A stretch of DNA of 64,000 bases from Beijerinckiaceae bacterium (GTDB lineage Bacteria > Pseudomonadota > Alphaproteobacteria > Rhizobiales > Beijerinckiaceae): contig JAPZUD010000006.1 of assembly GCA_027533425.1 (NCBI GenBank), positions 558,001-622,000 of the forward strand. The letters are read 5' to 3'. Positions 1-64,000 of this stretch are shown in pieces; the stretch's first letter is position 1; each line of letters starts with the position of its first letter. The notes under the pieces are model-generated. The model saw nothing but the letters and a program-made list of their open reading frames with translations. It did not search any database and was not told the DNA's origin. The translations under genes and the position numbers were made by a program.

Positions 1-335
1 CGCCCTGGTATCACCGCAACATCATGAGCGAGTTCATGGGGCTGATCTACGGCGTCTATGATGCCAAGCCGAAGGGTTTCGTGCCGGGGGGGATGAGCCT
101 GCACAACATGATGCTGCCGCACGGGCCGGATGCCCCGGCCTTTGACAAGGCCTCGAACGAGCCGATGGTGCCGGTGAAACTCGCGGGGACGATGGCGTTC
201 ATGCTGGAAACCCGGCTGCCCCAGCGGCTGACGGCCTATGCATCGACCCTCAAGGCGATCGATTCGGAATATCTTGACTGCTGGGCCGGGCTGGAACGCC
301 ATTTCGATCCCACCCGCAAGGAGCCGAACTGGTAA
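1..335 (+). CDS. hmgA: homogentisate 1,2-dioxygenase, C-terminal part (5' end outside window)
   Basis: Opens the aromatic ring of homogentisate to maleylacetoacetate in tyrosine/phenylalanine catabolism; a cytosolic Fe(II) enzyme. The reading frame is already open at base 3 and ends with TAA at 333-335, so only about the last 110 residues are here. The family's three iron ligands are all visible: His in YHRN (codon at 12-14), Glu in MSEF and His in PHGPD. The [10 protein letters not shown] and [11 protein letters not shown] stretches are also typical. The first ATG in the window (24) is internal, not the start. It converges on the gene at 408-1868 and they share a hairpin terminator. I am sure of the family. 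Confidence 0.95.
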
Positions 336-360
336 CGACATCGGCACTGCCGGAAGCAAT

Positions 361-390
361 AAAAAAGGCCGGGTCACCCCGGCCTTTCGT
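361..390. terminator. bidirectional intrinsic terminator between convergent genes
   Basis: A perfect 10-bp inverted repeat (364-373 AAAGGCCGGG and 378-387 CCCGGCCTTT) with a TCAC loop. An A-run lies on the left side and a short T-run on the right, so it can act in both directions. It sits between the stop of hmgA and the stop of the minus-strand vWA gene. Confidence 0.8.
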
Positions 391-407
391 TGTCCTGTCC
401 ACGCCTG

Positions 408-1868
408 TTACTTGCTGAGGCGCAATTCGGCGATGATGTCGCTGATCTTCGAGAAGGCGGCGAGGAACTGGTCCTTGTTCTGTGCGTCGAAGAACTGACC
501 TTTGGTATTGGCCGCACAATCCTTGAGCAGCGTCTTGATCGTTGTATCGGACACATCGAATGCCACCGTGTAGATCTGGATTTCGCTGGTCTTGTCGGCT
601 GCGATGTTGGTGCAGATCTTCTTGACCAGATCGTTCGATTTGGCCGTATCACTGCCCCAATGCTGCGGATAGGTGGGCGACCTTGTGTTCATGCCATCGG
701 TCATGAGCACAAGGAATTTGCGCACCTGCTCGGTCGGCGTGCTTGTTGCCGCCGAAAAGGGTTCCTGCGCAGACAAGGTCCGCCAGCCCCAGATCAGGCC
801 AGCCGGGATGTAGGTGTTGCCGCTGGGGCTGAGATTCTTGACCGTATTCTTGACCTTGGAAAAGTCGGAAGTCAGTTCCAGCAAAGGGTCGCTGCACCAG
901 GTATCCATGAGGCCGGGAATCTTGTTGCCATAGCTGCCATCCTGCGTGTCGAGGGGATGGTTACGCGAGCCGACGCAGCCATGCCATTTGTGCCATGCAC
1001 CCTGGGATGTATTGCACTTTTCCTCTTCCGGCCCGTAGATCTTTTCGCAAACCTGCTTGTAATACCCGGCCTTGGGCTGGGAGCCCCCACAGGAATACGG
1101 GACGCCATCATTGTAACACGTGCCCGGCGGCTGGCCCGGCTTGGGCGGAACCCAGACCTGGGTGCAATTCTTCTCGCCGACCACCGGCTTATGCTTCCAG
1201 CACGTCTTTGAAGGCGGATCCTGATAATCAGCCGGCACGTTCATCCAGGGCTTGTTCCGGTTCGCAAGGCCGACATTGACGTATTCGGCGAAGGGAACCA
1301 CAGAGAATTTCAGCTGGTCTGGCTTGGCCGACAGCTTGCTGAGAGTCTCGACCATGTCTCCGGCCGCCTTCTTCAGCGTGTCCATCTTCCAGCCGCTCAT
1401 CGAGCCGGTCGTGTCGAGGACAAGGGCGATCTCGGTCTTCGACGAGATCGTGCTGATCGCCTCCGCCAGCACGTCCATGCTGACCTGGTCCAGCCCGAAC
1501 ATGCCGCTGAAGAATGTCTTTACCGAGCCACTCGCCCGGACACGATAGCCGTAATTGGCGCCATCCTTGGTGATGTTCTCGGGAGACATGGTCAGCGAGA
1601 AGGCATCGGTGAGCTTGACCGTGTTGGCCGCAAATACGTCCTTGGCCACTTTCTCACGCTCGGCCGCGGTGCCCATCGTCCGGGCAGCCGCCAATGCGGC
1701 GGAATCCGCAGCGGCGTAGATCGATGCGCGCATCTGGACGGCCCGCGAGTAATCAACGGCCATCCCGGTTACGCCGATGACGGAAACCGCACCTAAAGCA
1801 AAAAGGCTGACAAAATTCCCGCTGGTATCGCGCCGGAACGCCCGAAACAGCTTAACAAGACCGGACAT
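408..1868 (-). CDS. TadG-like von Willebrand factor A protein
   Basis: A 486-residue protein with an N-terminal TadE/TadG-type anchor: a short basic stretch, then one hydrophobic segment near residues 18-40, followed by DYSRAVQMRASIYAAADSAALAAA. A vWA domain follows, with a DTTGSMSG metal-site (MIDAS) motif and a later LMTDGMN motif. Between these motifs is an insert with eight cysteines and many Pro/Gly/Trp residues, roughly residues 225-330, which suggests disulfides outside the cytoplasm. Such proteins are exported surface or pilus-associated factors. No other tad genes are visible here, so its partners are unknown. I prefer the ATG at 1868 (preceded by GAGG) over the one at 1880. Confidence 0.8.
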   Translation of the reverse strand: MSGLVKLFRAFRRDTSGNFVSLFALGAVSVIGVTGMAVDYSRAVQMRASIYAAADSAALAAARTMGTAAEREKVAKDVFAANTVKLTDAFSLTMSPENITKDGANYGYRVRASGSVKTFFSGMFGLDQVSMDVLAEAISTISSKTEIALVLDTTGSMSGWKMDTLKKAAGDMVETLSKLSAKPDQLKFSVVPFAEYVNVGLANRNKPWMNVPADYQDPPSKTCWKHKPVVGEKNCTQVWVPPKPGQPPGTCYNDGVPYSCGGSQPKAGYYKQVCEKIYGPEEEKCNTSQGAWHKWHGCVGSRNHPLDTQDGSYGNKIPGLMDTWCSDPLLELTSDFSKVKNTVKNLSPSGNTYIPAGLIWGWRTLSAQEPFSAATSTPTEQVRKFLVLMTDGMNTRSPTYPQHWGSDTAKSNDLVKKICTNIAADKTSEIQIYTVAFDVSDTTIKTLLKDCAANTKGQFFDAQNKDQFLAAFSKISDIIAELRLSK

Positions 1869-2127
1869 GCAGGACCTCATCCCCTCACCGGACGTCCTTC
1901 GCGACGTCTACATTTGTCACTCCTAACATTGCCGCGCGAAAATTCGCTTAAATGTCAGGTAGATATTTAGGGGTCAGCGGTAAGGCCTTGTTAATCACGA
2001 ACCGATGTCTGCCGGGCGTGCATGCCGGCGCGGGAATGCCGATTCCCGATTGTTTCCTCGGCCGCGCTGGGGCTATCCTTGGCAGACAAGACGCGATCAT
2101 CGCGCCAAAGCCTTTCGCGGGAGTGAA

Positions 2128-2880
2128 ATGAACCAGTTGGATCTTCGGGATCGCGTAGCGATCATCACAGGTGGTGCGCGCGGCATCGGCTATGCCATTG
2201 CGGAACGTGTGCTGCGCTCGGGCGGCGTGGCCGTCCTCTGGGATATGGACGGGGCGGCCCTTGCGGAGGCCGCGGGCTCGCTGGCCCCGCTCGGGCCGGT
2301 CACAACCGATCTGGTGCAGCTGACGGACGAGACCTCCGTGGCCCAGGCGACAGCCCATGTCATGGCGCGCCATGGCCGCATCGACATTGCCGTGAACAAT
2401 GCCGGGATCACCGGCGGCAATGCCCGCCTCTGGGAGCTCGAGCCCGCCATCTGGCGGCAGGTCGTCGAGGTGAACCTCGTGGCGCCTTATCTCGTCTGCC
2501 GGGCGATTGTGCCGGAAATGCTGAAGGGCGGTTACGGCCGGATCGTCAACATCGCCTCGATCGCCGGCAAGGAGGGCAACCCGAACGCCTCGCATTATTC
2601 GGCGTCCAAAGCTGGCCTGATCGCGCTGACGAAATCCCTCGGCAAGGAACTGGCTACGTCGAACATCCTCGTGAACTGCATTACCCCAGCTGCAGCGAAA
2701 ACCGCGATCTTCGACCAGATGAAGCCGGAATTCATCCAGTTCATGCTCTCGAAGATCCCGATGGGCCGTTTCGTCCAGGTCGACGAGATCGCGGCCATGG
2801 CCTGCTGGCTCGCCTCCGAGGATTGCGCCTTCTCGACCGGCGCGGTCTTCGACATTTCCGGCGGCCGCGGGACCTATTGA
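2128..2880 (+). CDS. SDR-family NAD(P)-dependent oxidoreductase
   Basis: Classical short-chain dehydrogenase of 250 residues. The cofactor motif TGGARGIG is at 14-21, NNAG at 90-93, and the catalytic Ser144-Tyr157-Lys161 set is complete. The acidic residue D39 after the second strand (VLWDMD) favours NAD over NADP. The start is the ATG behind GGGAG; the frame stays open upstream to 2005 but that part does not look like SDR sequence. First gene of a tight cluster with a second SDR (7 bp on), a cupin, OsmC and a rhodanese. The substrate cannot be read from sequence. Confidence 0.9.
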   Translation: MNQLDLRDRVAIITGGARGIGYAIAERVLRSGGVAVLWDMDGAALAEAAGSLAPLGPVTTDLVQLTDETSVAQATAHVMARHGRIDIAVNNAGITGGNARLWELEPAIWRQVVEVNLVAPYLVCRAIVPEMLKGGYGRIVNIASIAGKEGNPNASHYSASKAGLIALTKSLGKELATSNILVNCITPAAAKTAIFDQMKPEFIQFMLSKIPMGRFVQVDEIAAMACWLASEDCAFSTGAVFDISGGRGTY

Positions 2881-2887
2881 GGTGGCA

Positions 2888-3595
2888 ATGCAGCCGGTTG
2901 CCGTCGTGACGGGGGGGACGCGCGGGATCGGCGAGGGCATCGCCCGCGCTCTGGCGGCTTCGGGATATTCCGTCGTGGCGACCGGCCTTACCGAGGCGGA
3001 ATGCGCAGCCTTCGCCCCCCATACCGCCATCCGGACCTCGATGATGGATGTCACCGCCGATTCATCGGTCGCAGCGGTCTTTTCCGGTCTGGACCGCCTG
3101 GACCTGCTGGTCAATTGCGCCGGCACGATCCAGCGCGGCGGCAGGGAATTCGAGATCGAGGCCTTCCGGCTGACACTGGAGGTCAATCTCGTCGGGACGA
3201 TGCGCTGCTGCCTGGCCGCCCGGCCGCTCCTCGCCCGCAACGGCGGGTCCATCGTCAATACCGCCTCGATGCTGACCTTCCAGGGCTCGCCCTTCGTGCC
3301 GGGGTATTCCGCCTCGAAGGGTGGGGTCGGCCAGCTGACCAAGAGCCTCGCCGCGGCCTGGGCGCCGGAGGGAATCCGCGTCAATGCCATCGCGCCCGGC
3401 TGGATCGATACCGAACTGACCCGCCCGCTCGTGGAAGATCCTGTCCGCTCGGCCCCGATCCTCGACCGCACCCCGATGAAGCGCTGGGGCAAGCCCGAGG
3501 ATGTTGCCGGCGCGGTCGTCTTCCTGGCCTCCGACGCTGCCCGCTTCATCACCGGCGCCATCCTGCCGGTGGATGGCGGCTATCTCAGTCTCTGA
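2888..3595 (+). CDS. SDR-family oxidoreductase
   Basis: A second classical SDR of 235 residues, with TGGTRGIG at 8-15, NCAG at 76-79, Ser127, Tyr140 and Lys144. The C-terminal GAILPVDGGY is typical of the FabG/sorbitol-dehydrogenase-like group. The ATG at 2888 has GAGGTGG just upstream; an in-frame GTG at 2882 is the alternative and would add two residues. It is not a recent duplicate of the SDR before it, because the two proteins differ throughout outside the motifs. It probably acts on a product or partner substrate in the same pathway. Confidence 0.9.
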   Translation: MQPVAVVTGGTRGIGEGIARALAASGYSVVATGLTEAECAAFAPHTAIRTSMMDVTADSSVAAVFSGLDRLDLLVNCAGTIQRGGREFEIEAFRLTLEVNLVGTMRCCLAARPLLARNGGSIVNTASMLTFQGSPFVPGYSASKGGVGQLTKSLAAAWAPEGIRVNAIAPGWIDTELTRPLVEDPVRSAPILDRTPMKRWGKPEDVAGAVVFLASDAARFITGAILPVDGGYLSL

Positions 3596-3613
3596 CCTCC
3601 CGGGAACCCCGCC

Positions 3614-4144
3614 ATGACCGCTCCTGTTCCGCTCGATTCCGAAAAATGGCTGCCCTATCGCCATCCCATGCCAAAGGAGAGCCCGCCGGAGCTCGTCGTC
3701 CCCAACGTTATCCCGCAGGATGAGCGCATCTGGGTGCCGGTCGACGACAATGTCTGGTTCCGCCCGCTCTGCCTTTCCGCCACCCGCGGTTACTGGATGA
3801 ACCTTCTGCGCGTGCGACGCGCCGGGGTGCTTTCGCGCCATCGCCATCCACAGCCGGTGCATGGCTATGTGCTCAAGGGCCAGTGGCGCTATCTCGAGCA
3901 TGACTGGGTTGCCACCGAGGGCTCCTATGTCTACGAGGCGCCGGGCGAAACCCACACCCTCGTTGTCGATCCACATGTCGACGAGATGATCACGATGTTC
4001 CAGGTCAATGGCGCGATGATCTATTGCGACCCTGATGGCAAATGCACCGGGTATGACGATGTGTTCACGCGGATCGACAAATGCCGCAGGCATTACGCCG
4101 CGAACGGCCTCGGCGAGGATTACGTCGACCAGTTCATCCGCTGA
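3614..4144 (+). CDS. cupin protein, 2,4'-dihydroxyacetophenone dioxygenase-like
   Basis: A 176-residue single-cupin protein. Its overall pattern (WVPVDDNVWFRPL, then HRHPQPVHGYVLKG, then APGETHTL) resembles the 2,4'-dihydroxyacetophenone dioxygenase / ChrR-like cupins. Candidate metal ligands are His76, His78 and His114. The usual motif-1 glutamate position is His83. Family members with known function cleave a C-C bond next to a ketone with O2, but many relatives are uncharacterised. It is located between two SDRs and an OsmC protein, probably in one transcript. I infer an oxygenase or isomerase step on a carbonyl compound; the actual substrate is unknown. Confidence 0.75.
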   Translation: MTAPVPLDSEKWLPYRHPMPKESPPELVVPNVIPQDERIWVPVDDNVWFRPLCLSATRGYWMNLLRVRRAGVLSRHRHPQPVHGYVLKGQWRYLEHDWVATEGSYVYEAPGETHTLVVDPHVDEMITMFQVNGAMIYCDPDGKCTGYDDVFTRIDKCRRHYAANGLGEDYVDQFIR

Positions 4145-4185
4145 CCCGGCGGCAGGATCGTGACGGACAGGAAGGCAGGACCACC

Positions 4186-4605
4186 ATGAAAGCGCGCGCA
4201 AAGCTCATCGAGGGCATGGCATTCCTCGGGGAAGCCGGATCCGGCCATGGCGTCATCATGGATGGTGCGCCGGAATATGGCGGCCGCAATCTCGGCTTCC
4301 GGCCCATGGAGCTGTTGCTGGTCGGGATGGCCGGCTGCACGGCCTTCGATGTGGTCAATATCCTGCGCAAGGGCCGGGAGGACGTGGCGGATTGCGTGGT
4401 CGAGGTCAGCGCCAGCCGCGCCGACGAAGACCCCAAGGTCTTCACCACGCTGCATCTCGTCTACCGCGTGAAGGGCCGCAACCTTTCGCCGGCCAAGGTC
4501 GAGCGGGCGATCTCGCTCTCGAAGGAGAAATACTGCTCCGCCTCGATCATGCTGGGCAAGACCGCGAAGATCACCCACGAATTCCATGTGGAGGCCTCGG
4601 AGTGA
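4186..4605 (+). CDS. OsmC/Ohr-family protein
   Basis: A 139-residue OsmC-fold protein. The two conserved redox cysteines are present as Cys51 (GMAGCTAFD) and Cys117 (KYCSAS), along with the RPMELLLVGMAGC helix start. OsmC-type proteins (YhfA/OsmC branch) reduce organic hydroperoxides or bind thiol-reactive compounds. The ATG at 4186 follows AGGCAGGA. It overlaps the next gene by four bases (GTGA), which indicates translational coupling. In this cluster it may protect against a peroxide or reactive product of the cupin enzyme; that is inference. Confidence 0.88.
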   Translation: MKARAKLIEGMAFLGEAGSGHGVIMDGAPEYGGRNLGFRPMELLLVGMAGCTAFDVVNILRKGREDVADCVVEVSASRADEDPKVFTTLHLVYRVKGRNLSPAKVERAISLSKEKYCSASIMLGKTAKITHEFHVEASE

Positions 4606-5447
4606 CCCGCCTGTCCGGGCTCGTCTCGGCAGAGGCCGCGGAAGCCCTCGCGGGCAGGCCGGATACGGTTCTGCTTGATATCCGCCTGCCGGCCGATGGC
4701 GGCCGCATTGCTTTCGAGCAGGCCCATGTTCCGGGGGCAGTCTTCTCGGATTATGCCGCTGATGGCTGGCGCCGGCGGGTCGGTGAGGTCCCGGGTCTGC
4801 TGCCGGAGGCGGCTCATCTCGCCGGTCTGTTCGGACGGCTCGGCATCACCCCGGAAAGCCGCGTCATCCTCGTCCCGCTCGGGGCGAGCGCCAATGACTT
4901 TGCTGCTGCCGCCCGCGCCTGCTGGACGCTCCGGCTGGCTGGCCATGCCGAGGTCGCCCTTCTCGATGGCGGCACGCGCGGCTGGATTGCGGCCGGGCGC
5001 CCGGTCGAAAGCGGGCCCGGAGCCGTGCCTGCGCCGGCAGATCCCTATCCGATCCGCTGGCAGGAGGGCCTGCGCGCGCGGGCAGAGGATGTAGTGCAGG
5101 CGCTGGTTCAGGGCGATCCGTTGGTCGATGCCCGGAATGCGTCCTATTTCACGGGGCGGGAAAAGGCTCCCGAAGCACGGATAGCCGGCCACGTGCCCGG
5201 AGCCCACCCGCGCGATTACACCAGCCTGTTCGATCCCGGCACAGGCCGCCTGCTGCCGCGTGCGGCGCTGGAGGCTGCCTTCGCGGAGATCCGCGGCAAG
5301 CCGGTCATTCATTACTGCAATACCGGCCATACGGCCGCGCTGAACTGGTTCGTCCTGAGCGAGATCCTCGGGGCACCTGCCCGTCTCTATGACGGCTCGA
5401 TGACCGAGTGGACGCAGGATCCCGGGCGACCGGTGGCGACCGCCTGA
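4602..5447 (+). CDS. two-domain rhodanese sulfurtransferase
   Basis: A 281-residue tandem rhodanese protein. The N-terminal domain (residues about 10-135, with LLDIRLP and HVPGAVFSDY) has no active-site cysteine. The C-terminal domain (about 155-280, with LVDARNASYFTG, AGHVPGA and HYCNTGHTA) carries Cys239. The loop CNTGHTA differs from the usual thiosulfate (CRKGVT) and mercaptopyruvate (CGSGVT) loops, so the sulfur donor is uncertain. Start is the GTG inside the stop of osmC. Last gene of the five-gene cluster and convergent with metZ. A sulfur-transfer link to MetZ is possible but unproven. Confidence 0.87.
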   Translation: MTRLSGLVSAEAAEALAGRPDTVLLDIRLPADGGRIAFEQAHVPGAVFSDYAADGWRRRVGEVPGLLPEAAHLAGLFGRLGITPESRVILVPLGASANDFAAAARACWTLRLAGHAEVALLDGGTRGWIAAGRPVESGPGAVPAPADPYPIRWQEGLRARAEDVVQALVQGDPLVDARNASYFTGREKAPEARIAGHVPGAHPRDYTSLFDPGTGRLLPRAALEAAFAEIRGKPVIHYCNTGHTAALNWFVLSEILGAPARLYDGSMTEWTQDPGRPVATA

Positions 5448-5467
5448 GGCCGCCGCGCCCTCAGGCG
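5441..5467. terminator. inverted repeat over two convergent stop codons
   Basis: A perfect 8-bp inverted repeat (CGCCTGAG at 5441-5448, CTCAGGCG at 5460-5467) with an 11-base GC-rich loop spans the stop codons of the rhodanese gene and metZ. It has no T-run, so it may be only a weak terminator or a chance effect of the symmetric stop codons. Confidence 0.35.
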
Positions 5468-6654
5468 AGGCGGAGCGCTTCGGCGAGATCGGCCTTCAGG
5501 TCGTCCGGATGCTCCAGCCCGACCGAAAGCCGCACCAGCCCGTCGCCGACCCCCATCGAAGCGCGGACCTCCGGCGTGAACCGCTGATGGGTGGTCGTCG
5601 CCGGATGGACCGCGAGGCTTTTGGCATCGCCCAGATTATTGGAGATCCGGAAAATCCGGAGGGCATTGAGGAAACGGAAGGCGGCCGCCTTGCCGCCCTC
5701 AATCTCCAGCGCGATGAGCGTCGACGGACCGCCCATCTGCCGGGCGATGATCTCGGCCTGGGGGTGATCCTTGCGGCCCGGGAAGATCAGCCGGGTGACC
5801 TTCTTCTGTTCCGCCAGCCAATCCGCCAGCAGGATCGCCGTCCGGGTCTGGCGCTCGACCCGGAGCGAAAGCGTCTCCAGGCCCTTCAGCAGCACCCACG
5901 CATTGAACGGCGACATGGCCGGCCCCGTCTGCCGCAGCAGCGTATGGATATGCGTATTGATGAACTCCTCGGAAGCGAGGATCACGCCGCCAAGGCAGCG
6001 GCCCTGGCCATCAATATGCTTGGTCGCGGAATAGGTGACACAATCGGCCCCGAGGGCCAGCGGCTTCTGCCAGACTGGTGTGGCGAAGACATTATCGATC
6101 ACCAGTTTCGCGCCGGCCGATTTCGCGATCGCCGCCACGGCCTCGATATCGATGACCTCCAGCGTCGGGTTGGCCGGGCTTTCGAGGAAAAACACTTTCG
6201 TGTTCGGCCGGACTGCCGCGCGCCAGGCCGCAAGATCGGTGCCGTCGATCAGCGTGGATTCGATCCCGTAGCGCGGCAGATGCTCCTCGACCACGTAACG
6301 GCAGGACCCGAACAGCGCCCGCGCGGCAACAATATGATCCCCTGCCCGGAGGAGGCCCATCAATGCCGCCGTGACCGCCGCCATCCCCGTGGCCGTGGCC
6401 CGCGCGGCCTCCGCCCCTTCCAGCAGCGCCATGCGCTTTTCGAACATCGCCACAGTGGGGTTCGAGAAGCGGGCATAGATATAGCCGGGATCCTCGCCGA
6501 TGAAGCGCTTCTCGCATTGCTCCGCGCTCTCGTAGACATGCCCTTGCGTCAGGAACAAAGCCTCGGATGTCTCGGCGAACTGGGAGCGCAGGGTGCCCCC
6601 GTGCACGAGTTCCGTTTCGAAATGGCGCTTCGGGTTGGAATGCGGATCGGCCAT
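5461..6654 (-). CDS. metZ: O-succinylhomoserine sulfhydrylase
   Basis: A 397-residue PLP enzyme of the Cys/Met metabolism family. It would make homocysteine from O-succinylhomoserine and sulfide. The PLP lysine is Lys212 in YSATKHIDGQGR and the pyridine-binding Asp is Asp187 in LVIDNVFATP. The KHIDGQGRCLGG sequence and length fit MetZ better than cystathionine gamma-synthase. The start is the ATG at 6654 behind GGAG; an in-frame upstream start at 6699 would run through the leader hairpin. It is transcribed away from the hydroxyacid dehydrogenase gene; the shared 163-bp interval holds two hairpins. Confidence 0.92.
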   Translation of the reverse strand: MADPHSNPKRHFETELVHGGTLRSQFAETSEALFLTQGHVYESAEQCEKRFIGEDPGYIYARFSNPTVAMFEKRMALLEGAEAARATATGMAAVTAALMGLLRAGDHIVAARALFGSCRYVVEEHLPRYGIESTLIDGTDLAAWRAAVRPNTKVFFLESPANPTLEVIDIEAVAAIAKSAGAKLVIDNVFATPVWQKPLALGADCVTYSATKHIDGQGRCLGGVILASEEFINTHIHTLLRQTGPAMSPFNAWVLLKGLETLSLRVERQTRTAILLADWLAEQKKVTRLIFPGRKDHPQAEIIARQMGGPSTLIALEIEGGKAAAFRFLNALRIFRISNNLGDAKSLAVHPATTTHQRFTPEVRASMGVGDGLVRLSVGLEHPDDLKADLAEALRLA

Positions 6655-6665
6655 GGCGGGTCTCC

Positions 6666-6720
6666 GGGTCGGCGGGATGCCGACCCATAACCCAGTCAAA
6701 ATCGTTCGTAAAGACGAACG
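6666..6720 (-). promoter_or_regulatory. two hairpins in the metZ leader
   Basis: Two perfect inverted repeats lie before metZ. One has arms at 6703-6709 and 6714-6720 (CGTTCGT / ACGAACG, 4-base loop), followed on the minus strand by ATTTTG. The other has arms at 6666-6673 and 6679-6686 (GGGTCGGC / GCCGACCC, 5-base loop), and its base abuts the GGAG ribosome-binding site at 6662-6665. The first could be an operator or weak attenuator and the second could hide the ribosome-binding site. I could not match a SAM-II riboswitch. The function is a guess. Confidence 0.35.
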
Positions 6721-6817
6721 AACGTCCTGTTTGTCGGAATTTCGCAGGAATGCGCGGCGGGACCAGTTGCCCTCGAACCCCGAAACCCCCTATCACGCTT
6801 CAAACATGAGGTGACCG

Positions 6818-7762
6818 ATGACGATCCTTTTTGCCGCCGAGGGCTGGGACCCTTCACCCTGGATCCAGGCCTTCGAAAGGCACGGCGAGGGCCGGCGTGC
6901 CGTCGTGTCCGTCGGTCAGGAATTCGACCCGGCCTCCATCCAGTATGCTGCCGTCTGGAAACCCCGGCCCGGGCTTCTGGCCAGCCTGCCCAACCTGCGG
7001 GCCATCTTCAATCTCGGCGCCGGAGTCGATGCGCTGCTGGCAGACACGACTTTGCCGGATGTGCCGATCATCCGCATCGTCAACCCGGACCTGACCGTCC
7101 GGATGACCGAGTGGATCGTGTTGCAGGCCCTGTTTCATCTCCGCCAGATGCCGGCCTACCAGGCCCAGCAGGCCCGCCGCGAATGGCGCCAGCTGGCACA
7201 GCCCGCAGCGCGCGAGGTGCGCGTCGGCCTGATGGGCTATGGCGTACTCGGGCGCGACTCCGCCGAGGTGTTGCAACGCCTCGGTTTCGATGTCGCGGTC
7301 TGGGCCCGCAGGCCGCAACCTGAGGCCGATTGCCCGGTCTTTGTCGGGAAGGACGCCCTGCCCGCTTTCCTCGCCCGTACGGATATGCTCGTCGTGCTCC
7401 TGCCGCTCACGCCGGAAACGCGGGGCCTGCTCAACCGCGATCTCTTCGCCGGTCTCGCACAGGACGGGGTGCTCGGCGGCCCGGTGCTGATCAATGCCGG
7501 CCGTGGCCTGCTCCAGGTCGAGGCGGATATCCTCGCCGCGCTCGAATCCGGCCTGCTCGCGGGGGCGAGCCTCGATGTCTTCGAAACCGAGCCGCTCCCG
7601 GCCACGAGCCCGCTCTGGGGGCATCCGAAAATCGTGATCACGCCGCATGTCGCGGCGGATTCAACGCCGGAAGGACTGGCGGGCGGCATCCTTGCCGATA
7701 TCGCCCGGTTCGAACGGGGCGAGGCGCTGCCGAACGCGGTGGACAAGCAGGCCGGCTACTGA
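6818..7762 (+). CDS. glyoxylate/hydroxypyruvate reductase A-like D-2-hydroxyacid dehydrogenase
   Basis: A 314-residue NAD(P)-dependent D-2-hydroxyacid dehydrogenase. The Rossmann motif GLMGYGVLG is at 137-145, and the catalytic set is Arg229 (NAGRG), Glu258 (ETEP) and His277 (ITPHVAA). The short N-terminal substrate domain (VWKPRPG, NLGAGVD) is of the GhrA type, which reduces glyoxylate and hydroxypyruvate. The start is the ATG behind GAGGTGA. It converges on the carbonic anhydrase gene with a 6-bp gap. Exact substrate preference cannot be told from sequence. Confidence 0.88.
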   Translation: MTILFAAEGWDPSPWIQAFERHGEGRRAVVSVGQEFDPASIQYAAVWKPRPGLLASLPNLRAIFNLGAGVDALLADTTLPDVPIIRIVNPDLTVRMTEWIVLQALFHLRQMPAYQAQQARREWRQLAQPAAREVRVGLMGYGVLGRDSAEVLQRLGFDVAVWARRPQPEADCPVFVGKDALPAFLARTDMLVVLLPLTPETRGLLNRDLFAGLAQDGVLGGPVLINAGRGLLQVEADILAALESGLLAGASLDVFETEPLPATSPLWGHPKIVITPHVAADSTPEGLAGGILADIARFERGEALPNAVDKQAGY

Positions 7763-7768
7763 ACAGGG

Positions 7769-8407
7769 TCAGAGCGTTCGCAAAAGGCCGGTCTTCACAT
7801 CGAACATCGCGCCATGGATGTTCAGCTTGCCACGTCCATGCAGGATATTCACGCAGGGGAAGGTGAGCAGGTTCTCGATGGAGTTGCGAATCGAGGCGAC
7901 GGCCAGCCTTTCGGCATAATCATGGTCGCTTTCCTCGGCCTGCGCGGGAAGCGCTTCGGCCGCAGGCGAGATCAGCGTCATCCACTTGCCGATGAAATCG
8001 CCCGGGGAGAGCGCATCCTCGCTGTCCGGATTGCGGCTGCGCCGGACATAGGCATGCACGCCGCCGCATCGGCCATGGCCCATCACGACGATATGTTTCA
8101 CGCGGAGCGCCTGCACGGCGAATTCCAGCGCCGCCGACGTGCCGTGCAGCTCGCCATCCGGCGAATAGGGCGGCACGAGATTGGCCACGTTGCGGACGAC
8201 GAAGACCTCGCCCGGCCGCGCATCGAAAATGACTTCCGGCGAGACGCGGCTGTCACAGCAGGCGATGATCATGATCTCGGGCTTCTGCCCGTTTTCCGCC
8301 ATGTCGAACAGGCGCTCGCGCTCCTGGGGGAGCCGTCCGCTCTTGAACGCGGCATATCCATCCAGCAGGCGCTGCGGAAACGGCGTGGTCGGGGCAGGAG
8401 CATTCAT
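7769..8407 (-). CDS. beta-carbonic anhydrase
   Basis: A 212-residue beta-class carbonic anhydrase interconverting CO2 and bicarbonate. The zinc and catalytic motifs are complete: Cys50-x-Asp52-Ser53-Arg54 (ACCDSR) and His111-x-x-Cys114 (GHGRCGG). The ATG at 8407 gives a normal N-terminus; an upstream in-frame start would add 29 residues of unlikely sequence. It lies 92 bp downstream of an SbtB-like gene and the SbtA permease on the same strand. The three together look like a bicarbonate-supply module in which the enzyme equilibrates imported bicarbonate with CO2. Confidence 0.94.
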   Translation of the reverse strand: MNAPAPTTPFPQRLLDGYAAFKSGRLPQERERLFDMAENGQKPEIMIIACCDSRVSPEVIFDARPGEVFVVRNVANLVPPYSPDGELHGTSAALEFAVQALRVKHIVVMGHGRCGGVHAYVRRSRNPDSEDALSPGDFIGKWMTLISPAAEALPAQAEESDHDYAERLAVASIRNSIENLLTFPCVNILHGRGKLNIHGAMFDVKTGLLRTL

Positions 8408-8499
8408 GCCGCCGTTATGGCGGGTTCCCGCGTTTCCGCAAGCGGAATGTGCTGCACTGCAGCTAAAGCCGGAGGCCGGGAAAGCCGGCCGCAAGAACC

Positions 8500-8811
8500 C
8501 TAGAAGCGCTCGCCGCGCACGACCGCCACGTCGCCCACGGTCACGATGCCGATCTGCCGCGACAGCAGCCGCATGACATGGTCAAGGACGGCGTCCACCC
8601 GGCCCGCATCGGTGATGCAGATCAGCATGACCATCTGCCCGGCCCCGCCGACCAGCCCGTCGCGCGACCAGGTCCCGGTACTGCCCCGTCCCCCGAGCAC
8701 GGGCAGGATCGAGTAGCCGGTCACACCGGCCGTCTCGAGCGCGGCTGTCAGCCGGTGGATGGCAGGGGCCTCGAGGATGATCTCGATCCGCTTCTTGGGA
8801 TGCATGTCCAT
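8500..8811 (-). CDS. PII-like signalling protein, SbtB type
   Basis: A 103-residue protein with the ferredoxin-like PII fold signature (KRIEIILE, AGVTGYSILPVLGGRGSTG, MVMLICIT). The Gly-rich stretch around residues 38-46 corresponds to the base of the T-loop in SbtB. Cyanobacterial SbtB binds adenine nucleotides including cAMP and controls the SbtA transporter. Here the protein ends at VVRGERF and has none of the C-terminal cysteine-containing redox loop of cyanobacterial SbtB. Its ATG overlaps the sbtA stop by one base (TGATG), so the two are translationally coupled. Regulation of SbtA is inferred from this pairing. Confidence 0.75.
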   Translation of the reverse strand: MDMHPKKRIEIILEAPAIHRLTAALETAGVTGYSILPVLGGRGSTGTWSRDGLVGGAGQMVMLICITDAGRVDAVLDHVMRLLSRQIGIVTVGDVAVVRGERF

Positions 8812-9794
8812 CAGGCGCCTCCGGAAACACGTGCGGCGAGGAAGAGATAGAAGGGCAGGCCGAGCGTCAGGTTGAAGGGGAAGGTCACCGCCAGCGACAA
8901 CGTGAGATAGATCGCCGGGCGGGCTTCCGGCAGGGCCAGGCGCATCGCCGCCGGCACGGCGATATAGGAGGCCGAGGCCGAAAGCGTGATCAGCAGGGCC
9001 GCCCCGCCGGGCGAGAGCGGCAAAACGAGGCAGAACAGGGCCGCGAGCCCCGCCGAGATGAGCGGCATGTAGAGGCCGAAGGCCACCACCGGCAGCGAAA
9101 GCAGTTTGCCGCCCTCGCGAAGACCGCGCCCGGCAACCAGCCCCATATCGAGCAGGAAAAGGCAGAGAATGCCCCGGAACGGTGCGCCGATGAAGGGATC
9201 GATCATCACGAGGCCTTTTGGCCCGGTGATGGCTCCGATGATGAAGGAGCCGATCAGCATGACGATCGAACCGTTGAGGCCGATCTCGCGCAGCAACGCA
9301 CCGACGGGTTCGCCCCGCCGATCAGGTGCGGCACGCCGTGCCAGCAGCAGGGCAACCATGATGGCTGGCGTTTCCATGATCGCTGCCACCGCGACGAGAT
9401 AGCCCTCGAAGGGCCAGCCGGCGAGACGCACGGCCTCGGTACCGGCAACGAAGGTGACAATCGAGATCGAGCCATAATGCGCCGCCACCGCGGCCGCATC
9501 GATCGCGGAGAGGCGCGTGGTCAGGCGAAGCAGCCCGTAACCGATCAGCGGGATAGCGGCCGAGAGCAATGCGCCGGCGGCGATCGCGCCCAGCATGCGG
9601 CTGTCGATCCCGGTCTTGTGGATCTCGACCCCTCCCTTGAAGCCGATCGCCAGCATCAGATAGAGCGCCAGCGCCTTTGCAATGGCCTCGGGCACGGTCA
9701 GGTCGCTGCGCGCCAGGGCGGCAGCGAAACCAAGCACGAAGAACAGCACCATCGGCGAGGTGAGATTGGCGAGGGCAAGATCAAGTCCGGACAT
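8811..9794 (-). CDS. SbtA-family sodium-dependent bicarbonate permease
   Basis: A 327-residue very hydrophobic protein with about ten membrane segments in two inverted halves. It carries SbtA-like sequences such as LAIGFKGGVEI, AAHYGSISIVTF and ETPAIMVALLLA. SbtA imports bicarbonate with sodium across the inner membrane. The ATG at 9794 follows AAAGGG; a TTG at 9830 overlapping the upstream stop is the alternative. It sits between the DUF429 gene and sbtB. Substrate is by family only; some SbtA homologues outside cyanobacteria are untested. Confidence 0.85.
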   Translation of the reverse strand: MSGLDLALANLTSPMVLFFVLGFAAALARSDLTVPEAIAKALALYLMLAIGFKGGVEIHKTGIDSRMLGAIAAGALLSAAIPLIGYGLLRLTTRLSAIDAAAVAAHYGSISIVTFVAGTEAVRLAGWPFEGYLVAVAAIMETPAIMVALLLARRAAPDRRGEPVGALLREIGLNGSIVMLIGSFIIGAITGPKGLVMIDPFIGAPFRGILCLFLLDMGLVAGRGLREGGKLLSLPVVAFGLYMPLISAGLAALFCLVLPLSPGGAALLITLSASASYIAVPAAMRLALPEARPAIYLTLSLAVTFPFNLTLGLPFYLFLAARVSGGA

Positions 9795-9830
9795 GCCGCA
9801 CCCTTTGCCGGAGGAGTTTTCCGCCGTCAA

Positions 9831-10553
9831 TCACGCGAAGATCGCCATGGGCAGGCCGAACCGGTCGCGCTCGAACGGATCAGGATGGGGCCTGGCGAGG
9901 CCTGAGACCACGCGCTGCGCAGTCAGCAGGCAGGCAAGCGCATCCAGAAGGTCATCCGAACCGGCGCCTCTCGGCGGCGCGGCATCGAGGGATTCGGCAG
10001 GAATCCCGGCGGCCAGCAGCAAGGCCCGCCTCTCGGACTTGCCCGGCTCCGTCTTCTTCGGATGCACCAGCGGATCGCCTTTCAAGCGGCGGAAAACCAG
10101 CTCCGGATGCGTCTCGACCACAGGAAAACCCGGGTGCCGGGGATCACGCAGCCAGCAATCCAGCTCGCGGATCTTGCCGAAGAGATTAAAGGCCTGCTTC
10201 GCGACCTTGCGCGGCGGATCGGAGGAGGACAAGGCCGCATCGCAGGCCTGCCGGTAATCCTTTGCCTCCACCGCCGCACGTGCCGGAATGGAGAAGACAC
10301 TCGACTGGCGGGCGCCAAGCAGCGGACGGACCGTCCTTTCCGCCCCCCGCCCCGACCCCTCGATCCGGTCCGGCAGCCCGATCGGCATGTCGATGGCGAG
10401 AGCAGCCAGCGGCGGAACGGCATGGACCAGATCCGCCAGTCGCGGCACTACGGCCGCCTTGGGCGCGAGCGGGCCGGAAACCGGGCCGATCACCACCACC
10501 CAGCCGGACGGGCAGCCGTCAATGCCGGCGATCCATTCGCTTCCGGTTGGCAA
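9831..10553 (-). CDS. DUF429 family protein (predicted RNase H-fold nuclease)
   Basis: A 240-residue DUF429 protein. The N-terminal GIDGCPSGWVVV, the AIDMPIGLPD motif, ETHPELVF, and the C-terminal GSDDLLDALACL with spaced acidic residues match the predicted RNase H-like fold of this family. The biochemical role is unknown. It is the first gene of the minus-strand group leading into sbtA and its stop lies 36 bp before the sbtA ATG. A functional link to bicarbonate transport is not evident and the linkage may simply be transcriptional. Confidence 0.82.
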   Translation of the reverse strand: MPTGSEWIAGIDGCPSGWVVVIGPVSGPLAPKAAVVPRLADLVHAVPPLAALAIDMPIGLPDRIEGSGRGAERTVRPLLGARQSSVFSIPARAAVEAKDYRQACDAALSSSDPPRKVAKQAFNLFGKIRELDCWLRDPRHPGFPVVETHPELVFRRLKGDPLVHPKKTEPGKSERRALLLAAGIPAESLDAAPPRGAGSDDLLDALACLLTAQRVVSGLARPHPDPFERDRFGLPMAIFA

Positions 10554-10607
10554 GCCCGCCCTCCCGCGTTAATCCCAAGGCTCCACATCGATATTGGCAG
10601 GTACCCC

Positions 10608-11495
10608 ATGATCGAAAACCCCCCACCCCGGAAGTTTCGTTCGGTCCTGTATGTGCCTGCCATCAACGAGCGCGCCATTGCCAAGGCGGCGACACTCCCG
10701 GCCGATGCCATCATCCTCGATCTCGAGGACGCCGTTGCGCCGGAGGCCAAGGCCGAGGCCCGGCTGCGGGCGCGGGCCGCGCTGGAAAGCCGGATCCTCG
10801 CGCCGAGAACCGTGATCGTACGGGTGAACGGCCTGCCGGAAGGGGAGCAGACCCATGAATGGCTGGCCGATGATCTCGCCGAGATCGCCGCCGCCGGGGC
10901 GGATGCTGTGCTGTTCCCCAAGATCAGGACGGGCGCCGATGTCGCCCGTGCAGAAGGCCTGCTCGATCACCATTTCGCTCCCGCTTCGCTCCGGCTCTGG
11001 CTGATGATCGAGACCCCGCAGGCCATCCTCAATCTCCGCGATATCGTGACACCGCAGGACGAAAGCCACGGCCGGCTGGAAGCGCTGGTCATGGGCACGA
11101 ACGACCTTGCCAAGGAGATGCGGTTGCCGCCCTCGCCGTCGCGGCTGCCGTTGCTGCATGCCTTGTCCTCGACAGTCCTCGCCGCGCGGGCGCGGGATCT
11201 GGTTGTCCTCGATGGCGTATTCGGGAAAATCGAGGAGACGTCTGCCTTCGAGAGCGAGTGCCATCAGGGCCGCGCCCTCGGCTTCGACGGAAAGACGCTG
11301 GTCCACCCCGCGCAGATCGACATCGCCAACCGGGCCTTCTCGCCCTCCGATGCCGAACGGGCGGAAGCGGCAGCGATCGTGAAAGCCTTCGAGAACCCGG
11401 ACAATGCGGGGCGCGCCGTACTCGTCGTCAATGGCCGGATGGTAGAAGATCTCCATTACCGCGTGGCGAAACAGGTCCTCGCCCTCGCCGAGTGA
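10608..11495 (+). CDS. HpcH/HpaI aldolase / citrate-lyase beta-like CoA ester lyase
   Basis: A 295-residue CitE-like TIM-barrel protein. The conserved elements are in order: RSVLYVPA near 11-18, ILDLEDAV near 37-44, VIVRVNG, LMIETPQAIL with the metal-binding Glu, GTNDLAKEM with the metal-binding Asp, and KTLVHPAQI. Members cleave or form C-C bonds in CoA esters such as citryl-, malyl- or citramalyl-CoA. Which one is used here is open. The upstream frame is open for 182 codons, but the ATG at 10608 is where family similarity starts. It stands alone between divergent DUF429 and mtgA. Confidence 0.85.
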   Translation: MIENPPPRKFRSVLYVPAINERAIAKAATLPADAIILDLEDAVAPEAKAEARLRARAALESRILAPRTVIVRVNGLPEGEQTHEWLADDLAEIAAAGADAVLFPKIRTGADVARAEGLLDHHFAPASLRLWLMIETPQAILNLRDIVTPQDESHGRLEALVMGTNDLAKEMRLPPSPSRLPLLHALSSTVLAARARDLVVLDGVFGKIEETSAFESECHQGRALGFDGKTLVHPAQIDIANRAFSPSDAERAEAAAIVKAFENPDNAGRAVLVVNGRMVEDLHYRVAKQVLALAE

Positions 11496-11576
11496 GACTG
11501 CCGCGGCGGTCCAGCGCGTGAGACCGCGGACAGATACGGGGTGGCGGCCCCCGCCACATGGCCCTAGAATGGCAGG

Positions 11577-12242
11577 ATGAAGCGGCTTCACCGCCTGCGC
11601 CGGATCCTGATGGGCATCATGATCGGGCTGATCGCGCTCCTTGCGCTGAGCCTGCTGCTCGGCCGTATCCTGCCGGTCCCGTCAACACTGATGCTGGGCC
11701 GCTGGCTGGGGCAATTGCCCGTGACGCGGCAATGGGTGCCGCTTGAGGCCATTGCACCTTCGGTCACCCGTTCGGCGATCGCCTCGGAGGACCAGCGCTA
11801 CTGCCTGCATCGCGGCGTGGATTTCGGCGCACTGGCCGAAGTCCTGGAGGATCCGGACGGTCCCTCGCGCGGGGCCTCCACGATCACGATGCAGGTCGTC
11901 AAGAATGTCTATCTCTGGCCCGGTCGCTCCTACATCCGGAAGGGACTCGAGATTCCGCTGGCCCTTCTGGTCGATCTCGCCTGGGGCAAGGTCCGCGTGA
12001 TGGAAGTCTATCTGAACATCGCGGAATGGGGAGAAGGCATTTTCGGCATCGAGGCAGCGGCCCGCCATCATTTCGGCAAGCCGGCCCTGCGGCTCAGTCC
12101 GACGGAAGCAGCCAGGCTCGTCGCCATCCTGCCGGATCCGCGGCGGCGGGACCCGCGGCGTGATTCCGCATCGGCACGGCGGGTTTCGGCGAGAAGCCTC
12201 GCGGTCGGAGACCTCGCCGGTTGCGTTCTGCCACGCGGCTAG
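11577..12242 (+). CDS. mtgA: monofunctional biosynthetic peptidoglycan transglycosylase
   Basis: A 221-residue inner-membrane glycosyltransferase of family GT51 that polymerises lipid II into glycan strands. One membrane anchor lies at about 10-29. The catalytic Glu71 sits in AIASEDQRYCLHRG. The second signature GASTITMQVVKNVYLW and the EVYLNIAEWG motif with its second catalytic Glu are present. There is no transpeptidase domain, so it is MtgA rather than a class A PBP. The C-terminal 30 residues are Arg-rich and poorly conserved. Convergent with ppa, with 9 bp between the stops. Confidence 0.93.
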   Translation: MKRLHRLRRILMGIMIGLIALLALSLLLGRILPVPSTLMLGRWLGQLPVTRQWVPLEAIAPSVTRSAIASEDQRYCLHRGVDFGALAEVLEDPDGPSRGASTITMQVVKNVYLWPGRSYIRKGLEIPLALLVDLAWGKVRVMEVYLNIAEWGEGIFGIEAAARHHFGKPALRLSPTEAARLVAILPDPRRRDPRRDSASARRVSARSLAVGDLAGCVLPRG

Positions 12243-12251
12243 CGAGCTCCC

Positions 12252-12782
12252 TCAGGCGAGGCGCGCCCGCTCGATCGCCTCGACAATGAAACGCCGGGCC
12301 TCGGCCGCATCGCCCCAACCAAGCAGCTTCACCCATTTGCCCGGCTCGAGATCCTTGTAGTGCAGGAAGAAATGCTCGATCTGCTTCCAGGTGATTTCCG
12401 GGAGGTCAGAATAATTCTCCACCTTGGCGTAACGCTGCGTCAGCTTGGGCGAGGGAACCGCAATGATCTTCTCGTCACCGCCGCCATCATCTTCCATCCG
12501 CAGCACGCCGATCGGCTTCACATTGATCACGGCACCGGGGATGATCGGCCGGGTATTGGCGATCAGCACGTCGATCGGGTCACCATCCTCGGACAGCGTA
12601 TGCGGCACGAAGCCATAATTCCCCGGATAGCGCATCGGCGTGTAGAGGAAACGGTCGACGACCAGCGTCCCGGCTTCCTTGTCCATTTCGTACTTGATCG
12701 GCTCCCCGCCGATGGGGACCTCGACGACCACATTGATATCGTAAGGCGGGTTCTTGCCGATGGCGATGGCATCAAGGCGCAT
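12252..12782 (-). CDS. ppa: inorganic pyrophosphatase
   Basis: A 176-residue family I soluble pyrophosphatase that hydrolyses PPi from biosynthetic reactions. The family signature DGDPIDVLI, with its metal-binding aspartates, is near residues 66-74. [19 protein letters not shown] and [10 protein letters not shown] are diagnostic of bacterial Ppa. The start is the ATG at 12782 behind AGGAG; an upstream in-frame start at 12821 lacks a plausible site. Single-gene unit. Confidence 0.96.
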
Positions 12783-12899
12783 GGGGACAACTCCTGTTCT
12801 TTCCTGACGCTCTAATCGCAATGTTTGCGATGCACAATATCACCAGAAGACCAAGACGCGCGGTTTGACACCGGCGGAAGGGATGCTAAGCCCGCCACT

Positions 12900-13622
12900 A
12901 TGCCCAAGCCGGTTCATTCCGACGAGTATTACGAATGGCGTCGTCTCAAGCGCGAGGCCCGCTGGAACCGGCCGATCGGCTCGGCGCGCGAGCGGATCCG
13001 TGCCTGGCTGGACCTGCTTTTCGTCGATCACGGTATCCTCCGCCTGGTGCATCTCAACCGGCACCGTGTCGGGCAGAACCTTCTGCGCTCGGCGCAGCCT
13101 TCCCCGCGCGATATCGCACGGATGGCGAGGGAAGGGCTGAAGACCATCGTGAATTTGCGGGGCGGCCGCTCGCACGGAGCCTGGCAGCTCGAGCGTGATG
13201 CGGCCGAGCGCCATGGCGTCGCCATCGTCGATTTCGTGCTGCGCTCGCGCGAGGCACCGGACCGCGAATCCCTGCTGGCCCTCCCCGCCTTCTTCGCCGG
13301 GCTCGACTATCCGGCCCTTGCCCATTGCAAATCGGGTGCGGATCGCGCCGGCCTGTTTGCAGCCTTGTACCTCCTGGTCGTCGAAGGCGCAAAAGTCAGC
13401 GAGGCCCGGCGCGAATTGTCGCTGCTCAAGGGCCATTTCCGCTATGCCAAGACGGGCATCCTTGACGCGTTCCTCGAGGATTATGCCGAAAATGGCGAGA
13501 AACGCGGCAAGACATTCATGGACTGGGTCCGTGAGGATTACGATCCGGACGCGCTGCAGAAGCGCTTCAGGCCCAAACGGCTTCACAGCCTCGTGGCTGA
13601 TACCCTGCTGCGTCGGGAATGA
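12900..13622 (+). CDS. tyrosine/dual-specificity phosphatase family protein
   Basis: A 240-residue protein with the CX5R phosphatase signature His142-Cys143-Lys-Ser-Gly-Ala-Asp-Arg149. A likely general acid lies in the preceding loop (RSREAPDRES). The domain before it (NLLRSAQPSPRDIARMAREGLKTIVNLRGG) matches bacterial DSP-like phosphatases that act on phosphotyrosine or small phosphates. The N-terminal 45 residues are basic and may be cytosolic linker; no signal peptide is seen. The substrate is unknown. It is followed on the other strand by tRNA-Gly. Confidence 0.82.
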   Translation: MPKPVHSDEYYEWRRLKREARWNRPIGSARERIRAWLDLLFVDHGILRLVHLNRHRVGQNLLRSAQPSPRDIARMAREGLKTIVNLRGGRSHGAWQLERDAAERHGVAIVDFVLRSREAPDRESLLALPAFFAGLDYPALAHCKSGADRAGLFAALYLLVVEGAKVSEARRELSLLKGHFRYAKTGILDAFLEDYAENGEKRGKTFMDWVREDYDPDALQKRFRPKRLHSLVADTLLRRE

Positions 13623-13661
13623 CTTGTCCGGAGAGGACTGTGTTTCCTGGGGTCGGGAAAC

Positions 13662-13736
13662 TGGAGCGGGTAAAGGGATTCGAACCCTTGACCCCAACCT
13701 TGGCAAGGTTGTGCTCTACCCCTGAGCTACACCCGC
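13662..13736 (-). tRNA. tRNA-Gly (anticodon GCC)
   Basis: On the minus strand the acceptor stem GCGGGTG pairs with the 3' end. The D-loop GCTCAGGGGTAGAGC, anticodon loop TTGCCAA and T-arm GGGTTCGAATCCC are complete. CCA is encoded (13662-13664). The GCC anticodon gives glycine. Total 75 nt. Confidence 0.98.
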
Positions 13737-13836
13737 ATCCGTGTCCGGTTGAAATCGCCGGAGGACGGCTCTATGCCCCAACTTGTTCGGCCTGACAAGT
13801 CCGAATTTTCGGTTCGGTGACGAAAGATTTTCCCTC

Positions 13837-14373
13837 ATGACGGATTCCCCAGCCCCGCCCGCAACCAACGCCGCGCTCGCCTTGCTGGCGGAACTCGGCA
13901 TCCACGCCGCCACGGTGGAACACCCGCCGCTCTATACGGTCGAGGAATCGCGCGCCCTGCGCGGAGAGATTGCCGGCGCGCATACCAAGAACCTTTTCCT
14001 CAAGGACAAGGGCAGCAACCTGTTCCTCGTGACGGCCGAGGAATCCTCTCCGCTCGATCTCAAGCAGATCGACAAGGTCATCGGGGCGAAAGGCCGTGTC
14101 TCCTTCGCCAGCGCCGAACAGCTGCTCGACGCGCTCGGCATCCTGCCGGGGTCGGTCAGCCCGCTCGCGCTGGTCAATGACCGGACCGGCCGGGTGCGCT
14201 TCATCCTTGAGGAAAGGCTGGCGGAAGAGCCGGTCATCAACGTGCATCCCCTGGTCAACACGATGACGACCTCGATCGCTGCAGCCGATCTGCGCCGCTA
14301 CATCGAGGCGACGGGCCACGCGATCACGGTGCTCCCGCTTCCTTACCGGGAAATGGCGGAACCGCCGGCCTGA
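13837..14373 (+). CDS. prolyl-tRNA editing protein (YbaK/ProX family)
   Basis: A 178-residue single-domain YbaK/ProRS-INS protein. Such free-standing editing domains deacylate mischarged tRNA-Pro, removing alanine or cysteine depending on subtype. Conserved pieces are EHPPLYTVEES near 28-38, GAHTKNLFLKDK near 48-59 with the conserved Lys, and GSVSPLALVND near 107-117. The TKNLFLKDK and NVHPLVNTMTTSI motifs favour the ProXp-Ala/PrdX branch. The start is the ATG at 13837. It is 80 bp from a thioredoxin gene and there is no sign of special regulation. Confidence 0.88.
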   Translation: MTDSPAPPATNAALALLAELGIHAATVEHPPLYTVEESRALRGEIAGAHTKNLFLKDKGSNLFLVTAEESSPLDLKQIDKVIGAKGRVSFASAEQLLDALGILPGSVSPLALVNDRTGRVRFILEERLAEEPVINVHPLVNTMTTSIAAADLRRYIEATGHAITVLPLPYREMAEPPA

Positions 14374-14452
14374 CGGAGCAAGGCAGTTGCGTGGACCCGG
14401 CCAAGGCCCCATGTAAGCAGGAACGAGACGGACAGCAGAAGGAGCCGGGCTG

Positions 14453-15331
14453 ATGAGCGACGCAGCCGATCTGATCAAGGACACGACAACCGCGACCTTC
14501 CGGCAGGACGTCCTGCAGGAATCCGTGAAGCAGCCGGTCCTTGTCGATTTCTGGGCACCGTGGTGCGGCCCCTGCAAGCAGCTGGGCCCCGCCATCGAGA
14601 AGGTGATCAAGGCCGCCAAGGGCAAGGTGAAGCTGGTCAAGATGAATATCGACCAGTATCCCGAGATTGCCGGCCAGCTCGGCGTGCAATCCATTCCGGC
14701 AGTCTTTGCCTTCTCGCGCGGCCAGCCGGTTGACGGCTTTGTCGGCAATCTGCCCGAAAGCCAGATCCGGGGCTTCATCGAACGGCTTGTCGGGCCGCTG
14801 GGCGCGGACATCGCCACGCTGGTCGCCGAGGGCAACGCCCTGCTGGAGGATGGCGATGCGGCCGGCGCGGCCGAGTGCTTCGCGCGGATCCTGGCCGAGG
14901 AATCCGGGAATGCCGATGCCCTTGGTGGCCTCGCTCGCGCCCAGGTTCTCGCCGGAAATCTCGATCAGGCCGACCGCATTCTCGCTGCTGTTCCGGCGGC
15001 GCAGGCCTCCCATGCCGCGATTGCCGGCGCGCGCGCCGCGCTCGATCTTGCGCGACAGGTCGAATCCCTCGGCGATGTCGCAAACCTGGTGCGGCAGGTT
15101 GAGGCCAACCCCGCTGATCATCAGGCGCGGTTTGACCTTGCGCTGGCGCTGAATGCCAAGAACCGCCGCCTCGAGGCCGCCGAACACCTCATTGCCATCC
15201 TCCGCAAGGACCGGAACTGGAACGATGATGGCGCCCGGAAACAGCTCATCCAGTTCTTCGAGGCGTGGGGCCCGGTGGACGAGGCGACGCTTGCCGGGCG
15301 CCGCATGCTCTCGGCCACATTGTTCTCCTGA
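14453..15331 (+). CDS. thioredoxin-domain chaperedoxin with TPR tail (CnoX/YbbN-like)
   Basis: A 292-residue protein. Residues 1-115 form a thioredoxin domain with active site Trp37-Cys38-Gly-Pro-Cys41. Residues about 120-290 are Ala-rich helices of tetratricopeptide type, giving the CnoX (YbbN) layout. In alphaproteobacteria CnoX keeps a working CGPC, whereas the E. coli protein does not; the family protects clients from overoxidation and hands them to GroEL or DnaK. It is followed after 13 bp by the Lon-N gene and then trm112, so all three probably share a transcript. Confidence 0.85.
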   Translation: MSDAADLIKDTTTATFRQDVLQESVKQPVLVDFWAPWCGPCKQLGPAIEKVIKAAKGKVKLVKMNIDQYPEIAGQLGVQSIPAVFAFSRGQPVDGFVGNLPESQIRGFIERLVGPLGADIATLVAEGNALLEDGDAAGAAECFARILAEESGNADALGGLARAQVLAGNLDQADRILAAVPAAQASHAAIAGARAALDLARQVESLGDVANLVRQVEANPADHQARFDLALALNAKNRRLEAAEHLIAILRKDRNWNDDGARKQLIQFFEAWGPVDEATLAGRRMLSATLFS

Positions 15332-15344
15332 GGCGGACCCGGTC

Positions 15345-16016
15345 ATGCCCAGCAATGTCGCGTATCTCGATGCAGGCGAATTGCCGGAGACGCTTCCGGT
15401 TTTTCCGCTCCCGGGGGCCTTGCTGCTGCCGCGCGGACAGATGCCGCTCAACATCTTCGAGCCGCGCTACCTCGCGATGATCGACGCTGCGCTGCGCGGG
15501 GACAGGCTGATCGGCATGATTCAGCCCGATGTCTCGCAGGCAGCGCAGATCGGCCTGCCACCGCTTTATCAGGTCGGCTGCGCTGGCCGGATCACACAAT
15601 TTGCGGAAACCGGCGACGGCCGCTACCTGATCCAGTTGACAGGGATCTGCCGCTTCCGGCTGGTTGAGGAAATCCAGGCCGATACCCTGTTCCGGCAGGT
15701 CCGCGCCGACTTTCGCGCTTTCGAAACCGATCTCGAGGCGCGCCGCGGCGAGGAGCGGGTTCGGCGGCAGGCGGTGATCGACGCGCTGCGCCGGTTCTCG
15801 GAAGCCAACAGGCTCGAAATCGACTGGGACAACATCCATGCCGCGCCGAACGAGGCGCTGGTCAATGCCCTGTCGATGATGGCGCCTTTTGGCGTTGCGG
15901 AGAAACAGGCCCTGCTGGAAGCGCCGGATCTCGAATCCCGCGCGGACATGCTGGTGGCGCTGACCGAGATGGATCTGGTCCGTGAAGCCGGCGACGGCGG
16001 AACCCGCATGCAATAG
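15345..16016 (+). CDS. LON peptidase N-terminal (substrate-binding) domain protein
   Basis: A 223-residue protein consisting of the LON-N (PUA-like) domain only: LPVFPLPGALLLPRGQMPLNIFEPRYLAMIDAAL is shortened here to its ends, LPVFPLPG and IFEPRYL. There is no AAA+ or protease part. Stand-alone LON-N proteins are widespread beside cnoX and trm112 in alphaproteobacteria, but their function is not settled; peptide binding or an adaptor role is assumed. The start is the ATG at 15345 just after the cnoX stop. The next gene starts 7 bp downstream. Confidence 0.88.
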   Translation: MPSNVAYLDAGELPETLPVFPLPGALLLPRGQMPLNIFEPRYLAMIDAALRGDRLIGMIQPDVSQAAQIGLPPLYQVGCAGRITQFAETGDGRYLIQLTGICRFRLVEEIQADTLFRQVRADFRAFETDLEARRGEERVRRQAVIDALRRFSEANRLEIDWDNIHAAPNEALVNALSMMAPFGVAEKQALLEAPDLESRADMLVALTEMDLVREAGDGGTRMQ

Positions 16017-16023
16017 GTGACCT

Positions 16024-16269
16024 ATGGCTGACGAACCCGAAAAACAGGCTGCCCTCGCGATGACCAACACCAATCTGACATCCGGCTCTACCGAGCGGGG
16101 CATCGACCCCAAACTGCTCGAATTGCTGGTCTGCCCGGTCACCAAGTCGACACTCGACTATGATGCTGTTCATCAGGAGCTGGTCAGCCGTCCTGCGCGA
16201 CTGGCCTACCCGATCCGCGACGGCATTCCGATCATGTTGCCCGAGGAAGCGCGCCGCCTCGACGATTGA
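16024..16269 (+). CDS. Trm112 family protein
   Basis: An 81-residue protein ending in a Trm112-like domain ([15 protein letters not shown], then [22 protein letters not shown]). Eukaryotic and archaeal Trm112 activates methyltransferases; bacterial short forms are uncharacterised. Only one cysteine is visible where zinc-binding members have a CPxC-type pair, so metal binding is doubtful. The first 25 residues are a variable extension. Third gene of the cnoX-lonN-trm112 group and convergent with the UbiH-type gene. Confidence 0.87.
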
Positions 16270-16275
16270 ACGCTG

Positions 16276-17508
16276 TCACAGCGCCTCGCCACGCATCAGC
16301 CGCGGCGCGCCCTGTGCCGTCCCGGCCGCATTCTCGACCAGCCGGTCCTTCAGGCCCGGCCAGCGTTCGACCAGGCCCACGCCGACATCGCGGACGAGGC
16401 GAAGCAGCCCGGATTCCCGCGAGAACAGCCGGTTGAGGCTTTCCGTGGTCATGGCCATCGCGACAGCCGGCGGACGGCGGGCTGCCTGATAGGCTTCCAG
16501 CATGTCCGGCGCACCCGGATCGAGCCCGAGCCGCATCCGGTCCACGATCTGCTCCGCCAGCATGGCGACATCCGCCAGACCGAGGTTGAGCCCCTGCCCT
16601 GCCAGCGGATGGACGACATGCGCGGCATCGGCGGCCAGAACCACCCGTCCCGCATGGAAGCGCCGGGCCAGGCGGAGCTGGAGCGGGTGGGAGGTCATGG
16701 CCTCGAGTGCGGTGATCTCACCCCGGCGCCCGGCAGCCCGCTGGCGGATCCCCTCGAGGATGGCCCGTTCGCCGCCGCGCAGGATCCGCTCCGCCTCCAC
16801 CGCGCGCTCTGACCACACGATCGAGGAGCGGCCTGTATCCAGCGGCAGCATGGCGAAAGGGCCCGCCGGCAGGAAATGCTGCAGGCCCTCGCCCTCGTGG
16901 TCCAGTGAATGCCGGATCGTGGCGACGATGGCGGTCTGGTCATAGGGCCAGCCATGCACGGGAATGCCGGCCAGCATCCGCAGGCGCGATCGGGCGCCAT
17001 CGGCAGCCACCACGAGCGCGCCATCCTGCTGGCTTTCGCGGCCATCGGCATGGCGAAGCGTCAGGCGGACCTGTCTGGCTTTCTGGTCGAGGCCACGCAG
17101 CGAGACAGGCTGCGGCCTGCAGCCGGCAGCAGCACAGGCTTCGGCAAGGACCGCGGCCAGCCGGTCGAGCGGCACGAGATGGGCCAGCGGCGCATCCGGC
17201 TCCACCGGACTGAAACCCAGAAGGTCAGGCCGGATCGATTCCTCCAGCGCCGAATCGGTGATCCGGATGGTCTCCATCGGGAAGGCCAGGAGAGCCAGCG
17301 CAGGCCATACGCCAAGCTGCTCGAGCAGCCGGCGCGAACCGGCATGGAGCGCGATGTAGCGGGCTTCCGGCGCCGTCCGGCGGGCCTGGTCCGGCCCGGC
17401 CTCGACAAGCCATGCGAGCCGGAATGCCGGGATGCCCGCCCCGAGCAGGGCAAGGACCAGCGACGAGCCGGCCGGGCCTGCGCCATAGACGATGATTGGA
17501 TCAGACAT
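16276..17508 (-). CDS. UbiH/UbiF-family FAD-dependent hydroxylase
   Basis: A 410-residue class A flavin monooxygenase. The FAD-binding motif GAGPAGSS is at 9-16, a DGARSRLR motif follows mid-protein, and the second FAD motif reads ADAAHVVHPLAGQGLNLGLAD. That last motif is the ubiquinone-biosynthesis hydroxylase signature (ubiH/coq6), though the leading residue is Ala rather than Gly. It probably hydroxylates a ring position of the ubiquinone precursor. Which carbon cannot be stated, since alphaproteobacteria use varying sets (UbiL, UbiM). Divergent from tesB by 147 bp. Confidence 0.85.
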   Translation of the reverse strand: MSDPIIVYGAGPAGSSLVLALLGAGIPAFRLAWLVEAGPDQARRTAPEARYIALHAGSRRLLEQLGVWPALALLAFPMETIRITDSALEESIRPDLLGFSPVEPDAPLAHLVPLDRLAAVLAEACAAAGCRPQPVSLRGLDQKARQVRLTLRHADGRESQQDGALVVAADGARSRLRMLAGIPVHGWPYDQTAIVATIRHSLDHEGEGLQHFLPAGPFAMLPLDTGRSSIVWSERAVEAERILRGGERAILEGIRQRAAGRRGEITALEAMTSHPLQLRLARRFHAGRVVLAADAAHVVHPLAGQGLNLGLADVAMLAEQIVDRMRLGLDPGAPDMLEAYQAARRPPAVAMAMTTESLNRLFSRESGLLRLVRDVGVGLVERWPGLKDRLVENAAGTAQGAPRLMRGEAL

Positions 17509-17655
17509 GCGGCCTCCTCATCGGCACCTGTATAGGCGCGGAGGCGTTTCGGGAAAAGCGGGATGTGGGGATTGGCCGCGCAAGGCTTGACGCCCCGCAT
17601 GGGGCCGGCCACGTTCGCGCCCGCACAATGCGCAACCCGAGAACCGGCGAGGCCG

Positions 17656-19168
<1,513 letters not shown>

Positions 19169-19196
19169 TCCCGTATCCAGAGAAAAGGTTGTCCAA

Positions 19197-20666
19197 ATGT
19201 CGAAGCTTGAGACCTTCTTCAAGCGCTCCATGACGGCGGGTGCCGTCCTTGCGCTTTCCGCGGTGCCGGCTCTTGCCGCCGCGCCGTCATTCAACAAGGG
19301 TGACATCACCTGGATGCTGGTTGCCACCATCCTCGTGCTGATGATGACGATCCCTGGCCTCGCCTTGTTCTATGGTGGCCTTGTCCGCTCGAAGAACATG
19401 CTGTCGGTCCTCACGCAGATCCTCGCGACTGTCTGCCTCGTGACGCTGCTCTGGGTCTTCTACGGCTACTCCATGGCCTTCACCAATGGCGGTGGCCTGA
19501 ACGATTTCGTCGGTGGCTTCTCGAAGGCCTTCCTGGCGGGCGTGACGCTGGAATCGCCGGCGGCGACCTTCTCGAACGGCGTCGTCATTCCGGAAATGCT
19601 CTACATGGCCTTCCAGATGACCTTCGCCTGCATCACGCCGGCGCTGATCGTCGGTGCCTTTGCCGAGCGCGTGAAATTCTCGGCCCTGATGCTCTTCGTG
19701 GCCCTCTGGGTGACCTTCATCTACTTCCCGATGGCCCACATGGTCTGGTACTGGGCGGGCCCGGATGCGATCGCCGATGCGGCCAAGGCTGTTGCTGCGG
19801 CGACCGACGAAGCAGCCAAGAAGGCGGCCCAGGCGAAGCTTGACGAAGTCAAGGCCGATGCCGGCATGCTCTTCAAGTGGGGCGCGCTCGACTTCGCCGG
19901 CGGTACTGTCGTCCACATCAATGCCGGGATTGCGGGTCTTGTCGGCGCGATCATGATCGGCAAGCGCATCGGCTACGGCAAGGATCTCCTCGCCCCGCAT
20001 TCGCTGACGCTGACCATGGTCGGCGCGGCCCTGCTCTGGGTGGGTTGGTTCGGCTTCAATGCCGGTTCGAACCTCGAAGCGAACGGCACCACCGTTCTCG
20101 CCATGGTGAACACCTTCGTCGCGACCGCGGCGGCAGGCATCTCCTGGCTCTTCGTGGAATGGGCCATCAAGGGCAAGCCCTCGCTGCTGGGCCTGGCCTC
20201 GGGCGTGGTTGCCGGCCTCGTCGCCGTCACCCCGGCCTCCGGCTTTGCCGGCCCGATGGGCTCGATCGTCCTTGGCCTTGTTGCCGGCGCCGTCTGCTTC
20301 TTCGCCTGCACGACGATCAAGAACGCGCTCGGCTATGATGACAGCCTCGATGTCTTCGGCGTCCACTGCATCGGCGGCATCATCGGTGCGATCGGCACGG
20401 GTATCCTCGTGAACCCGGCGCTCGGCGGAGCCGGTATCCCGGACTACGAATCCAAGCCGGGCGAACTCGCCATCGCGGCCTATGAATTCGGTCCGGCCGT
20501 GCTTGCCCAGATCAAGGCCGTGGTCTTCACGCTGCTCTTCTCCGGCATCGGCTCGGCGATCCTGTTCAAGGTTGTCGATCTCGTGGTCGGCCTGCGCGTT
20601 CCGCAGGAGCAGGAACGGGAAGGCCTCGATATCGCCTCGCATGGCGAGCGCGCCTACAACTCCTGA
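19197..20666 (+). CDS. amtB: ammonium transporter
   Basis: A 489-residue Amt channel. A signal-peptide-like N-terminus (to about PALAAAP, residues 24-30) is followed by eleven membrane segments. Family motifs are FYGGLVRSKN, AFQMTFACITPALI, DFAGGTVVHINAGIAGL and DDSLDVFGVHCIGGI, with the pore histidines in the last two. An Ala/Lys-rich stretch around residues 195-220 extends a periplasmic loop. Expressed with glnK and closed by a strong terminator at 20721. Confidence 0.96.
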   Translation: MSKLETFFKRSMTAGAVLALSAVPALAAAPSFNKGDITWMLVATILVLMMTIPGLALFYGGLVRSKNMLSVLTQILATVCLVTLLWVFYGYSMAFTNGGGLNDFVGGFSKAFLAGVTLESPAATFSNGVVIPEMLYMAFQMTFACITPALIVGAFAERVKFSALMLFVALWVTFIYFPMAHMVWYWAGPDAIADAAKAVAAATDEAAKKAAQAKLDEVKADAGMLFKWGALDFAGGTVVHINAGIAGLVGAIMIGKRIGYGKDLLAPHSLTLTMVGAALLWVGWFGFNAGSNLEANGTTVLAMVNTFVATAAAGISWLFVEWAIKGKPSLLGLASGVVAGLVAVTPASGFAGPMGSIVLGLVAGAVCFFACTTIKNALGYDDSLDVFGVHCIGGIIGAIGTGILVNPALGGAGIPDYESKPGELAIAAYEFGPAVLAQIKAVVFTLLFSGIGSAILFKVVDLVVGLRVPQEQEREGLDIASHGERAYNS

Positions 20667-20720
20667 TGAGTTCAGCGATCCGGCGGGAATTCTCCTCCCT
20701 CTCGCCGGATCAGACTTCGA

Positions 20721-20748
20721 AGCGGGCTCTCCGGAGCCCGCTTTTTTT
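20721..20748 (+). terminator. Rho-independent terminator after amtB
   Basis: A perfect 9-bp stem (AGCGGGCTC at 20721-20729, GAGCCCGCT at 20734-20742) with a TCCG loop, followed by six further T residues to 20748. It ends the glnK-amtB transcript 55 bp after the stop codon. Confidence 0.92.
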
Positions 20749-20898
20749 ATGCGCCGCCGCGAGGCCGCGCCCGTGTGCAAACAGAACCTTAACCGGGCGC
20801 TGCAATAACAAAGGGTGGCGGTCAGACCCGGTCAACCTTCTGGAGGGTCGGGTCGGGGCGCCCCGATCTGTCAGTCTCGCGTAAGGAACGGCCCTGAG

Positions 20899-23478
20899 AT
20901 GCGGACCACGCGCCTCGCTCCATCATCGCTGGATGTGCTCTCCCACGACATGCGCGAGGGTCTGTCGCGCCGCCTGGTCGACCTGACCGGGCTGGTTCTT
21001 CTGACCATCGCGATCCTGCTCGGGCTGGCTCTCGCCTCCTGGTCGGTGGCGGATCCCAGCCTCTCCAATGCCACCACGGTGAAGGCCCGCAACTGGCTCG
21101 GCTTTCCCGGTGCTGTCGCGGCGGATCTTGCGATGCAACTCTTCGGAATCGGCAGTGTCGGGCTTTCGGCGGCGCTCGGCCTCGTGGGCAGCCGCCTTCT
21201 GTGGACGCGCGAGACGGCAGGTCTGCATTGGCGCCTGCTGATCGCGATCCTTGGCCTGATGTCCTCGGCGATTTTCGCCGCAGCCCTCCCGACAACTGAA
21301 CGCTGGCCGTTGCCAAGCGGTCTCGGCGGTGCCCTCGGTGACGTGCTTCTCGGCCTGACCGCCTTTCTGGGCTTGGGCAGCCAGGGCTTCGGCCGGCTGA
21401 TGGCCGGGCTCGCCTTCGGCGCGCTTACCATCCTCGCCTTCAGCCTGCTGAGCCGCGGGCTGGTCCGCGCCCAGGAAGAGGCCGACGAGCCCGAGGACGA
21501 ACGCGACTCGGACGAACCTTCCGCTGCCATCCTGTCGATCGGCGCGATCCTGCACGGTTTCTACATGGTGCGCGGCTTCCTTGCCCGCCTCGGCCCCCTC
21601 TGGACCCGCGGACGCGCGCGCTTCGAGGCCCGCCGTACCGGGCCGCCGGCCGCGATGGCGTCGGTGGAGCCGGCCATGGCGCCTGTTGCACCCCGTCGAA
21701 TCGAACCGGGCTTCGGTCAACCAGCGGCCCCGCCCTTCGACCCCGTTGCCCATTTCGACGAGGACGAAGACGAGGATATGGCCCCGCTCGAGCCCCGGCC
21801 GATGCCGGCTGCTCGGCAGAACCCCCTGCCTGCCGATGTCCTGCCGGACCTTCCCGACGGTCCCGGCCGCGTGACAGCACCGGTCGGATCGCTGAAGGCA
21901 GGCAAGCGCGAGATCCGCGAGGCCCAGGCTTCGATCTTCGACCAGATGGAGTTCCAGTTTCCGCCGCTCTCCCTGCTGGCAGAGCCGAAGCGAAATGCCA
22001 CGCCGCAGATCTCGACCGATGCGCTCGAACAGAATGCCCGCTTGCTGGAAGGCGTGCTGGACGATTTCGGCGTCCGCGGCGAGATCATCAATGTCCGGCC
22101 CGGGCCGGTTGTGACCCTTTACGAGCTTGAGCCGGCACCGGGCACCAAGTCCTCGCGCGTGATCGGGCTTGCCGAGGACATTGCCCGCTCGATGAGCGCG
22201 GTTGCGGCCCGCGTCGCGGTGGTCCCCGGCCGCAACGCCATCGGGATTGAATTGCCCAATGCCAAGCGCGAGACCGTGCTGCTGCGGGAATTGCTCGCCT
22301 CGGAGGATTTCGAGAAATCCAAGCTCCGCCTGCCGATCTGTCTCGGCAAGACGATCGGCGGCGAGCCGGTCATCGTCGATCTCGCCCGGATGCCGCATCT
22401 GCTTGTTGCCGGCACGACCGGCTCGGGCAAGTCCGTAGCCATCAACACCATGATCTGCTCGCTCCTCTACCGGCTGAAGCCGGAGGAATGCCGCCTGATC
22501 ATGATCGATCCGAAAATGCTGGAACTCTCGATCTATGACGGGATCCCGCATCTGCTTTCGCCCGTTGTGACCGATCCGAAAAAGGCGGTCGTCGCCCTGA
22601 AATGGGCCGTGCGCGAAATGGAAGAGCGCTACCGCAAGATGTCGAAGATCGGCGTCCGCAACATCGACGGCTTCAATGCCCGGATGGAGGAAGCGCGGGA
22701 ACGTGGCGAGTGCCTGACCCGCACGATCCAGACCGGCTATGACCGCGAAACCGGTGAGGCGCTTTACGAGGAAGAGATCATGGAGCTGGAGAAGCTCCCC
22801 TATATCGTCGTGATCGTCGACGAGATGGCCGATCTGATGCTCGTCGCCGGCAAGGAAATCGAAGGAGCGGTACAGCGTCTCGCCCAGATGGCCCGCGCCG
22901 CCGGCATCCATATCGTCATGGCAACGCAGCGTCCCTCGGTCGATGTCATCACCGGGACCATCAAGGCCAACTTCCCGACCCGGATCTCCTTCCAGGTGAC
23001 GTCGAAGATCGACAGCCGGACGATCCTCGGTGAAATGGGTGCCGAGCAGCTGCTCGGCCAGGGTGACATGCTCTACATGGCCGGTGGCGGTCGCATCAGC
23101 CGCGTGCACGGCCCGTTCGTGGCCGACCAGGAAGTCGAGAAGGTGGTAAGCCATCTCAAGACGCAGGGCCGGCCGGATTATGTCGATGCCGTCACGACCG
23201 ATCTCGACGACGAGGGCGGCGCGGCCGAGGGCGGCGGGGATTCGCCCGTCTTCGACAAGGGCGATTTCGGCGACGAGAGCGCCGATCTCTATGATCAGGC
23301 CGTGGCGGTCGTCCTGCGGGACAAGAAGGCCTCGACCTCCTATGTCCAGCGGCGCCTCCAGATCGGCTATAACCGTGCCGCCTCGATCATCGAGCGGATG
23401 GAACGCGAGGGAATTGTCGGCCCGGCCAACCATGCCGGGAAGCGGGAAATCCTTCTCGAATCGGCGCGGGAAGACTAG
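20899..23478 (+). CDS. ftsK: DNA translocase FtsK
   Basis: An 859-residue divisome ATPase that pumps chromosome DNA at the septum and activates XerCD. It has four membrane helices in residues about 30-190, a Pro/Glu-rich linker to about 340, the alpha/beta motor with Walker [10 protein letters not shown] and Walker [11 protein letters not shown], and a C-terminal gamma winged helix ([15 protein letters not shown] to the end) that reads KOPS. The linker is short compared with E. coli, as is usual in alphaproteobacteria. The start at ATG 20899 was chosen over 20815 because the upstream part is unlike FtsK. Confidence 0.97.
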
Positions 23479-23573
23479 GATACCGATGTCCTGTCTCCAT
23501 TCCGCCACAAGCGGATCCTAGGACGGTCACGCTCGGGCCTGGCGCCACACTTCACGAAGGATCGCGACTCTCC

Positions 23574-24266
23574 ATGTCGAAACCGCTCTCCTGGTCTCTT
23601 GCTGGCCTGATCTGGCTCTCTGGCATGGCAACCGGCCTCGCGCAGCAGGCTCCGCTGCCGCCGCAACGCCCGGCCATGCCGGCCACGCCCGCTGCCGGCC
23701 AGCCAGGCCAACCGCCCAAGGTCGAGCCGCCGCCGAGCCTTGACCGCATCAACGCCTATTTCAACGGCATGCGCGGTATGCAGGCCAATTTCATCCAAAC
23801 CGCCCCGGATGGCCGCAAGTTTGACGGCGTGCTCTATCTGCTGCGGCCCGGTCGGATGCGCTTCGAATATGCCCCGCCGGCTACCCTGGAAATTGTTGCC
23901 GATGGCCGGACTGTCCGGATCCTGGATCGCAAGCTGAAGACCTGGGATGACTATTTCATCGGTCAGACACCGCTGAAGTTCCTGCTGCAACCGAAGATCG
24001 ACATCGCCAAGGATACCAAGGTCATCGATCTCAAGCGCTTTGGTCCGGAAATCATCCTGACGATCGAGGACAAGAGCACGCTCGGCGGCACATCACGCAT
24101 CCGCGTCATCTTCGATGGCGAGACCTACGCCCTGAAGGAATGGATCGTGACCGATCCGCAGGGCAGCGACACGCGCGTGGCCTTGTCGAACCTCAACCTG
24201 GCCGTCCTGCCCGACAAGTCGCTTTTCGTGATTGACGAACAGCGACTGGTTGAGCCGAAGAACTGA
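23574..24266 (+). CDS. lolA: outer-membrane lipoprotein carrier LolA-like protein
   Basis: A 230-residue periplasmic protein. A signal peptide ends near LAQQA (residues 22-26), and a Pro-rich linker follows to about residue 55. The rest is a LolA fold (LDRINAYFNGMRGMQANFIQT, then GVLYLLRPGRMRFEYAPP). LolA ferries lipoproteins from LolCDE to the outer membrane. It follows ftsK in the same direction, 95 bp on, as in many alphaproteobacteria, and is followed by xthA. The Pro-rich N-terminal linker is longer than in E. coli. Confidence 0.88.
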   Translation: MSKPLSWSLAGLIWLSGMATGLAQQAPLPPQRPAMPATPAAGQPGQPPKVEPPPSLDRINAYFNGMRGMQANFIQTAPDGRKFDGVLYLLRPGRMRFEYAPPATLEIVADGRTVRILDRKLKTWDDYFIGQTPLKFLLQPKIDIAKDTKVIDLKRFGPEIILTIEDKSTLGGTSRIRVIFDGETYALKEWIVTDPQGSDTRVALSNLNLAVLPDKSLFVIDEQRLVEPKN

Positions 24267-24395
24267 AGCACCGCACTTTCAGCCGGATCGCCGCAGGGGA
24301 AAACCGGATCAACGCGCCCGAACGCTGCACGGATGCCTTTCGCCACCCGTGGCGGCTCGGCTAAGAAGGGCCATGCGTTCATCGCGGGAGCCCCC

Positions 24396-25211
24396 ATGCC
24401 CGAAACCCTGTCCATCGCCACCTGGAACATCAATTCGGTCCGGCTGCGAATCGATCTCGTCGGCCGTTTCCTGACGGAACAGGCGCCCGATATCCTGTGC
24501 CTGCAGGAAACCAAATGCCCGAATGACGTGTTCCCCACCGCCGCCTTCGACAAGCTCGGCTACCGCCACAAGACCTATATCGGCATCAAGGGCTATAACG
24601 GCGTGGCGATCCTGTCGAAGCTCCCGCTGACGCCACTGGCTGCGCAGGCGATGTGCGGGCGCGAGGATGCCCGCCATATCGCGGCCCGGATCGGCGAGGG
24701 CAGCAGGGCCATCACCCTGCATAACTTCTACGTGCCGGCCGGCGGCGACATCGCCGATCCTGACGAAAACCCGAAATTCGCGCACAAACTGGCTTTCGTC
24801 GAGGAACTGAAGCGATTCTCCGAATCCCTTCGGACGGAAGATGCACGCAGCGTCATCGTGGGTGATTTCAACATCGCCCCGCTGGAACACGATGTGTGGA
24901 GCCACAAGCAATTGCTGGATGTCGTCAGCCACACGCCCGTGGAAACGCGCAGCCTGACAGAGGTTCTGGCCGCTGGCGACTGGCATGATGTGGTCCGGGC
25001 GCAATGGCCCGAACCCCGCAAGGTCTATTCCTGGTGGAGCTACCGCTCGCCGGACTGGGACAAGGCCGACAAGGGCCGGCGGCTCGACCATGTCTGGGTC
25101 GGACGCGGGCTGGCCGGCGGCGAGGCGGAAATCTCGATCCACCGCGAGGCCCGCGGCTGGGAACGACCCTCGGACCATGTCCCCGTCATGGCACGGATCC
25201 AGATCGACTGA
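24396..25211 (+). CDS. xthA: exodeoxyribonuclease III
   Basis: A 271-residue AP endonuclease/exonuclease of the EEP superfamily, for base-excision repair. The motifs are in place: LCLQETK with the metal-binding Glu, YNGVAILSK, GDFNIAPLEHDVW with the catalytic Asp and Asn, RRLDHVWV and the terminal SDHVPV with the catalytic His. The length equals E. coli XthA. The start is the ATG at 24396. It converges on the cNMP-binding gene, with 3 bp between stops. Confidence 0.95.
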   Translation: MPETLSIATWNINSVRLRIDLVGRFLTEQAPDILCLQETKCPNDVFPTAAFDKLGYRHKTYIGIKGYNGVAILSKLPLTPLAAQAMCGREDARHIAARIGEGSRAITLHNFYVPAGGDIADPDENPKFAHKLAFVEELKRFSESLRTEDARSVIVGDFNIAPLEHDVWSHKQLLDVVSHTPVETRSLTEVLAAGDWHDVVRAQWPEPRKVYSWWSYRSPDWDKADKGRRLDHVWVGRGLAGGEAEISIHREARGWERPSDHVPVMARIQID

Positions 25212-25214
25212 GGA

Positions 25215-25658
25215 TCAGAGCCCGGTCACGCGCGAAAGCCTGTCCGCCAGTTGCCGGGTCTGGCGGGCAAGATAGTTGCGCATGGCCAGCGCACTTTCGG
25301 GATGGGCCTCGAGCACCTTCGTCATCAACTCGCGCGAGAAATACATCACGGTGGCCCCGTCACGGACGACAGCTGTCGCCGGCCGCTGGATCGGGGCCAC
25401 GAGCGCAAGCTGGCCAATCAGCGAGCCCGGTCCGAAAACATGCGGCGAAGGCGCACCGTCATCGCTCCGGTCGAGAACGATCTCCCCGCTCACCACAAGG
25501 AACCCGCCATCAGCCGGATCACCGCGCCGGAACAGGATGTCACCCGCCCGCAATTGTCGCCGGATGGCTGAAAAGGCCAGCAGGCGCAAGGCCTCCGGAT
25601 CCACCGATTCGAAAACGGGGAGGTCGCGCAGCAGGAGGATGAGATCATCGAGGCGCAT
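25215..25658 (-). CDS. single-domain cyclic-nucleotide-binding protein
   Basis: A 147-residue protein with one cyclic nucleotide-binding fold (LRAGDILFRRGDPADGGFLVVSGEI, then FGPGSLIGQLALVAPIQRPATAVV), followed by a C-terminal helix. It has no helix-turn-helix, so it is not a CRP/FNR transcription factor. The phosphate-binding loop (LIGQLALVAPIQRPATA) retains the Arg before PATA that contacts cNMP in the family. It starts 8 bp after the response-regulator stop, so the pair forms one operon. It may sense a nucleotide, or serve as an adaptor. Confidence 0.82.
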   Translation of the reverse strand: MRLDDLILLLRDLPVFESVDPEALRLLAFSAIRRQLRAGDILFRRGDPADGGFLVVSGEIVLDRSDDGAPSPHVFGPGSLIGQLALVAPIQRPATAVVRDGATVMYFSRELMTKVLEAHPESALAMRNYLARQTRQLADRLSRVTGL

Positions 25659-25666
25659 CGCGATCC

Positions 25667-26353
25667 TCAGGGCACAAGGCGATAGCCGCCGCTTTCCGTG
25701 ACGAGGATCCGTGCCCGGCCGGGATCGACCTCGATCTTCTGGCGGAGGCGGTAGATATGCGTCTCGAGCGTGTGGGTCGTGACGTTGGAATTGTAGCCCC
25801 AGACTTCCTGCAGCAGCACATCCCGGCCGACGACCCGCTGGCCCGCCCGGTAGAGGAAGCGCAGGATCGCGGTTTCCTTCTCCGTCAGGCGGATCTTGGA
25901 GCCTTTTTCCGTCACCAGCAGCTTGGCGCCGGGCCGGAAGGAATAGGGTCCGATCGTGAAGATGGCATCGTCGCTGGCCTCGTGCTGCCGAAGATGGGCG
26001 CGGATGCGCGCCAGCAGCACGGCGAACCGGAACGGCTTGGTCACATAATCATTGGCGCCGGCTTCAAGGCCGAGGATCGTATCCGCCTCGCCGTCATGGC
26101 CGGTCAGCATGATGATCGGCGACCGGAACCCCGCCTTCCGCAGGATCTTCACCGCCTCGCGGCCATCGATATCCGGCAGGCCCACATCCATGACAACGAG
26201 GTCGAAATGGTCGCTTTTTGCCATCTGGACGGCAGCGGTGCCGGTATCCACCTGCTTGATCTGGAATTCGTCATAAAGCTGTAACTGCTCGACGAGCGCC
26301 GACCGCAATTCGTTGTCATCATCGCAGACCAGGATTTTGCGGACATTGCTCAT
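25667..26353 (-). CDS. OmpR/PhoB-family response regulator
   Basis: A 228-residue two-domain regulator. The receiver has an acidic pocket Asp11-Asp12-Asp13, phospho-acceptor Asp56 (VVMDVGLPD), and the conserved Thr and Lys (MLTGHDG, YVTKPF). The C-terminal winged helix-turn-helix (LTEKETAILRFLYRAG, then HTLETHIYRLRQKIE) binds DNA. No histidine kinase gene is nearby, so its input is unknown. The cNMP-binding gene downstream is co-transcribed. Divergent from the L,D-transpeptidase gene, with a 158-bp gap holding both promoters. Confidence 0.92.
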   Translation of the reverse strand: MSNVRKILVCDDDNELRSALVEQLQLYDEFQIKQVDTGTAAVQMAKSDHFDLVVMDVGLPDIDGREAVKILRKAGFRSPIIMLTGHDGEADTILGLEAGANDYVTKPFRFAVLLARIRAHLRQHEASDDAIFTIGPYSFRPGAKLLVTEKGSKIRLTEKETAILRFLYRAGQRVVGRDVLLQEVWGYNSNVTTHTLETHIYRLRQKIEVDPGRARILVTESGGYRLVP

Positions 26354-26511
26354 CGTTTTCCCCAGATCGAGGCCTGCCTTGGCAATCCCCCGCGCAGGCC
26401 CCGGACACGTTGCTTCACTTCGCCACGAGATGGCAAGTTATTCCCTCGAATCAAAGGGAATTCCGGTGACTCACGCGATTGTGCGGCAATGTGAAGGGAG
26501 AATGGCTCGAA

Positions 26512-27057
26512 ATGCTCAGGAAGCGACCCCGGACGTTCTTTATCGATCGAACCGGCTTCACGCGGAACGGGCGAATCCCGCATGCGGCCACGCTGCGATT
26601 CGGCATGATCCGCTGGCCGTGCCGCATCGGCAGGACTGGCATCCGCCACGACAAGCGCGAGGGCGATGGCGCCACCCCGGCCGCGATCCTGCGTCCTGTG
26701 CGGGGTTTCTGGCGGGCAGATCGTCGGTTCCGGCCGCAGACCGGGCTTCCCATCCGGCCGCTCCGCCCGGGCGACGGCTGGTGCGAGACGCCGGGCGACC
26801 GCGCCTATAACCGCCTCGTCCGGAAACCTTATGCTGCCAGCCACGAGGACATGATGCGGAAGGATGAACTCTATGATGTGGTGGTCGAGCTGGACTGGAA
26901 CCGACTTCCCCGGCGGCAGGGCCGCGGCAGCGCCATCTTCCTGCATCTGGCCCGTCCGGAAGGCGGACCGACCGCCGGCTGCCTTGCCTTGCCGCGCCGC
27001 TGGCTCGACAGGCTTATGTTGCGGCTCGACACAGGGTCGCGGTTCGTGATCCGCTGA
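26512..27057 (+). CDS. L,D-transpeptidase (YkuD) family protein
   Basis: A 181-residue YkuD-like protein. The catalytic region reads HLARP with His145 and TAGCLAL with Cys157, a variant seen in short alphaproteobacterial members instead of SHGC. There is no obvious signal peptide or lipobox in the first 30 residues, unlike exported cell-wall transpeptidases, so the place of action is uncertain. I chose the ATG at 26512 (GGGAG 11 bases before); a GTG at 26491 would add seven residues. The role in peptidoglycan cross-linking is inferred from the family. Confidence 0.75.
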   Translation: MLRKRPRTFFIDRTGFTRNGRIPHAATLRFGMIRWPCRIGRTGIRHDKREGDGATPAAILRPVRGFWRADRRFRPQTGLPIRPLRPGDGWCETPGDRAYNRLVRKPYAASHEDMMRKDELYDVVVELDWNRLPRRQGRGSAIFLHLARPEGGPTAGCLALPRRWLDRLMLRLDTGSRFVIR

Positions 27058-27069
27058 GACGGCGCCGGG

Positions 27070-27744
27070 TCAGGTTCGGGCGCCGAAAATCGCCGAGCCG
27101 ACACGGACATGTGTGGCGCCGAGCTGGATCGCCGCCTCGTAATCCGCGCTCATGCCCATCGACAGGACCGGCAAGCCCTCCGATCGGGCCAGCCTGGCCA
27201 GCAACCCGAAATGCGGCGAGGGGGGCGCATCGACCGGGGGGATGCACATCAGACCCTCGGGCGCGAGGCCATGGATCTCGCGGCAGGCCTGCAGGAAAGC
27301 GGGCACCTCGCGCGGGTCGATCCCGGCCTTCTGCGGCTCGGCGCCGGTATTCACCTGCACCAGAAGGCGCGGCGACCGGCCTTGCCGCTGGATCTCCTTC
27401 CGGATCGCCTCGGCAAGGGATGGCCGGTCCAGCGTCTGGATCACATCGAACAGCGCCACCGCCTCCTTGACCTTGTTGGTCTGGAGCGGACCGATCAGAT
27501 GCAGTTCGAGATCGGGGAAGGCCTCGCGCAGGGCCGGCCATTTCGACTGCGCCTCCTGGACGCGGTTCTCGCCGAAGATGCGGTGGCCAGCTTCCAGAGC
27601 CGGGCGGATCCTTTCTGACGGCATGGTTTTGGACACGGCCACCAGCGCGACCGATCCGGCGGGGCGGCCGAAATCCTGCTCCGCCCGGCGGATGGAATCG
27701 CGCACGAGAGCCAGTTGCGGGACGACATCGTCATGCGCGGTCAT
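27070..27744 (-). CDS. PLP homeostasis protein YggS/PLPBP
   Basis: A 224-residue alanine-racemase-N-fold protein that binds pyridoxal 5'-phosphate through Lys39 (VAVSKT) and maintains vitamin B6 and amino-acid balance. GENRVQEAQSKWP, HLIGPLQTNK, VNTGAEPQKAG and LSMGMSADYEAAI are exact family motifs. Monocistronic on the minus strand, convergent with the L,D-transpeptidase gene and divergent from leuS with a 141-bp gap. Confidence 0.95.
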   Translation of the reverse strand: MTAHDDVVPQLALVRDSIRRAEQDFGRPAGSVALVAVSKTMPSERIRPALEAGHRIFGENRVQEAQSKWPALREAFPDLELHLIGPLQTNKVKEAVALFDVIQTLDRPSLAEAIRKEIQRQGRSPRLLVQVNTGAEPQKAGIDPREVPAFLQACREIHGLAPEGLMCIPPVDAPPSPHFGLLARLARSEGLPVLSMGMSADYEAAIQLGATHVRVGSAIFGART

Positions 27745-27885
27745 CGGAAAGTCCTTTCTTCGCCCGGGCGCCGGGCCGTTTCGCTGAAATCGTCGTTGAC
27801 CGTAAAGCCGTTATGATGTCCATACCCAACGCTTCGGACGTCTATTCCTCAAGCACATAGCCCCCTGTCCAGCCGTACCGGAACC

Positions 27886-30474
27886 ATGACCCAGACAAGC
27901 CGCTACAATTTCCGTGAATCCGAAGGCCGTTGGCAGTCGGTATGGGAGGATCAGAAGGTCTTCGAAACGCGGACCGACGATCCCCGGCCGAAATACTATG
28001 TCCTGGAAATGTTTCCCTATCCGTCCGGCCGGATCCACATGGGGCATGTCCGGAACTACGCCATGGGCGATGTTGTCGCCCGCTACCGCCGCGCGAAGGG
28101 CTTTGCCGTGCTCCACCCGATGGGCTGGGATGCGTTCGGCATGCCGGCCGAGAATGCGGCGATGGAGAAGAAAACCCATCCCGCCGCCTGGACCTACGCG
28201 AACATCGCCACGATGAAAGGCCAGCTCAAGTCGATGGGCCTTTCGCTCGACTGGAGCCGCGAATTCGCGACCTGCGACCCGACCTATTACAAGCACCAGC
28301 AGCGGATGTTCCTCGACTTCCTCAAGGCAGGGCTGGTCGCGCGGAAAACCTCGAAGGTCAACTGGGACCCGGTCGACCAGACCGTGCTCGCCAACGAGCA
28401 GGTGATCGATGGCCGCGGCTGGCGGTCGGGCGCGCTGGTGGAGCAGCGCGAATTGACGCAATGGTTCCTGCGGATTTCCGATCATTCGGAGGAATTGCTG
28501 CAGGCGCTCGGCTCACTGGAGCGCTGGCCGGAAAAGGTGCGCCTGATGCAGGCGAACTGGATCGGCCGCTCGGAAGGTCTGACCATGCGCTGGTCGGTCA
28601 TTCCGGGAACCGCGCCCTCCGGCCTGCCCGATATCGAAATCTACACCACCCGCCCGGATACCTTGTTCGGCGCGAGCTTTCTCGCCGTGGCAGCCGATCA
28701 TCCGGTCGCGCGTGCAGCCGGTGCGAAGGACCCGGAAATCCAGGCCTTCATCGAGGAATGCCGCCGCATGGGCACCTCGCAGGCCACGCTCGATACTGCC
28801 GAGAAGAAGGGTATGGATACCGGCATCCGCGTTGCCCATCCGCTGAAGCCGGGCGAGACGCTGCCGGTCTATATCGCCAATTTCATCCTGATGGATTACG
28901 GCACCGGCGCGATTTTCGGCTGCCCGGCCCATGACCAGCGCGACCATGACTTCGCGACGAAATATGGCCTGCCGATCCTCCCGGTCGTCCGCCCGGCTGA
29001 TCTGACCGATGCCGCTGCCAATGCGGCGTTTGATCCGGCAGCACCAGCGCAGGATGGCGAGGGGATCCTGTTCAATTCAGGCTTCCTCGATGGCCTGACG
29101 GTCAACGAGGCGAAAGACCGGATCATCCGTCATTTCGAATCCGAATCGACTGGCACCCGCACGGTCAATTACCGCCTGCGGGACTGGGGCATTTCGCGCC
29201 AGCGCTACTGGGGTTGCCCGATCCCGGTCATCCATTGCGATGATTGCGGAATCGTTCCGGTTCCGAACGAACAGCTGCCGGTGAAGCTCCCCGAGGATGT
29301 GACGTTCGACCAGCCGGGCAACCCGCTGGACCGGCATCCGACCTGGAAACAATGCGCCTGCCCGTCCTGCGGCAAGCCGGCGCGCCGTGAAACCGACACG
29401 ATGGACACGTTCGTGGATTCCTCGTGGTATTTCGCCCGTTTCACGGACCCGTTCAATACCGATGCGCCGACCACGATGTCTGCCATCGCGAAATGGCTGC
29501 CGGTCGACCAGTATATCGGCGGGATCGAGCATGCGATCCTTCACCTGCTCTATTCGCGCTTCTTCACCCGCGCCATGACTGCGACCGGCCATGCCAACCT
29601 GTCCGAGCCCTTTGCCGGTCTGTTCACGCAGGGCATGGTCGTGCATGAGACCTACAGGGATCCGGAGGGGGCCTGGGTCCCTCCGGCCGAGATCCGGGTC
29701 GAGAGCATCGAGGGTCAGCGTAAGGCTTTCCTGCTCTCAACGGGAGCAGAAGTCGCCATCGGCTCGATCGAGAAGATGTCGAAATCGAAGAAGAACGTCG
29801 TCGATCCGGATGACATCATCGCCAGTTACGGCGCCGATACCGCCCGCTGGTTCATGCTGTCGGATTCACCGCCCGAGCGCGATGTCATCTGGAGCGAGGA
29901 GGGCGTGCAGGGCGCCTCACGCTTCGTCCAGAAGGTCTGGCGCCTTGTTGGCGAGGCGGCGGGCCTGCCGGAGGGTGGCAGCGGCAATGCCGTCACGCCG
30001 GTCCTGAAGGCCGCCTACAAGGCTGTGCTGGCCGTCGGCGAGGATCTGGAGCGCCTGCGCTTCAACCGCTGCATCGCCCATGTGCATGACCTGTCCAACA
30101 CCATCGCCGCCGCGCTCGCGGCCGGCGAGAAGGGCGCGGATATCCGTCAGGCCACGCGGATGATGGTACAGCTTTTCGCGCCGATGATGCCGCATCTGGC
30201 CGAGGAATGCTGGACCCTGCTCGGCGGCGAAGGCCTGATCGCGAATGCGCCCTGGCCAGATGTGGACCCGGCCCTCGCGCGGGATTCGGTCATTTCGATC
30301 CCGGTGCAGGTCAATGGCAAGAAGCGCGGCGAGATCGAGATCCCCGCCGATGCCGCCAATGACGCGGTGGAAGCGATCCTGCGGTCCCATCCTGATCTGG
30401 CGCATTGGCTTGGCGGCCAGGCAATCAGAAAGGTGATTGTCGTCCCGAAGCGGATCGTGAATATTGTGGCCTGA
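27886..30474 (+). CDS. leuS: leucyl-tRNA synthetase
   Basis: An 862-residue class I synthetase. The HIGH motif is HMGH at 51-54 ([11 protein letters not shown]), and the KMSKS motif is at 630-634. The CP1 editing domain (TTRPDTLFG, then [15 protein letters not shown]) between them hydrolyses mischarged tRNA. Zinc-finger cysteines are present in HCDDCG and [13 protein letters not shown]. Leads a leuS-lptE-holA transcript with gaps of about 10 bp, an arrangement conserved across Proteobacteria. I see no T-box-like leader in the 141-bp upstream gap. Confidence 0.98.
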
Positions 30475-30484
30475 GGAGAACGCC

Positions 30485-31087
30485 ATGCTTCGGTCATCGT
30501 CGCGCGTCCTGCTGCTGACCGGGCTTCTGGGGCTCGGGCTCGGGGGATGCATCCAGCCTGTCCACCAGCCCACGATCGGCGGTCAGTCCCGCGTCGCGAC
30601 GGAACTGGCGCAGGTATCGGTTGACCGGATCGATGGCTATCTGGGCTACCAGCTGAAATCGGAGCTCGATTTCCTGCTCACGGGCGGAAACGCGCCTACA
30701 GCCGGCGGTCGCTATGTCCTCAAGGTCAAGACGCAGCAATCGAAAGCCTCGAGCATCATCGACGCTTCGACCGGCCGCGCGCAGATCGCCACGCTCCAGA
30801 TCGAAGCGGTCTATGTCCTGGTCGATCAGCAGCAAGGCGGCCGTATCCGGGCCTCCGGCAAGACCTTTGCCTCCGCCTCGTTTGACCGGTCGCAGCTGCG
30901 CTTCGCGACACTCCGGGCGGAACGGGATGCGGAGGAAAAGGTCGCGAAATCGCTGGCCGAACGGCTCCGGATCATCATCAGCGCCGCTTTGGCGCGCGAT
31001 TCGGCCACCGGCGCCGGCAATGCCGTGCCGCAATTGAACCCGCCGGATCCCGATCAGCCGAGTGCAGAGCCCGGCGACGAAAGCTGA
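30485..31087 (+). CDS. lptE: LPS-assembly lipoprotein LptE
   Basis: A 200-residue outer-membrane lipoprotein that plugs the LptD barrel in lipopolysaccharide export. A lipoprotein signal peptide ends with LGGC, placing the acylated Cys at 22. The rest is variable, as normal for LptE, with alternating beta-strand pattern (KLKVKTQQSKASSI, then IRASGKTFASASFDRSQLRFATLRAE). The position between leuS and holA is diagnostic. The tail is Pro/Asp-rich. Start ATG behind GAGGAGAA. Confidence 0.9.
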   Translation: MLRSSSRVLLLTGLLGLGLGGCIQPVHQPTIGGQSRVATELAQVSVDRIDGYLGYQLKSELDFLLTGGNAPTAGGRYVLKVKTQQSKASSIIDASTGRAQIATLQIEAVYVLVDQQQGGRIRASGKTFASASFDRSQLRFATLRAERDAEEKVAKSLAERLRIIISAALARDSATGAGNAVPQLNPPDPDQPSAEPGDES

Positions 31088-31095
31088 CGGACGGC

Positions 31096-32106
31096 ATGGT
31101 CGCCATCCGGCCCTCCGAACTGCCGCGTTTCACAAGCAGGGATTGCCTTGCCAAACGCGCGATCCTGATTTTCGGCCCGGATGAGGGCGGTATCCGGATC
31201 CGGGCAGACCAGATCATCACGTCCTTTGCCGGACAATCCCGCGATTCGCTGGAGCGCCTCGACTTCGATGCCGAGACGCTCAATGGCGATCCCGGGAAGC
31301 TTATGGACGAATCCCAGGCATTCAGCATGTTCTCGGCCCGCCGGCTGATTACGGTCAGCGGGGCAGGTAAACTCTCGAAGCCGATCTGGACACTCGTCCT
31401 GGAGACAATTGGCCTCGAAACGCCAATCCTCTTCCTCGCCGACGAGCTCGCCAAGAATGCCCCGATCCGGATGGCCTTCGAGCAGCATGAAAGCGCAGCG
31501 GCCATTGCCTGCTACCCTGCCAGCCGCTCGGAGATCCAGGCCCTGATCGAGGAGCGCGTCAAGGCTTCCGGGCTGAGCATCACCGCGGCGGCTTCCGCAG
31601 CCCTGAGCGACCTTGTCGGCTCCGACCTTGGCCTCACCGACCGGGAAATCGAAAAGCTGATTCTCTATTGCCACGGGCGCGTGGCGATCGAGGTCGATGA
31701 CGTGGCCACGATGCTGGTCGACACCTCCGAACTTGGCCCGGCTGAAGCCATTGACCGTGCCTTCGAAGGCAAGCTCGAGGAGGTGGAATCCGCCACGCTC
31801 CGATGCTTCGCGGAAGGCATCGCCCCGTCCGGGCTGATTGCCATGGCCCTCGGCCATGCCGGTTTGCTGCGTCGTCTTGCCATGGCGAGCGGCAATATGG
31901 AGGCCGCTTTCCGCACCGAGCGCATCTTCTTCAAGCGGCAGGATCGCATCCGGGGCCAGCAAAAACTCTGGCCCATCGATCAGCTGGGCCGGGCTATCGA
32001 CATCCTGGCCCAGACCCAGGCGCAGATGCGCAAGACCCCGGCCATCGAGGAAACGGTAACCGTTCGTGCGCTCTGGTCGATCGCCCTGGCGTCACGCCGC
32101 CGGTAA
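31096..32106 (+). CDS. holA: DNA polymerase III subunit delta
   Basis: A 336-residue clamp-loader delta subunit that opens the beta sliding clamp. The N-terminal AAA+-like fold (LIFGPDEGGIRIRADQI) lacks a working P-loop, as expected for delta. Later helical parts (SDLGLTDREIEKLILYCHGR) match HolA. Third gene of leuS-lptE-holA. Its last 15 bases overlap the 3' end of parB on the other strand. Confidence 0.93.
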   Translation: MVAIRPSELPRFTSRDCLAKRAILIFGPDEGGIRIRADQIITSFAGQSRDSLERLDFDAETLNGDPGKLMDESQAFSMFSARRLITVSGAGKLSKPIWTLVLETIGLETPILFLADELAKNAPIRMAFEQHESAAAIACYPASRSEIQALIEERVKASGLSITAAASAALSDLVGSDLGLTDREIEKLILYCHGRVAIEVDDVATMLVDTSELGPAEAIDRAFEGKLEEVESATLRCFAEGIAPSGLIAMALGHAGLLRRLAMASGNMEAAFRTERIFFKRQDRIRGQQKLWPIDQLGRAIDILAQTQAQMRKTPAIEETVTVRALWSIALASRRR

Positions 32107-32991
32107 GCCGCCGCTTGCGAGCTTGTGGCTGAGCAATTCGAGTTGCTCGAGCGTGCGATACCGGATTTTCAGAACCCCGCCCTTTTCACCACGATGGTCG
32201 ATCTCCACGCTCAACCCGAGAATCTCGGCAAGGCGCAGCTCAAGCGCCGCCGTATCGGCATCCCGGGCGCTGGCCTTTTTCGTTGACGGGGCCGGCGCAT
32301 CTTCGCTGCGGCTCTCGCGCTGCGCAACGCGCTCGATATCGCGGACCGTCAGCCCCTGATCGATGATCTTCCGGGCCATCAATTCGGGATCCGCAACCGC
32401 CAGAAGGGCACGCGCATGCCCTGCCGAGACCTGCCCGCTTGCGACCTTCTCCTTCACGGAGTCAGGCAATCGCGCCAGGCGGAGGGTATTGGCAACATGC
32501 GAGCGGCTCTTCCCCATGACCTTGGCAAGGTCGGACTGCGTGTAACCATGTTGCGCGATCAGGTTCTCGTAACCGCGCGCCTCATCCAGCGCATTCAGGT
32601 CAGCCCGTTGGATATTCTCGATAATCGCGAATTCCAGCGCCTGCTTGTCATCCGCTTCGACAAGCACGATCGGGACATCCCGAAGCCCTGCCCGCTGTGC
32701 AGCGCGCCAGCGGCGCTCTCCCGCGATGATCTCGAAGGCGTCGATCGACCCCGGCACACCCCGGACGATGATCGGCTGGATAATATCACGCTCCCGAATC
32801 GAAGCGGCCAGTTCCTCGAGCTCCTCCTCGCCGAATGTCTGTCGAGGGTTCAGGGGGTTAGGCCGCAGGAACTCCACCGGGACCCGGCGCTGGGCCCGAT
32901 TCCGTGTCTCGGCAGTCGCCTCATTGCCGACATCGCCGAGCAACGCTGCCAGACCACGACCAAGACGCATCCTGGATTGTTCATCCGCCAT
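32092..32991 (-). CDS. parB: chromosome partitioning protein ParB
   Basis: A 299-residue CTP-dependent DNA clamp that loads at parS and spreads. The N-terminal CTPase/ParB domain has NPRQTF, the EIIAGERRWRAAQRAG box and ENIQRADLNALDEARGY. A central helix-turn-helix (SDLAKVMGKSRSHVANTLRLARLP) reads parS, and a C-terminal dimer domain ends the protein. It starts 13 bp after parA. Two perfect parS sites lie 1.4 and 3.4 kb upstream in the same block. Confidence 0.97.
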   Translation of the reverse strand: MADEQSRMRLGRGLAALLGDVGNEATAETRNRAQRRVPVEFLRPNPLNPRQTFGEEELEELAASIRERDIIQPIIVRGVPGSIDAFEIIAGERRWRAAQRAGLRDVPIVLVEADDKQALEFAIIENIQRADLNALDEARGYENLIAQHGYTQSDLAKVMGKSRSHVANTLRLARLPDSVKEKVASGQVSAGHARALLAVADPELMARKIIDQGLTVRDIERVAQRESRSEDAPAPSTKKASARDADTAALELRLAEILGLSVEIDHRGEKGGVLKIRYRTLEQLELLSHKLASGGLPAA

Positions 32992-33004
32992 GACCGGTAC
33001 TCCT

Positions 33005-33805
33005 TCACTCGGCCGCCGCGAGCAGCCGCTCGCGCTGGATGATCTCGGAGGCCAGCTTGAGATAGGCCTGGCTGCCGGCACATTTCAGATCATAGAGCAG
33101 AACGGGCTTGCCATAGGACGGCGCTTCCGACACCCGGACGTTCCGCGGGATCACCGTCTCGAACACCTTCTTTCCGAGATATTGGCGGACATCACGGATG
33201 ACCTGTCCGGCCAGGTTGTTGCGCGGATCGAACATCGTCAGCACAACACCATGGATATCGAGATCGGGGTTCACGGTACTCCGGACCTGATCGATAGTCT
33301 TGAGCAACTGGCTCAGTCCTTCCAGTGCAAAAAACTCGCACTGGAGTGGTACAAGCACGCCATCAGCGGCCGCCATCGCATTGATCGTCAACAAATTAAG
33401 CGAGGGAGGGCAATCAATCAGAATATAGGTAAAGGGGGAAGATTGCCCGATGCTGGAAAGGGATTGAATCGCCTTCTTGAGACGATCGGTTCTGTCCTTC
33501 TGCGTAGCCAAGGTTATTTCGGCACCAAGCAGATCCATTGTGGCAGGTACGATGGATACACGGGGCACATCAGTCGCCCGCGCAGCATCGGACAGCGACA
33601 CATCGCCAAGCAGGACATCATAGGCGGAAATGTCACGATCGCGCATGTCCACGCCAAGACCGGTCGAGGCGTTGCCTTGGGGGTCGAGATCGATCAGCAA
33701 CACACGTTCGCCGATGGCGGCGAGCGCAGTACCCAGATTGATGGCTGTCGTGGTCTTGCCGACACCACCCTTCTGATTGGCTACCGTAAGAACGCGTGGC
33801 TTCAT
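33005..33805 (-). CDS. parA: chromosome partitioning ATPase ParA
   Basis: A 266-residue deviant Walker A ATPase (KGGVGKTTT near residues 11-19) that moves ParB-bound origins along the nucleoid. DLDPQGNASTGLG, LIDCPPSLN and the VPLQCEFFALEGLSQL motif are diagnostic of chromosomal ParA/Soj. The ATG at 33805 follows a perfect AGGAGG. Operon order rsmG-parA-parB as in most alphaproteobacteria. Confidence 0.97.
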   Translation of the reverse strand: MKPRVLTVANQKGGVGKTTTAINLGTALAAIGERVLLIDLDPQGNASTGLGVDMRDRDISAYDVLLGDVSLSDAARATDVPRVSIVPATMDLLGAEITLATQKDRTDRLKKAIQSLSSIGQSSPFTYILIDCPPSLNLLTINAMAAADGVLVPLQCEFFALEGLSQLLKTIDQVRSTVNPDLDIHGVVLTMFDPRNNLAGQVIRDVRQYLGKKVFETVIPRNVRVSEAPSYGKPVLLYDLKCAGSQAYLKLASEIIQRERLLAAAE

Positions 33806-33837
33806 GGAACTCCTCCTTGTTGCCACACGAAAGCAAC

Positions 33838-34491
33838 CTAACCTGGCTGACTCGGCGGGTCGAAAGAGATTTCGATGATCCGCGAGGCCGGCTCAGTCAT
33901 GCTGTTGTGCAGCTGATAAGAGAATTGCCAGTTTCGCAGGGCATCGGTCAATTCGGACTGATAGTCACGTCCCTTTGGAAAGAGCCCTGTTGCGCCGCTT
34001 TTCAACAGGAGATTCCCGTAAGCGATCAAATCCCCCAAGGGCGCCAGGGCGCGGGCAGTGACAACATCGATAGACGAGAGATGCGGAATGGCCTCTTCGA
34101 TCCGCATGGCATGGATCGTTGTCGGCAATGCGAGTGCCACAGAAACCGCTCTGAGAAAAGCCGCCTTCTTGTGATTGCTCTCGATCAGATGAACCTGCGC
34201 GCCCTCCTGTTCGGCGAGGGCACAGGCAATCACAAGGCCGGGCAAGCCGCCGCCCGACCCCATATCCGCCCAACGGAGCGCCTTCGGTTTCAGCGCATGC
34301 AACTGGAGGCTATCGATGACATGTCGTTCCCAGATCGAGCCAAGCGTTGTCGGAGAAACGAGGTTGATCCGCGACTGCCATTCCCGCAGCATGGCGACAT
34401 AGATTTCGAGCCTCGCGTATGTTTCACGTGAAACATCAGTCCGGACCTTTGCGAGCAACGCTCCGCCCGGTTCTCGATCGCCCGGCAGCAT
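33838..34491 (-). CDS. rsmG: 16S rRNA (guanine527-N7)-methyltransferase
   Basis: A 217-residue SAM-dependent methyltransferase (GidB). The SAM motif is DMGSGGGLPGLV near residues 79-90; NLVSPTT and RALAPLGDLIAYG are also family features. The DVSRET sequence near the N-terminus is encoded by a perfect parS palindrome (34420-34435), so the protein code and the centromere site share bases. The ATG overlaps the mnmG stop (ATGA). Confidence 0.96.
   Translation of the reverse strand: MLPGDREPGGALLAKVRTDVSRETYARLEIYVAMLREWQSRINLVSPTTLGSIWERHVIDSLQLHALKPKALRWADMGSGGGLPGLVIACALAEQEGAQVHLIESNHKKAAFLRAVSVALALPTTIHAMRIEEAIPHLSSIDVVTARALAPLGDLIAYGNLLLKSGATGLFPKGRDYQSELTDALRNWQFSYQLHNSMTEPASRIIEISFDPPSQPG
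34420..34435. other. parS: parS centromere site inside rsmG
   Basis: A perfect 16-bp palindrome, TGTTTCACGTGAAACA, identical to the bacterial parS consensus bound by ParB. It lies in rsmG coding sequence, giving Val-Ser-Arg-Glu-Thr, 1.4 kb from parB. Confidence 0.96.
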
Positions 34492-36347
34492 CAGGCGGCC
34501 CGCTTCCGCACAATCGCGGTCAAGAGCACCAACGCAGCCGGAGTCATACCCTCGATCTGCGCGGCTTCGTGAATGGAACGTGGCCGAATCGAATCAAGTT
34601 TGTGCCGAAGCTCATTCGAAAGCCCGACAACATGATCGAATCGGAAATCTCCAGGGATCTGCAGCTCACGATCGCGTTCGACACGCTCGAGATCCTCGGC
34701 CTGCCGAGCAAGGTAAACGCTGTACTTTCCTTCCGTTTCCAGCAGGTCCTGCGCCCAAGACGGACAATCACCCAACTGCGGCATAAGAGGGATAAGCCGT
34801 TCAAGACTGACGCCTGGCAAGGCGAGAAGCGAGAAGCCATCACGCCGCAAGCCATCGAGATTGACGTCCAGTCCCGCAGACCGCGCCTCGTTCGGAGTAA
34901 GCCGCATTGATCTGAGAACACCGCGATACTGGTCGAGAAGGGCCATCTTCGCCTCATGGGCACTGCGCCGCGCATCGCCGACCAGCCCAAGCGCTACCCC
35001 TTGGCTGGTCAGTCGCGCATCAGCATTATCTGCGCGGAGCGAAAGACGAAACTCGGCCCGCGACGTAAACATGCGGTACGGCTCCGTAACCCCCATGCGA
35101 GTGAGGTCATCGATCATCACGCCAAGATAGCTCCGGCTCCGGTCAAAGCTGACGCCATCTGAACCGCTGGCTCGCCGGGCCGCATTCAGGCCAGCCACGA
35201 GGCCCTGTCCCGCAGCTTCCTCATAGCCGGTTGTTCCGTTGATCTGACCGGCAAAGAACAACCCTTCGACCCGCTTGCTCTCAAGTGTCGGGGACAGCTC
35301 GCGCGGATCGATGAAGTCATATTCGATCGCGTAGCCGTGTCGGAGGATACGGGCCTTTTCGAGGCCGGGAATGGAGGCGATCATTGCATCCTGCACCTCT
35401 TCCGGGAGCGAGGTCGACAACCCGTTTGGGTAAACCGTAGGGTCATTGAGCCCTTCCGGTTCAAGGAAGATCTGGTGCGACGAACGGTCCGCGAACCGGA
35501 CAATCTTGTCTTCGATCGACGGGCAATAACGGGGACCGCGGCCTGAAATTTCCCCCGAATACATTGCCGACAAGTGAAGGTTCTTTTCGATTATGACCTG
35601 CGTTTCGGCTGTGGTCCGGGTGATAAAGCAGGAAATCTGAGGGACATCGATCCGTTCCGTCAGGGTGGAAAATGGTTCCGGAGGTGAATCGCCTTTCTGC
35701 TCTTCGCATTCACGCCACTCGATCGTGCGCCCATCGAGCCTCGCAGGGGTCCCGGTCTTCAGGCGACCGAGGACGAAACCCAGAGCCTGCAGACGCTCGG
35801 CCAAGAGTCGTGCCGGAGGCTCATCGGCACGGCCAGCGGGTATCTGCCGTTTGCCGATATGGATGACGCCGCGAAGGAATGTCCCGGTCGTGACAACCAC
35901 CGCCCCGCACTGGAGAATCCGCCCATCGGACAAAGAAACAGACCGGACACGAATCGAATCCAGATCAATATCACTGACCTCACCCTCGACAATCTCGAGC
36001 CGCTCCTGGGCCGCAAGCAGCTCTTGAACGGCCTGACGATAGAGCCCCCGATCCGCCTGGGCACGCGGCCCACGCACTGCAGCGCCCTTGCTTCGGTTCA
36101 GCAGCTTGAAATGGATACCGGCGCGGTCAATGGCACGCCCCATGATGCCATCGAGGGCATCAACCTCCCGGACAAGGTGTCCCTTGCCGAGACCCCCAAT
36201 CGCCGGATTGCAGGACATCTCTCCGATCCGATCCCGGCGCAAAGTAACCAAAGCGACGCGAGCGCCCACCCGAGCGGCAGCAGCAGCGGCCTCGGTACCG
36301 GCATGGCCACCGCCGACGACAACTACATCGTAGCTCCGTTCATCCAT
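34491..36347 (-). CDS. mnmG: tRNA U34 carboxymethylaminomethyl-modification enzyme MnmG
   Basis: A 618-residue FAD protein (GidA) that works with MnmE to modify the wobble uridine of several tRNAs. The FAD motif [20 protein letters not shown] is at about 9-28, and the family boxes [21 protein letters not shown] and [21 protein letters not shown] (quoted here as landmarks only) are intact. I prefer the ATG at 36347 with GGAG 7 bases before it. A GTG at 36377 would add 10 residues encoded by a parS site. Ends in an ATGA overlap with rsmG. Confidence 0.96.
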
Positions 36348-36360
36348 ATCCGGACTCCGC

Positions 36361-36376
36361 TGTTTCACGTGAAACA
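36361..36376. other. parS: parS centromere site between mnmE and mnmG
   Basis: A second perfect 16-bp TGTTTCACGTGAAACA palindrome. It begins right after the mnmE stop codon and ends 14 bases before the proposed mnmG ATG, 1.9 kb from the first site. Its intergenic position helps decide the later mnmG start. Confidence 0.96.
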
Positions 36377-37687
36377 CTACTTCCCTATACAGAATCGCTT
36401 GAACACCACGTCAAGAACGTGATCCGGTTCTATCCGGCCAACGAGTCGGTCCAGAGCGACAGATGCACGGCGCAGGGCTTCCGCCCTCATTTCCAAAGAA
36501 TCCGTCCCAAACCCGGCGGCTTCGCCCAAAGCGATACCCGCTTCCAACAGGGCTTGGCGCTGGCGCTCATGAACCAGTGCAACTTCGCCCAGTCCCATCC
36601 ACGCAGCGCCGCGCGCGCGTGAACCAAGTTCACCGATCAGGGTATCGAGACCCTGCCCCGTGATTGTCGATACAGCTAGACCTTCAGTTTGTTTCGTAGA
36701 AGAATCGATCAGGTCGGCTTTGGTTACCACCAGGAGTTCGGCGCTCTCGCGAAGATCGTGTTCTTGAGGAGGCTCGTCAGCCGGACGAAGCCAAAGCCTC
36801 AGATCCGACGAACCTGCCGCACGTCTGGTGCGCGAGATCCCCTCCTGCTCCAAACGGTCTTCGGTCTCTCGCAGCCCGGCCGTATCGATCAGAACCACGG
36901 ATAGGCCTCCAAGATCGAGGTTGACCTCGAGGACATCCCGCGTCGTTCCTGCTATTTCCGAGGTAATCGCGACGTCACGCCGGGCAAGCGCGTTCAGCAA
37001 CGATGACTTGCCGGCATTGGGCGGACCGAGTAACGCGACCCGATAGCCATCGCGGATGATCTCGGCCGCCCGCGCCGGGGCGGCGGCCTCAAGGAGGCTC
37101 TGCCTCAGATCGAGAATCGATTGTTGCAGGTTCGAATCGAATGTCCGCAGAACGTCGTCCTCATCGGCAAAATCAATCAGGGCCTCCGTGAGTCCCCGTA
37201 ACTCAACCAACGCATCCCGCCACTTGGCGATACGGTCCCGGAGCCAGGTTCGGTTGGAATCGGCCAGCCTGGCCTGCGCCCGCGTCTCCGCCTGCAGGAC
37301 ATCACCGAGTGCCTCCACATCAAGGAGGTCCATCTTGCCATTGACGAAAGCGCGCCTGGTGAATTCTCCAGGGTCGGCTGGCCGGAAGCCCGGCTGGGCA
37401 GACAGCACCTGGACCACCGATCGCACAACCGCCCGACTGCCATGGACATGAAGCTCGACCAGATCTTCCCCGGTGAAACTGTGCGGCGCCCGAAAGGCAA
37501 GGACCAGCCCTTCATCCAGCTGCTCACCGGAAGCCGGTTCGCGAAGTTGTCGCAAAGCCGCTTGCCTGGGCTTCGGCATCGCAAAACCGAAATGTGATCC
37601 GACCTGCCACGCCCCCGGGCCGGAAATGCGGATCACCGCAATTCCGGCAACCGAGGGGCCCGTGCTGAGCGCATAGATCGTATCCAT
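36377..37687 (-). CDS. mnmE: tRNA modification GTPase MnmE
   Basis: A 436-residue GTPase (TrmE), partner of MnmG. The N-terminal folate-binding domain starts with [20 protein letters not shown]. The G domain has P-loop GPPNAGKSS, the G3 motif DTAGLRE and G4 TKAD. The C-terminal Cys motif is FCIGK, the last residues. It is 30 to 40 residues shorter than E. coli MnmE, a common alphaproteobacterial length. Lies 37 bp downstream of rho on the same strand. Confidence 0.96.
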
Positions 37688-37724
37688 TGCCCCGTCCCGG
37701 ACCCCTGCCCCGAATGGTGCGCGA

Positions 37725-38990
37725 TCAGGTATTCATCGATTCGAAGAAGTCGCTGTTCTGCTTGGTCTGCCGGAGCTTGTCGAGCAGGAACTCGATCGCA
37801 TCCTGCGGCCCCATCGGGTTGAGAATCCGGCGCAGAACGTAAGTCTTCTGGAGCTGGTCGCGCGGCGTAATGAGTTCTTCTTTCCGGGTGCCGGACTTGA
37901 GAATATCGAGCGCCGGGAAAACGCGCTTGTCGGCCACTTTCCGGTCGAGCACGATTTCCGAATTGCCGGTACCCTTGAATTCCTCGAAGATCACTTCGTC
38001 CATACGGCTGCCGGTATCAATCAACGCGGTGGCGATAATCGTCAGTGAGCCGCCTTCTTCGATATTGCGGGCCGCACCGAAAAACCGCTTCGGTCGCTGC
38101 AAGGCATTCGCATCGACGCCGCCTGTGAGCACCTTGCCGGAAGACGGCACGACCGTGTTATAGGCCCGACCGAGACGGGTGATCGAATCGAGGAGGATCA
38201 CCACGTCGCGGCCATGCTCGACAAGGCGCTTGGCTTTCTCGATCACCATTTCCGCGACCTGTACATGACGCGTGGCCGGCTCGTCGAAGGTCGACGAGAC
38301 AACCTCCCCGCGGACCGAGCGCTGCATGTCTGTCACTTCTTCCGGGCGCTCATCGATCAGGAGGACGATCAGATAGCATTCCGGATGGTTCGTCGTGATC
38401 GATTGCGCAACATTCTGCAACAGGACGGTCTTGCCGGTCCGGGGCGGCGCGACGATCAAGGCACGCTGGCCTTTGCCAATCGGCGAGACAATGTCGATCA
38501 CGCGTGCCGACATATCCTTCTTGGTCGGATCGGGGTTCTCCAGCCGCAGACGCTGGTCCGGATAAAGCGGCGTCAGGTTGTCGAAATGGACCTTGTGGCG
38601 CGCTTTTTCCGGGTCCTCGAAATTGATCGTGTTGACCTTCAGCAGCGCGAAATAGCGCTCTCCGTCCCGCGGGGACCGGATCAGTCCCTCGACTGTATCG
38701 CCGGTCCGTAGCGAGAAACGCCGGATCTGCGCCGGAGAAATGTAGATGTCATCCGGCCCGGCCAGATAATTGGCATCAGGCGAACGAAGGAACGCGAAAC
38801 CGTCCTGAAGGACCTCGACAACGCCCTCGCCAATGATCTCGGTGTCATTGGCTGCGAGCTGCTTCAGGATGGCAAACATCAGCTCCTGCTTACGCATGGT
38901 GCTGGCGCCCTCAACCTCCAGTTCCTCGGCAAAGCTGAGGAGTTCGGTGGGCGATTTGCGTTTCAGGTCGTGGAGCTTGATCTCCGGCAT
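37725..38990 (-). CDS. rho: transcription termination factor Rho
   Basis: A 421-residue hexameric RNA helicase. The N-terminal part binds RNA ([20 protein letters not shown]), Walker A is [11 protein letters not shown], the [12 protein letters not shown] motif carries the catalytic Glu, and the Q and R loop regions ([21 protein letters not shown], cited in part) are normal. The ATG at 38990 is preferred; TTG two codons upstream is unlikely. Only 37 bp separate it from mnmE. Confidence 0.97.
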
Positions 38991-39195
38991 GGTCAAACCT
39001 TGATTGGGATCGTCAATAGGGAAAAAGGCGAGGACGGGCCATTACGCTTCTTGGGAAAGGCCAGTCTGGCATGGCAGAACACTGACAGCCGGAGCCGCTC
39101 AGCCGCAGGAAGGGGGCGAGCGATGCGAGTCCGATAAACGCTTTATCCGGATTCGGCAAGCCGTCTTTCGCAGGGGGATCGTCCCCGCAGGATGT

Positions 39196-39618
39196 TCAGA
39201 ACGGCTTGACGATGACAAGCACAACAATGCCGACCATCAACAGCGTCGGGACCTCGTTCTGGATTCGGTAGAACCGCCCGCCATGCCGCCGTTCGTCGCG
39301 GGCGAAAGCGGCAACCCAGGCCCCCTGCATATGGTGATGGGCGGTCATCAGCACGACCAGCAACAGCTTGCCGTGCAACCATCCGCCCCGGAAGCCGAAA
39401 CCGGACCAGGCCAGCCACAGCCCTGTCCCCCAGGCCACGATCATGGCGGGCCGCATGATGTAGCGGTACAACTTGCGCTCCATAACCTTGAAGCGCTCGC
39501 TGGCATCGGAATGCGCCGGTGCCTCCGAATGGTAGACCATCAGCCTGGGTAGATAGAGAAGGCCCGCCATCCACGAGATGATCGCCAGGACATGCAGCGC
39601 CTTGAGCCAGAGATCCAT
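39196..39618 (-). CDS. hemJ: protoporphyrinogen IX oxidase HemJ
   Basis: A 140-residue membrane protein with four hydrophobic segments. The invariant His8 (KALHVLAIISWMAGLLYLPR) and the later LYRYIMRPAM and LMTAHHHMQG match HemJ, the oxidase used by most alphaproteobacteria in haem synthesis. Its ATG overlaps the hemE stop by one base (TGATG), so it is coupled to the enzyme two steps earlier in the pathway. It is 205 bp upstream of rho. Confidence 0.93.
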   Translation of the reverse strand: MDLWLKALHVLAIISWMAGLLYLPRLMVYHSEAPAHSDASERFKVMERKLYRYIMRPAMIVAWGTGLWLAWSGFGFRGGWLHGKLLLVVLMTAHHHMQGAWVAAFARDERRHGGRFYRIQNEVPTLLMVGIVVLVIVKPF

Positions 39619-40637
39619 CAGCCCCGAACCCGTCGCAACATGGCCTCGACATGGGCGATCGGCGTCGGCGGCAGGATACCGTGGCCCAGATTGAAGATAT
39701 GCGGCAATCCGGCCGTTGATTCGAGAATATGGTCGACCGCCGCATCCAGGGCACCGCCACCATTGATCAAAACCAGCGGATCCAGATTGCCCTGGGTCAC
39801 CATGCCGGCGGGCAGCTGCTCCCGGATCTCGGAAATCGCACAGGCGGTATCAAGGCTGATCGCATCGGAGTTCGTTTCGGAGACGAATCGCGCGAAACCA
39901 CCCGCAATGCCTCTCGGAAACGCAATGATCGGCACTGACGGATGTCGCTCCCTGACGCCCGAAATGATCCGCCGGATCGGTGCTTCGCTCCAGCGCCGCA
40001 ATTCCCGCTCGGGCAGGTTTCCCGCCCACGAATCGAAGATCTGAAGCGCCTCGGCGCCTGCTTCTGCCTGCAGGCACAGATGGCGCGTACAGGCTTCCAC
40101 CAGCAAATCCATCAGCGTCTGGAACGCCTCCGGATGCTGGTAGGCAAAATGACGGGCCGGCGCCTGATCAGGTGTACCACGGCCTCCGATCATATAGGTC
40201 GCCAGCGTCCACGGAGCGCCACAGAAACCGATCAAGGCCACGGATGATGGCAGGGCAGCCCGCACCCCGCGGAGGGCCTGATAGACGGGTTCCAGCTTCT
40301 CCTCGTCGAGCGCTGTCGCAAGACCCCTGAGGGCTTCCGGCGTCTCCATCGCTTCAAGACGTGGCCCCTCGCCTTCCGCGAAGCGAACACCCTGTCCGAG
40401 AGCATCGGGGATGACGAGAATATCCGAGAAGATAATTGCGGCATCGAAACTGAACCGGCGGATCGGCTGCATCGTCGCTTCGATCGCCAGCTCCGGCGAA
40501 TAGCAGAAATGCAGGAAGTCCCGCGCCTGGGAACGAATGGCGCGGTATTCCGGAAGATAACGACCGGCTTGACGCATGAGCCAGATGGGGGGACGGGCGG
40601 CAGCCTTTCCGGCCAGAACATCGAGGAAGGGCTTCAC
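39618..40637 (-). CDS. hemE: uroporphyrinogen decarboxylase
   Basis: A 339-residue enzyme converting uroporphyrinogen III to coproporphyrinogen III. The N-terminal signature [16 protein letters not shown] (residues 15-30) and the second signature [16 protein letters not shown] are complete. I choose GTG 40637 with GGGAG five bases before it; the residues are then [14 protein letters not shown] at 40694 would add 19 residues reaching into the origin region and has no good ribosome-binding site. Coupled to hemJ downstream. Confidence 0.95.
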
Positions 40638-41029
40638 GAAGGCTCCCGACAACAAGAAAGGAAGAGGATTCTTCTCTGTTTCTCTTTCTGGCACGCCTCA
40701 AAGGGCATCCGCAAGATCGTCCACAGAGGAATGTCAACCAGACTGGACACATAAAGGACCCGGAGATTGTGACGCTACCGGTTCCACAAGGGATTTCAGC
40801 GGGTTGGAGCAGCCTCAACCGGCGATATGCCCCTTCTCCCCGAATTTCACAGACCGGGTTGGCCGAGATCCCCAGCTTGGTCCCTGGGGATGGATTTTCT
40901 CCTTTCCCACAGGGGCCCCATCCGTCTCCGAGGATCGCGCTTGATTGCACTCGCCTGTCCCGCGCCGTAAACAGGGATGTGGACAACCCGGTTGATATCG
41001 TGATCGCGCCGGGATTTCGGACAGGGATC
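40638..41029. other. putative chromosomal replication origin (oriC)
   Basis: A 392-base gene-free interval between hemE and ppsR, which is where Caulobacter and many alphaproteobacterial origins lie. It holds DnaA-box-like 9-mers: TGTGGACAA at 40978 (one mismatch to the reverse of TTATCCACA), TCGTCCACA at 40717 and TTTCCCACA at 40903 (two mismatches each). A less GC-rich, purine/pyrimidine-biased stretch at about 40648-40692 could be the unwinding part. No consensus CtrA site was found. The neighbouring gene order strongly supports the call; box quality is only moderate. Confidence 0.68.
40978..40986 (-). promoter_or_regulatory. DnaA-box-like site
   Basis: TGTGGACAA, the reverse complement of TTGTCCACA, one base from the DnaA consensus TTATCCACA. 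It is the best such site in the hemE-ppsR interval. Confidence 0.5.
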
Positions 41030-41863
41030 ATGGGCCGGAACTTCTTTCATCTCCATCTGGTCTCGGATTCGACCGGCGAGACTCTGATTACCGTGGCCCG
41101 GGCGGCAACCGCGCTCTATGCCGGCATTTCGCCGATCGAGCATGTCTATCCGCTTGTCCGGAATGAAAGACAGCTCGATCGGGTCATCCTCGATATCGAG
41201 AACGAGCCGGGCATCGTCCTGTACACGATGGTCGACCAGGATCTGGCTGCCCGTCTCCAGCGGGCCTGCGAAGAGCAGGGCTGTCCAAGCCTTTCGGTCC
41301 TCGAACCGGTTCATAACCTGTTCCAATCCTATCTCGGCGTGGTGACGACCCCCAAAGCTGGCGCCCAGCACATGCTGAACGCCGAGTATTTCCGCCGGAT
41401 CGACGCCCTCAATTTCACGATGATGCATGATGACGGCCAATTGACCGAGAATCTCGACCAGGCCGATGTCGTCCTTGTCGGTGTCAGCCGTACCTCGAAG
41501 ACACCGACCAGCATCTATCTCGCCAATCGCGGCATCAAGACAGCCAATGTCCCGCTGGTACCGAATGTACCGTTGCCCCCGAATATAGAGACGTTGGTCA
41601 AACCCCTGATTGTTGGACTCGTTGCTTCGCCGGAACGCATTGTCCAGATCCGCCAGAACCGCATGCTGGCGCTGGCGGCAGATGGCAAGGATTCGACCTA
41701 TATCGACCGCCAGGCCGTGACCGAGGAAATCGCACAGGCCCGCCGCCTGTTCGACCGCAACAACTGGCCGGTCATCGACGTGACGCGCCGATCGATCGAG
41801 GAAACTGCGGCAGCGATCATCGATCTCTACCGCACCCATCGGCTGGGGCTGGTCGCGCAATGA
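41030..41863 (+). CDS. ppsR: pyruvate,phosphate dikinase / PEP synthetase regulatory protein (DUF299)
   Basis: A 277-residue bifunctional kinase/phosphorylase of the DUF299 family, which switches PpdK or PpsA off and on by ADP-dependent phosphorylation. Motifs are [11 protein letters not shown] at the start, the P-loop-like [16 protein letters not shown], and [18 protein letters not shown]. The ATG at 41030 comes after CAGGG; longer open frame upstream runs through the origin and is not coding-like. First gene clockwise of oriC and overlapping maf by four bases. Confidence 0.93.
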
Positions 41864-42483
41864 ACACAGCAGCGTTCTGGAAAGCCGGGCGGCCGCTGCT
41901 GCTCGCCTCCGGTTCGGCCGCGCGGCGGCAAATGCTGGAAGCGGCCGGAATTCCGCTGGAGGTGGTCCGGGCACCGGTTGATGAGGGCGCCATCGCCGCC
42001 ACGCTGCTGGAAACGCGGCGCACTCCGGCAGAGATCGCTATCGCCTTGGCGCATGCCAAGGCAGAGGCCGCCGCACGCCGGCATCCGGACGGGCTGCTTC
42101 TCGCCGCAGACCAGACGCTGGACCATCAGGGCCGCTTGCTGATGAAGCCTGCGGACATTGCTCATGCCCGGGCGCAGCTCCTGTCCTTGCGCGGGGCCAC
42201 GCATCTCCTCCATTCTGCCGCCGTGCTCCGCCGGGGCGACGTAGTGCTCTGGGCCGGCATCGCCTCGGCTTCTCTGGTGATGCGGAACTTCTCGGAGGCC
42301 TTTCTCGATGCCTATCTCGACAGGATCGGGCCGCTCGTGACCACCACCGTCGGCGGGTACCAGCTCGAGGCGCTGGGAATTCATCTCTTCGAGGCGATCG
42401 AGGGTGACCAGAGTACGATCCTTGGACTACCCTTGATCCCGGTCCTGCATGCCCTGCGGGATCTCGATTGTCTTGCTGCGTAG
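41860..42483 (+). CDS. Maf-family nucleoside triphosphate pyrophosphatase
   Basis: A 207-residue Maf/HAM1-fold protein. [18 protein letters not shown] near 13-30 contains the conserved Ser and Arg, and [13 protein letters not shown] carries the catalytic Asp. Members hydrolyse non-canonical or regulatory NTPs (dTTP/UTP or 7-methyl-GTP types). The subtype is not clear. It overlaps the ppsR stop (ATGA) and lies just before aroE, the standard origin-proximal order. Confidence 0.93.
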
Positions 42484-42494
42484 GAGTTTCCCCG

Positions 42495-43373
42495 ATGAAG
42501 GATCAAGCCGGTGCCGGACATCCGGCAACAAGGGCCGTGATCATCGGCCGCCCCATCACTCATGCCCGCTCGCCGCTGATCCACGGCTACTGGCTCGACC
42601 AATTGGGAATCGACGGCGCCTATGACCGCCGCGAGGTCATGCCCGGAGCCGTGGCGGCGGTGCTCCGAGAGTTGCAGGCCGAGGGTTATGCCGGCGGCAA
42701 CGTCACCGTCCCGCACAAGGAAGAGGCTTTCATGGCTTGCGACCGGGTAACGGAGCGAGCCCGGATTGCCGGCGCAGTCAATACCTTCTGGTTCGAGGGA
42801 TCCGAACTCAACGGTGACAATACTGACGGGATCGGATTCGTGGCACATCTCTCGGAGACATGGCCGGATTGGGACCGCGAGCCCGCCGAAATCCGCATCA
42901 TTGGAGCCGGCGGGGCTGCGCGCGGCCTGATTGCGCCCCTTCTTGACCGGAAAGTGAAAGCCATTTCGGTGTCGAATCGTTCCCGGGAGCGAGCCGAAAC
43001 GCTGTGCGGCGATATCCGGGCCGTATTGCCGGATGCCCCGCTGGGGATCCTCGACTGGTCGCATCGCGGCGATCACCTCGGATCTATCGATCTCCTGATC
43101 AATACGACCAGCATGGGAATGGATGGCCAGCCTCCGCTTGACATCGATCTGTCCGCCATGAAGCGCTCCGGCATCGTGGCGGATATTGTCTATGTGCCGC
43201 TCGAAACGCCTCTGCTCTCTATGGCCAGCCGCCTCGGTCTGAGGACACTGGACGGACTGGGCATGCTGCTCCACCAGGCGGTGCCAGGCTTTGAGCGCTG
43301 GTTCGGCCAGCGCCCTTCGGTCACCCCGGCCTTGCGGCAGCATGTCTTCGCCGATCTGCTGGCCCGGCAATGA
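42495..43373 (+). CDS. aroE: shikimate dehydrogenase
   Basis: A 292-residue NADPH enzyme reducing 3-dehydroshikimate in aromatic amino-acid synthesis. Substrate site motifs are HARSPLIHGYW near 21-31 and NVTVPHKE, whose Lys is catalytic, then NTDGIGF. The dinucleotide site is GAGGAARGL. The ATG at 42495 follows AGGAG; the start at 42468 overlaps maf and is less likely. Co-directional with maf, coaE and dnaQ. Confidence 0.95.
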   Translation: MKDQAGAGHPATRAVIIGRPITHARSPLIHGYWLDQLGIDGAYDRREVMPGAVAAVLRELQAEGYAGGNVTVPHKEEAFMACDRVTERARIAGAVNTFWFEGSELNGDNTDGIGFVAHLSETWPDWDREPAEIRIIGAGGAARGLIAPLLDRKVKAISVSNRSRERAETLCGDIRAVLPDAPLGILDWSHRGDHLGSIDLLINTTSMGMDGQPPLDIDLSAMKRSGIVADIVYVPLETPLLSMASRLGLRTLDGLGMLLHQAVPGFERWFGQRPSVTPALRQHVFADLLARQ

Positions 43374-43392
43374 GTAAAAAAGGGATCAAGGG

Positions 43393-43983
43393 ATGTTCCG
43401 GCTTGGCCTGACAGGATCGATTGGCAGCGGCAAGTCGACCACCGCAGCCTTTTTCCGGGAAGCCGGGGTTCCCGTGCATGATGCCGATGCGACCGTCCAT
43501 GCCCTCTATGCCGGCCCGGCCGCCTCTCTGGTCGAGGCTGCCTTCCCGGGCACAACGCGCAACGGGAAAGTTGATCGCGCAGCCTTGTCGGCCGTGCTGC
43601 GCGCTTCTCCGGAGCGGTTTCCGGAACTGGAAGCCATCGTTCACCCGCTGGTCCGGGATGCCGAGCGGAAGGCCCTTGGAGAGGCGTCCCGGCTCGGGCA
43701 CCGGCTGGTCGTCCTTGATATCCCGCTTCTTTTCGAAACGAAGGCCGAGCGACGCTGCGATGCTGTTCTCGTTGTCCATGTTTCGCCCGAGGAACAGGCC
43801 CGACGTGTCCTGTCCAGGCCTGGCATGAGCGAGACGCTTTTCCACGCCATTCTCGCGCGCCAGATGTCCCCGGCCGAGAAATGCCGCCGCGCCCATGCCA
43901 TGATCGATACCGGTCTCGGCCTTGATGCCGCGCGTCGGGATGTCCACGCGCTCATCCGCGCCCTGGCATCAACGGTCGGATGA
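43393..43983 (+). CDS. coaE: dephospho-CoA kinase
   Basis: A 196-residue P-loop kinase doing the last step of coenzyme A synthesis. The Walker A is GLTGSIGSGKSTTA (residues 4-17), and HDADATVHALY and LDIPLLFETKAE are family motifs. It follows aroE by 19 bp and precedes dnaQ by 11 bp. The pantothenate kinase gene coaA is also in this window, 6 kb away. Confidence 0.96.
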   Translation: MFRLGLTGSIGSGKSTTAAFFREAGVPVHDADATVHALYAGPAASLVEAAFPGTTRNGKVDRAALSAVLRASPERFPELEAIVHPLVRDAERKALGEASRLGHRLVVLDIPLLFETKAERRCDAVLVVHVSPEEQARRVLSRPGMSETLFHAILARQMSPAEKCRRAHAMIDTGLGLDAARRDVHALIRALASTVG

Positions 43984-43994
43984 AGGAACCCTGA

Positions 43995-44735
43995 ATGCGC
44001 GAGATCGTGCTCGATACCGAAACGACCGGCCTCGACCCGTTCAAGGGTGACCGGCTGGTCGAGATCGGCTGCGTTGAAATGGTGAACCGGTTTCTGACCG
44101 GCAGGGTCTTCCACCGCTATCTCAATCCGGAACGACCGATGTCGCCCGATGCTTTCGCCATTCACGGGCTTTCCGATGCATTTCTTGCCGACAAGCCAGT
44201 TTTTCGCGATGTCGCACAGGAATTCCTCGACTTCATCGGCGATTCGGCCCTTGTGATCCACAACGCGGCCTTTGACATCGGCTTCCTGAATTACGAGCTG
44301 AAGCGCCTTGGGCACCCACCCATCGTCCAGACGCGCGTGATCGACACGCTGATGCTGGCGCGGCGGCGCCATCCCGGCCAGCAGAACTCGCTGGATGCCC
44401 TTTGCCAGCGCTACGGAATCGACAATTCCCGGCGCACAAAGCATGGCGCCTTGCTTGATTCGGAGATTCTGGCCGAGGTCTATGCCGAATTGACGGGCGG
44501 CCGGCAGTCTTCCCTGGGGCTGACCGCAGATCTCTCTGCGCCGGCGACAGGAGCGGTTGCGGCCGTACGTGAAGCCGACCGGAAACGCAGCTTCACCCGG
44601 CACGATGCCCGGATTTCGCAGGACGAGCGCAGGCTCCATGCGGAATTCATCGCACAGATCGGCGCGAAGGCACTCTGGAATGAGTATCTTGCCGGAGCGC
44701 CCGACCAGTCGGGCGACCCGGCCAAGATGGGCTGA
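43995..44735 (+). CDS. dnaQ: DNA polymerase III subunit epsilon
   Basis: A 246-residue 3'-5' proofreading exonuclease of the DEDDh class. Exo I is LDTETTGLD (residues 6-14), Exo II is [10 protein letters not shown], and Exo III is [10 protein letters not shown] with its His. The C-terminal extension (about 180-246) would contact the alpha subunit. Its stop codon (TGA, 44733-44735) abuts the opposite-strand stop of secB, with no base between. Confidence 0.95.
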
Positions 44736-45194
44736 TCAGCTGTTCATGCCACCGCGCTGCAGTTCCTGCATGCGCGCCTGGTAGAGACCGCCGAAATCGA
44801 TCGGCTGGAGCAGGAAGGGCGGGAACCCGCCATCGCGGACTGCATTGGCGAGAACGGCCCGGGCGAACGGGAACATCAGGCGCGGGCACTCGATCATGAG
44901 CACCTGGTTGATATGTTCCTTCGGGATGTTCATCAGGCGGAAGACCCCGCCGAAATTCAGCTCGAAGCGGAACAGCATTCCTTCCCCTTCGCCGGCCGAG
45001 CCTTCGAGGATCAGTTCGATCTCGTAATCCTCTTCGCCCAGCGGCTTCGAGTTGACGTTGACCTGGATCGAAATGTTCGGCGGGGTTTCCTGGGGCCGAA
45101 GCGATTGCGGAGCGTTCGGATTCTCGAAGGAGAGATCCTTCACATATTGCGCAAGCGCTTCGAGATGCGGCGCGCCGCCATTGCCATCGGCCAT
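44736..45194 (-). CDS. secB: protein-export chaperone SecB
   Basis: A 152-residue cytosolic tetrameric chaperone that keeps preproteins unfolded for SecA. Motifs are QYVKDLSFENPNAP near 14-27, QVNVNSK, and MIECPRLMFPFARAVLANAVRDGGFPP (landmark ends only). The C-terminal QELQRGGM fits. The ATG at 45194 was chosen over an upstream in-frame start at 45293 because SecB proteins begin with a short acidic MADGNG-like segment. Confidence 0.96.
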   Translation of the reverse strand: MADGNGGAPHLEALAQYVKDLSFENPNAPQSLRPQETPPNISIQVNVNSKPLGEEDYEIELILEGSAGEGEGMLFRFELNFGGVFRLMNIPKEHINQVLMIECPRLMFPFARAVLANAVRDGGFPPFLLQPIDFGGLYQARMQELQRGGMNS

Positions 45195-45267
45195 TGTTTT
45201 CGTCCTGTTTTCGCGATGCGCCCCGCCACCGGTGCGCCGTTCAATCCGGATGGATCCGAGCCTCCGC

Positions 45268-45750
45268 TTACACGGATGGTGGCTGCCTCTCAAGCGGGCG
45301 CTTCACGGATTTTGCCGAGCGACGGGTTTTTTTCGCCCCGATTTCCTTCCATTCCGTTGCCGGAAGCTCGAAAAAGCGCGGATCCTTTTCCCCGCCGGAG
45401 CGTCGCTGCCACCCTGCAATGACAGCTTTCCGCAGGCTTGGCGAGAAGAGCGCGATGCCGAGCAGCATCGGAATCAGTCCCGGCAGGGCAATCAGGATTC
45501 CGGATGCCATCGGGAAACCGAGCGCGGCAATTCGATCCAGCCCCTGGCGACCGCGTGCCGCGCGCCTCGCGAGAAGCGTGATCAGGACGAGCGCGATCAG
45601 GCCAAGCCCGCCCTTCAGGCTCACGAGCGCCAGCACAAGGCCCCAGCCCAGCCGCGCGGCCAGCAGCTCCAGCAGTACGAATTCGAGCAGCATCCAGCCT
45701 GCAACCAGGATCAGCAGGGGGCGCAGGGCTGGAAAAGACGATCGGAGCAT
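45268..45750 (-). CDS. FxsA family membrane protein
   Basis: A 160-residue protein with four hydrophobic segments in residues about 10-110 and a basic C-terminus. LLILVAGWMLLEFVLLELLAARLG and the later FPMASGILIALPGLIP-like stretch match FxsA (suppressor of F exclusion of phage T7). The cellular function is unknown. Position beside secB, dnaQ and the Tim44-like gene is conserved in many alphaproteobacteria. Confidence 0.88.
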   Translation of the reverse strand: MLRSSFPALRPLLILVAGWMLLEFVLLELLAARLGWGLVLALVSLKGGLGLIALVLITLLARRAARGRQGLDRIAALGFPMASGILIALPGLIPMLLGIALFSPSLRKAVIAGWQRRSGGEKDPRFFELPATEWKEIGAKKTRRSAKSVKRPLERQPPSV

Positions 45751-45907
45751 GACGAGCCGTCGTTGCCTGAGGGGGGATGCCGAGTTCCGGCAATCATGCG
45801 ATCATCTAGAGGATAGCGAAGCGGGCGAACAGGCCCTATATGACATGCAGGGAAACATCGTTTCCTGGCCAATGCGGGATGCGATGGCGGTTTGCCGGGA
45901 AGAACCA

Positions 45908-46636
45908 ATGCAGAATTTCGATATCCTCACGCTGGTCTTTTTGGGGCTGGCCGTTTTCGTGATCTACAAGCTGCGCTCCGTCCTGGGCACGCGGACCGGC
46001 ACGGAAAAGCCGCCGCGTGACCTGTTTGACCGACGCCCGCCGGCCGATGTGCCCCAGCAGGACAACAGCCCTGGCCCCAATGGCAGCTCGAACGTGGTGC
46101 CGTTGCCCGGCATCCGTCGCGATGCGCCGACCGAGCCGCTTCCCCCGGAAGCCCGCCTCGAAGGCGTCGTGGCGAAAGACAGCCCGGCCCAGAAGGGCCT
46201 GATCGAGATCATGCAGGCCGATCCGAGCTTCGATCCGAAGGAGTTTGTCGGCGGTGCCCGCTCGGCCTACGAGATGATCGTCCTCGCCTTTGCCAACGGT
46301 GACCGCCGCACCTTGAAGGATCTGCTGGCCAAGGATGTCTTCGAAGGCTTCGAGGCCGCGATCCGCGAGCGCGAAGCCCGGAACGAGCGGGTGGAGACGC
46401 AATTTGTCTCCATCGACAAGGCCGAGATCTCGGATGCGTTGCTGCGGGCCCGTACGGCGCAGGTTACCGTCCGCTTCCAGTCCAAGCTGATCACCGCCAC
46501 GCGGGATGCCGGTGGCACTGTGATCGACGGCAATGCGGAAAAGGTGGCCGACGTGGTGGATATCTGGACATTCGCCCGCGAAACCACGGCCCGTGATCCA
46601 AACTGGCGGCTTGTGGCAACCGAATCGGCGCAATGA
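45908..46636 (+). CDS. Tim44-like (TimA) membrane adaptor
   Basis: A 242-residue protein. A single N-terminal membrane segment (FDILTLVFLGLAVFVIYKL, residues 3-21) is followed by a Pro-rich linker to about 80 and a Tim44-like domain (FVGGARSAYEMIVLAFANGDRRTLKDLL). Bacterial homologues are inner-membrane proteins related to the mitochondrial import motor subunit; in Caulobacter a TimA-like protein is known. The start is the ATG at 45908 behind GGGAAGAA. It overlaps mltA by four bases. Confidence 0.87.
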   Translation: MQNFDILTLVFLGLAVFVIYKLRSVLGTRTGTEKPPRDLFDRRPPADVPQQDNSPGPNGSSNVVPLPGIRRDAPTEPLPPEARLEGVVAKDSPAQKGLIEIMQADPSFDPKEFVGGARSAYEMIVLAFANGDRRTLKDLLAKDVFEGFEAAIREREARNERVETQFVSIDKAEISDALLRARTAQVTVRFQSKLITATRDAGGTVIDGNAEKVADVVDIWTFARETTARDPNWRLVATESAQ

Positions 46637-47838
46637 AGCCGGCCGGCAAGGTTGCCCAGGGCTGCCTTGCCGCGATGATCGGGGCCCTCTCCTCCATGTC
46701 GGTCTCCGCTGAACCTGCCGGATCGGTCCTGTCCGGCCCGCTTCCCGAAGGCACCCGCACCCGGGTGCTCGAATGGGCTGACGTGCCGGGCTGGACCGGC
46801 GACAACCATGCCGAAGCCTTCTCCGCCTTTCTTCGCACCTGTCCGGCCGGCATCCCGGCCCTGAGAGCGGGGCAACCGCGCCCTCCCGCGCTCCAGCGGA
46901 CCTGTGACCATGCCTTTGCCGAAAGGGACGCGCTTTTGGCCGATGGTGGCCAAGCCCGGCTTTTCTTCGAGCGTCATTTCCTGCCGGTCGAGATCATCCC
47001 GGCCAGCGGCGCCGGCTTCCTGACCGGCTATTACGAGCCCGAACTCGAGGCGTCCCGGCAGCAGCGGCCCGGCTTTCCGGAGCCGGTACTTGGCCGCCCG
47101 GCGGATCTTGTGACAGTGCCGCAGGGCGAGCCTGCTCCGTCCCCGCTCGATGCCAGCCTCCAGGCCTGGCGCCGCGGGCCCGGTGGGCCGGAACCCTATC
47201 CCGACCGCAAGGCGATCTGGGCAGGTGCCCTGTCCGGCCAGGGGCTGGAAATCGCGTGGCTGCGTGGCAAGCCGGAACTGTTCATCACGCAGGTCCAGGG
47301 TTCCGCCCGACTTCGCTGGGCCGAGGGTGGCATCGGCCGCCTGCGTTATGCCGGCCGGAATGGCCATCCCTATACCTCGATCGGACGGAAGCTGGTCGAA
47401 CGCGGCATCATGGCGCTCGAGACGATGACGCTGGCGAAGCTGATGGGCTGGCTGCGTGACAATCCCGCCGAGGCCCGTGCGCTCATGGAGGAGAACCGTT
47501 CCTATGTGTTCTTCCAGCTCGACGAGAGCCTTTCTCCCGAAGAGGGGCCGATCGGCGGTGCGGGCGTTCCGCTCGTGGCGGGCCGTTCGCTCGCTGTCGA
47601 CCGGTCGATCTGGCCCTATGGTCTCCCGGTCTTCATCGAGGCGTCGCCGCTGGTTCCCGAGGGCGGACGGCAGCGTATCGCGCGCCTGATGATCGCGCAG
47701 GATACCGGCTCCGCCATTGTCGGGGCAGCGCGCGGCGACTTTTTCGTCGGGTCCGGCTCGGCGGCAGGCGATAGTGCGGGTCTTTTTCGCGATCCGGTGC
47801 GGTTCATCATCCTCGTACCCTGCGGGGTAGTGCCGTGA
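46633..47838 (+). CDS. mltA: membrane-bound lytic murein transglycosylase A
   Basis: A 401-residue exported enzyme with a signal peptide (cleavage near SVSAEP, residues 22-27), an MltA barrel domain (GFLTGYYEPEL, YPDRKAIW) and the C-terminal 3D domain with catalytic Asp (LMIAQDTGSAIVG, RGDFFVGSG). It cleaves glycan strands to 1,6-anhydro ends. There is no lipobox, so it may be periplasmic rather than lipid-anchored. Coupled upstream to the Tim44-like gene and downstream to the Smr gene. Confidence 0.94.
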   Translation: MKPAGKVAQGCLAAMIGALSSMSVSAEPAGSVLSGPLPEGTRTRVLEWADVPGWTGDNHAEAFSAFLRTCPAGIPALRAGQPRPPALQRTCDHAFAERDALLADGGQARLFFERHFLPVEIIPASGAGFLTGYYEPELEASRQQRPGFPEPVLGRPADLVTVPQGEPAPSPLDASLQAWRRGPGGPEPYPDRKAIWAGALSGQGLEIAWLRGKPELFITQVQGSARLRWAEGGIGRLRYAGRNGHPYTSIGRKLVERGIMALETMTLAKLMGWLRDNPAEARALMEENRSYVFFQLDESLSPEEGPIGGAGVPLVAGRSLAVDRSIWPYGLPVFIEASPLVPEGGRQRIARLMIAQDTGSAIVGAARGDFFVGSGSAAGDSAGLFRDPVRFIILVPCGVVP

Positions 47839-48413
47839 AGCGGCGTCCGGACGGCGATGTTCCGCCGAAGCCTGCCCGGCGGCCCCGCCGCGGACTGACC
47901 GCAGAAGAGCGAACGCTCTGGGCCCATGTCGTCCAGAACGCCAAGCCGATGCCCGGCCGAACCCTTCCGGTTCCGGAGCCCCGGCCCGAGGTGGAAGAGA
48001 AGCCGGTTCCGGCGGCTCCGCTGGTCCCGGTCCCAAAGACGCCGGCCCGCCCGCGCCTGCTTCCACTGGCCGGCGTGGAGCGCCGCCTCCTGAAGGATCT
48101 TTCCCGCGGGAGCCGGCAGGTCGATGGCCGCCTTGACCTCCACGGGATGCGGCAGGCCGAAGCCCATCAGGCGCTCCGGATGTTCCTGCACCGGCATCAT
48201 GCCCTCGGCTCGAAGCTTCTCCTCGTCATAACGGGCAAGGGCGGCGGTTCCGAATCCTTCGGCGGCGAGCGCGGGATCCTGCGTCGGCTCGTGCCGCACT
48301 GGCTGGCGGACCCCGATCTTCGATCCTTGGTGGTCGGGTTCGAGGTCTCGGCGCGCCAGCATGGCGGCGAGGGCGCCCTTTATGTCCGGCTTCGCCGCCG
48401 CCGTGACACTTGA
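47835..48413 (+). CDS. Smr domain protein
   Basis: A 192-residue protein with a Pro-rich, basic N-terminal 90 residues and a C-terminal Smr domain (GRLDLHGMRQAEAHQAL with the LDLHG motif, VITGKGGGS with the TGKG loop). Smr domains nick DNA or cleave RNA in some families; this stand-alone type resembles SmrA/YdaL-like proteins. Overlaps the mltA stop by four bases, so timA-mltA-smr is one coupled operon. Confidence 0.9.
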   Translation: MKRRPDGDVPPKPARRPRRGLTAEERTLWAHVVQNAKPMPGRTLPVPEPRPEVEEKPVPAAPLVPVPKTPARPRLLPLAGVERRLLKDLSRGSRQVDGRLDLHGMRQAEAHQALRMFLHRHHALGSKLLLVITGKGGGSESFGGERGILRRLVPHWLADPDLRSLVVGFEVSARQHGGEGALYVRLRRRRDT

Positions 48414-48486
48414 TTTCCCGGCCCTGCTCGGCCATTCACCCGCCGGGGCCGTGGACGACACGTCCCGAGCCACAAAGGATTTCCAG

Positions 48487-49485
48487 ATGGACCGCGAATT
48501 CGACGTTCTCGCCCTCGGCAACGCGATTGTCGACGTGATTGCCCGGGCCGAGGAGGATTTCCTCGTGGCCCAGGGCGTCGCCAAGGGGTCGATGACCCTG
48601 ATCGACGAGGCCCAGGCCGAGCGGCTCTATGCGGCCATGGGGCCCGCCACCATCATTTCCGGCGGTTCGGCCGCGAACACGGTGGTCGGGCTCGCCTCGT
48701 TCGGTGGCACGGCTGCCTTCATCGGCCGGGTCAAGGCTGATCCGGTCGGCGAGGTCTTCGCGCATGACATCGTCGCCTCGGGTGTCGCCTTCGGCACCCC
48801 GGCCGCGCTGGACGGCCCGGCAACCGCACGCAGCTTCATCCTGGTGACGCCGGATGGCGAGCGTACGATGAACACCTATCTCGGCGCTTGCCAGAACCTC
48901 ACCGAGGCAGAAATCGACCCTGCGACGGTGGCGCGGGCGAAAGTCACCTATCTCGAAGGCTACCTCTGGGATCCGCCCCATGCGAAGGCCGCTTTCCGCA
49001 AGGCGGCGAAGCTGGCCCATGCTTCCGGGCGCGAAATCGCCCTGACCCTGTCGGATTCCTTCTGCGTCAACCGCTACCGGGACGAGTTCATCGCCCTGAT
49101 GCGCGGCGGCGAGGTCGATCTTGTCTTCGCCAACGAGAGCGAGCTGAAGGCGCTGTATGAAACGGCCGATTTCGGCACCGCCCTTTCGGCGCTCCGCAAC
49201 GATGTCAAGCGTGCAGCCGTCACGCGGTCCGAACAGGGCGCCGTCATGATCGAGGGCAATCGCACGGTCACGGTTCCCGCCCGGCCGATCGATCAGCTGG
49301 TGGATGCAACTGGTGCCGGTGATGCTTTCGCGGCCGGCTTCCTGTTCGGTTACACGCAGGGCATGGGCTTCGAGAAGGCCGGTCAGCTCGGCGCGCTGGC
49401 AGCGAGCCATGTCATCCAGAAGATCGGTGCTCGGCCGGCCGAGCCGTTGCTGGGCCTTGCCCGGCAGGCGGGCCTGCTGGCCTGA
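48487..49485 (+). CDS. PfkB-family sugar/nucleoside kinase (adenosine kinase-like)
   Basis: A 332-residue ribokinase-fold enzyme. The N-terminal GNAIVDVIARAEEDFL, substrate-side GGSAANTVVGLASFGG and ATP-side DATGAGDAFAAGFLFG with the catalytic Asp are complete. Alphaproteobacterial proteins with LALGNAIVDVIA and SDSFCVNRYRDEF are annotated as adenosine kinases that salvage adenosine to AMP. No biochemical subtype can be proven here. It lies 73 bp after the Smr gene and converges on coaA. Confidence 0.88.
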   Translation: MDREFDVLALGNAIVDVIARAEEDFLVAQGVAKGSMTLIDEAQAERLYAAMGPATIISGGSAANTVVGLASFGGTAAFIGRVKADPVGEVFAHDIVASGVAFGTPAALDGPATARSFILVTPDGERTMNTYLGACQNLTEAEIDPATVARAKVTYLEGYLWDPPHAKAAFRKAAKLAHASGREIALTLSDSFCVNRYRDEFIALMRGGEVDLVFANESELKALYETADFGTALSALRNDVKRAAVTRSEQGAVMIEGNRTVTVPARPIDQLVDATGAGDAFAAGFLFGYTQGMGFEKAGQLGALAASHVIQKIGARPAEPLLGLARQAGLLA

Positions 49486-49500
49486 CGAAGCAGAAGGCGC

Positions 49501-50472
49501 TCAGAGCTTCCGGAGCGCCACTTCCTCGATCATGTGGTTGCTGCCCTTCCGCAGGATGAGATCCGCGCGCGGCCGCGTCGGGAAGATGTTCTCGCGCAGG
49601 TTCGGCAGGTTGATCCGGTCCCAGAGGCCGAAAGCGGTCTGCCGTGCCTCTTCCTCGGAAATCTCGGCATAACGCCGGAAGAAGCTTTCCGGCTTGCGGA
49701 AGGCGGTCTTGCGCAGGGTCATGAACCGGTCGACATACCAGCGCCGGAGCAGTTCCTCTTCCGCGTCGATATAGATCGAGAAATCAAAGAAATCCGAGAC
49801 GAACGGGATCGGCTTGGCGTCGCGCGGCAACTTCGGCGGTTGCAGCACGTTGAGCCCCTCGACGATCAGGATGTCCGGCCGGTCAATCTCGATCTGCTCG
49901 CCGGGCACCACGTCATAGACGAGGTGGGAATAGAGCGGCGCGGTGACATTGCGTTCGCCGGCCTTGATCCGCGCAAGGAAATGCAAAAGCGCCGGCGTGT
50001 CATAGCTTTCGGGGAAGCCCTTGCGTTCCATCAGCCCCAGCCGCCGCAACTCGGCATTGGGCAGCAGGAAGCCATCCGTCGTCACGAGGCTGACCTTGGG
50101 CGTGTTCGGCCAGCGGGCCAGAAGCTTCTCGAGTACGCGGGCCGTGGTGGATTTCCCGACCGCGACCGAGCCCGCCACCCCGATGATGTAGGGAACCTTG
50201 GCATCGCCTCCGGCATTGAGGAAGCGCTGCGTCGCCTTGAAAAGGCCCTGCGTGGCCGCGACATAGAGGGCCAGAAGGCGCGAGAGCGGCAGGTAGATAT
50301 CGACAACCTCGTCGAGACCCAGCCGGTCATTGATCGAGGTCAGCCCCTTGATTTCCTCGAGGCTGAGGGTGAGCGGCGTATCCGCCCGCAGCGACGCCCA
50401 TTCCTCGCGGCTGAACAATCGGAACGGGGACAGGTCGACGTCGGGCGCCAGCTTCGAGATTTCGGCATCCAT
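49501..50472 (-). CDS. coaA: type I pantothenate kinase
   Basis: A 323-residue enzyme starting coenzyme A synthesis. Walker A is [15 protein letters not shown], about residues 98-112. The N-terminal [17 protein letters not shown] and RGFPESYD-type motif (here KGFPESYD) with [10 protein letters not shown] are diagnostic of bacterial type I. It follows hisE by 35 bp and is probably the last gene of the his transcript, as in related genomes. Confidence 0.96.
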
Positions 50473-50507
50473 GGCGTTTTGCCCCCTTCCCGCCGTCTGA
50501 CGCGGCG

Positions 50508-50837
50508 TTAATCCCGGCCGCCCGGCCGGCTGGCCTTCTCCGCAAGCCCGGATTGCGCGGTCCGGGCCTCCAGTTCGGTCATGACCTCGTCCAGGCTCAC
50601 CCCGCCGATCCTGAGGACGACGAGCAGATGATAGAGAAGATCTGCACTCTCTTTCGTCAATTCCCGACGATCACCCGACAGCGCGGCAATGACGCTTTCG
50701 ACAGCTTCCTCGCCAAGTTTCTTCGTCGCGCGCGGAAGCCCGCCGGCGACCAGGCGCGCCGTGTAGGAATGCGTCGGATCCTCGCTGGCCCGGGCGGCCA
50801 CGATGGCCTCGAGCGTTTCGAGCGTGAACCGGCTCAT
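50508..50837 (-). CDS. hisE: phosphoribosyl-ATP pyrophosphohydrolase
   Basis: A 109-residue HisE for the second step of histidine synthesis. [24 protein letters not shown] and [17 protein letters not shown] carry the metal-binding Glu/Asp residues of the MazG-like fold. It is free-standing; hisI is not visible in the window. The ATG overlaps the hisF stop (ATGA). Confidence 0.96.
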
Positions 50838-51625
50838 CCGATGCCCTCCAGCCCGTCCAGCCGCATCGGCAACCCGGCCTCAGCCATGTGCCGCTTGGCC
50901 TCGGCAATCGAGAAAGTGCCATAATGGAAGATCGAGGCGGCCAGCACGGCGCTGGCACCGCCCTCGCGGATGCCCTCGACGAGGTGATCCAGCGTCCCGA
51001 CGCCCCCCGAGGCGACGACCGGGATCGTGACAGCGTCACTGACGGCCCGCGTCAGCGCAAGGTCGAACCCCGCCTTCGTCCCGTCGCGATCCATCGAGGT
51101 CAGCAGGATCTCGCCGGCGCCGAGATCCGCGACCTCCCGCGCATACGCGATGGCGTCGATCCCCGTCGGGTTGCGGCCACCATGGGTGAAAATCTCCCAG
51201 CGCGGGGATTGTCCATCGCCGCTGACCTTCTTGGCGTCGATTGCCACCACAATGGCCTGCGCACCGAATTTCTCTGCGGCCCGCCCGACAATCGACCGGT
51301 CACGCACCGCGGCCGTATTGATCGACACCTTGTCCGCTCCGGCCAGCATCAGCGCGCGGACATCCTCGACCTCGCGCACCCCGCCGCCCACTGTCACCGG
51401 CATGAAGCAATTCTCGGCCGTCCGCCGCACGACATCGAGCAAGGTGCCGCGATTCTCGTGGCTGGCCGTGATATCGAGGAAGCACAATTCATCCGCGCCG
51501 GCTGCGTCATAGGCCTTTGCGCTTTCGACCGGATCGCCGACATCGGCGAGATCGACGAAATTGATCCCCTTGACCACCCGTCCGTTCTTGACGTCGAGGC
51601 AGGGAATGACCCGCTTCTTCAGCAT
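50834..51625 (-). CDS. hisF: imidazole glycerol phosphate synthase cyclase subunit
   Basis: A 263-residue TIM barrel that receives ammonia from HisH. The acid/base aspartates are in [13 protein letters not shown] near residue 11 and VVAIDAKKV near residue 130. [26 protein letters not shown], in part, is a phosphate site. It overlaps hisA and hisE by one and four bases. Confidence 0.97.
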
Positions 51626-52362
51626 CAGGCGGCCCTCCGCCGGCTGACCAGGGCCAGCGCCGCAGCCGGGTCGAGCCGGCCGTCATAGAGGGCGCGGCCG
51701 GTAATCGCGCCGGCCAGACGTGCGCATTCCGGGGAGACCAGCCGCTCGACATCGACGATCGAGGCGAGGCCGCCCGAGGCGATGACCGGGATCGACAGCG
51801 CCTCGGCCAACCCGACCGTGCCCTCGAAATCCAGCCCGGACAGCATGCCGTCGCGGGCGATATTGGTGTAGATGATCGCCGCCACGCCGGCATCCTCGAA
51901 GCGCCGGCCGAGATCGACCGCCAGCAGGTCGGAGGTTTCGGCCCAGCCCTCCACGGCCACGCGGCCATCGCGCGCATCGATGCCCACGGCAACCTTGCCC
52001 GGGAAGGCGCGCGCTGCCTCCCGGACAAAACCCGGGTTTTTCAGCGCCGCCGTCCCGATGATCACGCGGGCGATCCCGCGCGAGAGCCACGCCTCGACCT
52101 GCGCCATCTCGCGGATGCCACCGCCGAGCTGCACCGGGAAGCGCACACGGTCGATGATGCCTTCGACGGCCCGGGCATTGACGGGCGAGCCGGCAAAGGC
52201 GCCATCGAGATCGACGACATGGAGCGCCTCGAAGCCCTGCGCCTCGAAGGCGGCGGCCTGCGCAGCCGGATCATCGTTGAAGATCGTCGCCTGCGCCATG
52301 TCGCCCTGTTTGAGGCGGACGCATTGCCCGTTCTTGAGATCGATGGCGGGGTAGAGGATCAT
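51625..52362 (-). CDS. hisA: ProFAR isomerase
   Basis: A 245-residue (beta/alpha)8 isomerase. The catalytic aspartates are in [14 protein letters not shown] near residue 7 and [15 protein letters not shown] near 128. The ATG at 52362 is preferred to an in-frame upstream start at 52398 that lies inside hisH. It ends with a one-base overlap onto hisF. Confidence 0.96.
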
Positions 52363-52385
52363 GGCCTGTCCGGTCGAAAACGCCG

Positions 52386-53036
52386 CTATGGCGCCCATTT
52401 GAGGAAATTGGCAAGCAGTTTCACACCCAGCACCTGGCTTTTCTCCGGGTGGAATTGCGTACCGATCACCGTGTCCCGGCCGACAATGGCCGAGACCGGC
52501 CCGCCATACCCCGCCGTGGCGATCAGATTGCCGGTGCCCTCGGGAATAAGATGGAAGGAATGCAGGAAATACGCATGCAGCCCCTGGGGCCCGAGGGCGA
52601 TACCCTCGAGCACGGGATGCGCGCTCGTCATCGAGAGCGTGTTCCAGCCCATATGCGGCACCTTCAGTACCGGATCGGCGGGCTGCAACGGCACGACGTC
52701 GCCGGGAATCCAGCCAAGGCCGGCGGTGATGCCGCGCTCGAGCCCGCGCGTCGCCAGAAGCTGCATGCCAACACAGATGCCGAGGAAAGGCCGCCCCTTG
52801 CTCCGGACAGCATGGTCAAGCGCGTCTTCAAGGCCATTGACGATGGCAAGGTTCTCCCGGCAATCGCGGAAAGCGCCATCGCCCGGCAGGACGATCCGGT
52901 CCGCTTTCGCGATCACTTCGGGATCGGCGCCCATGATGACCTCGCCGCGCTGTCCCGTCTCGTCGAGGGCGCGCATCAGGGCCTTGGCGGCGGAATGCAG
53001 GTTCCCCGCGCCGTAATCGATCAGCGCGATCCTCAC
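52386..53036 (-). CDS. hisH: imidazole glycerol phosphate synthase glutaminase subunit
   Basis: A 216-residue class I glutamine amidotransferase. The catalytic Cys88 is in GICVGMQLL, and the His/Glu pair is in HFHPEKSQ (here TQFHPEKS). PGDGAFRDC and the YGAGN N-terminus are family features. The start is a GTG overlapping the stop of the DUF2628 gene by the arrangement ATGTGA. Partner hisF lies downstream. Confidence 0.97.
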
Positions 53037-53515
53037 ATCGAACCTCGTGCCTGCGGGAACAGCCCCATGACCGGATTTCCCGGGCCATGGGGCACGAAGC
53101 CCTCCGGGGTGGCTTTCCCCGAGGGAGGGGCATCCAGACGCTCCTCACCGGCAAAGAACCGCCTTTCGGCCTCATCCTCGCTCGGGGCGATCACGAGGCC
53201 AGCCTCGTGATGGCGCGACAGGCGCAGCGCGAGCCGGCGCAGGCTGGGCCCCTCAAGGCCCCAGGACAGCGAGACCAGCATCAGGATGGCGAGCTGGATC
53301 GCCGGCAGCAGGCCGAGAACGGCGACGGTTCCGACCAGCGCCATCTGGAGCAGCAGGACCACGAACCCCATCACGGCATGCCCCTTGACGATCAGCCAGA
53401 ATGGCCCGAACCCGAAAGCCCCGAAATTCCAGCCATCCCGCACGAAAACGGCCTTCTCGCGGGCCAGATCCGGATCGGCGATGCGGCTCTTGAGATGAAC
53501 GGTGTAGCAAGCCAT
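53033..53515 (-). CDS. DUF2628 family membrane protein in the his operon
   Basis: A 160-residue protein. The N-terminal stretch [27 protein letters not shown] is typical of DUF2628. Two or three hydrophobic segments lie in residues about 38-85, and the rest is soluble and Pro/Gly-rich. Function unknown. It is wedged between hisB and hisH with one- and four-base overlaps, so its translation is tied to histidine synthesis genes. This position is shared by many Hyphomicrobiales, which suggests a stable rather than recent insertion. Confidence 0.85.
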
Positions 53516-54108
53516 CAGACCGACAGCGTCCCCTTGGTCGAAGGCACGCGATCCGCGGCGCGCGCATCCTTCTCGGTGGCAAGGCGCAGCACCCGCGCCA
53601 GGCCCTTGAAGGCGCTCTCGGCGATATGGTGGCTGTTCGCCCCGTGCAGGCACTCGACATGCAGGGTGATCGCGGCATTGGAGGCGAAGGCCTGGAAAAA
53701 TTCCCGCACGAGTTCGGTATCGAACGTGCCGATCTTCTCGGTCGGGAACTCCACCTTGAAGACGAGGAAGGCCCGGCCGGAAATGTCGAGCGCGATGCGC
53801 GTCAGCGTCTCGTCCATCGGCATCAGGCAATCCGCATAGCGGGTAATGCCGGCTTTCGTGCCGAGCGCCTTGGCGACGGCCTGCCCGAGCGCGATGCCGA
53901 CATCCTCCGTCGTGTGGTGATCATCGACATGAAGATCGCCCTCGGCCCGGACGATCAGGTCGATCATCGAATGGCGGGCCAGCAGCGTCAGCATATGATC
54001 GAGGAAGCCGATCCCGGTGGCGATATCCGCCCGCCCGGTCCCGTCGAGGTCAAGGCCAACCTCGATCTTCGTCTCACCGGTTTCCCGCTTGATGTCGGCG
54101 CGACGCAT
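53515..54108 (-). CDS. hisB: imidazoleglycerol-phosphate dehydratase
   Basis: A 197-residue monofunctional dehydratase. The manganese-binding motifs are [18 protein letters not shown] and [21 protein letters not shown] (ends only), and [10 protein letters not shown] precedes them. First gene of the minus-strand his transcript and divergent from hslV, sharing a 195-bp intergenic region. Confidence 0.97.
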
Positions 54109-54230
54109 GGCTCACTCCACTCCTGTCCGGCCTCGACCCGGATCCTCGCTGCCGGCTTTACCGAAAAAGGCTCCGGACGGCAATTCCGGATCGCCCCGGC
54201 CTGCCGATTCCCGCCGATGCGCCTGTCCGA

Positions 54231-54257
54231 CCTTGGCAAGTCCCTCCTTGGCAAGTC
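54231..54257 (+). repeat. tandem 12-mer before hslV
   Basis: CCTTGGCAAGTC occurs twice with a 15-base period (54231-54242, 54246-54257) in the hisB-hslV interval. The second copy includes the CTTG of the candidate heat-shock promoter. It could be a binding-site pair or chance. Confidence 0.6.
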
Positions 54258-54279
54258 TCGGCGACAATCCCTACATTGG
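54247..54279 (+). promoter_or_regulatory. candidate heat-shock (RpoH) promoter for hslV
   Basis: CTTG at 54247-54250 and CCTACATTGG at 54270-54279 resemble the alphaproteobacterial RpoH pattern CTTG...CYTATNTNNG, with one mismatch in the -10. The 19-base spacing is a little long. hslVU is a heat-shock operon in most bacteria, which is the main support. Confidence 0.35.
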
Positions 54280-54303
54280 CGGGAGCTGAATCAGGAGTCG
54301 CCC

Positions 54304-54873
54304 GTGTCCGATATGTCCAACCCCGCCACAGGCTGGCATGCCACGACGATCCTGATGGTCCGCAAGGCCGGCGCGACGGTGATCGGCGGGGATGGTCAGG
54401 TCAGCCTCGGCCCGACCATCATCAAGGGCAATGCCCGCAAGGTGCGGCGGCTCGGCAAGGGCGAAGTGATCGCCGGCTTTGCCGGGGCCACGGCGGATGC
54501 CTTCACCTTGTTCGAGCGCCTCGAGGCCAAGATCGAGCAATATCCCGGGCAATTGATGCGCGCCTGCGTCGAACTGGCGAAGGACTGGCGCACCGACCGC
54601 TATCTCCGCCGGCTAGAGGCGATGATGCTGGTGGCGGATCGCACCACCGGCCTCGTCCTCTCCGGCACGGGCGATGTGCTCGAACCCGAGGGCGGCATCA
54701 TGGGCATCGGCTCCGGCGGTATGTATGCCCTCGCGGCTGCCCGGGCCCTGGCGGAAACGGAACTTCCCGCCGAGGAGATCGTCCGCCGGTCGATGCGCAT
54801 TGCCGGCGAGATCTGCGTCTACACGAACGCGAATGTCGTGATCGAGAGCATCGAGGCTGCGCAGGCTACATGA
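54304..54873 (+). CDS. hslV: ATP-dependent protease subunit HslV
   Basis: A 189-residue threonine protease that forms a dodecamer with HslU rings. A 13-residue propeptide ends before HATTIL, so mature Thr1 is Thr14. [16 protein letters not shown] and [20 protein letters not shown] are exact family sequence. The start is GTG 54304 with AGGAG six bases before; ATG 54313 is the alternative. The last 43 conserved codons (54730-54858) are repeated at 55592-55720. The stop overlaps the DUF4272 ATG. It ends in EAAQAT, four codons more than the copied end. Confidence 0.96.
54730..54858 (+). repeat. hslV 3' segment duplicated at 55592-55720
   Basis: 129 bases, 124 identical to the copy in the chimeric ORF. 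All five differences are silent (GCG/GCA, GCT/GCC, CGG/CGC, GTG/GTC, GCT/GCA). Runs of over 80 bases are identical. Confidence 0.97.
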
Positions 54874-55511
54874 GCTCTGAATGGTCAATCCGGAAAAGCA
54901 GGTCGATTGCCCTCCTTCGGGAGCAGAGCATTCCGTATATCCAGCACCTGCCTGAGATTGAGAGCGAGGAAGAGGCAGTTCTTCGAAATTCGGAAGAGAT
55001 CGTTGAACGGATTAGATGCCTTTTCTCGGTCTTTTTTGCTGTGAATAGAGGTGATCAGCCCCATGCGCGCGCGATTGTCGAAAAGCATAACTTGAACTCG
55101 CGGCTTTCTCGCCGCGAACAAGGGATCCTGACTTTTGACTTATTGACCGAGGCAGACTTGGCCGATCTCAGCTGGGGATGTGAATCGCTGGTGGCGCTCG
55201 TTTGGTCATTGGGTGCGATCGATGTCGTACCATCGCCGATGGATTGCATTGATCCAGACTCTTTGGCTTTGGGCTGGTCACTCATCAGCGAAGCCAGCTG
55301 GAGCGGCACAACTCTGCGCCCCTTGGGTGACATTCTCGATCAACGCGATCTCTATTACCGATACCACTGGGCGGTAAGGGATTCCTGGCTGAAGGAACGA
55401 CCTGCTCCAGCAGGACTGATTGCCGGTGTTGTTGCTGAAAGGCATCGTGCCTTCAATTGGCTCACCAGCGACGAATGGGACGATTGGGACAAGGTAACCA
55501 CAGACACATGA
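54870..55511 (+). CDS. DUF4272 domain protein, inserted between hslV and hslU
   Basis: A 213-residue soluble protein. The opening [38 protein letters not shown] (landmark ends RSIALLREQ and SEEIVERI) and the later [32 protein letters not shown] and [11 protein letters not shown] match DUF4272, whose function is unknown. Bases 54901-55080 are about 52% GC by count, compared with 70% in a line of hslU, so it was probably acquired. It overlaps the hslV stop by four bases and its own stop overlaps the ATG of the chimeric ORF by four. Confidence 0.82.
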
Positions 55512-55723
55512 CCGATTTTTCTCCCCGCGAGATCGTTTCGGAGCTGGACCGCTGTATCGTTGGCCAGAAGGAGGCCAAGCGCGCTGTCGCCCTCGCAGCC
55601 GCCCGCGCCCTGGCGGAAACGGAACTTCCCGCCGAGGAGATCGTCCGCCGGTCGATGCGCATTGCCGGCGAGATCTGCGTCTACACGAACGCGAATGTCG
55701 TCATCGAGAGCATCGAGGCATGA
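55508..55723 (+). pseudogene. chimeric hslU'-hslV' remnant (71 codons, in frame)
   Basis: Codons 1-28 copy the start of HslU ([12 protein letters not shown] and [10 protein letters not shown]), 78 of 84 bases identical to 56790-56873. Codons 29-71 copy HslV residues 143-185, 124 of 129 bases identical to 54730-54858, and then a TGA follows. The join falls at a short GCC microhomology and keeps the frame. It ends before the HslU Walker A motif and lacks the HslV active site, so it cannot work as either. Stop and start overlaps (ATGA) tie it to DUF4272 upstream and DUF2157 downstream; it may be translated as a passenger. Confidence 0.93.
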
Positions 55724-56793
55724 TCTCGGAGGAAACGCTGGAGAAGGCGCTTGCCCGGGGGCTGATCGGCCCCGAACAGGCCAGTGCCTTGCGCATGATC
55801 GAGGCGGAACGGCTGCGGACGGAATTCGAGCCGGCTCCGGACCATGAAAAGCTCCGCTTCATCACCGGTTTCGGCGATATCTTCGTGGTCATCGGCCTCG
55901 GGCTTTTCGCTTCCGCCCTTGGCTATTTCCTGATCAACGCCTATGGCGCGATTGTCGGATTTGCCGGCCTCGCCCTCACGGCATGGCTTCTGGCCGAGCA
56001 ATTCAGCCGCCGCCGGCGCATGGCCCTCCCCAGCATCGTGCTGCTGCTGGGCTTTGCGGTGGCGGCCTTCCTCGCCATCAACGGTCTGATCGGCTGGTTG
56101 ACCAGTCCGAAAGCGGTCGCGTTGGGCAAGGCGGCGCTGGATTTCGAGCGGCCTGTGCCGGTGGCGATTGCAGCCCTTGCGACGGCTGGTCTCGTCGCGC
56201 TCCATTACTGGCGCTTCCGCGTACCAATCACCATTGCCGCCGGCGTTGCGGCGCTGGTCCTGGCGCTTTTCGGCGTGATCGCGGCCATTTCGCCTGACTT
56301 CGCCCAGGCCGCTCTTGCGCCGCTGATTCTCGTGGCGGGGATCGGGATCTTCGGGCTCGCCATGCGGTTTGACTCGCGCGATCTCGAACGCCGGACCCGC
56401 AGGACTGATATCGCCTTCTGGCTCCACCTTCTCGCGGCGCCGATGATCGTGCATTCGCTGATCGCGCTGGTCTTTGGCGGTGTCGGCAATATCCGGACCG
56501 GGGCCGCGATCGGCCTGATCACCCTGTTCCTCGGACTCGCTTTGGTCGCCCTGCTCATCGACCGCCGGGCCATCCTTGTCTCCGGCCTTGTCTATGCCGG
56601 AGTTGCCTTCGGCCAGGTCCTCAAGGTCTCCGGAATGACGAATGCCGTCATTCCTGCCACCTTGCTCGTGCTCGGCGGCTTCATCCTGATCCTCAGCGCC
56701 GGCTGGCAGCCGATCCGCCGGATCTTCCTTGCCCTCGTGCCCGCGCGAATGCGCCTCGTTTTGCCCGTGATCCAACCAGGAAGCCCGTCATGA
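55720..56793 (+). CDS. DUF2157 multi-spanning membrane protein
   Basis: A 357-residue protein. A soluble N-terminal 45 residues ([29 protein letters not shown], landmark [10 protein letters not shown]) is followed by about ten hydrophobic helices, the DUF2157 layout. Function unknown. Arg-rich cytoplasmic loops ([20 protein letters not shown]) fit an inner-membrane protein. It starts inside the chimeric ORF's stop (ATGA) and its stop overlaps the hslU ATG by four bases, so it is coupled to hslU. Confidence 0.85.
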
Positions 56794-56873
56794 CCGCTTT
56801 TTCTCCCCGCGAGATCGTTTCGGAGCTGGATCGCTACATTGTCGGCCAGAAGGAGGCCAAGCGCGCTGTCGCC
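56790..56873 (+). repeat. hslU 5' segment duplicated at 55508-55591
   Basis: 84 bases, 78 identical. The differences alter two residues (Ala3/Asp, Tyr16/Cys) and are otherwise silent. Confidence 0.95.
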
Positions 56874-58100
56874 ATCGCCCTGCGCAACCGCTGGCGCCGC
56901 CAGCAGCTGGAAGGCCCGATGCGCGAGGAGGTCCTGCCGAAGAACATCCTGATGATCGGCCCGACCGGCTGCGGCAAGACCGAGATTGCCCGCCGCCTCG
57001 CGAAACTGGCCGGAGCGCCCTTCCTCAAGATCGAGGCGACGAAATTCACCGAGGTCGGCTATGTCGGCCGCGATGTCGAGCAGATCGTCCGCGATCTGGT
57101 CGAGGTCGGGATCGGTCTCCAGCGGGACGCCCGCCGCAAGGATGTCGAGGCCAAGGCCCATGTCGCCGCCGAGGAGCGCGTGCTCGACGCGCTGGTCGGC
57201 TCGACCGCCTCGCCCGCCACGCGCGATGCCTTCCGCCGCAAACTGCGCAATGGTGAGATGGCCGAGAAGGAGATCGAGATCGAGCTTCAGGGCAGCCCCG
57301 CCGGCGGCCTGCCCATGTTCGACATTCCCGGGATGCCAGGCGGCCAGATCGGCGCGGTTTCGCTGGGCGACATGCTCGGCAAGGCCTTCGGCGCGCGCGG
57401 GAAGCCGCGCCGGATGACGGTCCGCGAGGCTTACGAGCCATTGCTGGCCGAAGAGAGCGACAAGCTGATCGACCAGGACCGGATCGTTGCGGAGGCGATT
57501 CGTTCGGTCGAGGAAAACGGCATCGTCTTCCTGGACGAGATCGACAAGATCTCGGTCCGCGAAGGCCGCGGTGGCGGCGATGTCTCGCGGGAGGGTGTCC
57601 AGCGCGACCTGCTGCCGCTGATCGAGGGCACGACGGTGGCCACCAAGCATGGTCCGGTCAAGACCGACCATATCCTCTTCATCGCCTCGGGCGCCTTCCA
57701 TGTCGCCAAGCCCTCGGATCTCCTGCCCGAATTGCAGGGCCGGCTGCCGATCCGCGTCGAGCTGAAGCCGCTGGGCGAGGAGGATTTCCGGCGCATCCTC
57801 AGCGACACCGAAGCCTCTCTCATCAAGCAATCCGTGGCGCTGATGGCCACCGAGCAGGTCTCGCTCTCCTTCACCGAGGATGCCATCGCTGCGCTCGCCC
57901 GCGCCGCCTTCGAGGTGAACAGCAATGTCGAGAATATCGGCGCGCGCCGCTTGCAGACGGTGCTGGAGCGGGTGCTCGACGAGATCAGTTTCACTGCGAC
58001 GGATCGTGGCGGCGAGACGATCGTGATCGACGGCGACTGGGTTCGCCGCGAGGTCGGCGACCTCGCCCGCAACGCCGATCTCTCCCGCTTCATCCTGTGA
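56790..58100 (+). CDS. hslU: HslU ATPase (ClpY) of the HslVU protease
   Basis: A 436-residue AAA+ unfoldase. Walker A is GPTGCGKT at 57-64, Walker B/sensor [10 protein letters not shown], the I domain lies between, and the C-terminal motif SRFIL inserts into HslV. It is complete; only its first 28 codons are duplicated upstream. Separated from hslV by three ORFs but coupled by the overlapping ATGA of DUF2157. Confidence 0.97.
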
Positions 58101-58110
58101 GCACACTGCG

Positions 58111-58875
58111 ATGAGGCTTGCCATTCTCGCCGATATCCATGGCAATGTCCTCGCGCTCGAGGCGGTCCTGCGCGATGCCGCGCACCAGGGTGCCGATGCG
58201 CTTTTCGATCTGGGCGACCGGGTTTCGGGGCCGCTCTGGCCACGCGAGACGCTCGATCTGATGCGGAAACACGCCATTCCCGGCGTCCGGGGCAATCATG
58301 ACCGGCTCGCCGGCAGCGAATCACCCGATGGGTTGGGCCCTTCCGATCGTTTCGCCTTCGACGCACTCGATCCGGAGAGCCGCGCAATGCTGCGCGCCTT
58401 GCCCTTCGAGGCCAGCCCGGCTCCGGGTATCCGGGCCTTCCACGCCACCCCGCAGCATGATGACCGCTATGTTGTGGAGGATATTGTCGAGGGCCGGCTC
58501 GTCCGGGCCCCTGTCGCGAAAATCGCGCGACGCCTCGGCCCGGTCGATGCGAGGATCATCCTGTTCGGCCACAGCCACCGGCCGGACCTCCTCCGTCTGC
58601 CGGAGGGCCGCTGGATCCTCAATCCCGGCAGCGTCGGCTGTGCGGGCTATCAGGATACCACCGGCCGGGCCCATGTCTCCGAAGCGGGAACGCCGCTCGC
58701 CTGCTATGCCCTGCTGACGCTGACTGCGTCCGGCGACCCCGATATCACCTTCCGCGCCCTCCCCTATGACAACGAGGCGGCAGCGCGTCGGGCCGACGAA
58801 AATGGCCGGCCGGATTGGGCCGCCCCCTTGCGCTCCGGATGGATGCCGGCCGCCCTCGGTGGCTCCGGCGCTTGA
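58111..58875 (+). CDS. metallophosphoesterase (YfcE-like)
   Basis: A 254-residue calcineurin-like phosphoesterase. Metal motifs are present in order: LADIHGN, DLGDRVSG, GNHD and GHSHRP. Family members cut phosphodiesters or diadenosine/cyclic nucleotides; the substrate is not evident. It follows hslU by 10 bp. The C-terminal tail beyond about 225 is variable. Confidence 0.9.
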   Translation: MRLAILADIHGNVLALEAVLRDAAHQGADALFDLGDRVSGPLWPRETLDLMRKHAIPGVRGNHDRLAGSESPDGLGPSDRFAFDALDPESRAMLRALPFEASPAPGIRAFHATPQHDDRYVVEDIVEGRLVRAPVAKIARRLGPVDARIILFGHSHRPDLLRLPEGRWILNPGSVGCAGYQDTTGRAHVSEAGTPLACYALLTLTASGDPDITFRALPYDNEAAARRADENGRPDWAAPLRSGWMPAALGGSGA

Positions 58876-58907
58876 CGCCACCCATCGGTTTCGCCCAACC
58901 TTCCGCC

Positions 58908-60476
58908 ATGTCGCTCGCCCTTCCCTTCACGATTGTCGGCTCGGCGACTCTCGCCTCCCGCGTGACGGGGTTCGTGCGGGATGTGATGATCGCAGCGGCT
59001 CTCGGCACCGGGCCGATCGCCGACATCTATGTCGCGGCCTTCCTCATCCCCAACCTGATCCGCAAGATGGTGAGCGAGGGCGCTTTCAACGCCTCGCTCG
59101 TCCCGCGCCTTGCCCGCCTGGAGCGGGAGGGCGGAAAACAGGCGATGCAGGGCTTCTTCGATGACCTGCTCTCCATCCTGCTGGTGGCGACGATCCTGCT
59201 CGTCCTCATGGCCGAACTCTTCATGCCGCAGATCATGACCCTGCTCGCGCATGGCTTCGCGGCGGATCCCGGAAAGCTCGACAATGCGGTGCTGTTCGGG
59301 CGGATCGCCTTCCCCTTCGTCGGTTTCGTCATTCTCGGCGCGGCGATTGCCGCCCTGCTCAACGCGCTCGACCGTTTCGCCCTCGCGGCTCTTGTGCCGC
59401 TCGCGCTCAACCTGATGATGATTCTCGTCCTGGCCGTCATCCTCGGCGGCGCGACGGCGGGCCCCCGCGAATCGGGTCTTGTACTGGTGACGACCGTCCT
59501 GGTCGCGGGCCTTGTGCAGCTGGTCATGCTCTGGCTGGCAGCGCGTCGCCTCGGCCTCGCCCTGTCGCCCCGCCCGTGGGATGCGCTGGCCGGGCGGATT
59601 GACCCGGGCGCCTGGTCGCTGCTGGTCCGTATGCTGCCGGCCATGGTCGTTGCCGGGTCAGGCCATGTCCACATGGTCATGGCCAGCCAGACCGCCTCGC
59701 TGGAGCCGCGGATCCTCTCGATGCTCTATTTTGCCGATCGGCTGTTCCAGTTGCCCCTCGGCTTCGTCGCCTCGGCGATCGGCGTGGTTCTGCTCCCGCA
59801 TGTCTCGCGCGGGTTCCAGCAAGGCGATGGCGCGGCGATGGCGCAGGCCCAGACCGAGTCTGTGATTTTCGCCGCCCTGCTCATCTTCCCGGCCACGATC
59901 GGCCTCTGGATCCTCGCCGAGCCGATCGTCTCGATCCTGTTCAGGCACGGCGCTTTCCTCGCCGAGGACGCTCTCCATACGGCCCGGATTCTCAAGGTCC
60001 TCGTGCTGGCCCTGCCGGCTTTCGTGCTGATCAAGGTCGTCCTGCCATCTTTCCTCGCCCGTGAGGAAATGGGGCGGCCCGTTCTGGCGGCATTGCTGGC
60101 GCTGGCCGTGAACGGCTTCGCGGCCTGGCTCCTCCGGACAGTGGATCCTGTCCTGGCTGCGCCCGGCGGCGTGGTTGCGGGGGTCTGGGCCAATACGCTC
60201 CTGCTGCTCGCCATGGCGCGCGGCAGGCTGGCTTTCCAGCCCAGCGCAGGCTTGCGGGTGGCAGCGACGTTGCTCTGCGCCTTGGTCATGGGCTGGTGCA
60301 TCCATGCCCTGCTGCCGCATGCCGAGCCGTTGCTCGCGCCTGGCCGCGGCTTCGGCCTCCGCGTCGGCGTCCTCGCCGCGCTCTGCCTCGGGGGGATTGT
60401 CGTGTTCGGCCTGCTGACCCGGCTGCTGGGTGTCTATTCCCTTGCCGCCATCCGCCGCCAGGCCCGTTCCTCGTGA
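58908..60476 (+). CDS. murJ: lipid II flippase MurJ
   Basis: A 522-residue MOP-superfamily membrane protein with about 14 helices that moves lipid II across the inner membrane. The N-terminus SATLASRVTGFVRDVMIAAALG and the EGAFNASLVPRLARL motif (landmark GAFNASLVPRL) are diagnostic. The start is the ATG at 58908. It is followed by trpS 68 bp on, an order common in alphaproteobacteria. Confidence 0.95.
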   Translation: MSLALPFTIVGSATLASRVTGFVRDVMIAAALGTGPIADIYVAAFLIPNLIRKMVSEGAFNASLVPRLARLEREGGKQAMQGFFDDLLSILLVATILLVLMAELFMPQIMTLLAHGFAADPGKLDNAVLFGRIAFPFVGFVILGAAIAALLNALDRFALAALVPLALNLMMILVLAVILGGATAGPRESGLVLVTTVLVAGLVQLVMLWLAARRLGLALSPRPWDALAGRIDPGAWSLLVRMLPAMVVAGSGHVHMVMASQTASLEPRILSMLYFADRLFQLPLGFVASAIGVVLLPHVSRGFQQGDGAAMAQAQTESVIFAALLIFPATIGLWILAEPIVSILFRHGAFLAEDALHTARILKVLVLALPAFVLIKVVLPSFLAREEMGRPVLAALLALAVNGFAAWLLRTVDPVLAAPGGVVAGVWANTLLLLAMARGRLAFQPSAGLRVAATLLCALVMGWCIHALLPHAEPLLAPGRGFGLRVGVLAALCLGGIVVFGLLTRLLGVYSLAAIRRQARSS

Positions 60477-60544
60477 AATCGCAGCTTGTCGAGCTTCGCG
60501 CTGATTGATAGAGGCGCAACGCAAACCAATTCGAGGATGATCGC

Positions 60545-61606
60545 GTGACGAAACAAGCCGCTCCGCTCACGCCCTATCGGCCGCGCGTCTTTTCCGGCGT
60601 CCAGCCCACCGGCAATCTTCATCTCGGCAATTATCTCGGCGCCATCAAGCGGTTCGTTGACCTGCAGGACGAGCATGAATGCGTCTATTGCGTGGTGGAC
60701 ATGCATGCCATCACCCTGCCGCAGGATCCGCTGGAGCTGCGCCGCGCGACGCGCGAGGTCGCCGCCGCCTTCATCGCCGCCGGCATCGACCCGAAGAAGC
60801 AGATCATCTTCAACCAGAGCCAGGTCTCGGCCCATGCCGAACTGGCCTGGATCTTCAACTGCATCGCACGGATCGGCTGGCTGAACCGGATGACCCAGTT
60901 CAAGGAAAAGGCCGGCAAGGACCGCGAGAATGCCAGCGTCGGCCTCTATGCCTATCCCACCCTGATGGCGGCGGACATCCTTGCCTACCGGGCGACCCAT
61001 GTCCCGGTCGGTGAGGACCAGAAGCAGCATCTCGAGCTGACGCGCGACATCGCCCAGAAATTCAATTTCGATTTCGGCGACCGGATCCGCGCGCTGGGCC
61101 TTGAATCAGGCGACTTCTTCCCGCTGCCGGAACCGCTGATCGCCGGGCCGGCTCCCCGTGTCATGTCGCTGCGCGACGGCACGAAGAAAATGTCGAAATC
61201 CGACCCTTCGGATTATTCGCGAATCAACCTGACCGACGATGCCGATGCGATCGCGCAGAAGGTCCGCAAGGCCAAGACCGATCCGGAACCGCTGCCGGGC
61301 GAGGTGGCCGGGCTGGCCGCCCGGCCCGAGGCCGAGAATCTCGTGACGATCTTTGCGGCGCTCTCCGGCCGTGCGGCGGACTCGATCCTCGGCGAGTTTG
61401 GCGGGGGCCAGTTCTCGACCTTCAAGAACGCGCTGGTTGATCTCGCCGTCGAGAAACTGTCGCCGATCGGCGAGGAAATGAGGCGTCTTGTCGACGATGC
61501 CTCCGCCATCGATGCGATCCTCCTCGACGGTGCGGACCGCGCACGGGCCCTTGCAGACCCGGTTATCCGTCAGGTCCGCGAGATCATGGGTTTCCTCGGC
61601 CGCTGA
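60545..61606 (+). CDS. trpS: tryptophanyl-tRNA synthetase
   Basis: A 353-residue class I synthetase. The HIGH-like motif is in [16 protein letters not shown] (residues about 19-34), and KMSKS reads [21 protein letters not shown] and the GYARF-free [14 protein letters not shown]-like segment fit bacterial TrpS. The start is GTG 60545. The 68-bp leader shows no attenuator that I can recognise. Confidence 0.96.
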
Positions 61607-61674
61607 GCGGCGCTTGCCTCCGGTCCGGTGCTTTGGCACCATGCGGGTGAAGCCGGCCACAGGCGGGGACATGC

Positions 61675-62169
61675 ATGCCGTTTCGACGACGGGCTTACGA
61701 GCCAGGCCATCGCCCGAAAATCCTCATCGTGGTCGATGACACGCCGGAATGTGCGCGTGCCGCTTTGTTTGCAGCACGCCGCGCCCGCCGTTCCGGCGCC
61801 AGCATCATCATGCTGGCCATCGTCATCCCGGAAGAAGGCCAGCCCTGGCTTGGCGTGGGGGATCTCATGCGGGCCGAGGCGGAAGCCGAGGCCGAGCAGC
61901 GGCTCGACAAGGCTTCGGAGCTTGTCCGGCGCGAGGCGGGGTTCGAGCCGGAGCGCATCATCCGGACTGGCCAGCCGGCACAGGAGGTTATGGGGCTGAT
62001 CGAGTCGGACGAGGACATTGCCGTGCTCGTCCTCGCCGCCGGTATTGGCAAGGAGGGGCCTGGGCCGCTGGTCTCGCATATTGCCGGCCGTGTCGCCGCC
62101 AATTTCCCCGTGCCGGTCACAATCGTTCCGGGCGGGCTAGCGGAAGCGGATTTCGAGGCCCTGGCCTGA
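61675..62169 (+). CDS. universal stress protein (UspA) family protein
   Basis: A 164-residue single UspA domain: LIVVDDTPECARAALFAARRA near 17-37, and VLVLAAGIGKEGPGP with the G-x2-G-x9-G-like ATP loop later, followed by FPVPVTIVPGG. It is probably an ATP-binding stress protein. It stands between trpS (68 bp) and the nfu gene (106 bp). Confidence 0.88.
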   Translation: MPFRRRAYEPGHRPKILIVVDDTPECARAALFAARRARRSGASIIMLAIVIPEEGQPWLGVGDLMRAEAEAEAEQRLDKASELVRREAGFEPERIIRTGQPAQEVMGLIESDEDIAVLVLAAGIGKEGPGPLVSHIAGRVAANFPVPVTIVPGGLAEADFEALA

Positions 62170-62275
62170 GGCCGGGCCGATGCCCCCTTCCCTCGGTTTC
62201 ATCGACATCATATATCGGGAGCGTGGCGTACCGGTTCCTTGACCTCCGGCTCCGACCACGCGCGAAGAGGCCCCC

Positions 62276-62833
62276 ATGTTCATCCAGACGGAAGCCACCC
62301 CGAACCCCGCGACGCTGAAATTCCTGCCCGGACGCGATGTCCTCGCCGGCTCCACGCGTGAATTCCGTACGCCGGACGAAGCCGCCGCCTCGCCGCTGGC
62401 GGCTGCCCTTTTCGGCATTCCCGGTGTGACGGGCGTGTTTTTCGGCTCGGATTTCGTGACCGTGACGAAGAGCGGCGGTGAATGGCAGCATCTCAAGCCG
62501 GCCATTCTCGGCGCCATCATGGAGCACTACCTTTCAGGCGCGCCGATTCTTGCAGAGGGCGGCCCGGCGGAGCAGGCCGGCGAGGAATTCTTCGCGCCCG
62601 AAGATGCCGATACGGTGGCCACGATCAAGGAACTGCTCGAAACCCGCGTCCGCCCGGCAGTGGCCGGCGATGGTGGTGACATCACCTTCCGCGGCTTCCG
62701 CGACGGTGTGGTCTACCTGACCATGAAGGGCTCCTGCTCGGGCTGCCCCAGCTCGACTGCCACGCTGAAGCACGGCATCCAGAACCTGCTTCGTCACTTC
62801 CTGCCGGATGTCCAGTCCGTCGAGGCGGCCTGA
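62276..62833 (+). CDS. NfuA-like iron-sulfur cluster carrier
   Basis: A 185-residue two-domain Nfu protein. The N-terminal Nfu_N domain (MFIQTEATPNPATLKFLPG) and the C-terminal NifU domain with the cluster ligands Cys-x-x-Cys in GSCSGCPSS deliver 4Fe-4S clusters to target enzymes. RPAVAGDGGDITF is the usual lead-in. No isc or suf genes lie adjacent. The tsaB start follows after 18 bp. Confidence 0.94.
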   Translation: MFIQTEATPNPATLKFLPGRDVLAGSTREFRTPDEAAASPLAAALFGIPGVTGVFFGSDFVTVTKSGGEWQHLKPAILGAIMEHYLSGAPILAEGGPAEQAGEEFFAPEDADTVATIKELLETRVRPAVAGDGGDITFRGFRDGVVYLTMKGSCSGCPSSTATLKHGIQNLLRHFLPDVQSVEAA

Positions 62834-62851
62834 CGGCCACGGAGCGGCGGC

Positions 62852-63550
62852 GTGTATCTCCTGGCCCTCGACACGGCGCTCGGCGCTACTTCGGCAGCCG
62901 TCTTTGCGCCGGGCGAGGACCGTATCCTCGCCGAGGAAACCGAACCGATGGAGCGCGGCCATGCCGAGGCGCTGATGCCTTTGGTCCGCCGGGTCCTTGA
63001 CCGGTCCGGCATCGCCTTTGCGGATCTCTCACGCTTCGCCGTCACGATCGGGCCCGGAAGCTTCACCGGCCTCCGGATCGGCATTTCCGCGGCGCGGGGC
63101 TTCGGCCTGATCCACCAGCGCCCGGTGGTCGGTGTCTCGACCCTCTCGGCTTTCGCAGCGCCGATCCTGTTCTCGGGTGATCGCTCGCCGGTCGCCGCTG
63201 CGATCGATGCCCGGAACGGCCTCGTCTATTTCCAGTCGCTCGCCATTGGCGGACGCACCATGGCCGGCCCCGGCGTCTATCCGGTCGAGGAAGCCGCCCG
63301 GAAGATCGGCGACGGGGCCGTCGTTTTTGTCGGCAATGCCGCCGAGAAACTGGCCCAGGCCCGCCGGGGGGCCATCCTCGAGACCCGACCCGGCCAGCGG
63401 CCGGCCATCCAGCAACGCCCTTCGCCGGAAATCGCCTGGGTTGCGCGCCTCGGGGCCGTGGCCGACCCGGCCGCCTCGCCCGCCCGCCCGCTCTATCTGC
63501 GGGAGGCGAACGTAACCTTGCAGGACAAGGCCCGCCTCCAGCGGGCGTGA
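62852..63550 (+). CDS. tsaB: tRNA threonylcarbamoyladenosine biosynthesis protein TsaB
   Basis: A 232-residue ASKHA-fold protein that pairs with TsaD in t6A37 tRNA modification. The N-terminal LLALDTALGATSAAV and the GPGSFTGLRIGISAARG motif are diagnostic. The start is GTG 62852. rimI begins 9 bases after the stop, the usual tsaB-rimI pair. Confidence 0.94.
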   Translation: MYLLALDTALGATSAAVFAPGEDRILAEETEPMERGHAEALMPLVRRVLDRSGIAFADLSRFAVTIGPGSFTGLRIGISAARGFGLIHQRPVVGVSTLSAFAAPILFSGDRSPVAAAIDARNGLVYFQSLAIGGRTMAGPGVYPVEEAARKIGDGAVVFVGNAAEKLAQARRGAILETRPGQRPAIQQRPSPEIAWVARLGAVADPAASPARPLYLREANVTLQDKARLQRA

Positions 63551-63559
63551 GGCGCGGGC

Positions 63560-64000
63560 ATGTGGTTCTGGCTCTGGCCCTGGTTCCGCTCCGGCCTTGC
63601 CCGGCACAGCCTCCGCCGCGCTTCCGTGCTTGATGCCGGGCGGATGGCAGCCATCCATGCCGAAGGCTTCGCCATCGGCTGGTCGCGCGAGGAATTCGAG
63701 CAGATGATCCTCGAACGCGCGGTCGCGGATGTGCTGGTCTCACAGGCACCGTTGGGCCATGTGGTCACCGGTTTCGCCATCAGCCGGGTGGTCGCCGATG
63801 AAGCCGAGCTGCTCTCCATCGCGCTCGATCACGAAGTCCGCGGCCTCGGCCTCTCGCCGGCCTTGCTGGACCGCCATATGGGCCATGCCGCCCAGGCTGG
63901 CGCCCGGACGATGTTCCTCGAGGTGGCCGAGGACAATGGTGCCGCGCTTGCCCTGTATCGTCAGGCGGGCTTCGGCGAGATCGGCCGCCGCAAGGGCTAT
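63560..64000 (+). CDS. rimI: ribosomal protein bS18 alanine N-acetyltransferase, 3' end outside window
   Basis: 147 codons of a GNAT acetyltransferase are present and the frame is open to the window edge. The acetyl-CoA loop (HEVRGLGLSPALLDRHM-like, with the R/Q-x2-G-x-G/A pattern as VRGLGLS), LEVAEDNGAALALYRQAGF and EIGRRKGY are RimI hallmarks. It would acetylate the N-terminus of ribosomal protein S18. Follows tsaB by 9 bp. Only the last few residues are likely missing. Confidence 0.88.
   Translation, partial: MWFWLWPWFRSGLARHSLRRASVLDAGRMAAIHAEGFAIGWSREEFEQMILERAVADVLVSQAPLGHVVTGFAISRVVADEAELLSIALDHEVRGLGLSPALLDRHMGHAAQAGARTMFLEVAEDNGAALALYRQAGFGEIGRRKGY

What the first reader, a model, noticed from the sequence alone, without database searches (positions are those of the whole stretch)
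54304..58100. hslVU locus carries the scar of two merged hslV-cargo-hslU alleles
Seen: intact hslV, a DUF4272 gene, a 71-codon ORF made of hslU codons 1-28 plus hslV codons 143-185, a DUF2157 gene, then intact hslU. The repeats are 84 bases (6 differences) and 129 bases (5 differences). This order is what single-crossover integration of a circularised fragment [hslV 3'-DUF4272-hslU 5'] into hslV-DUF2157-hslU would give; deletion between two tandem copies would give the same. No transposase, tRNA edge or att-like repeat is visible. The mechanism is inference; the repeat structure is directly readable.
Basis: partly seen in the sequence, partly recalled or inferred. Interest (0 to 1): 0.8.

Follow-up and report, generated by a model that had tools for sequence, protein, structure and literature searches.

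The report
Fused hslU-hslV scar keeps two cargoes
Between two protease-subunit genes, this bacterium carries a foreign-looking gene and an older resident gene, separated by a small in-frame fusion of pieces of the two protease genes that probably records how the newcomer was pasted in without erasing the old gene.

Summary
In detail: hslV, DUF4272 gene, 71-codon hslU(1-28)/hslV(143-185) fusion ORF, membrane-protein gene, hslU. The downstream half is the native allele: 11 of 16 congeners have hslV-(this membrane gene)-hslU, and G014 matches the fusion's end letter for letter over the junction. DUF4272 is the newcomer: lower GC than every sampled same-length stretch of the window, absent from all 16 congeners, next to hslVU in none of the 10 other genomes where it was found. 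The fusion was found only here. The predicted free hslV-DUF4272-hslU allele was not found, so "two merged alleles" is the best reading, not proven; a circular donor is unnecessary. Context: the hslV-hslU slot exchanges cargo repeatedly in this family, and four remnants of lost cargo are 3' ends next to hslU (G320, G335, G016, G034). I favour homology-facilitated illegitimate recombination anchored in hslV, with a 3-7 nt microhomology joint. The mechanism is known; this site, and a product that keeps the old cargo whole, are a new variant.

The parts
54304..54873 (+). hslV, intact protease subunit; its codons 143-185 are the source or sister of the second copy
   Evidence: NCBIfam NF003964 E 4.4e-85, TIGR03692 E 3.1e-81
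54858..54869 (+). 12-nt extension that gives hslV four extra C-terminal residues (AQAT) and ends at the DUF4272 start codon
   Evidence: none of the 16 congener hslV genes has it; in 10 of 16 the hslV stop overlaps an ATGATTTC or ATGATCTC cargo start
54870..55511 (+). DUF4272 gene, newcomer cargo; ATGA overlaps at both ends
   Evidence: PF14094 E 7.8e-48; GC 0.533 against window 0.643, no 642-nt stretch in steps of 107 as low; absent from 16 congeners
55508..55591 (+). copy of hslU codons 1-28 (6 differences of 84)
55589..55596 (+). illegitimate joint: 3 identical nt (GCC), 7 of 8 alike (GCCnTCGC), in frame
   Evidence: read
55592..55723 (+). copy of hslV codons 143-185 plus the native stop that overlaps the D2157-like start
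55720..56793 (+). D2157-like membrane protein, the resident cargo
   Evidence: same slot in 11 of 16 congeners, 49-85% identity; no Pfam match of its own above cut-off
56790..58100 (+). hslU, intact ATPase subunit
   Evidence: TIGR00390 E 9.2e-175

Best explanation
The locus is the product of a cargo-exchange event at the hslV-hslU slot in which the old cargo was not lost. Earlier state: hslV-D2157-hslU with ATGA overlaps (shown in congeners). A DNA fragment carrying hslV 3' end-DUF4272-hslU 5' end entered. Its left end recombined homologously in hslV; its right end, inside hslU codon 28, was joined with 3-7 nt of microhomology to hslV codon 143 of the resident copy (homology-facilitated illegitimate recombination; because this joint lies upstream of the crossover it probably bridged sister chromatids). 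Result: one intact hslV, the new cargo, an in-frame hslU'-hslV' fusion, the complete old cargo and the intact hslU. The fusion keeps the ATGA overlaps and so may keep translation coupled into the downstream genes; as a protein it lacks HslU's Walker A stretch and HslV's N-terminal catalytic part (motifs recalled) and is unlikely to act as either enzyme. Shown: anatomy, native allele, newcomer status, joint. Inferred: donor structure, crossover position, sister-chromatid step, coupling.
For: Repeats and joint. Native junction and congener alleles. DUF4272: low GC, 0 of 16 congeners, 3 other family genomes of 397 and 7 other order genomes of 397, none of these 10 with hslV or hslU within about 1.5 kb. 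Fusion: 1 of 298 family genomes and 1 of 397 order genomes at E<=1e-15. Of ten differences between the copies (codon-185 boundary base left out), 8 are at third codon positions (p 0.003 against a plain 1/3), as expected if most arose while both copies were functional alleles. In the same family and slot D2157 replaced GNAT and left GNAT 3' remnants at the hslU side (G320: 88% over 109 nt, E 1.9e-37; G335: 78% over 37 nt, E 4e-6). Precedents: PMC5361080 (abstract and passages); PMC3784515 (abstract and passages).
Against: No free hslV-DUF4272-hslU allele was found. The hslV pieces are nearly alike (4 of 131) although hslV of the four nearest sister species differs from ours by 15-20 there, whereas the hslU piece differs from our hslU (6 of 84) more than sister species do (1-4); one uniformly diverged donor does not predict this, so one needs a conspecific donor with a foreign tract, or a crossover near the hslV end. 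The per-site rates of the two pieces do not differ significantly (p 0.19), so in-situ duplication with drift also fits the counts. One hslU' change (Tyr to Cys, in no other locus compared) looks degenerative. Remnants on the hslU side could be kept because hslU's translation start needs them rather than because of recombination polarity.
Confidence: 0.6

Rival explanations
1. In-situ tandem duplication first: the native segment hslV(143)-D2157-hslU(28) was duplicated through a microhomology joint, then one D2157 copy was replaced by DUF4272 through its hslV and hslU flanks.
For: Divergence per site of the two pieces is compatible with one age (4 of 131 against 6 of 84, p 0.19); the hslV pieces are closer to each other than to any of the 19 other genomes compared.
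Against: 8 of 10 differences at third positions argue against drift of a dead fragment (p 0.003; 6 of 8, p 0.02, if all six hslU' changes and the two polarised hslV' changes are put on the fragment). It needs two events, and no slot with the duplicated D2157 intermediate was seen among the family genomes searched for extra hslU starts.
Confidence: 0.22
2. Single crossover (Campbell type) of a circularised fragment hslV3'-DUF4272-hslU5' into hslV.
For: Gives exactly this order. The differing hslV sites lie on both sides of a 95-nt identical stretch in which a crossover could lie.
Against: Requires a circle closed at the 3-7 nt joint; none of the slot proteins matches an integrase or replication family. 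Sister-species states at the four hslV sites are mixed and do not show a reciprocal mosaic.
Confidence: 0.1
3. Assembly or amplification chimera joining two strain alleles.
For: Repeats of 84 and 129 nt approach short-read length; reads were not available.
Against: The locus lies inside a 662-kb contig without N; the joint has only 3-7 nt of homology and was seen in no other genome searched, so an assembler would need reads across it; the fusion is in frame and ATGA-coupled.
Confidence: 0.06

Closest known systems
Vibrio cholerae T6SS effector-immunity arrays built by sequential displacement (PMC5361080; abstract and passages seen)
   Same: A conserved upstream part anchors an incoming module; displaced material stays behind downstream; the authors propose a process akin to homology-facilitated illegitimate recombination
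   Different: There the old effector or its variable part is displaced and old immunity genes accumulate; here a housekeeping protease operon is the site, the old cargo is kept whole, and the scar is a fusion of the two flanking genes
Tandem-duplication merodiploids made by transformation in Streptococcus pneumoniae (PMC3784515; abstract and passages seen)
   Same: An incoming fragment bridges sister chromatids and leaves a duplication with a hybrid junction
   Different: There the junction is in repeats (incomplete IS861 copies) and duplications are about 100-900 kb; here the duplicated native piece is about 0.13 kb and the joint has 3-7 nt
Homology-facilitated illegitimate recombination in laboratory systems (PMC3240628; search listing with the start of the abstract; the original papers seen only as references)
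   Same: One homologous end, one illegitimate end
   Different: Observed experimentally there; inferred from a natural locus here

Membership tests
homology-facilitated illegitimate recombination product | one end joined by long homology (hslV) | tested here: inconclusive
   The left boundary is an uninterrupted hslV, but the crossover cannot be placed because no donor allele is known
homology-facilitated illegitimate recombination product | other end joined at little or no homology | tested here: met
   3 identical nt, 7 of 8 alike, at 55589-55596
homology-facilitated illegitimate recombination product | foreign DNA carried between the two joints | tested here: met
   DUF4272: GC 0.533, absent from 16 congeners
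homology-facilitated illegitimate recombination product | dependence on RecA and DNA uptake | not testable with these tools
   needs bench work
two merged hslV-cargo-hslU alleles | hslV-D2157-hslU exists | tested here: met
   11 of 16 congeners
two merged hslV-cargo-hslU alleles | hslV-DUF4272-hslU exists | tested here: not met
   0 of 10 other DUF4272 loci found in 397 family and 397 order genomes have hslV or hslU within about 1.5 kb; conspecific strains not available
integron, transposon or prophage cargo | integrase, transposase or terminal repeats at the insert | tested here: not met
   None of the slot proteins matches such a family; no direct repeats of 30 nt or more in 53.8-58.6 kb except the hslU and hslV copies and a weak family inside hslU; inverted and shorter repeats not scanned; no phage or viral-contig relative of DUF4272
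DUF2157 (PF09925) | match to the Pfam model | tested here: not met
   no match at E<=10; 2 of 18 homologues match, best E 9.5e-4
DUF4272 (PF14094) | match to the Pfam model above cut-off | tested here: met
   162.8 bits, cut-off 27

The most novel reading that the evidence does not exclude
The gap between hslV and hslU is a transposase-free cargo-exchange slot in this family: incoming genes are aimed by hslV homology and closed by illegitimate joints that leave directional scars at the hslU side, and joints are kept mainly when the leftover forms an in-frame ORF that bridges translation into the next gene. The hslU'-hslV' fusion is then a selected translational bridge that lets the slot hold two cargoes at once.
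Probability: 0.35. Interest if true: 0.6.

Novelty: new variant of a known kind. Interest (0 to 1): 0.45.

Why it matters
It is a readable natural record of how a foreign gene can be added to a conserved operon without a visible mobile element and without losing the resident gene. With the scar series in related genera (GNAT ends behind D2157, hslU 5' copies) the hslV-hslU slot becomes a tractable place to measure how often illegitimate joints, rather than clean double crossovers, exchange operon cargo, and whether in-frame coupling filters which joints survive.

Tried and rejected
Donor search for DUF4272 in plasmids (83 records, all under 60% identity, best place listed 36.7%), phages (none) and viral contigs (none): no near donor. 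Neighbours of two distant DUF4272 copies show no shared partner; no solved structure at E<=1, no PADLOC match at E<=0.01, no paper in the held library naming DUF4272: its function is left open. Polarising the four hslV differences with sister species to place the crossover gave mixed states: undecided.

Extra hslU N-terminal matches: 15 of the 373 family genomes with a match (397 searched) have two or more. I inspected 14 of the 15: G000, G275 and G290 are in-slot copies; G216 has a second full-length match on another contig; the other 10 have one weak match (50-55% identity, within residues 2-24) on another contig, taken to be ClpX (recalled, not tested). G148 was not re-inspected; one search lists two of its three matches, on two contigs.

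Bridging ORFs: of family slots with more than 12 nt between the longest gap ORF and hslU, G290, G320, G335 and G074 (L168) are bridged by an ORF that starts on the cargo stop and ends on the hslU start; L137, L143 and L147 are not. Set aside before counting: L119 and L153 (longest ORF shorter than the cargo match, cargo frameshifted), L150 (5.3-kb gap with several genes) and L152 (second gene). With the fusion here that is 5 of 8: suggestive only. Outside the 80 family loci, L010 has a 15-codon bridge of the same kind, while the GNAT and DUF2585 slots with spacers of 40-58 nt are mostly not bridged.

Sampling limits: the 40 loci and the 20 were picked by me from rows printed, not at random; L159 of 80 could not be oriented and was dropped. 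The remnant search kept only the best hit per cargo class and locus, so a second piece of the same class would not show.
Full report
OBSERVATION. The fusion ORF 55508-55723 encodes 71 residues: hslU codons 1-28 (84 nt, 6 differences), then hslV codons 143-185 (129 nt, 5 differences, the last being the third base of codon 185, where the copies part). These are by far the longest direct near-repeats in the 64 kb (113 and 76 nt by chained 16-mers, next 18 nt). Neighbouring ORFs overlap by ATGA. Pfam and NCBIfam confirm HslV, DUF4272 (Pfam only) and HslU; the 'DUF2157' gene has no Pfam match above cut-off, and 2 of 18 homologues match PF09925.

NATIVE ALLELE. I fetched the slot from the 16 other genomes of the genus that are held. 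Eleven of 16 have hslV-D2157-hslU (49-85% identity to our D2157); five have no cargo (gaps 1, 2, 11, 64 and 79 nt). In 10 of the 11 the hslV stop overlaps the D2157 start by ATGA (in G007 D2157 starts 3 nt after hslV). In the nearest cargo-bearing sisters the junction reads GAGGCATGATCTCC (G013), GAGGCATGATCTCGG (G014) and GAAGCATGATTTCGG (G015); the fusion ORF ends GAGGCATGATCTCGG, as G014. So the fusion 3' end, D2157 and hslU are the resident allele. The intact hslV instead carries a 12-nt extension (AQAT) found in none of the 16.

NEWCOMER. DUF4272 has GC 0.533 (GC3 0.57) against 0.643 for the window; no 642-nt stretch of the 64 kb, in steps of 107, is as low (lowest 0.536). It is in 0 of 16 congeners. 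Besides this genome, 3 of 397 family genomes and 7 of 397 order genomes (the samples overlap in part) have distant copies, 40% identity or less, none with hslV or hslU within about 1.5 kb. Plasmid relatives are all under 60% identity; none was found in phages or viral contigs.

UNIQUENESS. With the fusion protein as query, this genome alone gives a full-length match: 1 of 298 family genomes (286 with any match; the printed list is cut but ordered by E-value) and 1 of 397 order genomes at E<=1e-15 (strongly diverged fusions could be missed).

JOINT AND DIVERGENCE. At the joint hslU reads GTCGCC|ATCGCC, hslV reads TATGCC|CTCGCG and the fusion reads GTCGCC|CTCGCA: 3 identical nt, 7 of 8 alike. 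Before the boundary the hslV pieces differ at 4 of 131 nt, all at third positions, while hslV of the four nearest sister species (G013-G016) differs from ours there by 15-20; the hslU pieces differ at 6 of 84, more than those sisters differ from our hslU (1-4). Fisher tests of the hslV:hslU ratio against the four sisters give p 0.003, 0.051, 0.010 and 0.013; per-site rates of the two pieces do not differ (p 0.19); 8 of 10 differences are at third positions (p 0.003 against a plain 1/3, a crude null). Of the six hslU' alleles, the A at 56797 and the T at 56843 are absent from all 16 congeners and present in 44 and 5 of 75 wider loci; the G at 56836 (Tyr to Cys) is in none of either; the T at 56837 is shared with 3 of the 4 sisters. 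I read this as two formerly functional alleles, with a foreign tract around DUF4272 and native-like hslV, plus some decay. The data are few and do not exclude duplication first.

THE SLOT IN THE FAMILY. Of 80 family loci fetched (this genome and 79 others), 79 could be oriented. D2157-type genes sit in the gap of 31 and GNAT acetyltransferases in 10 (one frameshifted); others hold other genes or nothing. Among 80 wider loci, 20 gap ORFs that I selected (D2157-like and antisense ones left out) match GNAT (10), DUF2585 (8) or methyltransferase (1) families. Remnants in the family: G320, D2157 sits where a GNAT was, and GNAT codons 118-166 remain before hslU (88% over 109 nt, E 1.9e-37). G335, D2157 with about 12 GNAT codons left (78% over 37 nt, E 4e-6; found by nucleotide comparison, not by the protein search). 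G016, D2157 gone except its last 75 nt (88%). G034, GNAT gone except codons 132-170 (43.6%, E 2.8e-4). G275 and G290: hslU codons 1-17 or 1-18 copied, followed by about 72 nt, before hslU. All four cargo remnants are 3' ends next to hslU; no 5' remnant beside hslV was detected, though short stubs, or second pieces of a class already present, would be missed. In G290, G320 and G335 the remnant is an ORF whose start overlaps the cargo stop and whose stop overlaps the hslU start; G074 has a similar 25-codon bridge, while L137, L143 and L147 lack one.

MECHANISM. The simplest account is homology-facilitated illegitimate recombination: homologous entry in hslV, illegitimate exit to the right. When the exit lies in the old cargo, the old cargo is truncated (G320, G335). 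In the window the exit, from donor hslU codon 28, landed upstream of the crossover, in hslV codon 143, so the old cargo and hslU stayed whole and a small hslV piece was duplicated. Integration between sister chromatids, as modelled for pneumococcal merodiploids (PMC3784515, abstract and passages), would allow this. The Vibrio T6SS arrays are the nearest analogue I found (PMC5361080, abstract and passages); PMC2884548 (passages) invokes the same process for dimorphic loci. A competing reason for hslU-side remnants is that hslU's translation start depends on them.

PRINT STATUS. In the held library (subscription papers are mostly missing) I searched 'between hslV and hslU' with hslV and hslU (0 papers); hslVU, operon, Alphaproteobacteria, acetyltransferase and hslU together (1 paper, listing only, on another subject by its title); DUF4272 (0 papers); and illegitimate recombination with gene remnant, displacement, operon, chimeric ORF (1 paper, listing only, on contact-dependent inhibition). 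None of these gave a description of this slot.

VERDICT. Observation confirmed; interpretation partly supported; new variant of a known kind; interest 0.45.

Noticed in passing
L006:4379-4504 (Bosea caraganae; same place as G290/L116) and G275/L115: A copy of hslU codons 1-17 followed by about 72 nt lies just before hslU; in L006 it is a 41-codon ORF coupled to D2157 and hslU. Two species share it, one with and one without D2157 in the slot.
   Followed up: partly
L133 (G320) and L134 (G335): D2157 genes are followed by GNAT 3' remnants that form in-frame 39- and 12-codon ORFs bridging to hslU, so D2157 seems to have displaced GNAT with two different joints.
   Followed up: yes
L152 (G088): The hslV-hslU slot holds a GNAT gene and a ParE-type toxin gene (PF05016, E 2.8e-19) that ends just before hslU.
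   Followed up: partly
L150 (G064): A 5.3-kb hslV-hslU gap holds an ABC substrate-binding protein, an adenylate/guanylate cyclase with Cache and HAMP domains on the other strand, and a Crp-type regulator.
   Followed up: no
L119 (G027): The GNAT cargo is split by a frameshift into ORFs of 125 and 42 codons, the second starting on the stop of the first and overlapping the hslU start.
   Followed up: no
L143 (G086): The slot holds a D2157-type gene and a second, 421-codon ORF without a Pfam match, another possible two-cargo slot.
   Followed up: no
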